DNA from: Fragilariopsis cylindrus CCMP1102
Lineage: Eukaryota; Bacillariophyta; Bacillariophyceae; Bacillariales; Bacillariaceae
Length of the DNA: 64,000 nucleotides
Reading direction: 5' to 3'
NCBI GenBank assembly: GCA_900095095.1
Contig: FMBT01000374.1
Location: forward strand, 1-64,000
The translations under genes and the position numbers were made by a program. Shown here piece after piece: positions 1 through 64,000 of the stretch. The notes below the pieces were generated by a model. That model did not search any database. It was given only the letters and a program-made list of their open reading frames with translations, and was not told the DNA's origin. Each line of letters begins with the position of its first letter. Within the stretch, counting starts at the first letter, position 1.

Positions 1-990
1 TGGTGTTGAGACTCCATTCAGAAAACGTCCTTGAATGTTTCTTGTTCCATTCATATTACATTCAGCTTCGCCCACCAGTTTGAGTGTATCTTCATTGAAA
101 TTGGAACTAGTCTCGAAGTTCCATCTCAATTCGTTACCTGACGATGAAGCCTCTTGATCATTACCGTCGGAGAAAAAAGCGTCTACACCGGGACACGTGG
201 TATTTCCCATACCATGGAATTGAATGGCGGTGTATCCTCCTTTCCCACTAAAATAATTGTCAATTTTTTCCACAGCAGCATGGAACATGTTGTTGGTACC
301 GTGTGCCGCATCCGCTTCATTATATCGACTATCACAGTCAGATTTTGGGCTATTCTCGTCCTTGCCGTTGGTATATCGTTCTGAACCAGCCAACAGCAGT
401 GATTTGGCATTGGAGTTCTTGAAGATAGATGTACCTTGGGCATAGGTTCCTTTATCGGACCAGGGGTGTGGAATGTCTATCGATACCTTCGTTAAAAAAA
501 TGTCGTTTTTCCGAAGGCGTATAATGACGGTTCCCCATAGATATTCAAAATATTTAGAATATACATTACTATTGTTTTCGTATGATTGAGTCGGTAAAGA
601 AGATAGGACACAATAATCGTAATCGTCCTCGTCCGTAAATCGTGCTGTAGTATACTTTGCTTCTGTTAGACTATCTGGGATAGGAATTGATTCGCATCGG
701 GGATCTGCGATGAGCATGGATTTTACGACACTCTTCCAATCATTGATTTGAGCATCGTTAGGAGCTGCGTATAATTTTATATTAGGATCTTCCCTAGGGA
801 CACGATTGCGGAGTTCTTTTGTCAATTCTGACAGGGTAACACAAGGTGCCTGCCCGCAGTAGAGCTGATCTGTACTTGGACTTGTACTTATACTTGTAGT
901 TTGACGCAAGTGTGCTCCATTACTAATATCGAGGAGTAGAGTAGTGACAAACGTGGTAGTAAGAAAGTAGGTTGGGGTAGTAAATTTCAT
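1..990 (-). CDS. Secreted protein of unknown function, 5' part only (runs off left edge)
   Basis: The open frame begins at an ATG at 990 and runs without a stop to base 1, giving 330 codons; the 3' end is outside the window. The N-terminus (MKFTTPTYFLTTTFVTTLLL..., cleavage near ISNGA) looks like a signal peptide, so the product is probably secreted or enters the endomembrane system. The mature part has scattered Cys residues and a well-ordered stretch with the motifs IPHPWSDKGTYAQG, LLLAGSERYTNG, DAAHGTNNMFHAA and FHGMGNTTCPG. Invariant-looking His, Asp and Ser in these motifs would fit a hydrolase, but I do not recognise the family and assign no reaction. No intron is needed over the visible part. 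It is transcribed leftward, in the same direction as the LHCX gene, which ends about 1.5 kb away. Confidence 0.72.
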   Translation of the reverse strand, partial: MKFTTPTYFLTTTFVTTLLLDISNGAHLRQTTSISTSPSTDQLYCGQAPCVTLSELTKELRNRVPREDPNIKLYAAPNDAQINDWKSVVKSMLIADPRCESIPIPDSLTEAKYTTARFTDEDDYDYCVLSSLPTQSYENNSNVYSKYFEYLWGTVIIRLRKNDIFLTKVSIDIPHPWSDKGTYAQGTSIFKNSNAKSLLLAGSERYTNGKDENSPKSDCDSRYNEADAAHGTNNMFHAAVEKIDNYFSGKGGYTAIQFHGMGNTTCPGVDAFFSDGNDQEASSSGNELRWNFETSSNFNEDTLKLVGEAECNMNGTRNIQGRFLNGVSTP

Positions 991-1379
991 GATTTTCGAA
1001 TCTTAAGCTATTGGTTGTATTTAAATTGTTGGATATTGTTGGTTGATAGGTAATATGATGTGGGTTTTGTGTTTTTATGAGAAGGTAATATACCTATACT
1101 TGAAATTATTTAAAATGTTGCTCAAGTTGATGGTTCGGGTATTTTTCTAATCGTGAATCGTGCATCGTGAATTGCCTATGCGGGATTCGAAAGGTGACCA
1201 ATTACTCTAACTTCAACTCATCAATTAAGGGTGCTGCGATTTTTAATTATTTCGTTCGTACGTTCGAGTCACTGAGTCGAACCATTCGACTCATCATTCA
1301 ACTCATGAATCAAATATTTATGAGTCGAATGCGCGCGCGCTTGGGGGGCTGTGAATTTTCACGTATTTTCAATTTTTTT
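991..1379. other. Intergenic, upstream of the secreted-protein gene
   Basis: AT-rich with no convincing gene. A cluster of TGAGTCG / CGACTCA words lies at about 1256-1330, followed by a (GC)n run near 1330. TGAGTC is the half-site recognised by bZIP proteins in general; whether the cluster is bound here is unknown. Confidence 0.4.
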
Positions 1380-1960
1380 TCAATCGAGGATGTTAAAAAT
1401 AATGAAAGATACCAGCAAAGATTCATCGAGAAGGTATATCAGACTCACATGCGAGGCTTGAATAGAAGAAAGTATTGGGAGAACTGTCAATGAAAAGGAA
1501 CGAAGATCCGAATACTATATTCGAATCATTAGCAGCAATCAAGTTGCTATACTCTGGTACGAAAATACCACTGAAGGATGAAGAAATATGAAAGACGCCA
1601 TCTTTGAAAAGCTTGAATACAGCAAAAGATCTATGGACCCTGAAGAACCCAAACAAGGTATTTACTTATAGAATTCTACAGGAAGAGATTCTTAAAGCGA
1701 ATTAAGTTTTACATAAGAGTGTGGTAGCAGGTTCTCAAGCCAGAGAAGTTGTCCTATTTACAAATACTCAAGGTAGAGGCAATGGCAGAGGAGGTGGTAG
1801 AGGAAGAGGAGGAGGACGCCGTGAAGGGTGAGGCGATACAGGAGGTCGATCATAAACAGGAGGTAGAAATACCTATGGTCCAAAAAAAGCGAAAACGAAA
1901 AGAAAGAGGATCATAGTATGTTAACTACTACAAAAGATGATGAATGATCTTTTGAGAGTG
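1380..1960 (+). mobile_element. Fossil of a Ty1/copia-like retroelement (gag region)
   Basis: Short open pieces on the plus strand read like the gag part of diatom copia elements: a helical segment with KNEDP- and SLAAIK-like words, followed by a Gly/Arg-rich tract (about 1770-1840). The copy is broken in several places, and no long terminal repeats or pol domains are visible nearby, so only a fragment survives. Its decay suggests an old insertion. The family call rests on resemblance alone. Confidence 0.35.
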
Positions 1961-2462
1961 TGTGAGGATGAATATGTATTGAGTCATATCATAATGTGTT
2001 ATTAGCACCATTCCAACATGTTATATTTATTACTAATCTGCGACAGTGACATCCACTAGCATTTTGAATCAATATTCATTATCCTTACCGCATATTCTTA
2101 GTCATGTAAATAGTACAGGTAGCGGAAGAGTTTAGTGCTATAAATGAATTGCTTACTGCTGTAAGAAGACAACTATTTGCAGGGAAATACGAAATTGATA
2201 TAAAGGAACTAACAACGAGCAGTAAATGATGTGATAAATTAAGCGAAAGTAAGAAATTCATGATAATTTTGTATTAAGAAGGTCTTTTTAGTCGATAGAA
2301 TTATTTTTAAATTTAGTGTATTCCCTATTAGCAGTTTCGTATTTTTCAATAATAATGCAAGATGCTCTATCTGTACATATTATTGTTCATTTCTTGTGGA
2401 ATTGTGTTGTTGTTGTTGGTGGTGGTGATGAATTGCAATTGCAATCGCTTTTCCTGCTTAGC
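1961..2462. other. Intergenic, nothing recognised
   Basis: AT-rich sequence between the retroelement fossil and the 3' end of the LHCX gene. A (TTG)n/(GGT)n stretch at about 2408-2430 would lie in the LHCX 3' UTR or just beyond. No gene or RNA is supported. Confidence 0.4.
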
Positions 2463-3344
2463 TTAGCTTGATGCAGTGAAATGTTGAATGATACCCATAC
2501 CATCCGTCAATTCTTGTGCCATGAAGCCCGTAGCGGCTAACATCGCAAGACGTCCGTTTTGTAATTCTTTCGTTTGCATAATTCGAAATTCTTCTTCATC
2601 CGTTGGTTTTAATCCCAATGGATCAAAACCGATATCACCAGGAATATAATCCGAACGTAATAGTCCTGGTTGATCCACCGGGACTTGTTCTGGTGGTACC
2701 CATCCAACAGTGGCACGGTATTGTTCCGCAGCACCGATCGCAATGGTTAAGATGAGCCAAAATCCAACACTATTTATTGATCGATGAATAGTTATGATAA
2801 TGATGATGAAAGGGGAGAGAGAGCAAGAAAAATTAAATTAGACAATTGATTCATTCATTGGTCGACACGCAAAATTCATTCATTATTCATTATACATGGT
2901 AGTGGTATTTCAAGACGTTACAAAACATACAACGTCTGTCCCGACACAACAAAAATTAAATCAAAAGAAAGACTTCTTTCTAACTTACGGTACTTGTGCT
3001 AAGTGAGTGATAGCAGGACCAGTGATTTGACTGTCGAACAGGAAGGAGGATCCTTCTACTTGTTCTCCTACCAGGAATCCCACGACTGCCAGCATCGCCA
3101 CACGTCCATGCGTTAATTCCGCTTCACGGTATCTCTTTAATGTATTATCATCTGCCTTTTCCGCAAATCCTAATGGATCAAATAATCCCACCGGATCCAA
3201 AGCACCGACCATATCATCAATGAGAGCGGCACTGAGGGCAGTGTTAGTGACAGCAGCAGAGTTGCTGCGTTGACTGACCGGTGCGAAAGCAGTGGTAGAA
3301 CCGAGAAGGGCAAGAAGAGTAGTGGTAGCGGCGACGGATTTCAT
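2463..3344 (-). CDS. Lhcx: Fucoxanthin chlorophyll a/c-binding protein, LHCX (LI818-like) clade
   Basis: Two exons, 3344-2989 and 2769-2463, are separated by a 219-base GTAAGT..AG intron. Joined they give 220 residues, the normal LHCX length. The product is a thylakoid light-harvesting protein; LHCX members act in photoprotective quenching (qE) and are induced by light stress. The N-terminus ([10 protein letters not shown]) is a classic diatom plastid presequence with the ASAFAP-type cleavage site. Helix 1 carries [20 protein letters not shown] and helix 3 carries [18 protein letters not shown], the chlorophyll-binding Glu/Arg motifs. The phrases FFDPLGF-like '[12 protein letters not shown]', '[18 protein letters not shown]' and '[13 protein letters not shown]' match the LHCX clade better than LHCF or LHCR. 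The intron falls just before the helix 2 segment ([19 protein letters not shown]). Which numbered LHCX it is cannot be told. Confidence 0.92.
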
Positions 3345-4328
3345 TTTGAGATAGGATTTAGTTTTGAAGTTAGTTTATTGTTTTTTGTTTTGATTTGTTT
3401 GTTAAGACAATTTGATTTTATGAGAAGTGTAAGGAATGTGAATTATTTCGACGACAAGAAACAAACAAAACAAAGCAAACAAAAGGATCACATGCATCCC
3501 AACACACAGCGATGATTGATGACGGTAATCATTCGCATCATTAGATTTTATTTACTCGTGCCAGCCACTGTGTGCAATCATGTCGATCTTGGCGCAAGGA
3601 GGATTGCTGACAGAATCATTCCGTCGTGTTCTCATTTTCAGATCTAATGCTGAATACCCTTCTTGTGCATCAGCGGACAGGACGATACAAAGTACAAGTC
3701 GAGTGAATCGACTCAGCATTTTGTATTGAAACGACGCACTTTGATTGGCTGAATAGAACTCGCACTTTGTTAGCACTGTTACAAGAAGAACGATGTGGCG
3801 TGTCAGAAGAATTGATCATCATTTTTGTGACTGAAATTCTATTGCGAGACAGAAGATACTATTGAAGTTACAACTTGTATGTACTTTCGGTACAGTGGTA
3901 CTAACAGCAATATGCAGCCATAGCGTACCATACCTACGATCACGCGGGAATCAATGATTTCAACGGAAGCAATCGTGCAGTCCCACTTTGTTTTGAACTT
4001 CTTGTATTGCTGATTTTCATTGATAGTTCACGTAATTTTCAAAATACGACTCGACTCAACTCCGTATGTGTGTGTGATCATCAGTTTTGTATCGGTTTGC
4101 TTTGCTCAACTCCTGCTCAACGTACTCAGCTCGAATTTTTAAGAGACGAAGGACGGAATGCAACACGGTAACAACTAAACCAACGAGAACAAGCAAAGAG
4201 AAAATATTCCAGTTCAGTTCAGTTCTCATACTATTCAAAAAAGATCTTTGTCGCAAAACAACTCTCGAAAAACTCTTACGTAAAACCAACATTCTAAAAT
4301 AAAAACAAAACAAAACAAAATATCAAAA
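3345..4328. other. Divergent intergenic region between Lhcx and the 118-residue gene
   Basis: About 1 kb shared upstream of two divergently transcribed genes. It probably contains the light-responsive Lhcx promoter, but I see no site I can name with confidence. A 74-codon frame on the minus strand at 3552-3776 has no recognisable content and is not called. The last 50 bases before 4329 are A-rich (repeated AAAACAAAACA), typical of a 5' UTR. Confidence 0.4.
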
Positions 4329-4685
4329 ATGGCCGTCGAACCAGTTATTACCAAGGAAGAATCACCAAAGAAAAGTATGCTGGGAAGTATTGGATTTGGT
4401 GGTAAGGAAGGAAAACCGAAAAAAGAGAAGAAGGTCAAGGAAAAGAAAGTCAAGAATAACGCTGGTGGTGGTGGTGATGATGATAACGATGATAGTTCCG
4501 TTTGCAGTACTACTAGTAATGGTGATAAGAATTGGTTAGGACTAGAAAAGAAAAAACCACGTGCGGAGTATCAAGCTGAGATTGATGAATTACGATTAAA
4601 ACTGGTGGCAGTAGAAGATGAACTGGCCACCAAGACTACTCAATTGGATCGATTCCTGAATTGGGCACGTCAAATGCCTAGATAA
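4329..4685 (+). CDS. Small charged protein with C-terminal coiled coil, unknown function
   Basis: 118 residues. The ATG lies in a good context (AAAATGGCC). Residues 1-75 are disordered and very lysine-rich (KEGKPKKEKKVKEKK), followed by a Gly run and an Asp run (GGGGDDDNDD). Residues 78-112 (EYQAEIDELRLKLVAVEDELATKT..., written here in part) have clear heptads with Leu at a/d positions, predicting a short coiled coil and probable dimerisation. There is no signal peptide or membrane segment, so it is probably cytosolic or nuclear. I do not recognise a family. The A-rich leader, clean start and ordered C-terminus argue that it is real. Confidence 0.6.
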   Translation: MAVEPVITKEESPKKSMLGSIGFGGKEGKPKKEKKVKEKKVKNNAGGGGDDDNDDSSVCSTTSNGDKNWLGLEKKKPRAEYQAEIDELRLKLVAVEDELATKTTQLDRFLNWARQMPR

Positions 4686-5511
4686 ATTGGATCGATCAAT
4701 ATCAATATCAACATCGATATCAATAGAATGAGAATGATCTATAATATGGTATATGTGAATGCAATCATCGATCATCAATCATGTACCATTTAATTGTCGG
4801 GTGTTTCCTATTATAATATTTCGAACAAACAAACAAACGGATCTATTCGACATTCTCACTCTCTCTCTCTCTCTGTGTCGTCGACAATGAGAGATGGGCG
4901 TGCAACGGTAGTCGAATCGCCCACCCCAAAGAATAACAACACAATCCTGTAAACAATAATAATGATAGGACTATAAAATAATGCATACTGTAAATCCAAA
5001 AGTTTTGTATGTATACTCGAAAAAAATTAGTTTTTTCTAAACGAAAAAAAAAAATCATAGAATTTTCTTCACACATTAAAATTTAGTTAGAAATACAACA
5101 TTGTCACTACCTACTAAGGTAGTAGAAGCGCTTATTTCATCCTATTTCGGTGTCACGTCCAGGATTTAACTCCACGTCCAATGCATTCTTCTCCATACAG
5201 TAGTATTATTCATCTTAAAAGCAAGAGCTACTAGTAATCAAGATTTTCTATCACGTTCAGTATTGTCGTTCGCACGACTGCCAGAATCATGATCAATCAT
5301 GAATGAATCCACGATTCATTCGAGTGATTCATTCATTCGTTTATTTAAAGTTTTTGTGTGAACGCGAATGATGCAAGAATCGTGCTTACTAACTAGTACA
5401 CAATCAATCTTGTGTTTTTTAGTCTTTTTTTTTACTCGACGCTCTACCATTCGATTCGCATCCATTGGCACTCTTGCACCTATATCACAAAACTCAAATA
5501 GACAAGGACTA
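4686..5511. other. Intergenic with microsatellite
   Basis: A (CT)n run at about 4856-4874, then AT-rich sequence. At 5288-5342 there is an imperfect palindromic cluster of GAATGAATC/GATTCATTC words. No gene is supported. Confidence 0.35.
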
Positions 5512-5645
5512 TATACACAAGACAAGACAAGACAAGACAAGACAATAGGATAGACAAGACAAGACAAGACAAGACAAGACAATAGGATAGACAAGACAAG
5601 AATAGAATAGAATAGACAAGAATAGAATAGAATAGAATAGAATAG
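5512..5645 (+). repeat. Pentanucleotide tandem repeat (ACAAG)n/(AATAG)n in the leader of the next gene
   Basis: Pure and interrupted pentamers: ACAAG blocks, an ATAGG junction, a second ACAAG block, then AATAG blocks. The ~40-base compound unit (ACAAG)4-5 + ACAATAGGAT occurs twice. It ends 13 bases before the ATG at 5658, so it lies in the 5' UTR or core promoter of that gene. Confidence 0.85.
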
Positions 5646-5657
5646 ACACAACACACA

Positions 5658-6446
5658 ATGCATGCCATGATTAATGATAACGCTGTAAGAAGCAGCAATT
5701 GTTATGATTGTAATAAGTGTGCAACGACACGAAGTGAATATAATGATAGATTGACTTCATTATTGAGACGGAATGAAGAATTAGAAGTTGAATTGCAAAA
5801 TGAACAAAGATTGAATCAACGATATCAAATAAAAACAAATGTACAAAATATATTGATAAAAGAACTTACTACAATAGTAGAAAGTGACAGTGATAGGAAC
5901 AAGGATAACGACCTGCTACCTATAAAGAATGCAGAACGAGTCGCAGAATTTTCAATGGAGATAGAAAAAACGAAACAACAGCAACGACAGCAACAACGAG
6001 GAAATGATAATGAGCATGAATTTCTCGATCCTCTGAATCTAAATCACGATGATAATGATAAAGGTGTAGACGACGACGATGATGACATGACCCAATCACT
6101 TTCATCAGATGAAAGCAATAATGAATTGTTGGTACTGTTAGAAAAGGAACGTGCTGATTATTTTGAAAATAAAAATGAATCACTCAAAAGAAGTGTTGAC
6201 ACATTTAAATGCAAAAGTTCCGAACGTGAAATACGCCATGCAATTTCATTACGTAATATGAGAAATCAAATTGAATCACTTGAGGTACAGTTAAAACGCA
6301 ATAGTGTTCAACTTCAACTGCAAGAAGTAGAAGAGCAAGAAGAACGTATGAATCAATTCGAAGTTGAAAATATAAAATTAAAATTAAAATTGACACACTA
6401 TCGTCGTCATGATGAAAAAAATTCAACATCCACGAGACAAAATTAA
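5658..6446 (+). CDS. Coiled-coil protein, unknown function
   Basis: 262 residues from the ATG at 5658. A CxxC-x-C arrangement near the N-terminus (NCYDCNKCATT, residues 14-24) could bind a metal, but only three Cys are present. Residues ~28-80 and ~155-250 are heptad-rich (LRRNEELEVELQNEQRL; IESLEVQLKRNSVQLQLQEV), separated by an acidic disordered linker with a (D)n run. There is no signal or membrane segment. A second in-frame ATG (residue 4) is an alternative start. No family is recognised; cytoskeletal or scaffold roles are possible but unsupported. Confidence 0.6.
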   Translation: MHAMINDNAVRSSNCYDCNKCATTRSEYNDRLTSLLRRNEELEVELQNEQRLNQRYQIKTNVQNILIKELTTIVESDSDRNKDNDLLPIKNAERVAEFSMEIEKTKQQQRQQQRGNDNEHEFLDPLNLNHDDNDKGVDDDDDDMTQSLSSDESNNELLVLLEKERADYFENKNESLKRSVDTFKCKSSEREIRHAISLRNMRNQIESLEVQLKRNSVQLQLQEVEEQEERMNQFEVENIKLKLKLTHYRRHDEKNSTSTRQN

Positions 6447-6579
6447 TCAATGAATAAGGACGATGTCGACAACACATCATGGTATGATCAGCGAGGAGAA
6501 GAGAAGAAGACGAAGGAGTGAATTTCTCATCATCATCACCACCACCAAGTAAAATCCATTTGTCCTACTGTGATGATAA

Positions 6580-6614
<35 letters not shown>

Positions 6615-6800
6615 ACAGCAGCAGAAAAAGATTGAAATTACATCGAAGTAATGTCAAGATTGCCCCTAGTTGAAGAACGAAAAAACTGGAACACTTTTTA
6701 TAAGACTTTAAGGACGAAGAATCTATTAGACTCTATGAGATAGTAACATCTTATCATTACAATTATTTTATAACGCACCGCTACGTAAATATTGTTATTA
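6447..6800. other. Short convergent 3' intergenic region
   Basis: Space between two convergent genes, containing an (AACAGC)n stretch at about 6581-6625. No gene is supported. Confidence 0.4.
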
Positions 6801-9800
6801 TTACACTTCATTACTTCTTAGATTGGCTTGTGCCAAATTATGGATTTCATCCTGTAATGCCTGATTCACTTGCTTCATTGTATCAAATTGCATATCCTTA
6901 GCGGTTACGTAATCTGTCATTTCCGCTAATAGTCGTTCTAATTCTGTGGTACGTTCCAATGCATGCCGCGTTTCTTGTTCCATTCCTGACATCTCTTCTA
7001 CCGCCTTCCCTTGCTCGTATAAAGTACGGTACATATGCGCATCTTCTAATGCCTTCCGTTTCTGGATACGTAACAATTCCGCTTCTTGCAGTAACGATTC
7101 ATGGTCGGCTATCAATTTTTCAATATCTCGTATATTCCGTCCACCACGACAAAGTCGAGCGACTTCCTTTGAAAGACTTTCATTCTTTTTTTTATAATTA
7201 TTACGCTCACCCTTCAATTGTTGATTCTGTTTTTGGATTGCTTCTAATTGACTCTGACACGATGATGCCTTTTCTTGTTCGCCCTGAATTCGATTTTTAT
7301 TATTTTTGATAGCATTCAATGCAGATTCTAATTCCTTTCGGCATTGTATTTCCACTTTCGTTTTGGATTCTAAATCTCTCTGAAGGGTTTCATGGCGTTG
7401 ATACGATGCTTTTAGTTGTGAGCGTAATGCGTCATGCTGAGCGACTTGTTTGGATAATTCCGCGTTAGTTTTTTGTAATTCCTCTAACTTTACCAGTTTC
7501 GATTCACGGGCTTCAACGGTCGCACCCAAAACGGCCTTTTCGTTCTGTAATGAACGATTGAGTTTTTCTATTCCAATAACCTTTTTGTCTCGTTCCTTAA
7601 TCTTTCCTTCTAATTCATTTAGAGCGTGTTTGTGATTCGATTCGACTATTTGTGTTGACTCATGTTGAGATTGCATACTCCGTTCGATGTGACGTTTCGA
7701 TATTTGGATACGTTCACAATCTTGCTGTGATTGTTTCAATTCCTGCTCCGTATTAGCTAATACTTGTTTCGTCTTATGATGGACCGTTTCAGATTTCTTT
7801 ACCTGTCGTTGAAGTTCGGTAGTAACCTTGTCTTTACGAGTCAATTGTGCACGAAGAAATTCCAATTCACGCTGTAATTCCTTGACCTGTACGGTATCAT
7901 CCATTGTCGCTGATGCGCCGGCAGAGCTACTTCCTACGTCCGCCATACCAGGAGCAATAATAGACACATCCTCGACATCATGATATTCTGTTCCTCCAGG
8001 AGTCCTAACAACAACGTCGTTGGGGTTATCACCGCTGATTTTGGACGGGCAGGATGGAGATAACGGCGCCATGGTACCATTATTATTATCATTATTGCTG
8101 CTGCTACTGCTGCTGATACACAACGGTCCGTCACCACCACTATTCGTAGAAAGAGTATCGTCGTCGTTTTTACAACCACCAAAGGATTGTTCGCGTGATT
8201 GTTGGGATGGGGGTGGAAGAGAAAGTGCCTGGAAAGACGACGGTGACATTGTAAATGACTTGGTAGTATTGTTGTTGCTATTATCGATGACATTGGGCGT
8301 ACTTGTTGTTTTTGTGTTAACATGAGATAGACCTCGCAACTCAATATCTCGATATGAAACTTTCTTATTATCTAAATGTGCAGGTTTGCCTTGATAGTTA
8401 GCAATCCCTAGTGCAAGAAGAAATAATTCTCTCGTCATACGATTTGGTGTTTCTAACTCCAAACGTGGTATCCTCGTCCTTCGTTGTCCACTATCCTCTG
8501 AGGACGATAATAACGAAAATGGCGATGTATGATCAACAATGCAGTAATCCTCTAAAAATTGATGCGTCTTACTTGTATAGCAAGAAGAAGAAGGACGACT
8601 ACTACTTCCATCTACACGATCTTCGACTTCTTTTAGTATTCGGGGTGGGATTGCCGGAAAAAGTAAATCAACGTGACGTGGATTTGTTGGGTTGGCAACA
8701 GCAGCAGAAACTTGCAACAACGGTATATCCGTTAATGGTGCATATTCTTCTTGTGGAGATGCTCGGCAATATATATGTACCAAATTCACATTCACAATTT
8801 TCTTCTTCTTTTTCGCTATAGTCGCAAGCTGTTGCTGTTGCTGCTGCGACGACGACGATGATGTAACCATATCAGAAGGGGTATATGTAACAATTTTACG
8901 TGCTGCACCGACTTCAATCCTAAATGATTTGCCCCAAGCTAATGTTGTTGTTGTTGTTGCTACTGCTGCTGCTGTCGTTGTTGTCGGTGCTGTGGTCTTA
9001 CTTATACTTGTACTCACGACATCATCAACACCGCTACTCCCACGACCTATTAGATTAATAAACGTTGCACTACCACGTGTCATCATTGCCTGTCTTGCAC
9101 CATTAAATAATACCATATCAGCTTGGATCGGTACAACTAAATCACAAATAATACGTTCAACATCATCCTCATCTACTTCTACTTCTTCTTCTTCGACTTC
9201 GTGATCATCATTGTCATTGTCATCATCATCTAGCAGGGAAACATTATTCGCAATCGTATTCGTAGCATCATCATCATCATCCGCATCGTCGTAATCGTCA
9301 TCAGCATTCATAATTGCACTTGCATTCGAAGAATCCTTGGATGATAATGATGCTGATGAACCACCATGATCTTTCCTGATAACGTTGCTTTTAATACTAT
9401 TGTTACTAGTATCAGTAACGTTATCATCTTCATCATCGTTATTTTTATTCGATGATAATAACCCCTTAGTGCTAGTAGGTGGGGGGAGACAAGGAAGGCA
9501 AGACCGGATGGTAACAATACAACGTAACTTTTTCCCTACTAAAGTCGTATTGGGTTGAAATGTTGGATTGGTCGCACCAACTAATATAATCCATTCTTCA
9601 TCTTTTGTTGCTATAGTATTATTCGTTGTTATTGTTCCATTTGTTTTTGCTTTCGATTTCCTATTATTTTTCTTATTAGTAGTAGATGCCAATGAAATCG
9701 TATGACTTGATATCCCTGCAGTTGACGTTGAAGCAGTATATGATGAACCAGTACCAGAGGATGATGAGGATGATGAGGACGATGAATAGGATGAATATGA

Positions 9801-11660
9801 TCTACCACTACCATTTGTACATGTTGATTCACCTCCAACTGATGCAGAATCAGTATTGAAGTCGTTACCACTATCATATAATTCCGATGGTGATAATACT
9901 GGTAGAGAACTTCTATTGGTATGACGTGTTTTATTCGAGGATGATCGATACCATTGAAACGAATAGTGCCTTTCTTGTTGTTTTTTCTTATTAATACCAC
10001 CATTGGTTAATACACCACAACGACAAGGTTCTGTTGCTGATTTTCGTATGCAGAATAATGAGGATGTTGTGATTGATGACTTTAATTGGGATTGGGATGA
10101 TTTATTATAATTGGATTTTGAAATTGGAAAATATAAACCTAAATTTGTTTGTATATACATATCACAACATGATGACAACTGTTGTGATGGTATTGTTGTT
10201 GTTATTGACGTTGCGCCATTTTTATCATCCAATAAAAACTTTTGTTTAGTACCTGAATTTGAATTTGAATTTGTAGTTGGGATCGCCATAGAAGAAATAG
10301 CAGTAGCAGCTAATTTTTCAGATTGGGCTTTCATTCGTAATCCCCATGTACCTAATGCGGACATACTGGAAGATAACGAAGTAGTATTGTTATTGTTACT
10401 GTTATTTCTACCGCCATTTTTATTTCTGTTGTTGATTGGTCGTCCTGTCAACGATAATGATGATGATGATGATGATGATCGAACATGATGATTTTGATGA
10501 TCGTCTAGTGCTGTATTGATTGATTTTTTATGCTCCTTTGAGGGTGTACCCAATTGTCTTTTCTTCAGTAGTGGCAGCGGCAGCGGCTGTTGCTGCTGCT
10601 GTTCAGTTGTTTTTGTTACTGTTGCTGTTTTTACTCCAGCTGCTGCTGCTACTGCTACTGGTGGAACATCATCCACCATCGTTGGTTGGAATAAAAGTTT
10701 TGGTTCCAGTCGTCTTTCATCGTCACAGCTACTACTTATCGTCGAATTCATGTCTATGTTAGTTGTTTTTGGTGTAGATATCATCATGACTTCGTCGTCT
10801 TCCTTCTGTAACAACTCTAATTTTTGGGGAGTTCTTTCTGTTTTTGCCATTGTCGTTATGACACGAAGATCATCTTCCTTCTTTTCCTCATACTTATCAT
10901 CATCAATACTTTTGTTGTTGTTCTCGCATAGATCAACTTCGATCATTGGTTCTTCTACTTCTACTTCTTCCTCTTCTTCTTCCTGCTCATTGTCAGATTG
11001 TAATGGCGGTGATAGTGATTCAAATTTCAATATTATTGAAGATGGTTGTTCACGAAGTGCTGATAAAATATCAGTAAAATCTGTAGTTCGGAAATCATTC
11101 TCATTCTCATTCTCGTTCTCGTTCTCATTCTCATTTGCTGTTTCATCATCACCCGAATAGATGGATACTAAAATTAATCCTTCAAATTTTTGATCATCGT
11201 CATAAGAAGCCACAATTGCACCGGTACAATCACCTTCGATATTGTATGGCATTAATACTAATCGTGTTTGTAGATCCACATAATCCTTAAATTTTAATTG
11301 ATGATGATGATGATTCTGTTGTGGTTGTAGTTGTAGTTGTGGTTGTTTCAAATCATTATTCAAATCATTATTCAAATTCATATTCATATTCAAATTCAAA
11401 TTATTCTGATCATCATCCTGAAGTGTAGAAGAAGAAGTTTCATTCTGATTCTGAATTGGAGGCGATGATGAAGAAGACGACGACGACGACGTCGTCGTTT
11501 CATTCTGATTCTGATCCTGATCCTCTTGCTCCTGAATTATTATTGGAGAAGAAGGACACGACGGTGTTGTACAGGGAGACGCAGTAGTAGTACTCGTACT
11601 CGTACTTGTCGTTGTCACCTCGTCGTTCGATTCTTCAAGACTTAACTTCTTGGGTTCCAT
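6801..11660 (-). CDS. Very large low-complexity and coiled-coil protein, unknown function
   Basis: 1619 residues in a single exon from the ATG at 11660. Residues 1-~620 are mostly disordered: Ser/Thr-, Gln-, Asn-, Glu-rich runs and two QQQQQ blocks. Ordered islands recur: YVDLQTRLVLMPYNIEGDC (~125-145), EEWIILVGATNPTFQPNTTL (~675), VVPIQADMVLFNGARQAMMT (~825), RIEVGAARKIVTYTPSD (~915), VNLVHIYCRASPQEEYAPL (~960) and TPNRMTRELFLLALGIANYQ (~1085). The spacing suggests one beta-rich domain split by inserted disordered loops. Residues ~1255-1619 form a long continuous coiled coil (heptads such as LQRELEFLRAQLTRKDKV). There is no signal or membrane segment. The architecture suggests a structural or trafficking scaffold, but no known family is recognised. 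Confidence 0.8.
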   Translation of the reverse strand: MEPKKLSLEESNDEVTTTSTSTSTTTASPCTTPSCPSSPIIIQEQEDQDQNQNETTTSSSSSSSSSPPIQNQNETSSSTLQDDDQNNLNLNMNMNLNNDLNNDLKQPQLQLQPQQNHHHHQLKFKDYVDLQTRLVLMPYNIEGDCTGAIVASYDDDQKFEGLILVSIYSGDDETANENENENENENENDFRTTDFTDILSALREQPSSIILKFESLSPPLQSDNEQEEEEEEVEVEEPMIEVDLCENNNKSIDDDKYEEKKEDDLRVITTMAKTERTPQKLELLQKEDDEVMMISTPKTTNIDMNSTISSSCDDERRLEPKLLFQPTMVDDVPPVAVAAAAGVKTATVTKTTEQQQQQPLPLPLLKKRQLGTPSKEHKKSINTALDDHQNHHVRSSSSSSSLSLTGRPINNRNKNGGRNNSNNNNTTSLSSSMSALGTWGLRMKAQSEKLAATAISSMAIPTTNSNSNSGTKQKFLLDDKNGATSITTTIPSQQLSSCCDMYIQTNLGLYFPISKSNYNKSSQSQLKSSITTSSLFCIRKSATEPCRCGVLTNGGINKKKQQERHYSFQWYRSSSNKTRHTNRSSLPVLSPSELYDSGNDFNTDSASVGGESTCTNGSGRSYSSYSSSSSSSSSSGTGSSYTASTSTAGISSHTISLASTTNKKNNRKSKAKTNGTITTNNTIATKDEEWIILVGATNPTFQPNTTLVGKKLRCIVTIRSCLPCLPPPTSTKGLLSSNKNNDDEDDNVTDTSNNSIKSNVIRKDHGGSSASLSSKDSSNASAIMNADDDYDDADDDDDATNTIANNVSLLDDDDNDNDDHEVEEEEVEVDEDDVERIICDLVVPIQADMVLFNGARQAMMTRGSATFINLIGRGSSGVDDVVSTSISKTTAPTTTTAAAVATTTTTLAWGKSFRIEVGAARKIVTYTPSDMVTSSSSSQQQQQQLATIAKKKKKIVNVNLVHIYCRASPQEEYAPLTDIPLLQVSAAVANPTNPRHVDLLFPAIPPRILKEVEDRVDGSSSRPSSSCYTSKTHQFLEDYCIVDHTSPFSLLSSSEDSGQRRTRIPRLELETPNRMTRELFLLALGIANYQGKPAHLDNKKVSYRDIELRGLSHVNTKTTSTPNVIDNSNNNTTKSFTMSPSSFQALSLPPPSQQSREQSFGGCKNDDDTLSTNSGGDGPLCISSSSSSNNDNNNGTMAPLSPSCPSKISGDNPNDVVVRTPGGTEYHDVEDVSIIAPGMADVGSSSAGASATMDDTVQVKELQRELEFLRAQLTRKDKVTTELQRQVKKSETVHHKTKQVLANTEQELKQSQQDCERIQISKRHIERSMQSQHESTQIVESNHKHALNELEGKIKERDKKVIGIEKLNRSLQNEKAVLGATVEARESKLVKLEELQKTNAELSKQVAQHDALRSQLKASYQRHETLQRDLESKTKVEIQCRKELESALNAIKNNKNRIQGEQEKASSCQSQLEAIQKQNQQLKGERNNYKKKNESLSKEVARLCRGGRNIRDIEKLIADHESLLQEAELLRIQKRKALEDAHMYRTLYEQGKAVEEMSGMEQETRHALERTTELERLLAEMTDYVTAKDMQFDTMKQVNQALQDEIHNLAQANLRSNEV

Positions 11661-12345
11661 TATTATTTTATTATGCTTGTTATATGATGATGACGATGAT
11701 GATAGCTTCCGGATGGTGTTCTTTGAACTGTGTATTCGTATTCGTCAGCGAGAAGAAGTTGAAAAATACTTACTTCTATTAGGCAGTATTTTGATGTTGA
11801 AATACCGTTGTTTTGGTTAGCCTTTGGTCGTTGTCGTCGATGATGTTAACGACATATAAGATTACCTACTAGAACCAATGCCAATATATTGTACAGTAGT
11901 ATGGTTCAGAGCAGATATCTTTGTTTTGTCAACAGACGCAGACAAAGTTTCCAACACGATATACGATCATATTATGCTATCGCGGCATACCTTAATTTTG
12001 CTTTCTTGTTGCTTCTTGTTTAAATTTTTTTCAGGAATCTCTTTTGCCCACAAAATAAACCGCCACTATTTAGAGAGAATCAATAATCATGATGTCCAAG
12101 TTTTCACGAATGCGCGCGTATGGGACAAATAAATCACGCGCCGTGACAGTCTCAGTATCGCTAAAGATTAACTTTTGATGGCTGTGCGCGCGCGTCATGG
12201 CAGTCGTATTTTTGGCTAAGAACGACCCATGTCTGCTTTATGCCATTTCGTTACTATCAATCAATGACAATACTAGTACGTACCGTACGGGACACGTGGC
12301 TGTGATCCGATAGCGAGTTGGATAGTCAGCTTCACAATTTCTATT

Positions 12346-12375
12346 GTACAGTACAGTACAGTACAGTACAGTACT
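12346..12375. repeat. (GTACA)n tandem repeat
   Basis: Six consecutive GTACA units ending in GTACT. The unit contains the TACAGTAC word seen repeatedly in other intergenic parts of this window. Confidence 0.9.
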
Positions 12376-12456
12376 GCATGCCTGTAGGACCTACATACCG
12401 ATATCTACAACGTACTGTAGGTTCTACTGTGTAGAAGGGCGACTCATACCAAACGA

Positions 12457-12503
12457 GCTTTTGGGGGACCCCCAACCGGGCTTTTGGGGGCTACGGAACC
12501 CCA
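12457..12503. repeat. G-run palindrome and direct repeat
   Basis: A perfect 7-bp-arm palindrome (TTGGGGGACCCCCAA, 12461-12475) overlaps a direct repeat of GCTTTTGGGGG (12457 and 12480), followed by a third G/C run ending at GGAACCCC. It stands out sharply from the AT-rich surroundings. It could fold into a stem-loop in either strand; function unknown. Confidence 0.7.
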
Positions 12504-12717
12504 AATAAGCGAATATGATTAATAGAGAGGTAATATTTCATATAGTAACTGAAATCGATACCACTCTATTGAATATAATATGTTTACCATGATGACGATG
12601 CAAATAAAAGGAAGGAAAAGCGGCTGTAAGACTGGTACTAGAAGTAGTATTGTAGCAAAGAAAGTATCGAACAGTTTAGATTTATAATTATAATTATAAT
12701 TATTGCTATGTACTTAG

Positions 12718-14901
12718 TTAGTATGTGTTGTTGTTGTTGTTGTTGTTATTGATAGATTGAAACACTGCTGTGACACGCTTAAGAATTCTCGTTGCCATTC
12801 GGTTGTCGTTGTCGTCGTCGTAGTCTTCTTTTTCTTCTTCATCTTCTTTTTCATTTTTTTGTAGATGAGAATGAAATCGTTGTAGGAATTTGTCGGGATG
12901 CCATCTTCGTATTAATTGACGATGATAGACCCTTCGTTCACCCTGTGTCAATAATGATACAGAAGAAGAAGATTGTGATGATCCTGGAAATGGTGTCTCA
13001 TCACCCATACAGGGCCATGGCACATCCGTCATAGTCATCATGGTCCTCCTATTACTTTGCATTATTATTGGATCATCTACTTTGGTCTCTGTTACTAGTG
13101 GTAATGATGATGATGATAAGGGCGAAGATGTTGCCGCTCCCTCTGTTGTTGTTGTTGTTGTTTTCAACGTTGTTGTTTTATTGGTAGAAACAACAACTGC
13201 TGCTGCTGCTGCTGCTGTTGACCATTTTTCAATGAATGCCGACCAAGCACGATTGTCAATGGCTCGAGCCTCTATTGGATCTATTATTATTATTTCAGTT
13301 TTAGGCCCTGTAGTCGTCCCAGCAGTGCTGTCTTTCTTTTTGTTGTTGTCACTACTCCTCTCATTATTCGTACTCGTACTCTTACCACCACCACCATTAC
13401 CACCACCATCATCATCATCATCATTATCATCACCAGAAATATTCGAACGGGATCGTTTCTTATTACTACTTGCAGCAAAAGCAGCAAACGCAAAAGCAGA
13501 AGCAGCAGCTTTTTCTGCACTTCTTTGATGTTTCTGTTTCTGTTGTTTCCGTTCTGTTGCAATACGACTCCACCAATCTCCATCGGAATGACCACCCGCC
13601 TCGTTTAGGACATCATTGGTGGTAGTGTCGTCCCATCCTTTTCCAAATTTTTGTTCGGCAGCAGTTGTAGTTGTAGAATTAGTTCCAATACCAATAGTAC
13701 CAGTATGACCATGTTGCATTTGATCTTGTGCCTCGACATCGGCCAGTTTTTTCGACCATTCCGTATCTCTTACCGTTTGTTCCTGCTGTAATTCCTGTTG
13801 TTGGAAGTGATCACGTTGATTGGCACGTTCCTTTGCTTCTTGTCGAAGTAATGAATTCTCGTATTGCATGATTAATTCCGTCAATCCCAGATCGTCGAAT
13901 GTTGTCTCACCATTCGCATCACGTGCATATTTGTTCGCACCGTATTGTACCAGAATAGAGGCCATTCCACCATTGTTGAGCAGACAGGCAATGTGCAATG
14001 GTGTGAGCATACTATCCGAATTATTATTCGTGCCATTGATCAGATCGTCGATGTCAATAATATTATGTTTGCTATTATTATTATTATTCTTATTTTTGTG
14101 CTTCTTCTGTTTTTTATTTTTAGTATGTTTCTGTTTCTTAGTAGTAGTATTATTAGTATTATTCCATTTCGTAATCTGTTCCAGGATCAATGTCACGGCA
14201 TTGTGATCATCACTACTCGATGCTAAAAAAAGACACGAGGACATTTCTAATAGACCGGCACCCGTGAATAACAGTTTTTGGAGACAATCTTTCATTCGTA
14301 TCCTATTGATTTTTTGTTTATTCTTTTTTGGACGACGAGCATTATTATTATTATTATTAACTTCGTCGTCGTCCGCAGCAGTATTATCAGTATCAGTGAT
14401 ACCTTTGTGAAAACGTTGAAGATAACGTTTTATTCTACGATCATTCTTATTTTCTTCATTATTATCATTATCATTATCTCTTTTCTGTTCATATTCATCT
14501 TCAGTATCATGATTATTATGGCGTCGGCGTCGTAGTCGCCTGCTATTACTATCACTATTACTATTACTATTACTTTTTCGTTTCTTTTCACTGCTTTTTC
14601 GATCCTTCATCGTTTTATTCCTACCGGTATCATCAGAAAAATCAAGTGGTGGTTCATCCTTGTTCTTATTGTCCTCCTCCTCGTCCTCCTTCTCCTGCAT
14701 ATTAATATTATTATTATTATTATGATTGTTGTTGTTGTTCTTATCGGAATTATTAATATTTTTATTCTTATTTGATTTCTTCGTCATAATCTGCTGCCGC
14801 CGACTATCACCATCATTGTTATTATTATCTTCGCCGCTACTACCGAACGATGCTCCTGATTCAGGCTCTTTCTCTAAGGAACATGAAGGAGATTGCATCA
14901 T
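12718..14901 (-). CDS. NF-kappa-B inhibitor-like protein 1 (I-kappa-B-like) homologue
   Basis: 727 residues, single exon, ATG at 14901 (a second ATG follows at once). The C-terminus carries the family's J-like module: DVPWPCMGDETPF (~627), then YHRQLIRRWHPDKFLQRFHS with HPD at 668-670, and RILKRVTAVFQSIN near the end. Human NFKBIL1 has the closely similar VPWPC and RWHPDRFLQRF motifs. Residues ~298-345 hold ankyrin-type repeats (TPLHIACLLNNGGMASILVQ; GANKYARDANGETTFDDLG). The middle has the Arg/Glu/Gln-rich helical stretch and GW/WW motifs expected in the family (GWDDTT, DWWSRIATERKQQ). In animals the protein is nuclear and has been linked to pre-mRNA splicing; a similar role here is inference. 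Diatom-specific Asn/Lys/Asp runs swell the N-terminus to roughly twice the animal length, and the protein ends in an Asn run encoded by a triplet repeat. Confidence 0.86.
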   Translation of the reverse strand: MMQSPSCSLEKEPESGASFGSSGEDNNNNDGDSRRQQIMTKKSNKNKNINNSDKNNNNNHNNNNNINMQEKEDEEEDNKNKDEPPLDFSDDTGRNKTMKDRKSSEKKRKSNSNSNSDSNSRRLRRRRHNNHDTEDEYEQKRDNDNDNNEENKNDRRIKRYLQRFHKGITDTDNTAADDDEVNNNNNNARRPKKNKQKINRIRMKDCLQKLLFTGAGLLEMSSCLFLASSSDDHNAVTLILEQITKWNNTNNTTTKKQKHTKNKKQKKHKNKNNNNNSKHNIIDIDDLINGTNNNSDSMLTPLHIACLLNNGGMASILVQYGANKYARDANGETTFDDLGLTELIMQYENSLLRQEAKERANQRDHFQQQELQQEQTVRDTEWSKKLADVEAQDQMQHGHTGTIGIGTNSTTTTAAEQKFGKGWDDTTTNDVLNEAGGHSDGDWWSRIATERKQQKQKHQRSAEKAAASAFAFAAFAASSNKKRSRSNISGDDNDDDDDGGGNGGGGKSTSTNNERSSDNNKKKDSTAGTTTGPKTEIIIIDPIEARAIDNRAWSAFIEKWSTAAAAAAVVVSTNKTTTLKTTTTTTEGAATSSPLSSSSLPLVTETKVDDPIIMQSNRRTMMTMTDVPWPCMGDETPFPGSSQSSSSVSLLTQGERRVYHRQLIRRWHPDKFLQRFHSHLQKNEKEDEEEKEDYDDDNDNRMATRILKRVTAVFQSINNNNNNNNTY

Positions 14902-15460
14902 AATCAGTCGTGTCGCTCAGTTAATTGTGCTCTCTGCCTGTTGTTGTTTGATCGGAAATACAATTGTATATAATATATTATGTTGTTTTGTATTTTTTTA
15001 TCAGGTAGACTAATAAAATTGTGTATGTATGTATCGTATGTACTGTAGAGGACTTACCTAGGACCTAGTATCTAGTAGGGTATCATCGCTCGCCCGGATT
15101 TCATTGATCATTTTTAAAATTTAATTTGAGTCGTGCAAAAATGTATTGTTCTGGCCGATTTTACCACAGCACCTAACAGGATAAGAAGGTATTGGTTCGA
15201 ATCGAATGAATCAAATGAATCGAATCGTGGTTCGATTCGAAATTTTATTATTGCCCTGCTCACTTTCGAAGAATTTGACCAAAATTTCTTATGCCCCTAC
15301 CCTGTCTCTCCTATCATGGCTGTCTATTTTCGCTGAAGATCACAAAATTTGTGAGGGAGGAGGCAGAAGGTATGCATTAAAAGACCAACATATTGTCTGC
15401 TACCACTGGCTTGTAAAAGTCGATATTACACAAGACTGTTGCAACGGAATAACGATAACG
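14902..15460. other. Divergent intergenic region
   Basis: Shared upstream region of the NFKBIL1-like gene (-) and the Cys-rich secreted gene (+). TACTGTA occurs at about 15038, CCTAGGACCTAGTATCTAGTAGG-type CTAG words at 15055-15078, and a GATTCGA/TCGAATC palindrome cluster at 15193-15242. An in-frame upstream ATG at 15206 would put 85 non-signal residues ahead of the signal peptide, so the start at 15461 is preferred. Confidence 0.4.
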
Positions 15461-17161
15461 ATGACGATGACGATGAGAAACAGAAGTAGAAGTAGAGTAT
15501 GGGTTAACCTCCTTCTCTTCAGTGGAACCACGATAATGATGATGTCGACCCCTGCAATTGCAACTGCCCTAAAGAATAAGATTATATTTTCCGACGATAA
15601 TAATGATGCTGTGTCTTCTAGGTTCGATTCAGTCGAAAACAACAACAACAACATCAACAATGAAGCCATCAATAAGAGTACTTCTTCCTCTACCGCCATC
15701 GTCGTCGTTAATAATAGTAATGGAATCGGAACATTATCATCATCAGCAGCAGCATCAACCAATACCAACAATGGAAATAATAAGAATCACGATAACGATA
15801 ACAACGATGATGATGATGATGAGTGTTGTACACTTGAAATTATTGGTGGTGAAACTATAACATTCCAAAGAGGTGAATCCTATGGTACATATTTACCAAA
15901 TCGTTGTCATCCACCAGATGATTATCCATGTTATTGTAATCCAGATTTATATAATCAACTGGAATGTCCCTATTGTGGTTTTAGTATTACAGGGGATGAT
16001 GATAACGATAACGATACATCATTATTATGTGCAAGGCATCAAGAAACTGTCTCATTTTTTGTTCCTAATAATAATATGGGGGATGTGGAAACATGTTCCT
16101 GTTATATCCCTACTGATCTGACAGCAAATCCAATTAAATATTGTGCCGTCACAAATTCATTATTACTTGATGATGATAATAATACTAATAATGACAACAT
16201 TGACGGAGAAGAAGGAGGAGAGGGGTCGTCAGACGGCGGCAGCGAATGTGTAGTAACTGATACCAAAACCGGTCATATTATTACTGTTCCGGATGGTGAA
16301 GCATTTGAAGAGTATGACGTAATCATTGAAGGAGGAGGACTTTGTGGTAATTCCAATGAATGGCCTGCCTATTGTAATGCAGTCGATGCAGATTCAAATG
16401 CAGAAGCAGACTCTGTTTCATTAACTGTACAAGTAGTCGATACTTCTACTACTACTAGTTCTACGGTCGTTGCTGTTGCAGTCAGTAACCAACAGGAACT
16501 ACAGCGGCCACGGCCACGGCAGCAACAACCAAAAGAAGAAGAACAACGTGAACGAAATAGTTCCGATGGTAGTACTAGTAGTACTAGTATCGTCGTGAAA
16601 AACAACAACAACAACAACAATAATAATATTGAATATCCATATTGTATCTACACTGATACATTTTCTGGTAAACCAACATGTGCAAAAAGTAATCGTTATG
16701 TTGTATATCGAAATGCTGACGGACAGCATACAAAATGTTCCTGTTTGTATTTAAGTGAAGAATTAGGTGGTCCTCAATCGACATGTACGCCGTACTTAAG
16801 ATTGGATAGTAGTAGTGGTGGTGGGGATAGTGGTACTGGAGAAATAGAAGAAGAAGAAGAAGAAGAGGATGATGATGATGATAACAACGACAATGATAAT
16901 GATATTGATCCAGATTTGAACACGCCATCACAACAACAAGAACAACAGCAGCAGCCGTCATCACCATCTGTCACTCCTGCTCAACGTCCATCAAACTCCC
17001 CTGTTGTGGTGACTATGCCATCTAATCCTCCTACAAGACCATCAACAACACTTCCTCCTCCTACTGCTGAAAGTGGGACGACGAGGAATAATGCTGTCTC
17101 CAGTATGATAATAAGTACGGCAATAGTATCGATAGTAGCAGGACATTGCATCCTTATATGA
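15461..17161 (+). CDS. Cys-rich secreted protein, possibly GPI-anchored, unknown function
   Basis: 566 residues from the ATG at 15461, chosen because it places a signal peptide at the N-terminus: basic RNRSRSR, then VWVNLLLFSGTTIMMMSTP, cleavage near AIATA. Three Cys-rich modules follow: ~125-165 (CCTLEIIGGE...CHPPDDYPCYCNPDLYNQ), ~180-225 (TCSCYIPTDL...YCAV) and ~260-450 (CVVTDTKTGHIITVPDGE..., YPYCIYTDTFSGKPTCAKS, KCSCLYLSEELGG). They are separated by Asp/Asn/Glu runs. The tail is Pro/Ser/Thr-rich and ends in a hydrophobic stretch (SSMIISTAIVSIVAGHCILI) with nothing after it, as in GPI-anchor signals. I infer a cell-surface protein. No catalytic motif or known family is visible. Confidence 0.72.
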   Translation: MTMTMRNRSRSRVWVNLLLFSGTTIMMMSTPAIATALKNKIIFSDDNNDAVSSRFDSVENNNNNINNEAINKSTSSSTAIVVVNNSNGIGTLSSSAAASTNTNNGNNKNHDNDNNDDDDDECCTLEIIGGETITFQRGESYGTYLPNRCHPPDDYPCYCNPDLYNQLECPYCGFSITGDDDNDNDTSLLCARHQETVSFFVPNNNMGDVETCSCYIPTDLTANPIKYCAVTNSLLLDDDNNTNNDNIDGEEGGEGSSDGGSECVVTDTKTGHIITVPDGEAFEEYDVIIEGGGLCGNSNEWPAYCNAVDADSNAEADSVSLTVQVVDTSTTTSSTVVAVAVSNQQELQRPRPRQQQPKEEEQRERNSSDGSTSSTSIVVKNNNNNNNNNIEYPYCIYTDTFSGKPTCAKSNRYVVYRNADGQHTKCSCLYLSEELGGPQSTCTPYLRLDSSSGGGDSGTGEIEEEEEEEDDDDDNNDNDNDIDPDLNTPSQQQEQQQQPSSPSVTPAQRPSNSPVVVTMPSNPPTRPSTTLPPPTAESGTTRNNAVSSMIISTAIVSIVAGHCILI

Positions 17162-17344
17162 AATCTAGCTAGCTAGCAGTAATGTATATTATAATACTTG
17201 AACAGAAAACAGCAGGGCTACTACCGTATTAAAATAAATAATGATAGCAACATATACTAATTGATTGTGTTTTTTTTCTATAAGATTCGACATTCATACC
17301 ATTTCGTTACAATAAATTCTCCATTCAGTCTTTTTTTATTCTTC

Positions 17345-20300
17345 CTATTTCTCTATACCACCTTGCTTGGACCAGAGTGTATGATATAGACCCTTTTGTT
17401 GCAGCAGTTCAGCGTGTGATCCTTGTTCCTTGACTCCACCACGATCTAACACAACAATCTTATCACATTTTTTCACTGTTTCTAATCTGTGTGCAACAAC
17501 AAGTGTAGTACGGGGTTTCTTTTCCTGCATAGCATCAAGTGCTGCCTGTACAATCTTTTCACTTTCATTATCCAGTGCCGACGTAGCTTCATCCAACACT
17601 AATATCTTAGGATCTTTCACGATCGCTCTAGCAATGGCAATTCTTTGTTTTTGGCCCCCCGACAACAAAGATCCACTAGATGAATAAATGATTTCCAGAT
17701 ACAAACGAGATATGCGATGACAAGGCAAATATTAGAAGCAGTTAGAATACCCATTATGCTTAAGTTCGTGGAACAAATTAAAGAGCAAAAATAAAGAATA
17801 ATAAATGATGCCATATTCGATCACAATATACTCACCCTGTACCAATATCTGTATCGTAGCCAGAACTTAAGTTAGACACAAAATCATGTGCATTTGCAGC
17901 CTTTGCAGCATCGATGATTTCTTGTTGGGTTGCATTTGGTTTACCTAATTTGATATTATCTCGAACAGTACCAGCGAATAGCACCGGCATCTGTCCCACA
18001 TACCCAATTTCATTCCGTAACCAACCAACATTCACATCCGAAATATTTTGATCATCCAACAAGACGGATCCTGATCCAACACGATAGAAACGCAATAGCA
18101 ATTGCAATGCTGTACTCTTGCCACATCCGCTTCTACCTGTAAATGCTACGGATTTTTGAGAAGGAATGTCAAGCGTAAAGCCATCTCTCCCATCTCGTTC
18201 GTAATAGATAGGAGCATTCGGTCGTGTAGGATATGCGAAGTGACATGCCTTGAATTCAACTTTACCAATCAGACTACTTGGCTTACTTCCCTTCATCGAG
18301 AGAGGGTCATCTTCGTCAGCTGATCCGTCTACGATTTCAAAAAGGCGTGCGCCAGCTTCCAAACCAGCCTGCCGCGAGGAAAAGTCTGCACCAGTCTGAC
18401 CAGCTCCAAGCGCTGAGAACATGACAGCCAACAATGCGACAAAAAAATCTATGAAGCCTATTTGCAGATTGATCATAAGCTGTATCCCAACCGAAAATAT
18501 AATGGCAAACGTCGAGAATACCGCAAACTGAGAGATTCCAAAAGCAAGTCCATTGTAGAATCCCTGCTTCTTTTTAAATTCAGAATCAGGCTCTAATGAC
18601 TTCGAATATTTCATCGAGGCATCATCTTGTAAACCATATGCTTGCAAAACAACTATGTCGTGGAATGCTCTTTCAAGCAGAGTAGCGGCAGATACAGAAT
18701 TTATCTCTCGACGATGCTTTGGTTGACGGGATGCACATTTTGCTTGCAATATACTTGCACCGAGGATAAAAGGAATACAACAGATAGCGATCAAGCCAAT
18801 CTGCCAGGAATACACAAGTGCAATTACCATACCAGAAATTAGGGTTGAAAGTACTTGAACTCGTTGACCTTGTTGCCAACCCGTAACGTTGCTAACGGCT
18901 TCGCAGTCTTCCTCCAAGTGTGTTGTTAGCTCTCCTGTACTGTGTTCTGGAAAGTCAAACCATCCCATATTGTGTTGCATAATCTTTTGAAAGACCAAAA
19001 CACGCATTCTTCTTGTTAAACGAAAGCCCGAGATACCCTATTAAGATGAAAAAGGTCGTAAGCAACACGATAGATATAGTGAGATGACCATGAAGGTAGA
19101 ATAATCAAACAGATCGAAATGATAGACCAGAATCAACGATAACCAATAGAAACACATAGTGACGCTTCGTCGTGACGGAACTTACAAAGCCAACTCCCAT
19201 CGCGATATTTGCTACAAAACTAGCAGCTGCCAATAATAAGAACCAAAGTGATAAGGAGAAGTTCGTTGTACGCATTTCCTGTGGATCTTCAATAAGATAA
19301 AAATTTCCCGTGATAATTCCAAAAAGGATTGCTTCGCAAGCTGGTAAAGCGCCTACTATAATTCCTCCGCTATATCCCATTATTGTATATCCTGTTTCTG
19401 CCTTATTGTATTGCCATAATCGAGAAAGGACACTGGAAGTATCAGGCACTCCATCATCGTCGTCGTCGTCATTATCCTCATCGATGGTAATAATTCCTGC
19501 CTCAACGTCATCCTCATTGCCGGCCTTGATCATCGATCGTCCTTTGATCATCGACCGTCCAAATGCGGGTGTTGCTGCGGGCGTGCTGTCTGACAACTTC
19601 GTAGTTGTATTATTATTTGAAGCAGCATCTGCTGTCAAGCCTTGACCTTCACATAACAACGCATATATCCCACCTTCTTTGATCAACTTCTCGTGTGTAC
19701 CCAATTCTTGAATCGAGCCATCTGCAATCACAGCAATCTGATCCGAATTTACAATCGTTGATAGTCGATGAGCCACGGTTACAGTTGTAAGTTTGCGTTG
19801 TCCCCTGATTTTATCGAGCGCCTCCTGGACCAATCGTTCTGTAAATAGTAAAATATGCGAAGCATTGATCAACGCAGAGTAGTGAGTGAGTGAGTGAGTG
19901 AGTGAGTCAAATAAAAAGTGTTCTGAGAGATGCAGTATTTAGAAAATCAACGACAAACAATAGTAGAACGTACCAGATTGTGTATCTAACGCCGATGTTG
20001 CCTAGAATATCGATTAGAGTATGATAGAAATGTTTTTCGTTAGTTCAGTAGAACAAAAGAAAAGAAAACAGGGTATCCCTATTCCGAAATCGTCTTTCGA
20101 GACAAATAAGCTCGTACGTACCTCGTCGAGTAATAAGATAACAGGATTACGAATCATAGCTCTTGCAATTGCTATTCGCTGAATCTGACCTCCACTCAAT
20201 TGAATTGATGAACCAGAATAGAAGGTATCATACCCGTCCGGTAAATCTGTAATAAATTCATGCGCACTTGCTGCCATCGCTGCCTTAGTAACTTCTTCAT

Positions 20301-22110
20301 TCGAAGCAATTCCATCCAATTTACCAGCAGCGATATTATCTCGAATCGATCCAGGAAATAATGATGGTTCTTGTGCAACATACCCGATTTGACTTCGCCA
20401 CCATTTTAAATTCAATTCAGTTAATGGTACACCACCTGCCATAACATGTCCACCAATTGGATCATATAGACGCAACAAAAGTTTACTGAGTGTACTTTTA
20501 CCACTCCCAGACGGACCTACTAATGCAACAGCTGTCCCAGCTTTAATCTTTAATGAGAAATTCGCAAGCACCAAATCACCTGGTCGGGATGGATATGAGA
20601 ATACAACATTTTTGAATTCCATACTACCATCGTAAGGACTCTTTTTACTACTACCTAGTAATTTTGTTCCTTTTACATTACCTGTACCATCAATGGCAGG
20701 TGTACGATGAATAGTACCATATATATCCACAGCAGCTGTACGACCTAAATTAATTGAATTTAAACCAGGATTCATTAATGCAATAAATTGTGCTGTTAAT
20801 ATAACACCATATATACATACCATAACCTCACTACCACTAATACCACAATCAGTTTCACGGAACATACATGCGAATGGACTTATATAACTTTGTTCAACTT
20901 CTACACGTGATGCTGCCTGTTCTGTACCAAAGACAAATGCAAATGTATATGTTATATAAAAGAATAATCCCATTAATCCTGATGCTAATTTAGATAATAT
21001 TTGAGACCGTATTGAATATTTTTGTGCCTCAATTGCATATTCTGTATAGTGTTGTACGGCCCAATTTTCAGCTCGTAATGATGCAATTGTTTTAATTCCT
21101 GTTAGAACTTCTGATGCGAATGCACCAGCGGATGCAAATTCAGCAAGTGCTTTACCACTACTTCGTCGCATATAACAACTAACAATACCAATAACGATAG
21201 CAATTAGTGGTAATACGCATAGCATAAATAATGCTAATGGTGGATCTAATCCCAACGAAACCATCAAGCACCCGATCGCACTTAGTAGATTAGAAAATGT
21301 ATCAGCCACAGCCCTACCGATCGATGTTTGGATTCTCGATAGACCATTAGCTGCCAATACAGGTAATTCTTGTGGATCGCCGCCACCGGGTCGTGTATCA
21401 AACCATGCTGCTTCTTGTCGTAATGCACTTTTAACGAATGCTTTTCGGATCCGTAATGTTTGTGCCTCACCAGTATAGGACCAGATTGCTACATAACATG
21501 TACCACTAATCAATGTAACAAAACCAACAATAGCAAAACTATATATTAATTTTTGCATTTCTTTCTGTAATATACTAATATCCCCACCGGCAGCAACTAT
21601 TGAACCAATATCATTGAATGTTTCTAATGATGTACTTAACAGGAGTAACCACGCTGGCATTGCTAAACCAGCAATTGCTGCCCAAAATAATCCAACTATC
21701 ATCCATATTTTTTCATTGAATGTAGAAAAATAAAACATTGATAGAAAACCAATTTTACTTGGTTCTGTAGCAGTAGCAGCAGCCACAACAGCAGGAGGAT
21801 CATCATCAACGCTCGTAGATAATGCAAGGTCTGTCGCAGCAAGATGATTTACTTTTTGTTGAACCGACTTAATTAAAACATCTGCAGCTGATATTGATCC
21901 TGCACCAGCTAAACCTGCTTGATAAAATCCTGCATCACTACTGTGTTCGCCGCTATTGTTTGCAGGTCGTCGATTCTTCTTGCTCTTTTTTCTTTTTTTC
22001 TTCTTGCCATTGCCATTGTCATTGTCATGATTATTCGTATTCGGCAACAACTCCTTCGTGGAGAGTTGACTATTCAAACCAACACCAATACCACCGTCGT
22101 TGCTACTCAT
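17345..22110 (-). CDS. ABC transporter, full-length ABCB (MDR/P-glycoprotein) type
   Basis: Five exons: 22110-20122, 20001-19974 (28 bases), 19838-19186, 19037-17836 and 17675-17345, all with GT..AG introns, give 1400 residues arranged TMD-NBD-TMD-NBD. The product is an ATP-driven exporter of lipids, xenobiotics or peptides; the substrate cannot be inferred. NBD1 has Walker [10 protein letters not shown] (~529), signature LSGGQIQR, Walker B ILLLDE and the H-loop AHRLST. NBD2 has Walker [10 protein letters not shown] (~1189), signature LSGGQKQR, Walker [13 protein letters not shown] and the H-loop AHRLET. All catalytic residues are present. The N-terminal ~120 residues are disordered and Lys-rich, and the linker has an acidic run ([12 protein letters not shown]). 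There is no plastid or mitochondrial presequence, so plasma or vacuolar membrane is likely. Exon 2 encodes only ATSALDTQS between Walker B and the D/H loops. Confidence 0.92.
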
Positions 22111-23035
22111 AATGAAAAATCAAAACAATGAATAATGAAGATATCTCTGCGCGTTATTGCGTGTCAAAGATACAGATGACGCTTTTACGTATCCTAATCA
22201 ATGAATGAATAGACCAAGCTTCAGAAGGCAAGTGTTGTCGTTACGTTAACTTACCGAAATGGCGATTGGAAAATAAAAAGTAGCATAATGCAATTCATTG
22301 CAAGTGCAAATTCAGTGACATCGACATCGGTATTTAGAGTATACAATTGCATTCTTTTCAAAAAGCACAAAGAACATCTAAAATTCGTACAGTACCATAA
22401 GTAGCTAAGTAAATGTGTGAGATCTTGGTGCGTTCGCGAAGGTATATTTACTTCTTGACAGCATTAAAGGGGGAATTGTAAGATATAATATCTCTCCCCT
22501 AAATATACGTGCACGCTTACATTGCTTCAAAGTAGTGCGCGTTAGTAAAAAAGTTAGCCGAGCAGGCAGAGATCTACTCACAAAATATTTGTGCTGTTTT
22601 GTGTTTTGCTACTTTATGGAGCATCCAAAAAGGTGAGTACACATACCGGTTCGAGAAAGATATAACAGAAGATGTGACAAAAATTGTAAAGCAGGACCCG
22701 TTGAGATGAAGGAGAGGTCAACACATCATTACTCTCTTACTTTTTAATCAAACAACCCCTTACGTTCTCTTTCATCAGAAGTACGATACCGTACATCGAA
22801 GCTACTTTCTGATCATTGAATGAATTGCTGTGGCAACTACTAGTAATAGTCTAAGAAAGCATAACCATTTGGCGAAATTAAAGAAGACTAAACAAACGGA
22901 AGATAAACACAAAGTGAAGAAAGCTGTTACATAATACATCGTTGATATTTAGTTAACTACCTATCTACCTATCTACCTGCCTACCTACCTACCTACCTAT
23001 ATCCTACACACTAAACGCTCAATAATTTACCTACC
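22111..23035. other. Divergent intergenic region between ABCB and LRR genes
   Basis: Shared upstream region. GTACAGTACC occurs at about 22389. A (CTAC)n/(CTACCTAT) microsatellite at 22960-23000 sits just before the LRR ATG, within its likely 5' UTR. No gene is supported. Confidence 0.45.
22960..23000 (+). repeat. (CTAC)n microsatellite in the LRR gene leader
   Basis: Tetranucleotide CTAC/CTAT units run in tandem and end about 35 bases before the ATG at 23036. Confidence 0.85.
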
Positions 23036-25998
23036 ATGACGACTCCGTACTCATCGTCGACATCGTCAACGTCGTCACCTCGATCAGCGGCAATTGCTGG
23101 AAATTATAGTGACAACAACAACAAAATTCTGAAGAAGAAGAAGAAAACACCATCATCATCATCCTCAACATCCAAAAAAGCAATTAAAATTGAAAACATT
23201 CCAGATGATATACCCGATCACGACAATAGGGATGCGAATGGACGACGGAAACATACCGTGCCGTATGCTGTTACATCAATGGAAACAATTGGTGGAGCTG
23301 TTGCTGTGGATGTGGATGGGTCCTCAATCTGTCCTATCTATGTGAGTGATTATGAAGACTCGCAGTCTGAATCGGAGCGTGCTGTACGTGGAGATCGTAA
23401 AGTGAATCATTTATTGGTCGCAAAGCAACATCAGCAGGAGCAGGAGCAACAATCATTATCAAAGATTGCTCACAAGAAGAACACAGTCAATCAGATGGTG
23501 CAACCAACAAGTGTAAATGAAGAAAATGAGGATGAACAATCGACACCAGAATGGTGTAAAAACAGTACAGCTGCTGCTGCTGCTGCTACTACTACTCCTG
23601 CTACTGCTACTACTACTGCTGCTGCTGCTGACATTAAGAAGAAAAAGAGCAGTAGAGGTATTTCTTCTTTGAAAAAGACAATAGCAATGGTTGCAAGAAA
23701 AAGTAGAAGTAAGAGTAGAGATAGGAAGAAGAAAACAGAAGTAGAAAAGAATGATCAGAAGGATAGATTACCATTACATATTGATGTAACAGCATTCGGT
23801 GATGGTGATGATGATAATGATCCAGTATTAGAAAAAGAATTGGAAGAAATTGCATTGAATGGACGTCGATCTGGTCTTATTAGTGGTACACCAGAAAAGG
23901 TTGCATATGATATTGAGAATGGTAAACCTAAAGGTTGGAGAAGAAAGAAGGATGCATCCACGAAGAAGAAAAATCAGATATTGTGGAAACGAGGAGGACG
24001 AAAATCAATTGCAAATTTTGATGATGATGATGCCGATAAGAGCGGGCACGGTGCTGAAACACTTGCTAAGGATAATACCACCACATTAAAGCAACGTATG
24101 ATGATGATGTTAACGAAGCATAAGATTTGGTCACTAGTTGTATTGGTTACTTTTCTCACTGCAATTGGATTGCTTTCATTCTCATTAGCGAATAAACCGC
24201 AACCAGGCGACCCATTAACGGAAGAACAACAAGAAATCCATAACATCTTAAGTCGTGTGTCTGGTGAAAAGCCATTGACGGAACAAGGTACACCCCAAAA
24301 TGATGCACGTGATTGGTTATTATATAAAGATAATATCGTATGGGATATTGAAAGTGAAGAAGGCATCATTCAACGATTTACATTAGCAAGTTTATACTTT
24401 GCTACCGGTGGTGGTGATAATACATGGGTGGAAAATAATTGGTTAATCGGACCGGAATGTGGAGATGAAAATAATGATGTTTGGTTTGGTGTTAATTGTA
24501 ATCTAGATGGTGATATTCGATCGATTGTTTTGGACGATTGGGGTCTATCGGGAACCATCCCCCCAGAGGTCGGCCATCTTTATAGGCTTGAAAATCTTAT
24601 CTTGAAGAATAATCCAAGCCTGATCGGTTGGATCCCTGTAACGTTTTCCCATTTGGGGAATCTCAAACAGCTCGCTTTGTACAATAACAATCTTTCGGGA
24701 GTTATTCCAGACATTTTCGAACATACAAAGTCCCTCAAGCTTATCAATTTGGAAGATAATAATATCCACGGTAGTATCCCACTAGAAATCCGACATTTGA
24801 AAAGTCTTGAAACACTTGTCCTCAAGAATAATCGTATGGAGGGTATCGTCCCTTTCACACAATTGTCATCAACGGGAGTAAAATATTTGGGTCTCAGTCA
24901 TAATCGTTTCTCTAGTAGATTGGAAACGGCTATAAATGACATGGATACAATTGAATACCTATATTTGGATCACAATATAATGAGAGGTACCATTCCGGTA
25001 CATATTGGAAAGTTGAGTCATTTAAGTACGTAAAATTCTTCTCTGTTTTTTTATGTTTTTGCCGTCCATTTTAAAATGACGTGATGCAATGCGATGGTCG
25101 ATACTTCAATTCGCTTACATTCTTTTTGCTATACACATCTTCCTCTCTCGCACAAAGAATCAATTGATCTTGGTAACAATGAATTCACTGGTAGCATCCC
25201 AACGGAAGTCGGACAGTGGAACCGGTTAGAATACCTTTCAGTAAACAACAATAATTTACAAGGACAAATCCCGATGAATATCGGTATGCTAACAAGTTTA
25301 AAAACCTTGAAGGTTAACTCAAACATGTTGACAGGAGTGGTGCCGGCGAGCATTTCTAACATGATCAATTTAAAGAGTTTGCAGCTATACGAGAATGACC
25401 TTTCAGGTGTTTTCCCCGAATCTGTATTACAATTGCAAAATCTAGGTAAGGACTCAAGAACAAACACTTGCGTTTTCCTATCGTTCGAACAAAAAAGTTG
25501 TAATTCTAACACGTTGCTACATTTTATGAAATCTGTAACACAGAAATTTTATCTTTGAGCTCCAATAGACTGACGGGCACGATTCCAACATCGATCATCT
25601 ACCTAAGTCCAACACTCAAGGGATTATACTTATCCGATAACTATTTCGATGGAACCATACCATCTCAACTAGGTGCCTTCACATCATTAGAGGCCCTATT
25701 TTTAGATACAAACAAATTGAGTGGTCCCATTCCAGATAGCTTTGGAGGACTCGAAGATCTTAAGCAACTTTATCTCTTCAGAAATCAACTAACTGGAACT
25801 GTGCCCGCAAGCTTACAGAATTTGAAAGATCTGAATGGAATTGGTTTGGAGACGAATAATATCAGTGGTGAAGTACCCGATGAAGTATGCGGACTTGTCC
25901 ATCACAAAAATATTGACATGTGGGCTGACTGTTCTGGTGACAACGCCTTGCAATGTCCCTGCTGTGATGTATGCTGCCCCGGAGATACTTGTATCTAA
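23036..25998 (+). CDS. Type II membrane protein with extracytoplasmic plant-type LRRs (paralogue A)
   Basis: Three exons, 23036-25025, 25158-25445 and 25544-25998, give 910 residues; the joins restore perfect LRR spacing (LSHLKSIDLGNN; LQNLEILSLSSN). Residues 1-~360 are disordered, Ser/Lys-rich and presumably cytosolic. A single membrane segment follows at ~364-386 (IWSLVVLVTFLTAIGLLSFS). The outer part has a capping region (LYFATGGGDNTW, then paired Cys in GPECGDENNDVWFGVNC). Next come about 15 plant-type repeats of the LxxLxLxxNxLxGxIP form, then a Cys-rich cap (LQCPCCDVCCPGDTC). No kinase domain is present. Receptor-like or adhesion roles are typical guesses for such proteins; the ligand is unknown. 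It shares architecture and both caps with the gene at 31828-34799. Confidence 0.88.
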
Positions 25999-28357
25999 TT
26001 TGTTTTTATAGTTAATAGAGAGAGAGAAAGAGAGAAGAGGAGGAGGAAGAAGAAGAAACAAGAGCCTATTGAAGCTAGATGTCTTTTTATCTCATTCATG
26101 CATTTTACATGTAATAGGAAAAGTTATATTATTTATACCACGATACGAATTCAAATATCATAGTTAGAATGTTGTAGTAGGTATCCATACCTCAAAAATC
26201 AGTTCTACTTATGCGAGTGGCATGCATATGGCAATGTAGCAGTACTATTTTAGAATTAAATAATTGCTAGGGCTGTTACTACCTGTAGCACTGCCTATCC
26301 CAAGCAGCAACAAGGATTTCCTTCTATTGCTTTGGATACTACTAGAGAAATTGACCTATGTTTTTCATGTTCTTGTGATGTTGAAATTCCTACTACCCAT
26401 TATATGGGAAAGATCTGAACCATTCTAGAGATGCACCTTGCCTGCATTGCAGATATAGCAACTGATATAGCAACTGATATAGCAGCAACAGCTAGCAAAA
26501 CAAATTGAAAAGATCGGTCTTGGAGTTGAGTGATTTACTTTTGAGTCCAGTCAAGTTATTTTGCATATACCGCCAATGTTGACATGCAAGAATTTTTATT
26601 GAGTTGACTGTTCACAACACGATACCATCATGGTTCAATAAAATATTCCACCACCTCTCGCAGTATGTATGTATATGTCGTGTGTGTCTGTGTGTTTGTT
26701 TGTTTTCTAGTTCCGCACCAAATTCTTCTTTATATAAAGTAGGGGGTAGCATTTGAGAGCCAGCCATGTGGGGGTTGGAGTGGCTGGATATCATGTTCCC
26801 AAAATTTACAGTAATAAAAGAAATGAGCAATGATTGGAGTACACTATGAAGAACAACAGAGAGTACTTATGGTGCCTTGATGTGACAGGGATCTATGGAT
26901 TCCTTCAGCAGCATATTGGAACTAAACTATGAGTTTGTATTCAAAGGTTGAGCTCAAAAACTGGGTCTTTTCAGTCTACACTAAGGTTAAAATATCTCTA
27001 TCAACCATCTGCACCATCCACACTACACACACACACCTTCTGCAGCATGCATGCATGATGTAGACAATGGAGCAAAAGAAGAAAAATGCGCTTACTATGA
27101 TACTGCAACTGGCAGACAAAAGACAAGTAGATGCTATACAATACAATACAAATGGAGATCCCTAGCAAAACCACCATCACTACTCACCCCTCCAGCAGCA
27201 GGAGCAGCAGCAGCAGTATTTATTGTAGCATTACAATGTACAAGCAACAATCCACACACAAAAAGATCCTCAGTCGTGGAATCAATCGATTCTTCAGAAG
27301 AGGAGTGAGTCGATGAAGTCCTGTGTCAATCAATTAATTCGTGTTTCACCACCAATTTTGTCGAGAGCACACGTAATTCAAAGTTCCTTTGCACGATTGG
27401 AAATAGAGAGAGAATGCGTTGGAAAATGAGAATGAAAGGAACGCGTGAATGAATGCATCAAAATCAATCAATCAGTGAGAATTGTACATCATCACACATC
27501 ATCACACTTTAATGTTTTTTGAGAAGCATCCTTTTCTGCATACCGGTACTGTACTTAGTACTGGTTGTATAAATACAGTAGCTAGTCTCTCTACGGTCTG
27601 AATCTACTCTATGCAGTGTTCCAGAGGAAATAGGAGGGGTTGTTAGTGCGTGCGTAACGCGACGAGATTTGGTACTGCAAGTGCCGGTACTCGAGTTACT
27701 TAATAGGGACGAGAAAAACTTCCAAGACACTTTGAGAACGTTACTACCAAGACACTGGATGAATCCAATGAGAACGTTGAAGTAATAATAATCATTTAAC
27801 TCAAATAGAATAGAACCGTGCGTATGTGGTATATTGACGATATTGAAAAACGAGAGGAATCAGTACAAATTCTACTTACGACAACAATTAATGACTAGGA
27901 AGTTTTTTCAAGTTTGTTTGTCCGTGAGATGCATCGCATTGGTGTTTCTATGCCCAGTTAGTTTTTCGCAAGCAACATATAAGAATTTAAAAAAAAAAGT
28001 CACGTGTCATTCTAATCCCGATTAGATTTTAATCTTGCAATGTCTGTGAGAATCATGCATGAAGGAATTGAAAGGAAAATTGTTGCACGGAATGAATGAA
28101 TCATCCAGTAGAAATTCAACAGCACAGCAAGCAAGTTCGAACGAGAACCGGAAAGGAATTGAAAATATGAATAACACGACAATAACGAGTGGCAAATCAA
28201 ACCACGAGAGTGCTGCGACACACTCACCTCTCATTCAATCTTTCTTTCGTCAATCTCATAATTTTAAATTTCGATCAGGTACAAACGCAAATACAACAAC
28301 AATAAGCAGCACTACTACGCTACACCTCTTCTCTCGGCCATTCTCATCATCCACAAC

Positions 28358-28396
<39 letters not shown>

Positions 28397-28398
28397 AC
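25999..28398. other. 2.4-kb intergenic region, no supported gene
   Basis: AT-rich. Contains a GA-rich run (26015-26055), three tandem 12-base units around CTGATATAGCAA (26452-26490), a CA run near 27020, and TACTGTAC at about 27545. Open frames of 60-85 codons occur but show no recognisable content. The last ~40 bases are (AAC)n directly in front of the ATG at 28399 and form its leader. Confidence 0.45.
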
Positions 28399-29850
28399 AT
28401 GAAGCTATCTTTTGCATCATCTCTCCTTTTCACCTCCCTCTTTGTGGGTGCCGCCGCTGCCGCTGCCACTACCGTTGGTACATCATCGTCGATTCATCTT
28501 CGTGGTGGACAACATCGTGATGATCTTTCCTCTTCTCAACAAGGTAATGATGAGATCGTGACCGTCTCTTCCTTTCTGGTAATTGATATTGTGGATGTTC
28601 CTATGGACGATCTCTCCTTAGAAGATCGTGCTGATTTCAATTATGCCTTCCAACAAGCCTTTGATACTATCCATGGTGATCGTGATGGTTTGTACTTAAG
28701 TGGTGAACAAATTGATGGCATCAACAATGTCAACGCCGAAGAATCGTCTTCGGATATCATTACTGCTCGACGACGTCGTCGACGACAACCACGTTGGGCA
28801 CCAAAGAAGTCCAGATATTATAATAAATGGGATATTTATCTTCATGTGGATATGAGTGGACGGTGTAATATGTGTCGAGATGATGATGCTGTTGCAATGA
28901 TGGAGGAGGATGCAGGTGAAACGGAAACGTCACTGCTTCAACTTCTTCTTGGTAACAACAAGAAGGAACAAGAAGCATCCGACTACGTCTTTGAGGAATC
29001 AAATTTGGATGCAGTTGCTGATGAATTCTGTCGCTTATTGAAAGATTCGAGCGGAAACAAGCGTTTCAAAAATGCCAAGATGTGTGATATTTTTATGTTG
29101 AGTGAAACGGATTACACTACTGCTCTTACTACGATTGCCTCTACTACTAATTCGATTGCCGCTGCCACTTCCACAGCAACAGCAACCGCAACCGCCAACG
29201 ACAATGATACACCCGAAGAAGAAGAAGAAGACAACATCCTCCCCACCGATTCCGAATCGTCCGATTCTTCTGCTTCTACCGTTTCTCTTCCATACTTTTA
29301 TGGCAACCAAGAAACAAGCAACAAGATCAAGGCCGCCGACGGAATCGTCGGAACAGGATTTCTTAAGATTACTGTAAATGGTATTGAGATGCAACAACGA
29401 AATGGTAGCACATGTGGTGTCTGGCATACTGCTGATTTATTTGATTTTAGTGCAGCAATTCATACTGCCTTCAATGCCATTCATGGTACTACCACGGATG
29501 GGATCTATGATGCTGGTCAAACAATTGATAAAATCAAATGTGTCCGTGGAGGAGCTGATGCTGCTTCTGCTGCCGTCGTCGTCGAAGCATTAGGAAGACG
29601 CAACAAGTCACTTTGGGGAGATCACTTTGAAATTTATCTTGCTATCGATATGAGTGGTGGAAAAAAAGACGGATCTTCCTCGTACCTCTCGGAAGCAAGT
29701 CTACGTGATATTGCTGATGCTGCCTCCGACGATCTGATTCGATTCGGTAATCCACATTTCCGACGTGTAATTGACTTGTCGATTGAAAATCTTACTAAGA
29801 GTGACTACTACGAGGCTGAGTTCGCTGAACAGCACAGCACAACAAACTGA
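28399..29850 (+). CDS. Secreted protein with two copies of a diatom-type domain, unknown function
   Basis: 483 residues, single exon. A signal peptide (MKLSFASSLLFTSLFVGAAA, cleavage near AAAAA) directs it to the secretory path. Two diverged copies of one domain are visible. Copy 1 spans ~56-240 with FNYAFQQAFDTIHGDRDGLY, WDIYLHVDMSGRCNMC and FKNAKMCDIFMLSETDY. Copy 2 spans ~321-474 with FSAAIHTAFNAIHGTTTDGIY, written here in part, then FEIYLAIDMSGG and FRRVIDLSIENLTKSDYY. The shared skeleton is F-x3-AF-x2-AF-x-TIHG...G-Y-x2-G-x2-ID-x-I...IYL-x-(V/I)DMSG...L-x2-(V/I)AD...F-x2-(A/V)...S-x-(T/S)DY. The copies are joined by an acidic, Thr/Ala-rich linker. I do not recognise the domain. An (AAC)n leader precedes the ATG. 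Confidence 0.75.
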   Translation: MKLSFASSLLFTSLFVGAAAAAATTVGTSSSIHLRGGQHRDDLSSSQQGNDEIVTVSSFLVIDIVDVPMDDLSLEDRADFNYAFQQAFDTIHGDRDGLYLSGEQIDGINNVNAEESSSDIITARRRRRRQPRWAPKKSRYYNKWDIYLHVDMSGRCNMCRDDDAVAMMEEDAGETETSLLQLLLGNNKKEQEASDYVFEESNLDAVADEFCRLLKDSSGNKRFKNAKMCDIFMLSETDYTTALTTIASTTNSIAAATSTATATATANDNDTPEEEEEDNILPTDSESSDSSASTVSLPYFYGNQETSNKIKAADGIVGTGFLKITVNGIEMQQRNGSTCGVWHTADLFDFSAAIHTAFNAIHGTTTDGIYDAGQTIDKIKCVRGGADAASAAVVVEALGRRNKSLWGDHFEIYLAIDMSGGKKDGSSSYLSEASLRDIADAASDDLIRFGNPHFRRVIDLSIENLTKSDYYEAEFAEQHSTTN

Positions 29851-30770
29851 TCAACTATTTAACAATCGATACATATAAATACAAACGAATACATACGGAT
29901 ACATACGGATATATACGAATACATACAAATACATACAAATGCATATTAATACATAATATTAATCCATACTTATACATACTATACAAACATAAAACTAAGT
30001 AATAATTACATTCAACTTATGTATCTAAATATATATTTCACATTAATTAAGTATCATATTGTTATTATTCACATGCATCATGTATGTGCAAGAATTAATG
30101 ATTAATGCACATACTGTAGCTAGTAAGTTATATAAGTAGGTAGAGAAGAGTACATACTACGCATCTATATATATCTGCACTATATTTTTACAACAAGGCA
30201 CAAAAATTAATGATGCATGATGCAGTCTGTATTCTACAAAAAAATGTTTTATCTACAAGTAGTGATGGTGAAGAGATATTTGACTTAGGAATGACGCAAT
30301 AATTTGAACAGTCCTTACCCAAATTTTGCAAACTAATCACACATAGAGAGGCAGCTAACATAGCCATTTAATTTTTGTATGATAATGTATGCAAATTGTT
30401 GGAAGAGAAGAGAAGGAATAAGCATGACGAACTGAAGTAATACTCTTCCAAGACAAAAAATGATAACAGCAGAAGATATCTATTTGAATTTTACATAAAT
30501 TCTCACTGTTGTAGTTAGAATATTGTTTAACTTTCTATTATCCCACAGACATCATCAGTCACCACTCTTGCTTCACTTTTGAGGAGAGTTGCTATGAAGA
30601 GAATATAATATGAAGGGCAGTTATAGTTACTGTATGTAACCTTCAAGATAGAGGAGTAGTCCAGGATACTGTAGGAGGAATAAGATCAGATAGATAGATA
30701 GATGATAGTGAACTAAAATAAATGCTTTCCCAAAATAAAATAAATTAAATATAAAATATAAAATAAAGAC
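29851..30770. other. AT-rich intergenic region with 10-base tandem repeats
   Basis: Directly after the stop, 29865-29960 is built from degenerate 10-base units (ATACATACGG, ATACATACAA, ATATACGAAT). The remainder is AT-rich without a recognisable gene. (GATA)n at about 30686-30702. Confidence 0.5.
29865..29960 (+). repeat. Degenerate decamer tandem repeat
   Basis: About nine 10-base units of the ATACATACRR type, in the 3' UTR position of the preceding gene. Confidence 0.75.
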
Positions 30771-30776
30771 AAAAAA
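30771..30776 (-). terminator. Pol III T-run behind the 5S rRNA gene
   Basis: Six T in the minus strand, starting three bases after the end of 5S helix I, as expected for RNA polymerase III termination. Confidence 0.75.
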
Positions 30777-30778
30777 GG

Positions 30779-30894
30779 AGAACAACACCTGGGATTCCAA
30801 CGTGGTCCCCCACCGTAGTACTAACCAGGCCCGAACATGCTTAACTTCGCTGAGCAGACGGGAAGCGGTGCTGTCATGTTGGTATGGTCGTTCT
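30779..30894 (-). rRNA. 5S ribosomal RNA
   Basis: Read on the minus strand the sequence has the universal 5S features. The 5' strand AGAACGACCATACC and the 3' strand GGTGTTGTTCT form an 8-bp helix I with one G-U pair. AGCACCGCTTCCCGTCTGCTC and GAAGTTAAGC (written in part) are the loop B/C region. AGTACTACGGTGGGGGACC covers the loop E and C-box promoter region. The length is about 116 bases, close to the usual 118-120. A T-run follows immediately. This is a solitary copy, 225 bases from a divergently oriented tRNA gene, with no large rRNA gene in the window. A 5S-derived retrocopy cannot be excluded, but the intact helix I and terminator favour a working gene. Confidence 0.9.
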
Positions 30895-31118
30895 CTCTAC
30901 TCTATCGAAAAATTAGCTATTTAAACTATGTGCACGTCAACGCGCGACAAACGCAATAAATTTACACATCATACCGCCGATCACAGTAAGGTTGATACAC
31001 GACATCGCTCACAACATTTATTACAACGACTGACACATCACAACACAAAGAAAGAAAGCAAAGAAAAAAAGCAGACCTTTATAATCGCCACGATCTTACT
31101 ACCCTTGTAACAGCAGTT

Positions 31119-31191
31119 ACCCGGTTAGCTCGGTTGGAAGAGCGCTCGACTTTTAATCGTGTGGTCATGGGTTCAATCCCCATATCGGGTG
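31119..31191 (+). tRNA. tRNA-Lys (anticodon UUU)
   Basis: A cloverleaf can be drawn: acceptor ACCCGGT with ATCGGGT (one G-U pair) plus discriminator G; D-arm GCTC..GAGC; anticodon loop CTTTTAA with TTT; T-arm ATGGG-TTCAATC-CCCAT. A-box (TAGCTCGGTTGG) and B-box (GGTTCAATCC) are present, and there is no intron. The anticodon stem CTCGA/TCGTG has one T-T mismatch at 28:42, which is unusual but tolerated. Translating the opposite strand yields the well-known artefact peptide MGIEPMTTRLKVERSSNRANR (part), a hallmark of tRNA genes miscalled as proteins. Confidence 0.9.
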
Positions 31192-31209
31192 TGATGTTAT
31201 GGATACCTC

Positions 31210-31213
31210 TTTT
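31210..31213 (+). terminator. Pol III T-run behind tRNA-Lys
   Basis: Four T, 19 bases after the tRNA 3' end; the first T4 run downstream. Confidence 0.55.
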
Positions 31214-31827
31214 GCCCATCATTGCCTCAAAGGCTCTTGAACGTGTTTCGATTCGGAATGAGATAGTGTAATAGCGTCTACACTGATCTAAACGTCGTTC
31301 CACAAAACGCTGTGATCAAAATTGTTCGGAATGCTCCTCCATGTTAGCGTTGATTTCGAAGTTATATAATTATTGAGATTATGAATATGTTACGATTGGA
31401 AAGACTGGAAATTGAACTATGAAATTAAGTCTTAATACATTACAGTATTAATTTTTCTGTAGATACTAGAATCAAAAAATATATTCAACACAATTCTATA
31501 ATTCTATCTATGGACATAAAGCTACTAATAGAGTCGTCGTCTGCCTCTACATTCACTATTGGATCTGGATTTATATGATAGATTTATGACAGGAACATCA
31601 TTATCGTATGGTCTAAGTACAAAAAAAAGCAAAGTCCTTTTTTCTCTTTTACACAATATTAGTATTATTTTAATTTTGATCTTAACCATTACCTAAAGAT
31701 ATTGATGTGATTGCGCCTATAGCAAATCATAGTTTACTCCAAATGATCCCGTCCCGATCCCGAATTCCCGTCCCGAATTTTGTCACCATTATATCTCTTT
31801 TTTATTTATTTTAATACCTCTAGATAG
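31214..31827. other. Intergenic, nothing recognised
   Basis: AT-rich sequence between the tRNA gene and the 3' end of the second LRR gene. CCCGTCCCGATCCCGAATTCCCGTCCCG-type tandem CCCGT/CCCGA words at 31747-31780 are the only visible structure. Confidence 0.35.
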
Positions 31828-34799
31828 TTAGTCGCTGTTGTTTGGAGTACATTCACCTGATCTATCACAACATTCCGTGCAACAGTCACAATTGACTCGT
31901 ACAGGATCTCCTCCATTACAATCCGCTGCAGCGAAAATCAATTTATTAGCGATCGCTGGTGTTGTACAAAGAGTGGACGTCAGATCACCTTCAAGGAATG
32001 GATTTGAAGAAAAATCAAATGAAGTAAGTGATACCAAGTTCACAATGTCTTCGGGGATTACTCCAGTCAATTTGTTACCCGCCACAGCAAAGGTTTGTAC
32101 TTTCGTCAACTGATTGATATCATCAGAGATAAAACCTCGAATATTGTTATTACTAACATCGATCCGTTCGATAGATGTCGGTGCAGATGCTAATAAATCT
32201 TGTAAATTACCCGATAGGTCGTTGTCACTAAGGAATAAATCAGTGAGAGTACTGCTCGAACTTGTGAACTCAGGAATTTCTCCAGTTAAATTATTTTCAT
32301 ACAACCAGAGTTGTTCGAGTAAAGGCAATGCTACGATTTCATTACGGATCACCCCCGTTAGAGCATTATCGTGTGCATATAGAAATTGCAATGCGATTAG
32401 TGTATCAATGCCGTCGGGGAGAGATCCCTCAAGAGAGTTACTGCCCAATGAAAGACTTCGAAGGGCGCTTCCGTTAGTGCCGGTTGCTGTTGCATCAATG
32501 GAAGGGATACTTCCTACCAACCGATTGCCGTGTAATCCTAACGTTTCCAAAGCGGGCAATGACAGTAATCCCGCAGGGATGGTACCGCTGATAGCATTAT
32601 CCTTCATTTGAAGAAGACGAAGTGTAGACACAGCAGTCAACGACTGCGGGATCGAGCCGGTGAAGGAACAACCTAGAATTGAAATCTTTTCAAGCCGAGA
32701 AGTATCTCCGATGACAGGAATTGTTCCAGTCAAGTCTTTATTGTTCAACAAATACATGTTAACGATACTTGGAAGATTGAATAAAGATTCGGGAGCCATG
32801 CCAGATAACATATTGCCGTCTACATCAAATTGTCGCAACTTAATCAGTTGAGAAAGATCAGGAATTGCTCCCAGTAGCTTGTTGTAGTACAGATCAAGCG
32901 TTTCTAAATCAGTGAAGTAGTTGATTTCATTGGGTATGCTACCACTTAGATTGTTAGCCACTGTGGTAGTATTTTAAGAATGTTTTATAGTGAACGAGGA
33001 GAAAAAAGCAATCATCGGTATCAGAGATAGAAAATTGTCGCTTTCGTGCTTCTTTCTTTCGAACCAAAAGGAGAAAAACACGCACACGCACGTACACAAG
33101 AGAAGAGACGCAACAACAACAACAACAACAACAACTTACCAATTTTGATTTCAGTTGGACTACCAGCAGTTTCACCTTCGCCATAACAAAAAATTCCAAC
33201 ATCTTTACCATCATTCCAATTACAAATAGAATCTGCTGATAAAAATCCTAATGATGTAATCCACGAGGATGGTCCACCGGTAGCAAAATATAATGTTGCT
33301 GCCGCAAATCGTTCGGTAATTTCTACTACTGATGCAGTGTCTACAGTAAGTTGAGCCTCATCGGTATTCACAATCCAATCAAATGCCATCGCTTGTGGTG
33401 ATGACGAAGATAAACCTTCTGCTGTATTAAAATCGGTGGGTGGTGGTACGGACATCGCTAACACTGCTTTAATACCATTTTCTTTATCACCCATCGATCC
33501 CACCGTAATAGAATTGACGTCGTCGTTGGTGGAAGTCTGTTGTTGCGATTCATCATCGACGACATCGGTGATGTTATTTTTAGCGACAACAACATCAGTA
33601 GTAGTATCGATATCAGTAATGGTGTTATTATTGGCAGCAGCAGCAACAGTAGCAGGACTGTTAGTATTATTATTGTTATTATTAATTTCGGCTTCATTAT
33701 TGATAATGTTAATGGTAGTAGGCGTAACAGCAGTATTGTTGTTGTTGCCGCTATTGTTGTTGGTATTCACATCACCACTCACCTTTTGCTGCTCCTCATT
33801 GTTGGATTTTGGATTACCATAAACGGCAACGACAGTACCAATGATTGCTGCCAATAAGAGACAAATGAATGTAACGGTAATGTACCAGTATAACTTGGAT
33901 CGATTTTTTTCACCGGAATATGGTAGATTATTCATTTTCATACACATTGGAGAAGCTGCGGATGATGATTGATCTATTCCACCACCTCCATCCTGCCCAC
34001 CACCACCACCACGATCCCGAATAGGACCGATACCACGGATATTATCAAGTGCTGCAACTGCCGAAGGAGAAGATGCTGCAGAATTAGTTTCTTCACAATC
34101 ATCATCAACACCTCCATCCTCAGTACTGCATAATTGAATCGAACGGATTTTTCCAGAACCTCCTCCTCCTTCTCTTTGTTCTTGTTGTTGTTGATCGTGT
34201 TCTTCCTCTTCAGCTCCTCCTCCTCCTTCTAGTGCGTCAACGCAACCTCCTGCCTCTGCTGCTTCTGATGTTGTCATCATTGTTGTCATCATTGACGCCA
34301 ATGCCAAAGAACCAATATTATTACTACTACTTGGTAGGCCGCAACAAAAGTCGTCTAAATCGATTGGTTGTAAATCGGTGATTGATTTCCCCCGCATCGA
34401 TATCGATTTATCAAACGATATTTCTTCACCTTCTCCTATATCAATAGTATCTTGTGTAATATTAGCTGCATCATCTTCGTCCTTAAAATCGTCACCATCA
34501 TCGTCTCTTCCTCCTCCTCTTCCTCCTTGTCCTCTTCCTCGTCCTCCTCCTTCTCCTGCTACATAATGATTCTCGATATCAACATGATCAATACTGTCAT
34601 GATCCACATCATCAAAATCTTCATTTTGTTCACCAAATAAAATTGTGACAGGTGCTGGTCCATGAGAGTACGTCTCCATCATGGTAGCTCCTCCCTGGTG
34701 TTCACCATTCTCTACATCACTCACAAAAGAAAAGTTCTCACCGATCGCATGATCTCCCGTTTTATTATACTTTTTACTACCTTTAAACCAAGACGGCAT
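31828..34799 (-). CDS. Type II membrane protein with extracytoplasmic plant-type LRRs (paralogue B)
   Basis: Two exons, 34799-33140 and 32960-31828, with a 179-base GTAAGT..AG intron rich in (TTG)n, give 930 residues. The join reads TEIKIVANNLSGSIPNEI, a proper LRR. Residues 1-~300 are disordered, with Gly/Arg, Glu and Asp runs, and are presumably cytosolic. The membrane segment is at ~303-328 (WYITVTFICLLLAAIIGTVV). A long Asn/Thr-rich stalk follows, then a cap with LYFATGGPSSW and paired Cys (SICNWNDGKDVGIFC), then about 13 LRRs, ending in a Cys-rich cap (VNCDCCTECCDRSGEC). No kinase is present. The caps match those of paralogue A at 23036-25998, which faces the opposite way about 6 kb off; the first intron falls in the LRR region in both, at different repeats. 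Confidence 0.87.
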
Positions 34800-35290
34800 A
34801 ATGATACGATGGTTTGCTTGCTTGCTTTATCTTTTTGTTTTTCTCTTCCTTTCTTTATATTTCTTTCGTTGCAATACCGTACTTTGCTGCCTTTCCAATT
34901 TGTATCTCTCTCTCTCCCTCATTAGTTTGGACAAGCCGCCTCCAAAAAACAAAGAAATGAGTACTCAGTATTACGGGTGTACTGTACTAACAAATTGACA
35001 ATCGAATACAGATACAAGTAGATAAAGATGAAATGATTCTTCTTTGTAAAAACATGTCGTCGGCAAGCACCAAAATGAAATTTTGTTCCTCTAAACAAAT
35101 AATTGCTTCAGTTGTTGTCTGTCTGTTCGTTTGATATTCGACTAACTAAAATCTGTATCGGCAGTTATATTCGTTAAGTTATTGGACATTTTTGTTGGAT
35201 ACGGTATGCATGTCTGATTTTACGTATCTTTTTCATTGGAATTCAGTCCGTTTGGATCGAATTATTATTTAGGTAAAAATGAAACACCTA
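34800..35290. other. Upstream region of LRR paralogue B
   Basis: Contains a pyrimidine-rich stretch (34830-34925) immediately upstream on the minus-strand gene, and TGTACTGTACT at about 34978. No gene is supported. Confidence 0.4.
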
Positions 35291-35516
35291 CTTTCCTCCA
35301 GAGAGCGCTAACTTAATAGAGCGCTATGGCCTGGAATTATTAGACAATAAAAGCGCGTCTGATCCCTTAAATTCTTTGTAAAATCTTCGCTTATTTTAAT
35401 TTTTTCCTACATTTTCGCATTTTGTGGGTTGATTTTAAGGGTTCAAAGCGCTTTGTTGGTGGTGTAATAATTCCAAGCGATTGTGCTTCGTAAAGTTTGC
35501 GCTCACTGGAGAGAAG
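35291..35516. mobile_element. MITE-like foldback element, copy 1 (TA-flanked)
   Basis: 226 bases flanked by TA on both sides. The left end CTTTCCTCCAGAGAGCGCTA and the right end, reverse-complemented, CTTCTCTCCAGTGAGCGCAA form imperfect terminal inverted repeats. These continue inward for about 95 bases per side: GGAATTATTAGAC versus GGAATTATTACAC, then AAGCGCGTCTGATCCCTTAAA versus AAGCGCTTTGAACCCTTAAA (parts). The whole element is therefore nearly a hairpin. There is no coding capacity. TA duplication and short size fit a Tc1/mariner-type MITE. A second copy is at 57932-58120. Confidence 0.85.
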
Positions 35517-37049
35517 TATTTAGACAAAATTTGCTTTACAAGGATCGGTTTTTAGGCGTGACATCATGTGGTTGGGCGCGCGCGAATTTTTTGGAAAGTG
35601 TGAACCGTGCCATGATAAAATAAAAGAGAGTGTGACCCTGCCTACTGTAACAACCTTTTGCTAGACTCACAACCTCCTCCTCTGATGGATGATATTATCC
35701 ACACCAGTAGTATTGATCTACAGTATGTCACCTTCTATGCACAGTAGCTGATGCTGATAATGTGTGTAGTGGGAATTCATAGAAAAAGAAGATGAATAGG
35801 AAGATGACCTTTCTGAACTTCTCCTTTTACTCTACTCTACACCCATTACAGTATGCACTCTAGCCAACAATAATATAATATGGATATGAACATTTTTTTG
35901 CCATCATCCTCATTGTATACAACAGCAATTGATTATTCATTGTGAGATCATGCTTGTTATGTCCAAGCAAAGAAACAAGGTGACAGGTATTAATTACTGC
36001 TTAAGTTATGTTAGCCTTTTTTCCTATTTTTGTCTTCCCAAAATTTTCACAGGAATATTTGTATTAGCAGCACACTTTTGCCTGATTGATTATCTTATTA
36101 CACCATCTATTATTTATTAATTTAAATGGTCCAGGCAGAACTTTTTCTAAGACTCCATCCATCTGTTTGTTTATCTTCACTGGATCTGGTGCTGCCATCA
36201 AGGAAGATAATTTAACATTGATCCTCTTCTTATATATAATGGTATTCATTACTCCAGAGATGCTGTTGTTTTGATCTTCTTGATATTCTTTCTTATAGAA
36301 GACATGATGATCATCATCATGACCCTAATTATAACTGTAATGGCACTTCTGTCAATAGGCTCACTTCTTCCTGCAACATTTCTGTGTGGCATATTTTCCA
36401 CTGCAGTTGACTCACTTTTTCCCTAGGACAAAGGAAAACTGTTGTGTTGAGTCACTACTCAGTAACGCATTGACTGGCTGCTGCTCCACTGTACCAAGAT
36501 TTATTCTTTGCTGTAAAAGATGGTAACAAGCTAGAAAGTGGGCACAATGGATTTATACTTTTACATGCAATCACATATATATATTGTTATCAATGCAGAG
36601 TGCTTGTTGTGTGGCTTATTATATTATATATAGCTTTATTTAGGAAGAAAGAACATTGGTTGATTATCTTTTTTCAGGTAGAAATTTTCTGTATTGAGAT
36701 TTTCATTCCATCCATAGTGCTGTAGTAGTAAGCTTGTGATATTCTCCTATTTGTCTGCATTGTATTATTGGTATGATGGGGTGCTGTTGTATCACATAAC
36801 GGATGTTTTAGCTTTCCCCGAAGAGATGTGTTCTACACAAATATAGGTGTTAGTGTTTGCTCCATCAAAATATTCTCTGATAGAGAACAGCAATGTAACC
36901 ATGATGTGATGTACCATTGGTCCCTTATAAGTGCCCAAATTATCAGACCAAAAAATATATGTCCTCCTCTAGTATTGGTTCATACTACTATAATACTATT
37001 GGGCTGATACAGTACTTCATATGACAATCATTTGCTTTGCAGTGAGAAA
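35517..37049. other. Gene-poor AT-rich region
   Basis: About 1.5 kb without a supported gene. Short frames (60-63 codons) at 35929-36274 on both strands show no recognisable content. Part of this stretch may belong to the worn retroelement that follows. Confidence 0.4.
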
Positions 37050-38470
37050 GTCAGAGAAAAATTTCAGTTTTACACAGAGACAGCTTAAAAAGCATGATGA
37101 AGAAGTTAAAAGCAATTGGCAAACATCCCACGACATCGCTTAGCATGGTGCTTGACCTAGAATGGGATGTCCTACACAGAGCACTGACATGGTTTCCAAA
37201 TTATCCTAAAATCAACTGGGTCAAAAGTCACCAGGAGATGATAAAGTCTAAGACAAGACAAAAATGCCAATCATTGCATATCTAAATTCAGAAGCAGATG
37301 AACTAGCTACAAGGGGACTAATTACAAGAAAAATCAAGAGTACTGTACCAATGGATCCCCTCACCGCAATACAGTTTCACCTGAAGGGAAGGACAATCAC
37401 TCGAGACTTCAAACGTTGTGTTCGGGAAATACTATCACTACCATCTCTTTGACAGTACTACCACAACCAATTCTCACGGACAGACACCATCTTTGATACA
37501 GTAGATTGGAACATTTTCCGGCCAGTATACAAAAGGTATATGTAGCCAAAAATGGCATTCAGTGGATCCACCATTTTTGTGCTGGGAAATTACCAACTGG
37601 TGAAAGATTTCACAAACAAGATCCATTTCATGATAGAGACGCTGTGCCTCCTGTTGGCACACATTAGAGGATGGTGATCACATCTTCAGCTGTACCCAAA
37701 AGGAAGGCTCATAAGTGGAGTATTATCAACAAAAGGATAAATATGTATTAAAGGGATACAGTAGATGACAACTTATGTGACATACTGCAGGAGGGGATAA
37801 TGGCTTACTTCTTGGGAGAGTGCATGACCAACACAATGCTAAGAATAGGGGGACAGAAAGGAATGGAAAGATATTCCCTACTCATTGATGAACAACTACT
37901 GATAGGCTGGGACAATCTACGAAGAGGGAAATTCACTAAGCAGTGGAGGAAACACCAGAAAGCCTATGCTAACAGAGTACATTTTAGGGATCCAACACTA
38001 CATGCAAAGAAAAAATGAGGAAAAAAGAAAAGGGATGAGGAAAGAATAAAAGTAAGTACAAAGGTAAACGGAAAAACAAAAGAAAACTATTTCACTCATT
38101 TTTCCAGGCCATAGTACCCATTTATATATAGAAGATATATGGACAGACAGGTGTGCCGCATTGACAGAAACACACCAGTAGTAGGAGGCAGAATTATTTT
38201 AGAATATGATGCATTGTCTAAAAGGGTTGCACAACTGTACACAATGAGGGAAATGGTCTTATAGGAAGATGAAATGAAAATATTTGATGAACCACTAGAA
38301 CTGAGATTAGAAGCTACTATCCAACAGCTGAAGAAATGGCTACTAAGATGGGAGATCGGTCATTGACCATAGTATGAAGAGGGTAAATGAAATGGCACAG
38401 ACAAGGAGCACACCAATATGGAGACACTTCTTAACTACTATCCAATAGTCCATTTCATACCCATAGGGCA
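37050..38470 (+). mobile_element. Fossil retroelement with RNase H region
   Basis: Open pieces on the plus strand read as an RNase H-like domain (INWVKSHQE; LNSEADELATRGL) followed by the long C-terminal region found behind it in diatom reverse-transcriptase elements (DPLTAIQFHLKGRTITRDF; LRIGGQKGMERYSLLIDEQ). The reverse transcriptase itself is not visible upstream, so the copy is 5'-truncated. It is broken in several places and is clearly dead. Terminal repeats are not seen, so LTR or non-LTR origin cannot be decided here. Moderate decay suggests an intermediate age. Confidence 0.65.
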
Positions 38471-39688
38471 GGGATGGACCAATGGTTTGGTTGCAGCAGA
38501 ACAATAACACATTTCCATCCCCAAAAGCAGTCCCAAGAAACGGGCTCTCACATCACCCAGAAAGAGGAATTACTGTAGTCCACACCCAGACGAGTTCTAT
38601 TAAAGTATTATATTGTGCAAATGACCAAGACACACCAATAATATTATGGAAGATTATTTACTACGGATTTACTCTTTATTTTTATTTTTATTTATTCGCA
38701 TACCTTTTGTTTCTTTGCTCTTGCTTGCTAGTAAATGATATTTTTAATCGTGACTTTTTGAATCAATACTCGCAATCTATTTTTTATTCGTGCTTTTTTG
38801 ATAATAATAACAGTAATGCTCGCGGAAGAGAACACTTGCATTGCATGCGAGGTGCACGAAACATACACACAATAAAGCTCAGGTGATTTTCACTTTTCAG
38901 ATTACAGGTTTTGATTGATATAATATATTTATTTATATAGCTTGCCCTCTTTCTTCGCCCAGTTACCTTTGCAAATAAATGTATACTGTAAGTAATTTTC
39001 TTCCTAGTAATTACACACTTACTCGTCCCATGCACGAAAAAAATCCGGATAATTTTGCGACTTTTAGGCTCTTGGCGTCAGCATCTGTTCGACACAATTA
39101 TGCGCACGAAAAAATCCGGATAATTTTGATTAATACTTAGGCTTTGTATGAAGCTAGAAGACGTCTGTTATTTGATACTACAACTATGTTACTTAAGATT
39201 GTACGGTTTTCGATTGATACTCACGCGCTATTAAAACGCGACTACAGGACCGCGTTACATGTCGAAGTATGTTACGACGACGACGCGAACGCAACTTAAT
39301 TCGTTTCGTGATAGGCATATAATATTTGTTTTTACATACTTCTTTTCGTAGAGAGTTCAACATTGACTATGAAGGCTTATTATATATGGTCTTGACACAC
39401 ATATACCGTATCTCATATATACATGCAAAAGATGAGACTCAACTGACTCAACCACGCATTATTCAGATTTGCCCATGATGAATAGAAGTTGATAAAAATT
39501 TTTAGAGAAACGACGATCAGAATACTTACACACAGTTCAAAAATAAATGAAGCGAAACACCGACCATTCTTTCAAAGCAACGTCGTATTATTGTTGTAAT
39601 TTTTCTTAACAGACCTCTCAGCCACAGTGCAAAACCAGTTGTTTGTTCTCGTCCCGCATAATCAAAGAAAGAAGAAGTCCATTCTTCA
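38471..39688. other. Intergenic region before the PSxxPS gene
   Basis: AT-rich without a supported gene. A 24-base word (CACGAAAAAATCCGGATAAT...) occurs at about 39032 and 39104 as an imperfect ~72-base tandem. The 134-codon frame at 38482-38886 has no recognisable fold and a TTTATT-type low-complexity end. Confidence 0.4.
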
Positions 39689-42600
39689 ATGAGACATTGC
39701 CATGATGAAGACGACAGAAAGCAATCGCGTCAACGCCATGATGATGATGACGACGACGACGATGATGATGATAACGTCGATGATGACGACGACGATGATG
39801 ATGACAGCGACGATGATGATGATCATCATCTACTACAAGAAAATCAACTGCGTTGTTTTGGAGTTGAAAGGAGTACTTCGTTGTTGTTACTTCTATCGGT
39901 GTTATTAACATTTATAGTTTTTCGATCAGTTTCATATGTTACCAGTATCCCTCGTACCTGTATCAATACCGATAATATTCCTTGTTATAGTGAAGAAGAT
40001 GCTCGTCCCATTATAATTGGTACCACCGACACAAATACTGACAGCAGCAGCAGCAACAGCAACAGCAACATCAACAACGATGAGAATTTGTCCATTACCA
40101 CCACCACAGAAGAATATATCTTGTTCGTCAAGGATAGCTACCAAGAGTTGTTACAGAAAAAAGTCTACGACTTTACCTACAAGAACAAAAGTCCCAACAT
40201 GGACGAAGAGTTAGAACTTGAACTAAAGGAGTCAAAGGGATTGAAAGCAACAGGTGGCATAGTCTATGAAATGACAAACGAGAAGAGTGCGAAATACAAT
40301 TCGAAAAGCAACAAAAGCGAAGGCATAGTTTACGAAATGACAAACGAGAAAAGTGCGAAATACAATTCGAAAAGCAACAAAAGCGAAAAAAGACCTGAGA
40401 AGGATTCAAAGAGTACAAATAACTACTACTACGACCAAAAAAGTTCAGGGAAGGGTTCGTACAGCAAGAAAAGTGAAAAGAGTCAAGGAAAGAGCAAAGA
40501 AGAGAAAAAGAGTAAAGACAACAATAATCAATCTCCCATTAGCTTACCAAGATTTTCCCCAACTCGTAATCCTACAGCAAATCCGACTAATATACCAACA
40601 GTAAAATCAATAGGTAGCATAGTCGTCGAAACAAACATCAATTCGAAGGGCAACAAAAGCGAAAAAAAATCAGAAAAGGATTTGAAGAGTAAATCGAAAG
40701 GGACGAACAACAATTACTATGAACAGACACGTTCAGAGAAGGATTCGAAGAGCGAAAAGAAAAGTAAAGGGAAAGGAGGTGAGATAAATAAAGGGAAAGG
40801 TAATGGCAAAGGAGACGAAAAAAAGAGTAAATCGAAAGGGACGAACAACAATTCGAAAAGTAACAAAAGCGAAAAAAGTTCAGAGAAGGATTCGAAAAGT
40901 ACCAACAACAATTACTATGAACAAAAAAGTTCAGGAAAAGATTCAAAGAGTAACAAAAGCGAGAAGAGTCAAAAGAAAGAGAGTCCAAATCGTAATCCTA
41001 CAGCAAATCCGACTAATATACCAACATCCTCTCAGATGACGTCATCGCCTTCCAGATTTTCATCAACCATACTCAGTCTTTCAAGGAAGAGTCAGAAGAA
41101 GAACAACAAAAATAACAACAAAAGCAATAAAAACAACAAGAAATCAAAAAAATCTAATAAGTCAGAATCGAAAAAATCAAAAAAGAATCGTCCAAATATG
41201 AGGAAAACAAAACGTCCAAAGACAAAACGTCCAACTAATTCACCTACACCATTTGATACATTAGGATTCGTAGATATTACTGGATTCGCTGGTCCACCGG
41301 TCCGAACTTTACCAAGAAAGAATTTAAAAAAAGCTCTTATGAAGGTAACAAAAACATGTTTACGTATTGATGATTGTTCAATACCATCCAATCCCTATAA
41401 AGATTGTGTTGTGAAAATCATTATACCAAGATCAACAAAGTGTAGTAATGTATATCGCAGCGATGAGGTTATTCCTATAGATGTAACAACATGTTATGAA
41501 GTTACATTTAGAATTACTAGTAATGGTGGATCATGCAATGTAGATGGTGCAAGTAAAATAGTTATGGGAGATATAGTATCTGGTTTATATACAAATGATC
41601 TTGCCTTTGTTGTTATAATGAGTCTATCATCTGGATCGCCAAGCAGCTTGCCCAGTTTGGAACCAACTTTAACGCCGAGTGCTGTACCCAGTTCCGTCCC
41701 AAGTCTTCATCGGAGCGTTGCCCCTAGTGTGGACCCAAGCACAGCACCAAGTGATGATCCGAGTGCTTTGCCTAGCTCCACTCCTAGTCTCGAACCGAGC
41801 GATGTCCCTAGCCTTGCACCAAGTACGGATCCTAGTGCGGACCCAAGTGCAGCACCGACTGATGCTCCTAGTATTGATTTGAAGTCAAGGATACCGCCAA
41901 CCTCTGTTCCTAGTGTTGACCCAAGCAAAGCACCGAGTGCCGATCCTAGTGCGTTTCCTAGCTTTGTTCCTAGTCTCGATCCGAGTGCTGTCCCTAGTGC
42001 TGTGCCAAGTGCTATACCGAGCACAGAACCAAGTTTATCTCCAAGTGCTGTCCCTAGTTTGGAGCCAAGCGAGTCACCGAGTAGCTTGCCCAGTTTGGAA
42101 CCAAGTTCATCACCGAGTGCTGGACCCAGTTTATTCCCAAGTCGTTTTCCGAGTGGGGAGCCAAGTATGTTACCAAGCTCGGAGCCCAGCTCACTTCCGA
42201 GTCTTTTTCCCAGTTCTGAACCTACTTCATTTCCAAGTCTTTTACCCAGTTCGATACCTAGCTCATTTCCAAGTGGCACTCCCAGTCTCAAACCGAGTAC
42301 AGAACCAAGTTTGTTTCCAAGCGCTGTCCCTAGTTTGGAGCCAAGCGAGTCACCGAGTGATGTGCCTAGTTTTGTGCCAAGTTCTGCACCAAGTGCTGGT
42401 CCAAGTTCCATTCCAAGTCTTACACCAAGTGGTGCACCCAGCTCTACTCCTAGTTTGGATCCTAGCTCTTCTCCTAGTTTGGATCCGAGTGGTTCACCAA
42501 GTTCAGCACCGAGTTCAATCCCGAGTGATGTGCCTAGTTTTTTGCCAAGTTCTGCACCAAGTGCTGGTCCAAGTTCCATTCCAAGTCTTACACCAAGTAG

Positions 42601-45600
42601 TGCACCAAGCTCTATTCCTAGTTTGGATCCTAGCTCTTCTCCTAGTTCAGTACCAAGTTCAATCCCGAGTGATGTGCCTAGTTTTTTGCCAAGTTCTGCA
42701 CCAAGTGCTGGTCCAAGTTCCATTCCAAGTCTTACACCAAGTAGTGCACCAAGCTCTATTCCTACTTTGGATCCTAGCTCTTCTCCTAGTTCAGTACCAA
42801 GTTCAATCCCGAGTGATGTGCCTAGTTTTTTGCCAAGTTCTGCACCAAGTGCTGGTCCAAGTTCCATTCCAAGTCTTACACCAAGTAGTGCACCAAGCTC
42901 TATTCCTACTTTGGATCCTAGCTCTTCTCCTAGTTCAGTACCAAGTTCAATCCCGAGTGATGTGCCTAGTTTTTTGCCAAGTTCTGCACCAAGTGCTGGT
43001 CCAAGTTCCATTCCAAGTCTTACACCAAGTAGTGCACCCAGCTCTTCTCCTAGTTTGGATCCGAGTGGCGCACCAAGTTTAGCACCTAGTTCGGAACCCA
43101 GTTCCCTTCCGAGTCTTTTGCCAAGTTCTGCACCAAGTGCTGGTCCAAGTTCCATTCCAAGTCTTACACCAAGTGGTGCACCCAGCTCTTCTCCTAGTTT
43201 GGATCCGAGTGGCGCACCAAGTTCAGCACCTAGTTCGGAACCCAGTTCCCTTCCGAGTCTTTTGCCAAGTTCTGCACCAAGTGCTAATCCGAGTTCCATT
43301 CCGAGTGCTATTCCTAGTTTGATTCCAAGTGCTGATCCTAGTTTGGAACCAAGCTCCATGCCCAGTTCCGTTCCGAGCGCTATACCAAGCTTAAGTAATG
43401 CACCCACCGCAAGTGCTGCACCTAGTTCTAATCCTACTGCAACTGATGACCCAACCGTCAGTCTTGCACCCAGTTCCTTTCCAAGTATTTCGCCGAGTGC
43501 TGCTCCTAGTTTTACCCCAAGTTTTGTCCCAAGTGGTGTTCCTAGCTTTGTTCCAAGTTTAATCCCCAGTTTGGAACCTAGTTTCTTGCCCAGTGCTGTA
43601 CCAAGTTCTCAGCCAAGTCTTTCACCAAGCACCATTCCTAGCTCTGCGCCTAGTCTCAATCCAAGTGGCGCCCCAAGTTTAAAACCGAGTTCATTGCCCA
43701 GTGCTGTTCCAAGTGGTGCGCCTAGCTCTACTCCTAGTCATGCTCCTAGTCTTGATCCTAGTGGTGCACCGAGTTCCATTCCAAGCACAATCCCAAGTCT
43801 TTTGCCCAGTTTGGAACCGAGCTCACTACCAAGTCTTCTACCCAGTTCAGATCCAAGTGCTCACCCAAGTTCTGTACCGAGCGCTATACCAAGTGCGGAG
43901 CCCAGTATGATTCCCAGCATTATTCCTAGTTCAACTCCTAGTTCAATTCCGAGTAAGGCACCAAGTAGCTTGCCCAGTTTGGAACCAAGTTTATTGCCAA
44001 GTGCTGCACCCAGTTCCATCCCAAGTCTTGATCCGAGCGCTGCCCCTAGCCTTGCTCCCAGTGAGGTTCCTAGTTCGGATCCTAGTGCGGATCCAAGCAC
44101 AGCACCGAGTGTTGATCCGAGTGCTTCTCCTAGCTCTGCTCCTAGTCTGGATCCGAGCAGCGCACCGAGTTCTGTCCCAAGTGCTGGCCCAAGTACTGCT
44201 CCTAGTTCCAGACCGAGCTTCGGGCCCAGTCTTTCACCAAGTTCTCTTCCGAGTTCTGTTCCAAGTCTTGACCCAAGTGCAGGTCCCAGTCTTTCACCAA
44301 GTTCTGCTCCTAGTCTTTCACCTAGCTCTGATCCGAGTGGTGCACCAAGTTCTTTCCCTAGTTTGGAACCCAGCTCCATTCCAAGTTCCATTCCAAGTGC
44401 CATTCCGAGTGCTAATCCAAGCGGGGAGCCGAGTAATTTTCCCAGCTCTCTTCCAAGTGGAGTTCCAAGTGGTGGTCCTAGTTCTGATCCGAGCGGTCTT
44501 CCAAGTGTAGTTCCAAGTGGTGGTCCTAGTTCTGATCCGAGCGGTCTTCCAAGTGGTGGTCCTAGTTCTGCTCCAAGCCTTGACCCCAGTTCTGCTCCAA
44601 GTCTTGACCCAAGCGCAGGTCCCAGTCTTTCACCAAGTAGCTTGCCCAGTTTGGAACCAAGTTTATTGCCAAGTGCTGCACCCAGTTCCATCCCAAGTCT
44701 TGATCCGAGCGCTGCCCCTAGCCTTGCTCCCAGTGAGGTTCCTAGTTCGGATCCTAGTGCGGATCCAAGCACAGCACCGAGTGTTGATCCGAGTGCTTCT
44801 CCTAGCTCTGCTCCTAGTCTGGATCCGAGCGGCGCACCGAGTTCTGTCCCAAGTGCTGGCCCAAGTACTGCTCCTAGTTCCAGACCGAGCTTCGGGCCCA
44901 GTCTTTCACCAAGTTCTCTTCCGAGTTCTGTTCCAAGTCTTGACCCAAGTGCAGGTCCCAGTCTTTCACCAAGTTCTGCTCCTAGTCTTTCACCTAGCTC
45001 TGATCCGAGTGGTGCACCAAGTTCTTTCCCTAGTCTGGAACCCAGCTCAATGCCTAGCTCCACTCCAAGTCTTGAACCGAGTGCTGCCCCTAGTTCTGAG
45101 CCAAGTACTGTCCCAAGTAATTCTCCCAGTTCCAGTCCTAGCTTAATGCCTAGTCTTTCACCAAGTTCTAGTCCTAGTTCCATCCCAAGTGCAGAGCCAA
45201 GTGCATCTCCAAGCGCTACTCCTAGTTCAGCTCCTAGTTCAATTCCGAGTAAAGCACCGAGTAGCTTGCCTAGTTTAGAACCAAGTTCTATGCCAAGTGC
45301 CGGACCAAGTTCTATCCCAAGTTCTACTCCGAGTGGTGCACCAAGTTCTCTCCCTAGTCTGGAACCTAGCTCAATGCCTAGCTCCACTCCAAGTCTTGAA
45401 CCGAGTGCTACCCCTAGTTCTGCGCCAAGTACTGTCCCAAGTAATTCTCCCAGTTCCAGTCCTAGCTTAATGCCTAGTCTTTCACCAAGTTCTAGTCCTA
45501 GTTCCATCCCAAGTGCAGAGCCAAGTGCATCTCCAAGCGCTACTCCTAGTTCAGCTCCTAGTTCAATTCCGAGTAAAGCACCGAGTAGCTTGCCTAGTTT

Positions 45601-46408
45601 AGAACCAAGTTCTATGCCAAGTGCCGGACCAAGTTCTATCCCAAGTTCTACTCCGAGTGGTGCACCAAGTTCTCTCCCTAGTCTGGAACCTAGCTCAATG
45701 CCTAGCTCCACTCCAAGTCTTGAACCGAGTGCTACCCCTAGTTCTGCGCCAAGTACTGTCCCAAGTAATTCTCCCAGTTCCAGTCCTAGCTTAATGCCTA
45801 GTCTTTCACCAAGTTCTAGTCCTAGTCTCGAACCTAGTTCACAGCCCAGCTTACTTCCAAGTGATGGACCCAGTTCAGAACCAAGTTCTCTGCCAAGTGG
45901 TGTCCCGACTTGGGGACCCCGGGACCCGACAGCAACAATTACAGTGACCGAAACGAACATCGACGAATCGACATCGGTATCTACAGCACAATCTCTCATA
46001 ACAGCGACCGCAACTGCTACCGCAACAGTGCCCTCTGCCTCATCAGTGAATGAAGTAGCAACAGCAACAGCGATAGGGACAGCGAATGTACGATCCGTCT
46101 CCCTAACAACGACCTCAACAGCAACATCAACAGCGACAGCAACAGCAACAGCAACCGGAAATATTGCCGGAGTAGCGCTCGCCATAGCGATCGCAACAGC
46201 CACATCAACAGCTACCGCAGAAGCGAACTCTTTAGCTTGCGCAACAGCAACCGCAACTGCGACCGCAACAGCGTACGCAAAAGTAAGCTCTGGAAACACC
46301 ACATCACAAACAGTAGGACCAGTGTGCGCATACGGATTCGTATCAGTTACAGCAACAGCTACAATGATTATCGATACCAGTCAGTTACCGGGAGGAAATA
46401 TAAATTAA
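39689..46408 (+). CDS. Giant PSxxPS-repeat protein, probable cell-wall or surface protein
   Basis: 2239 residues in one exon. Order: acidic His/Asp-rich N-terminus (1-60); a signal-anchor membrane segment (~64-84, LLLLLSVLLTFIVF); a Lys/Ser-rich region (~190-520) with SKSNKSEKKSEKDSKS-type clusters and NPTANPTNIPT words, including a direct 22-residue repeat at 40256 and 40322; and a Cys-containing folded domain (~525-645; TCLRIDDCSIPSNPYKDC, CYEVTFRITSNGGSC). Then come ~1420 residues of PSxx units (~650-2072) and an Ala/Thr-rich tail (TATATATATG) ending near PVCAYGFVSVTATATMI. Ser-rich Lys clusters resemble silaffin-type silica-associated proteins, and PSxxPS proteins are frequent at stramenopile surfaces, so a frustule or extracellular-matrix role is a reasonable inference. 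No enzymatic motif is seen. The acidic N-terminus may start at a later ATG. Confidence 0.85.
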   Translation: MRHCHDEDDRKQSRQRHDDDDDDDDDDDNVDDDDDDDDDSDDDDDHHLLQENQLRCFGVERSTSLLLLLSVLLTFIVFRSVSYVTSIPRTCINTDNIPCYSEEDARPIIIGTTDTNTDSSSSNSNSNINNDENLSITTTTEEYILFVKDSYQELLQKKVYDFTYKNKSPNMDEELELELKESKGLKATGGIVYEMTNEKSAKYNSKSNKSEGIVYEMTNEKSAKYNSKSNKSEKRPEKDSKSTNNYYYDQKSSGKGSYSKKSEKSQGKSKEEKKSKDNNNQSPISLPRFSPTRNPTANPTNIPTVKSIGSIVVETNINSKGNKSEKKSEKDLKSKSKGTNNNYYEQTRSEKDSKSEKKSKGKGGEINKGKGNGKGDEKKSKSKGTNNNSKSNKSEKSSEKDSKSTNNNYYEQKSSGKDSKSNKSEKSQKKESPNRNPTANPTNIPTSSQMTSSPSRFSSTILSLSRKSQKKNNKNNNKSNKNNKKSKKSNKSESKKSKKNRPNMRKTKRPKTKRPTNSPTPFDTLGFVDITGFAGPPVRTLPRKNLKKALMKVTKTCLRIDDCSIPSNPYKDCVVKIIIPRSTKCSNVYRSDEVIPIDVTTCYEVTFRITSNGGSCNVDGASKIVMGDIVSGLYTNDLAFVVIMSLSSGSPSSLPSLEPTLTPSAVPSSVPSLHRSVAPSVDPSTAPSDDPSALPSSTPSLEPSDVPSLAPSTDPSADPSAAPTDAPSIDLKSRIPPTSVPSVDPSKAPSADPSAFPSFVPSLDPSAVPSAVPSAIPSTEPSLSPSAVPSLEPSESPSSLPSLEPSSSPSAGPSLFPSRFPSGEPSMLPSSEPSSLPSLFPSSEPTSFPSLLPSSIPSSFPSGTPSLKPSTEPSLFPSAVPSLEPSESPSDVPSFVPSSAPSAGPSSIPSLTPSGAPSSTPSLDPSSSPSLDPSGSPSSAPSSIPSDVPSFLPSSAPSAGPSSIPSLTPSSAPSSIPSLDPSSSPSSVPSSIPSDVPSFLPSSAPSAGPSSIPSLTPSSAPSSIPTLDPSSSPSSVPSSIPSDVPSFLPSSAPSAGPSSIPSLTPSSAPSSIPTLDPSSSPSSVPSSIPSDVPSFLPSSAPSAGPSSIPSLTPSSAPSSSPSLDPSGAPSLAPSSEPSSLPSLLPSSAPSAGPSSIPSLTPSGAPSSSPSLDPSGAPSSAPSSEPSSLPSLLPSSAPSANPSSIPSAIPSLIPSADPSLEPSSMPSSVPSAIPSLSNAPTASAAPSSNPTATDDPTVSLAPSSFPSISPSAAPSFTPSFVPSGVPSFVPSLIPSLEPSFLPSAVPSSQPSLSPSTIPSSAPSLNPSGAPSLKPSSLPSAVPSGAPSSTPSHAPSLDPSGAPSSIPSTIPSLLPSLEPSSLPSLLPSSDPSAHPSSVPSAIPSAEPSMIPSIIPSSTPSSIPSKAPSSLPSLEPSLLPSAAPSSIPSLDPSAAPSLAPSEVPSSDPSADPSTAPSVDPSASPSSAPSLDPSSAPSSVPSAGPSTAPSSRPSFGPSLSPSSLPSSVPSLDPSAGPSLSPSSAPSLSPSSDPSGAPSSFPSLEPSSIPSSIPSAIPSANPSGEPSNFPSSLPSGVPSGGPSSDPSGLPSVVPSGGPSSDPSGLPSGGPSSAPSLDPSSAPSLDPSAGPSLSPSSLPSLEPSLLPSAAPSSIPSLDPSAAPSLAPSEVPSSDPSADPSTAPSVDPSASPSSAPSLDPSGAPSSVPSAGPSTAPSSRPSFGPSLSPSSLPSSVPSLDPSAGPSLSPSSAPSLSPSSDPSGAPSSFPSLEPSSMPSSTPSLEPSAAPSSEPSTVPSNSPSSSPSLMPSLSPSSSPSSIPSAEPSASPSATPSSAPSSIPSKAPSSLPSLEPSSMPSAGPSSIPSSTPSGAPSSLPSLEPSSMPSSTPSLEPSATPSSAPSTVPSNSPSSSPSLMPSLSPSSSPSSIPSAEPSASPSATPSSAPSSIPSKAPSSLPSLEPSSMPSAGPSSIPSSTPSGAPSSLPSLEPSSMPSSTPSLEPSATPSSAPSTVPSNSPSSSPSLMPSLSPSSSPSLEPSSQPSLLPSDGPSSEPSSLPSGVPTWGPRDPTATITVTETNIDESTSVSTAQSLITATATATATVPSASSVNEVATATAIGTANVRSVSLTTTSTATSTATATATATGNIAGVALAIAIATATSTATAEANSLACATATATATATAYAKVSSGNTTSQTVGPVCAYGFVSVTATATMIIDTSQLPGGNIN
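42525..43110 (+). repeat. 144-bp tandem repeat inside the PSxxPS region
   Basis: The word GTGATGTGCCTAG recurs at 42525, 42669, 42813 and 42957, exactly 144 bases apart (12 PSxx units of 12 bases). An earlier diverged copy begins at 42357 (168 bases before). The copies are nearly identical. Confidence 0.92.
43961..45050 (+). repeat. 672-bp spaced duplication inside the PSxxPS region
   Basis: The segment starting CCAAGTAGCTTGCCCAG at 43961 recurs at 44633 (offset 672 = 56 x 12). About 415 bases are almost identical between copies, with single-codon differences such as DPSSAPS versus DPSGAPS. Confidence 0.9.
45061..45830 (+). repeat. 324-bp tandem repeat inside the PSxxPS region
   Basis: CACTCCAAGTCTTGAACCGA recurs at 45061, 45385 and 45709, exactly 324 bases apart (27 x 12). 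The third copy is cut short where the tail begins. Confidence 0.92.
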
Positions 46409-47369
46409 TTATATATGTTACTACTATATTATTATTATTATTAATATTGTTATTCATTATATTAGCCTGCCCTCTTGCTCCCAACCGCCTCAGAAAAGGC
46501 TACCGAGTGAGTAGACGACCCATCACTTTATTATCCTACGTTACTACAAACTTTTTGTGCCAGTCATTACCGTATCGAACCTCAGTCTGTTTTTTTCTAT
46601 ACATCTATTATTGGCCTTGCTATTATTCGATCGTTTCTTTCCAAGAACCTTAGATATACCAGTTAGCAAACGATCCGCTTTTGTTGTATAGGATACACTC
46701 GCTGTTGCCTTTTCCTACCTGTTGATCGATGTTTCGATAGTACCCAAGAAAAACCGTAGTCAATGTACTATCACAGATATTTTTTTTTTGTCTAAGATAT
46801 TACCTGGTAGCTACAGTAGTAGTGGGTTGTTTCCTACATTAACTGTTATTTTCACTGGTTTTTTTTTGTTTACCGTAAAATGTCGCGAAATCTCGGTTTG
46901 CTTGTTCGATTGTCCTTTCTCCTTCACACTATTTTATAAAATATATAAATCACTGCTGGTTTCCGTCTACTGTAGTCTATTGATCCATTTAGAAAGCGAA
47001 GTTTTTATGCCACACAAAATTCGATACAACTTTTTGAGTCGTGGAAAATAAAATTACAACAAGACTGATTTTCTTTTTTTGATAGTGGAGGAAATACGAA
47101 AGAATCGAGATTTGAAATCCAACGGCACAAAAATATGAAATAACGTCACAAATCAAAAGAACAAACAAACAAACAAACTACCACAATACAATCACAATAC
47201 AATACAATGCCGATTGCCAGTCCAATCTAAAGTCTATCAGACTATCAGCAGTTTTTGTGCTTGTGTGTCCTTGTGCTCTGTCTACTGTTGATGTCTTTCA
47301 GAAAACGAAGAGAGGAATAGATATCTCCATTATTTTGGTTGATGCAATAATCAGGAAGGGGAAAACACG
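46409..47369. other. Intergenic, nothing recognised
   Basis: (TTA)n at 46426-46445 just behind the PSxxPS stop. AT-rich with T-runs (46782, 46858). Short frames have no recognisable content. (AAC)n/(AATAC)n words at 47160-47210 may be leader sequence of the next gene. Confidence 0.4.
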
Positions 47370-47954
47370 ATGACGATGATACCGACCACCACCACGACGA
47401 CGACGACGACGAAGAACAAGAACAAGAAGAAAAAGAGAGCGACTACTAATACTTCTACTTCTACTACTATCACCACCACTTGTACGCAGCAGCATCATCC
47501 ACTACGACGACGAATTAAAATGATAAGAATCCCTATTGTTCGTCTATTGTCGTTGATTATGGCGGTGCTTATTATTGTGTTTGCCGCATCATCATCGTTA
47601 GTATCATCACGACAATATAAAGGAGAATATCCGCCACTACCACCACCGCAGCAACGTAGGCATAGTAATAAGGATAATACTGATTATTACTATGATAATA
47701 GAAAGCAAGCATCAAATAATACCTCAGGCAGGAAATCAAAATATCATGACAGAGAACCAGGTCATTCATCATCTCTTGTTTATAGGGAGGGAAGATACTA
47801 TGATCGTGAAACAGGTTTACCAGATCATTATTATTCTAGACCAGAATATGAAGAAATTGGTGATGATTATGGTAATGATGAAGGTGACGATGATGAGTAT
47901 GGCGACGACGATGATGAATATTATGAACAATACAATAATAAAGATGAACTATGA
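47370..47954 (+). CDS. Small ER-lumen type protein with C-terminal KDEL, unknown function
   Basis: 194 residues from the ATG at 47370. A start at the ATG at 47520 (residue 51) would give a canonical signal peptide at once (MIRIPIVRLLSLIMAVLIIV, cleavage near SSLVSS) and may be the real one, because residues 1-50 are Thr/Lys/Asn low complexity. The mature part is Tyr/Asp/Arg-rich (DNTDYYYDNRKQ; REGRYYDRETGLPDHYYSRP), followed by an acidic Asp/Tyr tail. It ends exactly in NNKDEL, the classic ER-retrieval signal. A signal peptide plus KDEL predicts a soluble ER resident. The acidic tail recalls low-affinity calcium-binding tails of ER proteins, but no known fold is seen. Confidence 0.68.
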   Translation: MTMIPTTTTTTTTTKNKNKKKKRATTNTSTSTTITTTCTQQHHPLRRRIKMIRIPIVRLLSLIMAVLIIVFAASSSLVSSRQYKGEYPPLPPPQQRRHSNKDNTDYYYDNRKQASNNTSGRKSKYHDREPGHSSSLVYREGRYYDRETGLPDHYYSRPEYEEIGDDYGNDEGDDDEYGDDDDEYYEQYNNKDEL

Positions 47955-47995
47955 CGCAAAAAGAAAGACAACATGCAAAGATTTAATGTTGAATA

Positions 47996-48012
47996 CCCCC
48001 CCCCCCCCCCCC
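47996..48012. repeat. C17 homopolymer
   Basis: Seventeen C in a row, followed by TCCCTCCG, about 40 bases after the stop of the KDEL gene; likely length-variable and error-prone in reads. Confidence 0.9.
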
Positions 48013-48096
48013 TCCCTCCGCCCTAAAACCCAAAAAGTGGCAAAACCAAACAAAATCCAAAATCAAATAATATAGTATATTAAAAAGAGTTTGCTA

Positions 48097-49101
48097 CTAA
48101 GTTGCAGTGTTAGTAGTAGTAGTAGTAGTACGGATAGTACATCGTATCAATACTGTCTCTTCTTTCATTCTTTTTGTATGATCTTTTCCATCTAATGTTC
48201 TTCCACTTCCATCTCCACTTCCACTTCCATCATTATTATTAGTAGTTGTGACACAAGGAAGTGGTAAATCAATTTCTTCAATCTCAATTTCTGTTATTAC
48301 TCCCTTATTATTATGATCGTCGTTGTCGTCATCGTCGTCGCCGTTGAATAATTTAAACAATGTCTTTTTAAATCGTTCTCTTGCACCAATAGTACGTTCA
48401 ATTTTAGGATCAGTAACAAGAATTGTACTAGTAATAGCAGTAGCAGTACCATTCTTATTATTATTTGATGTGGTGGTAGTACTAGTAGTAGTAGTAGTAG
48501 TATTCAATGACACTAATAATCGTTTACATACATTTGCAAATGCATCCACTGTCTCCATATCATACAAGACATCACTGGCTAAGATAATATCCGCGGTATG
48601 ATCTAATTCCGCAGTATTTTGTGTATCACACCAATCCAATATCACACCTTGAAAGACATTAGTTGATATTTCATTACAGGCGGCAGAGGACAATGCACAA
48701 TGCAAGGCAAATTGTTCACGATCCGAAACAATCACATTTTTCGCACCAATAGATGCTGCTAGTAAACCACATACACTTAATCCTGATCCTAATTCGATAA
48801 CATTTTTATTTTGAACTAAAGTTGGATGTAATAATAAATAATGACATAATGATACAGCGGTTGGCCACACCACACCCCAACTGGGATCCGCATCCTTTTC
48901 ATTCCGTACATCGATATACCAATCATACAATTCATCCACATTGGGTGGTTTAATAATTTCAGTTAATAACGATACATCTGTTGTTGTTGTTGCTGTTGCT
49001 GTTGCTGTTGTAATTGTACAAGGTACAGATACCATTGGAGGTAACACTAATGTTCCCGTTGTAAGTGTTGTAGAATCATCTACGTGTAAAATGAAGGAAG
49101 G

Positions 49102-49153
<52 letters not shown>

Positions 49154-49497
49154 GACATTGATAACGACATTGACGAGAACGAGAACAAATCTCCTGATAT
49201 TCTTCTCGCAGTTTTTATTTTCCTTGTTGATTGTGATGAGTAGAATGATGATCGTGATGATGACAATGACGATGACGATGATTGTGAAGATGGAAATGCA
49301 GCTACTTGTACAGGCACTTCTTGCCGCTCAACAAAAACAAAGACAACAGCCATCATTATCATCATCGTGCGCATTCTTGCCATCATCTTCAATGAAGAGA
49401 CGACGTCCACGGCATGAAGAAGTCGTCGTCTTTGATGCTGACGTTGTCGTTGTAGTGGTGGTCGTCGTCGCCGAGGACGAGAATCAGAATAAGCCAT
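48097..49497 (-). CDS. METTL21-like (Methyltransf_16) lysine methyltransferase
   Basis: 466 residues from the first in-frame ATG at 49497; upstream codons to 49548 lack an ATG. The catalytic core (~175-330) has the family features in order: SWGVVWPTAVSLCHYLL, motif I VIELGSGLSVCGLLAA (~233), motif II NVIVSDRE, ILDWCD, and the post-II motif ADIILASDVLYD. Such seven-beta-strand enzymes use S-adenosylmethionine to methylate protein lysines (eEF1A, eEF2, Hsp70, VCP and others); the substrate cannot be told. The N-terminal extension is unusual: Arg-rich, then a hydrophobic run (MMIMMAVVFVFV) and VAAFPSSQ, which resembles a diatom signal-plus-transit presequence if translation starts at the later MMARMRT. 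A perfect CAA-encoded poly-Gln (~115-132) separates it from the core. The plastid assignment is tentative. Confidence 0.82.
49100..49153 (-). repeat. Uninterrupted (CAA)n poly-glutamine tract
   Basis: About 17 perfect CAA codons without CAG interruption inside the methyltransferase gene. Confidence 0.92.
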
Positions 49498-50462
49498 TGG
49501 TAATTGTTCGGGATCGGGGGGGGGGGGGGACGGTCCGTCTTGTCTCAAGCTAGTAGAATTATAATAAACCTACTGTACTGTACCGTAGCTTAATTTTGTA
49601 GTGTGGCTGTCACCATCATGGTCGAGGATGGATGGATTGTTTCATTTTTTTTTTCTTTCTTTTTTCTCGTTCTTTCACAAGTTGAGGGGGAGAACCCTCA
49701 CAACTATTTGAAAATCAAGTAACCTTAAAACGACGCGCCCCCTTTGAGCCATTTTATTATTATTTTCATCGCGCATGATAAAGAACTTGTTCTCTCTCAA
49801 AGTTCGAGAACATCAAACACAGAATCTTTTGATTTGTAAAAACTTCAAAGAAGAATCTACGCACGGTACAGTAATCAATTTAGCGGAAGGGCCTAATGTT
49901 TGATTTTTCAAATTTTCATGTATATAGTTATTCTTATTTAGATTTTGAAATAATAAAAACTTACTAAGTAATAATAAAAAAATTACTAAGTAATTTTAAA
50001 TTTATAAGCCTTTTTGAATATGCATCCATGTGCATCCTCGATAGTCATTGCTGTTCCCGCCGTGTGAATGAAACTAATACATCATTATTTCATCATTTGT
50101 CTAGATGTCCATCAATAAGACAAGAAGGAATGTACATGCTTTACGACTTCAAAGCACAAAAGCGCCCTTTTTTGTTGAAGCATATATTATCATTGGTGTT
50201 GTTGTGTCAGTAGTATCATCAAAAGAGAGGGAAGAGTCAATCACACAATTAATCTATCTAGACAGAGCGAAACGAGAAGATCGAAGAATAAGACACATGC
50301 ATTGCACAAACATACATACTAGCACAACGCAAAACACAACGCGACATACATTACGTAGTCAAAGAGTATAGTAACACAAACACCTGCTTGCCGTACCTTT
50401 TGAAGTACAGTAGTATCAAAATCCGAGAAACCGCAAGCAATTTGAAAAACAAACCATTAACA
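49498..50462. other. Divergent intergenic region
   Basis: Shared by the methyltransferase (-) and Gln-rich (+) genes. Contains G14 (49516-49529), TACTGTACTGTACCGTA at about 49567, T/C runs (49640-49670) and GTACAGTAG at about 50404. No gene is supported. Confidence 0.45.
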
Positions 50463-52313
50463 ATGCCAACTTTCAAGACATTTCGAATAAAGAAGGACGA
50501 TGCTTCATTTGCTGCCGCATCTGCTAGATCTGGATCGTCCAAAACAACAATGAAGATGAAAGGGGGACGAGGAGGAGGAAGCAAAAGTAGTAGCAGCTTC
50601 TTCTCTCGACTGACTAAGAACAACAAGAAAGCGATTATTGTACGTCCTACTATAAAACAACAGATACAAGAGAATGCTTCTCTTTCCACATCCACGTCAT
50701 CCAATAATTCATCGTCTGGTGATGAAAGTGACAAGAATAGCAACGTCCAACAACAACTAGAAACATTACAACCTCTATTTGAATCGGATATGCGTACGTC
50801 TTCTCTGTTAGATCAAGAACAACAGCAACAATTTAATGATAATCAACACCAATATCAGCTTCAATACAATGCTACTGTTCGTAGTATTCTTGCTAGTACT
50901 ACCGACACTGGTAACACTAACACCACAAACGATGATCATGACGACAATGACAATAATGAAATTATTTCACATATCTTTGAACATGATGATGATAGTTTAA
51001 GTGCTATTGTACATGCCACTGATCAATCATGGAATTCTTCCTCATCCTTATCACCAATATCACCAATTTTGTTGGTACCATCACCCTCATCATTATCAGG
51101 TTATCGAACACCAAGAAAAGAAGAATCATCATTTCCAATACTTTCCTCATCACACAACAACAACAACAACAATGATAAGAACTGCGACAGTTTTACACCA
51201 ACATTTACTGCATTTTTTGATGATGATATGAATGCGAATACTTCGAACAAGCCACAACAGCAACAAGTTGCTCAAGGTCAAGGTCAATCGCAGTCACAAG
51301 TACAAGTACAACAACGAGAACGAGAAGTTTTAACAATGTTAGAACCAAATGCAATGGAACAAAAAGAAACTCCAAAACCAACAAAAAATACTACTTTTGC
51401 TAGTGCACAAGCACGATATCAGCATATGAAGGCACAACGGAAACACCAACAACAACAACAGAAACAGCGTGAGGAGCAAGAGAAACATGAGCAAGAGAAA
51501 CAACAAGAGCAGCCAAAACCAACAGAAAATACTACTTTTGCTAGTCCACAAGCACTATATCAGTATGCGAAGGCACAAGAAAAACGACAACAAGAAAAAC
51601 AGAAACAGCGTGAGGAGCAAGAGAAACAACAAGAGCTGCAGCAGCAGAGTGAGCAGGTGATGATGCAACAGAAGCAGCAGGAGCAGCCACAACCACAACA
51701 AAATAATGATGCTAATAATGCTTCTTTTACTACTACTTCTGGTAGTAAAATGATGAGTTGTATTACTAGTCTACAACAAAGTGTTACTTCTGTGATGTGT
51801 GATGTTTCTAGTACTACCGGTAGTAGTAGTAGTAGTTTGCCTTCACCAACATCCATTCAAACAGAATTAGTAGATACATATCATCAAATAAAACGTCAAA
51901 TTGATATATTAGTTTTAAATACAACACCAACAAATAATAAAAACAAAACTGAAAATGCAACTGCAAATGCAAATCCAATGAATGGTGATGTAAAAGATGC
52001 AAATGATAATAACGACAATGATGGTAATAATAATGACAATGATGATAATAGATCATTAGCAAGTACATTTACACTAATGAAAGAAGAATTAAAGAAAGAA
52101 AGTGAAGCAGTAACAGCAGCTGCAAAAGCAGCACTTCATTCATGTTCTGCTGGTCCCTTTACATGTACGTATAACAATGACACTAGGACTAGTAACATTG
52201 ATCATTCTGGTAATGTTGATAATGAAGTTGATAATATTGAAATTGATATTGATGGTTCAGTTACTGGGGTTATGCCATCTGGTAGAATCCTTAATAATCA
52301 AGCATCATTCTAA
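50463..52313 (+). CDS. Gln-rich coiled-coil and disordered protein, unknown function
   Basis: 616 residues from the ATG at 50463, which has a good context (AACAATGCC) and a basic N-terminus (MPTFKTFRIKKDDASF). Most of the chain is disordered, with Asn/Asp/Ser/Gln runs. Residues ~305-395 hold two tandem copies of a ~47-residue helical unit: PTKNTTFASAQARYQHMKAQ...QREEQEKHEQEKQQEQP, then PTENTTFASPQALYQYAKAQ...QREEQEKQQ. The C-terminal ~120 residues include a more ordered stretch (ELVDTYHQIKRQIDILVLN; TFTLMKEELKKESEAVTAAA). There is no signal or membrane segment. No family is recognised. Confidence 0.68.
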   Translation: MPTFKTFRIKKDDASFAAASARSGSSKTTMKMKGGRGGGSKSSSSFFSRLTKNNKKAIIVRPTIKQQIQENASLSTSTSSNNSSSGDESDKNSNVQQQLETLQPLFESDMRTSSLLDQEQQQQFNDNQHQYQLQYNATVRSILASTTDTGNTNTTNDDHDDNDNNEIISHIFEHDDDSLSAIVHATDQSWNSSSSLSPISPILLVPSPSSLSGYRTPRKEESSFPILSSSHNNNNNNDKNCDSFTPTFTAFFDDDMNANTSNKPQQQQVAQGQGQSQSQVQVQQREREVLTMLEPNAMEQKETPKPTKNTTFASAQARYQHMKAQRKHQQQQQKQREEQEKHEQEKQQEQPKPTENTTFASPQALYQYAKAQEKRQQEKQKQREEQEKQQELQQQSEQVMMQQKQQEQPQPQQNNDANNASFTTTSGSKMMSCITSLQQSVTSVMCDVSSTTGSSSSSLPSPTSIQTELVDTYHQIKRQIDILVLNTTPTNNKNKTENATANANPMNGDVKDANDNNDNDGNNNDNDDNRSLASTFTLMKEELKKESEAVTAAAKAALHSCSAGPFTCTYNNDTRTSNIDHSGNVDNEVDNIEIDIDGSVTGVMPSGRILNNQASF

Positions 52314-53436
52314 ATAATAATAATAATGATAATACTAATAAATAATAATGAACATGTCACACATACATACAAACACAATCTATGAGAAGGAGAAGAAGAA
52401 AGAGAAAGGAAACGGAAAAGAATCTCTCTTAAGAAGAAGACAATACGATAGAAATCATCAGAAATGTAATGAATGCATTCCAGGAATGGGTTGGTTGTAT
52501 TTGTATCTATGTGTGTTCTTGTGTGTGAGTAGATCTCATTCTTAAATTTAATACCTGTAACAATAATTTAAAATAAAAGAACCGAAACAAAAAACAAAAA
52601 CATACATTCCTTACTTTTCTCCTACTTCTTTCTGTAGAACTACAGCTTTCAACCATGCAGTTTCTAGAGAATTGAATTGATGCAGTGCAGTGCAGTGCAG
52701 TTCGATGCAACCCCTCCAGCATTAACTCTATCATTCGTCTTTCGTCTAGGCATGACATGACATTCGCGTCATACATAATGATATCGCATGTTGTTTGTTT
52801 GTTTGTTTGTTTCCACCCACCCACCCACCCACCCACCCACTAGACCTCCATGTTCGTTCAGTTCATTTCATTCCAGTTCTGTTCTCTTCGTATACACACA
52901 GAGAGACAGAAGATAGTGAGAAAAATAAAGAACAAAATTACCGCGCAACTCAGTCTTTCATTAAAAAGTCGGACTTGTTAAGGTTGCTTGTACTACTTTA
53001 GCTCCTATTTTAGCTCAGAAAAATCAAACTAAAACGATATCAAAAGATACGATGAGTGAGTCGACATCACAAGAATGATGGGGAAAAAATAAATAAAGCG
53101 AAGAATGAGTACCGTAACTTGCACAGCCAAACAACAAACGCACAGAACAAAAATTAACTGTAACACTGTAACAGTAACTACTACTTTGTACGCAGCTGGT
53201 ATCGATTCATTCACTCCATACATCTGATCTAACATTTGATTTAACTCACTAACATAATCTAATCTAATCTATGATTCATATCTCATTATTCAAAAAGAAG
53301 CAAAGTTTTCGTAGTGCGTAAAGTGCATAGAAAAAGAAGAAAAAAAGGAAGAAAAAGAGAGAAAAAGAAAGGAAGTAGAAAGGAAAAGAAAGAAATAGAA
53401 AGGAAGGAGAAGGAAGAAGATAGAAAGAAGAAACCG
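52314..53436. other. Intergenic with simple repeats and a polypurine leader
   Basis: Contains (TAA)n behind the stop, (TGCAG)n at about 52681-52699, (TTTG)n then (ACCC)n at 52793-52841, and an almost pure A/G tract of about 110 bases (53325-53432) directly before the next ATG. No gene is supported. Confidence 0.5.
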
Positions 53437-54246
53437 ATGATGCAATCATCTTTCCGAACAATGCTATCGCTGACAACGACGAAGATAGTAGTGAACCGGA
53501 CGATGATAATAAGTACATGTAATATCCGCTGCCTATCATCATTGTTAGGCAATACCGCGCCTGTGACTGCTTTTGCCGTCACGCCTATTACACCGCCTGC
53601 TCGGCGATCAGTTGCAACAGCTTTGCCGTCATCGGTATCGTCATCATCATCGTCGTCAACGCCGCTATCGATCAAAATTGTTAATAAGAGAACAATCTTT
53701 TCTGCTGCTGCTAATGCTGCTGCTGCTGCTAATGCTGCTGCTAATGCTAATGCTGCTGCTAATGCTGCTGCTGCTGGTGGTGGATCTGATTCTTCAACAA
53801 AACCACCACTGGTACCAGTACCAGTAGTTCGTGTTGTTACAATTGAAGTTATGCCAGGATGTTATAATGAATTTCATAAATGGAGAACTGAATTAGATGC
53901 TATAATGACAAAATTGGAGTTACATGGTGTTAAAGTAGAACATTTTGAATCAAAACGAACCACTAATATTCTTGATAGTACTAGTACTGTCGACGACGAC
54001 GACGATGACAACTACGATAAAGATAAACACAGAAGTGTAATGTTTCAATCCAGATCAGCATCGGTGGCAGTTCTTCTCGGTGATGATAATGACAATGATA
54101 ATGATGACAATGATAATAATGATCATAAAATATATGATACAATCATTACAACATTCCCATCAAAAAAGGAATTAAAGAGATGGGAAGAAAGTGAAGAACG
54201 TACAGAATGGTTAAATCGTGGTAATGGTAAATTATCACAAATGTAA
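53437..54246 (+). CDS. Probable plastid protein with ABM-type dimeric alpha-beta barrel domain
   Basis: 269 residues from the ATG at 53437 (a second ATG follows); the upstream frame has no ATG and is polypurine. The N-terminus has a hydrophobic stretch and NTAPVTAFAVTPITPPARRS (A45|F46), a good match to the diatom ASAFAP plastid presequence, then Ser- and Ala/Asn-rich linkers. Residues ~125-260 resemble antibiotic-biosynthesis-monooxygenase-like domains: VVRVVTIEVMPGCYNEFHKW, and near the end IITTFPSKKELKRWEESEER with TEWLNRGNG, the usual 'F-s-x-e-x-L-x-x-W-x-x-S-x-E-R' ending. An acidic insertion (DNDNDNDDND) interrupts the domain. Proteins with this fold act as small oxygenases or stress-related dimers; no catalytic residue can be assigned. 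Confidence 0.6.
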   Translation: MMQSSFRTMLSLTTTKIVVNRTMIISTCNIRCLSSLLGNTAPVTAFAVTPITPPARRSVATALPSSVSSSSSSSTPLSIKIVNKRTIFSAAANAAAAANAAANANAAANAAAAGGGSDSSTKPPLVPVPVVRVVTIEVMPGCYNEFHKWRTELDAIMTKLELHGVKVEHFESKRTTNILDSTSTVDDDDDDNYDKDKHRSVMFQSRSASVAVLLGDDNDNDNDDNDNNDHKIYDTIITTFPSKKELKRWEESEERTEWLNRGNGKLSQM

Positions 54247-55586
54247 GTCAGTAAGGCACATATTGAATTACCAGAAGATTTATTGTACCAATGGATATAA
54301 TCCAACCCCAACAGCATCAAATAATAATGACAAATATATCCATACCAATTGCAATGATTAGCTCCTGCAAAAAATCGGACGAATGTTGCAATAAATTCAT
54401 TTGTTTATGAGTATAACATATTCGAATATGTTTGAATATGGTTTAATTGTAACAGGTGAAAATTGGTTACATTCAAGATTTATTAATGAAATTACTACAA
54501 TAAGGTACAAAAATAAATAGAAAATTAAAGATAGGATAAATGAATAAATAAGATTTGAAAAGATGTGATCTAACATTGCTGATTAGGCTACTACATTAAG
54601 TGTATATAATATGCTAAAGAAGTAGCTAGCTAATGACCAAACATACCATGCACATCTTGTAATATATGGTTTCAATAAAGACAAGCAAGCTAGTAGTGTT
54701 TGATATTTGCAGGATTTCATAAGAATTGATCCGGGGGGCATGTAATGTCTCTTTCACCCTCCTAAATTCTAGGAATATACTATGTAAGTCTGTATGTGAT
54801 TTGGTGTTGTGGACTTGTCTTGTTTTGTGTATACAAAAATTGCCTTCTTGGTGCCTCATTTCATCTCCAAGACATACCATGACATTATGACATGGCACAT
54901 GACATGCCATGACATTATGACATATGTGGTTGATATAAGATATGAAGGATAGTGTGAGTGTAGTACTTATGCCAACATTATTTCATTACCATTGTAATAT
55001 TCTATGCACCTAGGCTAGTTAGTCAGTGCATGTTCAATGATACTGTACAACATGCCAACAACAATAATGAATAAAATGAGCAAAGTCTTCAATTTTCAAG
55101 CTGAATAATATCATGCTTCAAGCCTGAAATTTTTCAAATTTGCAGTCTTGCACCGCTCGTGCGCCGCGTAGAATACGGTGTTTTTGCTTTACAGTACGAA
55201 CTTGCTAGGCGTAACGTTAATTTTAATTTAATTTAATTTAGTTTCGACTCATTCGATTTGAAAATTAATTGATCATCATTGATTATTTTGTGACTCACTC
55301 AAATCTTATTCGCGCGATGAAATAAATAAATCGAGAAAACAGCACGAAGAAGAATGAAAGAAAGAAGCATAAGAGCAACAAACAAACAATCAAGCCTTTA
55401 GGAAGTTTTGAGGAAGCAAGCAACAAACAGCAAAACAAGATAATCATAGCATAGTACTACCGTAGTAGGAGCGGTCTGTAAAGTTATATCTCCATCTTGC
55501 CGAATTTAAGCCGTTGTTGTTGTAGCATTCGATTTTGATCTTAGATCTTAGCTAACCTAACTACTAGCTAGCTAGTACAGTACAAA
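54247..55586. other. Intergenic, nothing recognised
   Basis: AT-rich. A tandem copy of CCATGACATTATGACAT occurs at about 54877 and 54908. TGACTCA/TCGACTCA words occur at about 55245-55300. The ATG of the radical SAM gene is directly preceded by GTACAGTACAAA. No gene is supported. Confidence 0.4.
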
Positions 55587-57541
55587 ATGAGCATTATGGT
55601 AGGAGTAGTGCCGCTGTTGTTTTTAATATTGGCTTGTTATATCGCTACAAGTAGCACTACTTCCGTTGTGCTAGTCGTCGATGCCTGGATATTAAAATCA
55701 TCATCACCGATGACTCATCCTGTGTCGTCAATGAAAACAACAACAGCAACAGGCTACTACCAACAACATCGTACCTATTCTTCTTCTTCTTCTTCTTCTT
55801 TTTCTTCCTCACGATTGAATTCAGCGGTTGAAGATAGTGTTGACGTTGATAACGACGTTGATAACGTATCACTTCCAGATTTTGGTAAAACTACAGTCGA
55901 AGTGGATACGATCAAACTTGTTAAAAAGAGACGTAAGAAAAAAGAAAAGGAAGAAAAGACAGATGATTCACTTTATGATACAACAGATGGTGTTACTACT
56001 GCTAAAGATAATAGTGTGAGTGAGAAGTGGCGACGGACTGATTTAATGGGTACCTCCTTAATTGATCAAACACTGGAGGAATTGTCCAAAGATATTGATT
56101 TCCAAACGACACAAAAACGAATTAAAAAAGTTGGATTAAGTGGTATATCCAAAGAAGAACGTATCCAACGACGTCGTGCCTTAGATAAATTAAATGTCAA
56201 ACCATTTAATGAATTTATTGAACAAGAAATGAATATGAAAAATACAAAGAAGAAAGACGAAGTTTTGGATACTATAATGGATGATGCAGAAGAAACTACG
56301 ACTACGACTACTACTACTGCGACAACAGCAGTAGATGCGCCATTGCCATTTCAATTAAAAAGAAAACAATCGAAAGTATTACAAATTAATATTGGTTTGT
56401 ATTGCAATCAAGCCTGTGGACATTGTCATGTCGAATCGTCACCATTACGGAAAACGGAAATGATGACGACTGCCACGACGGCACGGTGTTTGCAATTATT
56501 AAAAAATTCCCCTTCCATTACGACATTAGATATCACTGGTGGTGCACCAGAATTAAATGATAATTTTCGATATTTGGTCAGTACCGCACGTGCCATCCGA
56601 CCGGATTTAATTATCATTGATCGATGTAATTTAACGGTCTTACAAGAACCCGGTCAACATGATTTAGTAGACTTTTTAAAAGATCATGATGTGACCATCA
56701 TTGCTAGTTTGCCCTGTTATTCTGAAGATAATGTCGATACACAACGTGGGAATGGTGTCTTTGAACGTTCCATCTCGGCATTATTAGCATTAAATGAAGC
56801 AGGGTATGGAAAACAAACAGAACAACATACTACTACCGGTAGTGAGAATGAGAATGAGAATAAAAAATCATTAGTATTAGATTTAGTTTATAATCCATTA
56901 GGGGCATTTTTACCACCACCACAAGAAGACTTACAAATACAATATAAAAAACAATTACAAGATAATTTTGGTATCTTATTTAATTCCTTATATACCATTA
57001 CGAATATGCCCATTAAACGATTTGCGGATTTTTTACATCGACGAGATGAATTAAATGAATATATGATGTTATTAGTAAGAAATTTTAATAGTAATACATT
57101 AAATAATTTAATGTGTTTAGATACAATTAATATTGGTTGGAATGGAAAGGTAAGTTAAAGAGTTTAAAGAGTTTAAAGAGTAAAAAGTTAAAAAAGTAAA
57201 AGCTATCCAAACCGAACATAATACGTTTTATATCTTCGACTTACGTGCTCCTCCCTCCCCTCCCCTCCATCATCTCTGTTTTTTTCTTCTTCTCCGCTCC
57301 GCTCCACTGCATACAATAATAATAATAAAATCAACACAAACAGATATATGATTGTGATTTCAATCAACAATTAGGATATGAAATTGGTGCGGATAAAATA
57401 CATAGTAATGATGGTGATTGTAAAACTGTTTTTGATATCGAATCATTAGATGAATTACTGGATACAAAAATTCGTAATGATAATCATTGCTTTGGTTGTA
57501 CAGCTGGTATGGGTTCCAGTTGACAAGGTGCCACGGCGTAA
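55587..57541 (+). CDS. Radical SAM selenoprotein candidate of the ArsS / rSAM-SeCys family
   Basis: Two exons, 55587-57149 and 57344-57541 (194-base GTAAGT..CAG intron). The radical SAM core has CxxxCxxC at C273, C277 and C280 (GLYCNQACGHCH), binding the [4Fe-4S] cluster that cleaves SAM, then TLDITGGAPELN, IIDRCNLTVL and SLPCYSEDNVDTQRGNGVF. The DUF3641-type C-terminal part has LVLDLVYNPLGAFLPP, CLDTINIGWNGK, IYDCDFNQQLG and NDNHCFGCTAGMGSS. This family continues with Cys or selenocysteine after GSS. Here the codon is TGA (57521-57523) and the frame continues CAA GGT GCC ACG GCG TAA, so the Sec form is GSSUQGATA, 586 residues with Sec at 581; stopping at TGA gives 580. Bacterial ArsS acts in arsenosugar synthesis. 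The N-terminus has a signal peptide and VVDA|W, a permitted variant of the diatom plastid cleavage site. Confidence 0.85.
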
Positions 57542-57565
57542 TGAAACAACGCTCGTGGCTTTACC
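57527..57565 (+). promoter_or_regulatory. Stem-loop directly after the in-frame TGA (Sec redefinition-like element)
   Basis: Pairs: GGT 57527-57529 with ACC 57563-57565; GCCACG 57530-57535 with CGTGGC 57554-57559; GCGT 57536-57539 with ACGC 57549-57552. This makes 13 bp with a one-base and a three-base bulge and a nine-base loop. It starts three bases after the TGA and is GC-rich in an AT-rich area. Stem-loops a few bases after UGA are known to favour Sec insertion in some eukaryotic selenoprotein mRNAs. Confidence 0.6.
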
Positions 57566-57609
57566 TATTACTATACCATACAAATATGCTTATTATGAAA
57601 CGAAAAACA

Positions 57610-57678
57610 AAAGTTTTGAATGACTTTTTAGAAAAAGAAATCTTATTGGTTTTTATTTTGAAAATGAAAAAAAACTTT
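57610..57678 (+). promoter_or_regulatory. Candidate eukaryotic SECIS element in the 3' UTR
   Basis: Helix I pairs AAAGTTTT (57610-57617) with AAAACTTT (57671-57678), 8 bp. A small internal loop (GA / AAA) is followed by the core ATGA (57620-57623) opposite TGA (57665-57667). Helix II pairs 57625-57633 with 57656-57664 (9 bp including T-G and G-T), then an A-A mismatch, then 57635-57639 with 57650-57654. The apical loop begins with A (AAA at 57638-57640). Quartet and A-rich apical positions fit the SECIS plan. The AT-rich composition makes chance pairing a real concern. Confidence 0.45.
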
Positions 57679-57931
57679 GTGATCCAATCCATCCTTACTC
57701 ATACTTCGTCAGTACAGTAACGTTAATACTGTAATAAAATAACTAACTGATGAATGGATGAAGAGGATCGAATCGACGAAGATGCATGATATTCGTATTA
57801 CCAATTCACATAAGACGTGCATGTATACTAATACATACATACATATAGTACATACAACAATATAATAACATACATACATACATACATACATACATACATA
57901 CACACGTACATAGGTCCTACATACATTCATA
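57679..57931. other. 3' flank with a second long hairpin and (CATA)n
   Basis: 57681-57769 can fold as an extended hairpin: GATCC/GGATC, CATCC/GGATG and TTCGTCAGT/ACTGATGAA. Behind it lies a (CATA)n microsatellite. No gene is supported. Confidence 0.5.
57832..57901. repeat. (CATA)n microsatellite
   Basis: Two blocks of CATA/TACA tetramers, interrupted at about 57846-57866. Confidence 0.85.
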
Positions 57932-58120
57932 CCTCCTCCAGTCAGAGCTAAGTTACCGCGCGCTATCGCTTTGAATTATTAGGACTACAGCATAAAAGCG
58001 TGTTGAACCCTTAAAATCTTCGTAAAATCATCGCTTATATCTATTTTTTTCGTACATTTCGCATTTTTTGGGTAGATTCCAAGCGACAGCGCGCCGTAAC
58101 TTAGCGCTGACTGGAGGAAG
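57932..58120. mobile_element. MITE-like foldback element, copy 2 (TA-flanked)
   Basis: 189 bases flanked by TA. The left end CCTCCTCCAGTCAGAGCTAA and right end, reverse-complemented, CTTCCTCCAGTCAGCGCTAA match the ends of copy 1. The inner part (AACCCTTAAAATCTTCGTAA; CGCATTTTTTGGGTAGATTC) also matches copy 1. Relative to copy 1 it lacks about 37 bases from the inner half of the right arm. No coding capacity. Confidence 0.85.
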
Positions 58121-58447
58121 TATATACTGTACATTCATATATGCATACTAGTACACAAGAAAATGAACAAATAATTTTAATATATTCTCTTTACTTCAAC
58201 GTAACGCTAATATGTTGTACCAGTGTACTCTATTCTAGTAGCTACTTTAGATGAATATGACACCTGTTTTTATATTGTATCTTCCTGTAAAAAGTTTAGT
58301 TCACACGTTATCGATAAAGAATGAATATTGTTCTGTGGGTAGTATAACTAAAGTTTGGACAGCGTTTAGAGTAAGAAAAGATGGGCATTGCTGCTGGTTC
58401 TTGTAGCGAATTAAAGGTAAGAAACATCGCACGTACGGTCACACGCT
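58121..58447. other. Short intergenic region, nothing recognised
   Basis: AT-rich space between MITE copy 2 and the 3' end of the SPRY-like gene. TACTGTACATT at about 58126. No gene is supported. Confidence 0.35.
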
Positions 58448-59320
58448 CTATGCATCCGTGGCAACGCACCAGACAGAGCATGGCATAAGAACCGCTTCTC
58501 GTGCTGAATTACGCTTAAATGCAAAAGCGACCCAAACATTATCTGGAAGGTCCGTCCAAACGGTATGTGGTTTAAGAAGTTTAGAGTCGCCCTTTGTAGA
58601 TACGAAAAGTTTTGCATTACGTTCTACCATATCAATCTCAATTGTTACAACTGCTCCCTCATCCTCACTGCCTTCATAATATACAGGGGTCATATATGGT
58701 AATTTGTTCCAGTCACTTCCTGCATTACGTCGAACATGCTGTTTCTCTTCATCGGATGATACTAATCCGGCTAAGGTGTACCCACATCCCTTGATCCACA
58801 TAGATTGTGTCGTTTTTCCTTTGTCAATAGCTCCTAGAGTATGAACTCCAGGCATTGCAGATAAAGAATGGGCGGATTCGATCGATTCACAAATTACTGA
58901 TTTATTTGTTGGGAATTTGAAAACGGCACTAGTATCCTCTTGATGCCATATATTTTGCCATAGCTCCATACCATCATCGTATAATGGCTGTTCCTTCTCA
59001 TTAATCGTAGCTATTGCAACATCGCGTTGATGTTCGACTTGTTCTACACGACGTTCGGCTTCATGTAAACGCCTTGAAAGGTCCCGCCGTTCTACTCGTA
59101 ATGGCTGTTCCTTCTCATTAATCGTAGCTATTGCAACATCGCGTTGATGTTCGACTTGTTCTACACGACGTTCGGCTTCATGTAAACGCCTTGAAAGGTC
59201 CCGCCGTTCTACTTGTAATGTTCGTAATGTTCGTAACTCCAAAGGAGAATGTTTTACCGAGAAATTAGAAGGAAGACGACGGTCGTCCAGGCGACGATTA
59301 AAGCGGGCAAGGATTCCCAT
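58448..59320 (-). CDS. Coiled-coil protein with SPRY-like domain
   Basis: 290 residues, single exon, ATG at 59320. The basic N-terminus (MGILARFNRRLDDRRLPSNF) is followed by a coiled coil (~33-112) made of two near-identical 39-residue units (VERRDLSRRLHEAERRVEQV, EHQRDVAIATINEKEQPL). The C-terminal half (~125-285) looks like a SPRY/B30.2-type beta sandwich: VHTLGAIDKGKTTQSMWIKG, AGLVSSDEEKQHVRRNAGSD, VTIEIDMVERNAKLFVSTKG and LPDNVWVAFAFKRNSAREAV. SPRY domains bind peptides or proteins, so an adaptor role is likely; partners are unknown. The SPRY assignment rests on pattern only. Confidence 0.68.
   Translation of the reverse strand: MGILARFNRRLDDRRLPSNFSVKHSPLELRTLRTLQVERRDLSRRLHEAERRVEQVEHQRDVAIATINEKEQPLRVERRDLSRRLHEAERRVEQVEHQRDVAIATINEKEQPLYDDGMELWQNIWHQEDTSAVFKFPTNKSVICESIESAHSLSAMPGVHTLGAIDKGKTTQSMWIKGCGYTLAGLVSSDEEKQHVRRNAGSDWNKLPYMTPVYYEGSEDEGAVVTIEIDMVERNAKLFVSTKGDSKLLKPHTVWTDLPDNVWVAFAFKRNSAREAVLMPCSVWCVATDA
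58983..59216 (-). repeat. 117-bp exact-phase tandem duplication in the SPRY-like gene
   Basis: 58983-59099 and 59100-59216 differ at only one base as far as I can read (ACTCGT versus ACTTGT at the junction codon). The unit is 39 codons, so the frame is kept. Confidence 0.93.
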
Positions 59321-61577
59321 TCTTGTTTTGATTCAACTTGTACTATAATGATTTGATATAAGAATACAAGGTCAAGGATTTTTGTTGTACGGCTTGGGTT
59401 TTTCGCCGTAGTTGCCGTGTTGACTGCAGATTTCGTTATGGTCGTTGTTGTGGCAATCGTCGTTGGTTTAGAATAATAAATTCTTCCACCTATTTTTATG
59501 TGATTAAATCTCCAAAGAACCACACCTCACTTTTACAGCAACAGCAACAAATGATATAGAGGCAAATAATCCGTTGTTATGTTATAGTTGTGCTTTCGAA
59601 TGGTGGTGATGTTCAATTCCGTCGTCCATCTCGTCAACTTGTGCTGTTTTTGTAGTGATGATTGTTCCTTTTTAAAAGTGGAGTATTCATCCGTTGTTTT
59701 TTTAGTCAAATTTGTGTGGAACAAACTTGAACGGAAACGCACGACCAGCGAAATGATGGGCACAGAGAGGAGGGAGGCGACACGATAGAATGGATTGACG
59801 AAAAATTATTATAGAATTATCCAAATTGAGCGATATGGATTATCACAAAGATTCGACAATATACTAGGTGAGGTGGTAATGATTTGCATATCTCGTTTGT
59901 AAAGGCAGAAACAGCTAATTGGCAGTAGTTGTGATGTGATGAAAGATCTTGTACGGAATGTCAGTGGTAGCATGTTAGATCATGTAAAATAACTACACCG
60001 GTATGATTTTTTTTTTAAAAAGCGATGTGATCACGGATCACGAAGCTTTTCAGGACCATCCTATCTACTTTAACGCGGGATTGAAGAACAAGCAAATTCA
60101 CAAAGGCTAAGTCAGTACTTCAAACATTCTGAACGACCACTCCTGTATACAATAATTGGAGGCTTGACAATGTTGAGCGAGATAGAGACTTTAGTTAGTT
60201 ATATCAAACAATGGAATGTTTTATATTTATTCTCAATACAGTACAGAAACACTCAAGTAGTTGTGCTTGTCTAGTCTATCTATTAGCTAGATGCATAGTA
60301 GTAGAATTATATCATGATCATACAACTTTTTTTCCTTGTATTGTTTCCTCTGATTCATTAACAATTTATGACAGCGTGTTATTCTCATTCCGTGTTGCTG
60401 TTGCTGTTGTTAAACAAAATATAATATTAACTACTGAGTGGTGGAGTTATGTTTAGGCCATGCTATGTATTGTTTGTATTGCCATTGTTTCAGATCGACA
60501 GTGCATTTTTATCTTATAACTGTAGTTATTGCCATCGAATTCGACAGGCACTTGTTGCCATCGAATAGGTATGAGCACAGAAATCGTCCGAGGTTGTGTG
60601 CCCTCCAAGAGTTACTTTAATCAATACAGTGTAGTAGTGTAGTACAGTGGCGGGTCGTCCGGTGACTTTCTGTCTTTCTAAGGCTTTGAGGATCGAAGAG
60701 GCAGCTACTATAATTAAATAATAAGTTAATAATAAACAAAATATAATACAAGCAGTGCAGTGCAGTGCAAGTAGTAAGATCATGGCTGATTAGCTAGCTA
60801 GCTGTACAGTAGTTCCCCCAGTCTAGTCTATCTGCTATGCCTGTTCTCAAGCAGCCAAGCCTAAGAAACAAAACAAAAAACCCTCTACCTTTTGAGAAAT
60901 CATCCATTGCTAATCATGATGAACCATATTGAATTGAAACGACTCCACTCCCTCATATGGACTGACTCTAATGACTTGACTAGCTACAGTATGACAACAA
61001 TGCGATCTTTGTGCATTTGGGCCTAATTGCATCAACTCTTAGTAGCCACGATTAAATCGTATATATTTTATTAAGCCCGTAAAATAATAGTGCGCGAAGA
61101 TAGCATGATAGTCAGCATATATCATGGCTGCCTCCAATACGTACTAAGTACTGTATCGTGCTGGATTCATTTTGCGCCAGTGAAGTGTACAAGTGATAGA
61201 AATTCTTTTAATATAAAAGCAAGAATCCTTCGGGTATTTTGGCACAAATCTGACCGTTGCGTTGTAAAAATTAAAATTCACGTAAAATAATACACACAGT
61301 AAAAGATATGCATTAAAAAATAAAAGAAGAAAGGCACAAAAGCAAAAGCGCCCCACACCCGCACACTGTACAGTACGCACAACTTACGGTAGAAGGCGAA
61401 AAAGAAATTAAATTCATTTCGAAATCGACATCGACATCGTAGCAACTCCGCAGGCAATCCTTACCAGTACTTCTTACAAGTACGACACAAACAAACAAAG
61501 AGATTATTGCTTCTTCTCAACACAAGACAAGGCAAGACAACACAACACAACATTCAACACAAGACTCACGATTAGCT
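59321..61577. other. 2.3-kb intergenic region, no supported gene
   Basis: Upstream of two divergently transcribed genes. Contains a T-run near 60010, (TGCAG)n at about 60750-60770, and several TACAGTA/TACTGTA words (60239, 60632, 60804, 61151, 61370). Frames of 60-85 codons occur but have no recognisable content. (ACAAG/ACAAC)n words at 61520-61560 lie in the leader of the gene at 61578. Confidence 0.45.
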
Positions 61578-64000
61578 ATGACGTCTTTTAATCTTAGAGA
61601 GATCGTACAAGTGGCAATAATGATAGCTGCTGTTATGCCTGGTATTGTAGTAGTATTAGGGTATAAGGAAGGTGGCTTTCAATCGGGACCATCTCCTGGT
61701 GCAATGTATGCGGGTGGATTAAAGTATGATACCAATTGGGATACATTATATATCACAGGATCACATTATAATGTGGATTTTATTGATCATGATGGTACTA
61801 CAAATGATTTAATGGTGGGTACCGAATTAGATGGCGAGTCCTCTTGTTATATTGGTATGTTAGATATGGATTCCAGTAGTCCCACCACCACAGGAAATGA
61901 TGAAGCATTCCATACATTAACAAATTGGAGATCGTATGGTGATCCGGGTGTCATGGAAACATGTTCGGCTGTTACCACCGATGAAAACAAACATGCGTTT
62001 ATTGTGGGTAGTGTAGCAAAGAATGGTTTTTTTCATAAAGTGAAAAATCATCCAATTGTCGCCTTAACAGCGGTCGTACAAAAAAATGATTTAGAGTTTG
62101 TCAATGCTGCTATTGCCTCATCGGAAACTTTGAATAATAATAAAAATTTATTATATCCCTTAGCTGTGATACATTCCGATACCAATGATCAAGTCTTATA
62201 TGTCGCAGCATTAACTTCGGTCGATAAAACACAAAATCCTATATCCGGACAACCAAATTGGCAAGAAACACAAAAAATTGGTTCGGCATTTTATTTAAGT
62301 GTTTTGAAATGGAAAATTAAAAATAATAATAATAAAGAACCACAATTACAATGGATTCAAGATTTTCCTATGGATGTCGAACCCGATGGTATCACCATTC
62401 CTGATGTGTATATTGGTGGTATGTTATTACAACAAGATTCGAATGGCTTTGAACATTTATTAATTGCTGGATCGACACGTGGTACCGGGAAAGGATATGG
62501 TGAAGCAGAAGTAAATTCCGATGATGAAGATGGTTTTATTATGCAATTAAGTCCGAAGGATGGTAGTTTTTTATTTCATAAACGTCATAAGGGTAAAAAA
62601 AAGAAAAATAATAATAAAGATAATATTGGTACTAATAATTTACGAGAAGGTACGGGATCGGATGATTTAATACGTGGTATTTGTCATTCATCGAATGTCA
62701 GTGTGGATGAATTTTATATTGTCGGTGGTACAAAAGGTGATATGACCAATAATGATCAAGGTGAACAAAATAATTTAAATGAAGTCAATAATGCTGGTTT
62801 TCAATTCGGAGCCAGTGTCGAATCGAAATATCGTGAGTTGTGGGATCGTGAAGAATCCTTACAACCCTTCTTACGTCGAGTCTCTTTTCAAAAAGAATTA
62901 GCACCTGTGTGGACGACACAATGGGCGGCAATGCCCAATTTAGACTTAAAAGAAAATTTTGCCAGTGGTGCCTTATTAAAAACAAATGCTTTTGCTATGG
63001 ATTGTGTCGTGGATGCTACGTCCAACAGTATTTACGTGGTGGGTAGTGTCTTAAATGGTGCTCAAATGACACAAGGTGATATTGAAATGATTAATCAGGG
63101 TGGGGATGATATTTGGGTGGCGAAAGTGGATGAAACAACTGGTAATGTAAGTAGTATAGAATTTATCCTATCGTTCCTTTACCCGTTACTGTCATTTCAT
63201 TTGCTAACATGTTACTACATCACATTCCGATTGTTGCTGTTTTTTCCTCTTCTTCTTCTATTCTATTATCCTATTCTATTGTACTATTCTACTATATCAC
63301 CCAAGGTACATTGGTTAACACAATTAGGTAATTTTGGTGACGAGAATCCAGCACGTCATAAGTCTATTGCTATTAATAATGCAGGTAATGTTATTATATA
63401 TGGTGATACAACATCTAATTTATATCGTGCACGTGATGGAGCTGAAACATCTAGTACAAGTGATATGTTTATTATGGTTGTGGATGGTGAAACTGGCGCA
63501 GTGAATGATAATTTTTATATGGGTGGAACATCAAGTGCATCTGTGTCCGGATCGGTGAATGGTGTAGTAAAACCACCACCTGATGCAGTATATGATGGTG
63601 ACATGAGCGGTGGTGATGATGATGATGGACAATCTGTACCATCAATCGAAGATGTTATGAACGACGGACCAAATTCCGCACAAAAAGATGAATCAAAAAC
63701 ACAACCTGCATCGAAAGGCAAATCAAATACTGGAAAAGTTTTTGGTATTCTATTTGGTATCATTGCAGCACTATGTGCTCTCTTTTTCGTTTTTAAACAA
63801 CGTCAAAAGACCAAGAATAGTGAATCCCAAAAATCATCAATCTTTAGTTGTTTGCAAAAATTTGATGTTGAAGATATTGATCTTAGAAGAAGTCCACCAG
63901 GTGGTTGGCATGGAACCTATATGAATAAATTAGCATACGGTGTGAATAATGCAGATAGGACTAATAGTGACGATGGTATTATTGCTACCGATTTAGATCC
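61578..64000 (+). CDS. Single-pass membrane protein with SBBP-like beta-propeller repeats (3' end outside window)
   Basis: Exon 1 is 61578-63146 and exon 2 starts at 63306; the gene runs off the right edge (about 754 residues visible). The N-terminus has a signal peptide (IVQVAIMIAAVMPGIVVVLG). The ectodomain carries recurring beta-propeller blades: WDTLYITGSHYNVDF, NKHAFIVGSVAKNGF, HLLIAGSTRGTGKGY, DEFYIVGGTKGDM, NSIYVVGSVLNGAQM and DIWVAKVDETTGNVHWLTQLG (part). The last has the typical SBBP 'D-x-(W/F)-V-A-K-x-D-x-x-G-x-x-x-W-x-x-x-x-G' form. After an acidic stalk a membrane segment follows (VFGILFGIIAALCALFFVF) with a basic stop-transfer, then a cytosolic tail (FDVEDIDLRRSPPGGW). I infer a surface protein. 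The function of the ectodomain is unknown. Confidence 0.82.
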   Translation, partial: MTSFNLREIVQVAIMIAAVMPGIVVVLGYKEGGFQSGPSPGAMYAGGLKYDTNWDTLYITGSHYNVDFIDHDGTTNDLMVGTELDGESSCYIGMLDMDSSSPTTTGNDEAFHTLTNWRSYGDPGVMETCSAVTTDENKHAFIVGSVAKNGFFHKVKNHPIVALTAVVQKNDLEFVNAAIASSETLNNNKNLLYPLAVIHSDTNDQVLYVAALTSVDKTQNPISGQPNWQETQKIGSAFYLSVLKWKIKNNNNKEPQLQWIQDFPMDVEPDGITIPDVYIGGMLLQQDSNGFEHLLIAGSTRGTGKGYGEAEVNSDDEDGFIMQLSPKDGSFLFHKRHKGKKKKNNNKDNIGTNNLREGTGSDDLIRGICHSSNVSVDEFYIVGGTKGDMTNNDQGEQNNLNEVNNAGFQFGASVESKYRELWDREESLQPFLRRVSFQKELAPVWTTQWAAMPNLDLKENFASGALLKTNAFAMDCVVDATSNSIYVVGSVLNGAQMTQGDIEMINQGGDDIWVAKVDETTGNVSSIEFILSFLYPLLSFHLLTCYYITFRLLLFFPLLLLFYYPILLYYSTISPKVHWLTQLGNFGDENPARHKSIAINNAGNVIIYGDTTSNLYRARDGAETSSTSDMFIMVVDGETGAVNDNFYMGGTSSASVSGSVNGVVKPPPDAVYDGDMSGGDDDDGQSVPSIEDVMNDGPNSAQKDESKTQPASKGKSNTGKVFGILFGIIAALCALFFVFKQRQKTKNSESQKSSIFSCLQKFDVEDIDLRRSPPGGWHGTYMNKLAYGVNNADRTNSDDGIIATDLD

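Follow-up and report, generated by a model that had tools for sequence, protein, structure and literature searches.

Radical SAM enzymes of the ArsS type (TIGR04167) are known, from other members of the family, to adenosylate methylated arsenic in the synthesis of arsenosugars (PMC12159101, PMC8552651). Selenocysteine (Sec) forms of TIGR04167 are known as bacterial predictions; one is listed for AAR34688.1 (PMC9312934), and the family is named among predicted bacterial selenoproteins with the motif GxxU (PMC13188914). A survey of algal selenoproteomes reports 42 families and carries FeSoxR (FeS oxidoreductase) among its abbreviations (PMC7539508), and the selenoprotein list of T. pseudonana (PMC2375036) has no such entry. 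Among the titles and beginnings of abstracts that our literature searches listed, mostly of open papers, none reported a eukaryotic Sec-type ArsS. The eukaryotic form described here looks new, unless it should be identical with FeSoxR.

Gene structure and family membership

The gene under study lies on the forward strand of a 64,000-nucleotide stretch of Fragilariopsis cylindrus DNA, referred to below as the window, and, judging from its sequence, very probably encodes a eukaryotic ArsS/TIGR04167 selenoprotein ending in GSS-U-QGATA. Exon 1 (55587-57149) specifies a hydrophobic N-terminus, a low-complexity linker and the radical SAM domain with its cluster motif CNQACGHC; exon 2 (57344-57541) specifies the C-terminal end of the DUF3641 part. 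The intron between them (57150-57343, GTAAGT...CAAACAG) was deduced from the splice signals and from the continuity of the TIGR04167 match. About 250 residues precede the ArsS domain, and the hydrophobic stretch at their start may be a targeting signal. The 3' end of exon 2 reads ...NDNHCFGCTAGMGSS-TGA-CAA-GGT-GCC-ACG-GCG-TAA, in exact agreement with what the original prediction had stated. Translation, the corresponding column of the homologues, and a second copy of the gene with the same TGA all mark the in-frame TGA at 57521-57523 as the codon for a putative Sec at residue 581, and the true stop codon would then be the TAA at 57539-57541. With the TGA read as Sec, the joined product of the two exons comprises 586 residues, the final six of which are missed if the TGA is annotated as a stop.

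Elsewhere in the window, a very long ORF of PS-x-x-PS repeats occupies positions 39689-46408 of the forward strand, with long LG-repeat ORFs antisense to it, and at 30777-31191 a 5S rRNA gene on the reverse strand adjoins a tRNA gene on the forward strand.

The predicted membership in the TIGR04167/DUF3641 family is well borne out. When the TGA is entered as Cys, the joined protein scores 393.1 bits against TIGR04167 (cut-off 300) over positions 2-302 of the 303 of the model, and the match extends to residue 584, three residues beyond the TGA and hence through QGA. The DUF3641 model (PF12345) is covered over its full length (1-134 of 134) with 170 bits, above its cut-off, as is the match to Radical_SAM (PF04055), whose CX3CX2C motif is present as CNQACGHC. 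Viral contigs yielded no relative, and a search of solved structures gave no match at an E value of 0.001.

We read 55 bacterial homologues: locus L023, 30 loci supplied by a genome search (395 genomes, of which 121 matched at an E value of 1e-30 or better), 20 genes fetched because this search reported one in-frame TGA in them (20 of the 39 such match rows counted), and four plasmid copies, the remainder of the 52 matching plasmid records (47 from Burkholderia and one from Cupriavidus) being left out of the reading. All 55 possess the motif CxxCxAGxG. Two residues after it lies the column that aligns with the TGA, which is occupied by Cys in 35 and by TGA in 20 homologues, a split that is no frequency because the 20 were selected for their TGA. 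What this selected set does reveal is that the TGA sits in this same column 20 times out of 20. The column is followed by x-G in all 55 homologues, and the window protein has TGA-QG at this place, so chance is a poor explanation of the position of its TGA. Both the predicted Cys/Sec position after GSS and the predicted fit of QGATA to the family tail hold under this comparison, and among the tails of the family QGALS and GGATT resemble QGAT.

Were the TGA an ordinary stop, the protein would end at GSS and QGATA would be a recent relic of a Cys-containing ancestor. TGA does end four of the 15 long ORFs of the window (18 such ORFs, less the first exon of ArsS and two repeat ORFs in antisense, taken without a homology check), and it is thus probably an ordinary stop elsewhere. 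At this locus, such a reading has very little in its favor, since the column holds Cys or TGA in every bacterial homologue, the TGA and the tail are unchanged in two diverged copies, a SECIS-like element and a hairpin follow downstream, and the genome contains other Sec genes (GPX, SelT). A genome-wide reassignment of UGA was likewise considered and rejected in view of the same four ORFs, counted without a homology check, and of the in-frame TGA codons at known Sec positions of GPX and SelT.

Predicted RNA elements and the second copy of the gene

The published SECISearch definition asks for NTGA, 10-13 nt, AA or CC, 15-39 nt and GA, with energy limits of -12.6 kcal/mol for the whole element and -3.7 for its upper stem (PMC2375036). 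We scanned with a script written after this pattern, using ViennaRNA energies and some rules of our own. Within 1000 nt after the TAA, a sole candidate emerged, and it passes the definition (NTGA-10-AA-30-GA). This SECIS-like element (57607-57680, forward strand) consists of a helix I, an AUGA/UGA quartet, a helix II and an unpaired AA, and starts, with its core at 57620-57667, 79 nt downstream of the TAA; its upper stem has -6.7 and the whole element -13.2 kcal/mol, with 10 pairs in the lower helix. When the 200 nt that follow the TAA were subjected to dinucleotide shuffling, none of 500 sequences reached -12.6 and four of 500 contained any candidate, the corresponding figures for the 1-kb flank being 5/300 and 24/300. 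Among real 1-kb blocks of the window, pattern and energy limit were found together in 9 of 64 on the forward strand (the ArsS block included) and in 8 of 64 on the reverse strand. The AT content of the element is high, and its folding hardly exceeds that of its shuffled counterparts (z -0.94, 33/200 as good).

A collinear second copy of the gene with the same TGA, QGATA and TAA is present on contig C680 of the same genome. The conservation of QGATA, which the original prediction had proposed to look for in other diatoms, is thus seen within this genome. The substitution rate between the two copies is 17% for the 5' flank, 7% for exon 1, 14% for the intron and, within the 3' flank, 5% over the first 200 nt and 12% beyond. 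Exon 2 carries six substitutions before the TGA and none from the TGA to the TAA (57521-57541). Several small indels break the frame of exon 1 in the C680 copy, the exon 2 of which is intact; they mark this copy as either a broken allele or a haplotig that was insufficiently polished, and the conservation it shows is to be judged with that reserve. Near the gene, an ORF on the reverse strand (58448-59320) contains VERRDLSRRLHEAERRVEQVEHQRDVAIATINEKEQPL twice as an internal direct duplication, of which the C680 copy has a single unit.

These indels also indicate that the assembly may not be free of errors, and the codon might in reality be TGC or TGT. Such an error is, however, exceedingly improbable: it would have to yield TGA in both copies despite the 7% (exon 1), 14% (intron) and 12% (distal 3' flank) by which they differ, and it would leave the downstream RNA elements without a purpose.

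Over the SECIS region (57602-57686), the copies differ by three substitutions and two deleted bases in 83 aligned sites, fewer substitutions than the 12.5% of the intron and distal 3' flank taken together (Fisher p 0.008). One of the changes (57631, G to A) replaces a G-U pair of the upper helix by A-U; another, at 57677, breaks one pair of the lower helix. With -6.6 kcal/mol for the upper stem and -12.0 for the whole, the C680 element just misses the limit of -12.6, and its folding relative to shuffles is similar (z -1.05, 28/200 as good). A separate scan of our own design gives one match per copy, the same element in both. The Rfam model SECIS_1 (RF00031) has no match at the ArsS locus up to an E value of 10 and none in the whole genome; it looks insensitive here, because the Sec-GPX and SelT genes of this genome are missed as well. 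Behind four of these loci, GPX L025, L026 and L027 and SelT L033, the strict scan yielded nothing that passes the energy limit. The SelT candidate is similar in shape to ours and has -10.8, the one of GPX L025 has -9.5, both short of the limit, and L026 and L027 gave no candidate at all. With a relaxed scan, the GPX genes gave only doubtful candidates, and that common to L025 and L026 has AC instead of AA. We regard the SECIS as probable, not proven, because its pattern is not rare in the DNA of the window, its energy is modest, Rfam is silent and the other Sec loci fail in the same scan. The original prediction had named the absence of a SECIS as a ground for its refutation, and the outcome was the opposite: one SECIS-like element conforms to the SECISearch definition, although the Rfam SECIS model gives it no score.

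The second predicted element is a hairpin at 57526-57566 (forward strand) that overlaps the last codons and the TAA, resembles a Sec-redefinition element and is predicted to fold in both copies. Two unpaired bases separate it from the UGA. Its energy of -19.4 kcal/mol (z -4.05) was reached by none of 200 shuffles, and the same holds for the C680 hairpin with -20.3 kcal/mol (z -4.92). In both copies, six core pairs reach a probability of 0.97-1.0 when 130 nt are folded; the arms are identical, and two substitutions and one deletion are confined to the loop. The substitution rate of the hairpin region (2/45 sites, p 0.08) is not significant on its own. Of the 51-nt windows taken every 10 nt on the forward strand, 9 of 6395 fold as well. 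A slightly lower energy (-20.3) is obtained for the 51-nt stretch that has its first base 32 nt 5' of the UGA. Folding of 130 nt pairs the UGA for the most part in the window copy and to a lesser degree in C680, so that the upstream part of the fold is not firmly kept.

Sec redefinition elements (SREs) are stable stem-loops that follow a Sec UGA immediately (PMC8704476, PMC4561486). Hairpins also follow the Sec UGA in GPX L025, L026 and L027 (z -3.4, -2.7 and -3.5), where they start 6-7 nt after it. One stem pair of these hairpins changes from A-U to G-C between L025 and L027 through two synonymous changes that compensate each other. SelT L033 (z 1.2) and the GPX loci L031 and L032 (z -0.8 and -0.9) are without such a hairpin, perhaps because putative introns begin there. 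Among the bacterial homologues, folding just downstream of the column is stronger where the column is TGA (20 genes) than where it is Cys (35 genes; mean z -1.02 vs 0.00, Mann-Whitney p 1.2e-4; z of -2 or below in 3/20 vs 1/35), as a bacterial SECIS would bring about, though the lineages represented in the two sets are different as well. A bacterial SECIS was considered as the source of the ArsS hairpin and not adopted, the protein lying outside the main Sec-type bacterial clade.

Such a hairpin might by itself drive readthrough of the UGA with insertion of another amino acid, as has been proposed for hymenopteran SPS1-UGA in a description of hairpin-driven readthrough (PMC4561486), and a hairpin so much stronger than its shuffles (z -4.05 and -4.92) would suit this role. 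The homologues read, however, have Cys or TGA in this column, a SECIS-like element follows the gene and tRNA-Sec is encoded in the genome, all of which render the insertion of an amino acid other than Sec highly unlikely.

Selenocysteine machinery and the probable function

Sec decoding at this locus would draw on machinery of which the genome provides clear traces. At 13 places tRNA-Sec scores over its Rfam cut-off, some of these being probably allelic, and ARAGORN reports eight tRNA-Sec genes in the three loci scanned, all with the anticodon TCA. The tRNA-Sec genes stand in tandem arrays on contigs C69, C547, C56, C138 and C678 (L010-L017), with a spacing of 163 bases in L010 and at least two sequence types among them. 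SepSecS (344.6 bits, with neighboring in-frame pieces) and SelD (187 bits) lie over their cut-offs. Matches to PSTK (27.7 bits) and eEFSec (best 89.4 bits) are all below theirs. The Sec machinery, which the original prediction had named as known from diatoms, is thus present here as far as tRNA-Sec, SepSecS and SelD are concerned, with PSTK and eEFSec short of their cut-offs. Sec-type GPX is encoded with NVASQUG in L025, L026 and L027 and with NVACLUG in L031/L032, and Sec-type SelT with CVSUG in L033; some of the GPX and SelT loci are likely alleles of each other. Collectively, the homologue column, the tail, the machinery genes, the second copy and the predicted RNA elements support the central claim of the original prediction that the in-frame TGA is read as Sec.

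From what is known of the family, the enzyme would most likely transfer the 5'-deoxyadenosyl group of SAM to methylated arsenic species in the synthesis of arsenosugars. The probable role of its C-terminal Sec, as of the Cys in many relatives, would be to bind or reduce the arsenic substrate or to close the active site. A genome search with the ArsM-type methyltransferase model NF008823 (cut-off 263 bits) gave 24 matches, none of them over the cut-off, the best exon match having 110.7 bits. If our reading is correct, the gene would link the arsenic metabolism of a eukaryote, presumably a diatom, with selenium. Should Sec be the working residue at the C-terminus of the enzyme, the production of arsenosugars may depend on the supply of selenium.

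Origin and relation to known systems

We calculated a maximum-likelihood tree of 56 rows with a midpoint root, the sampling of which is narrow: genomes of a single bacterial phylum, four plasmid copies and the window protein as the sole eukaryote. Eighteen bacterial Sec forms (GFTU or GFSU) split from the rest with a support of 100/100. The window protein joins 12 Cys rows at a fork that is not firm (89/78), and the two bacterial GSTU forms occupy other positions within the Cys half of the tree. Because the window protein stands among Cys-type proteins and apart from the main bacterial Sec clade, a separate gain of Sec in its lineage is the simplest assumption, and the Sec of this ArsS was probably acquired independently of the bacterial Sec forms. 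The change from Cys to Sec is considered the theoretically more difficult direction (PMC7539508), which makes the ArsS gene a test case. One possible, on balance somewhat doubtful, course of events is that a eukaryotic lineage with a bacterial-type ArsS exchanged Cys for Sec on its own and gained a SECIS in the 3'-UTR together with a hairpin over the last codons and the stop. Post-UGA hairpins may under this proposal be a general helper of Sec decoding, since three Sec-GPX loci (two of them perhaps alleles) share them.

In its core, the window protein resembles bacterial TIGR04167/ArsS in the combination of radical SAM and DUF3641 parts and in the succession of CxxCxAGxG, two residues, Cys or Sec, and x-G. 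Unlike the bacterial genes, it is eukaryotic, is interrupted by an intron, has about 250 residues before the domain and carries predicted recoding signals of the eukaryotic type; compared with the bacterial Sec-type ArsS, its sequence falls with the Cys-type and not with the main Sec-type clade. FeSoxR is likewise an Fe-S enzyme and figures as a selenoprotein on the published algal list (PMC7539508), a comparison made by name and not by sequence or family accession. The hairpin, finally, is like the SREs of SELENON, SELENOT and SPS2 a predicted stable stem-loop directly 3' of a Sec UGA (PMC8704476, PMC4561486), a likeness of structure rather than of demonstrated sequence homology, and it differs from those SREs in that it includes the true stop codon of its gene.
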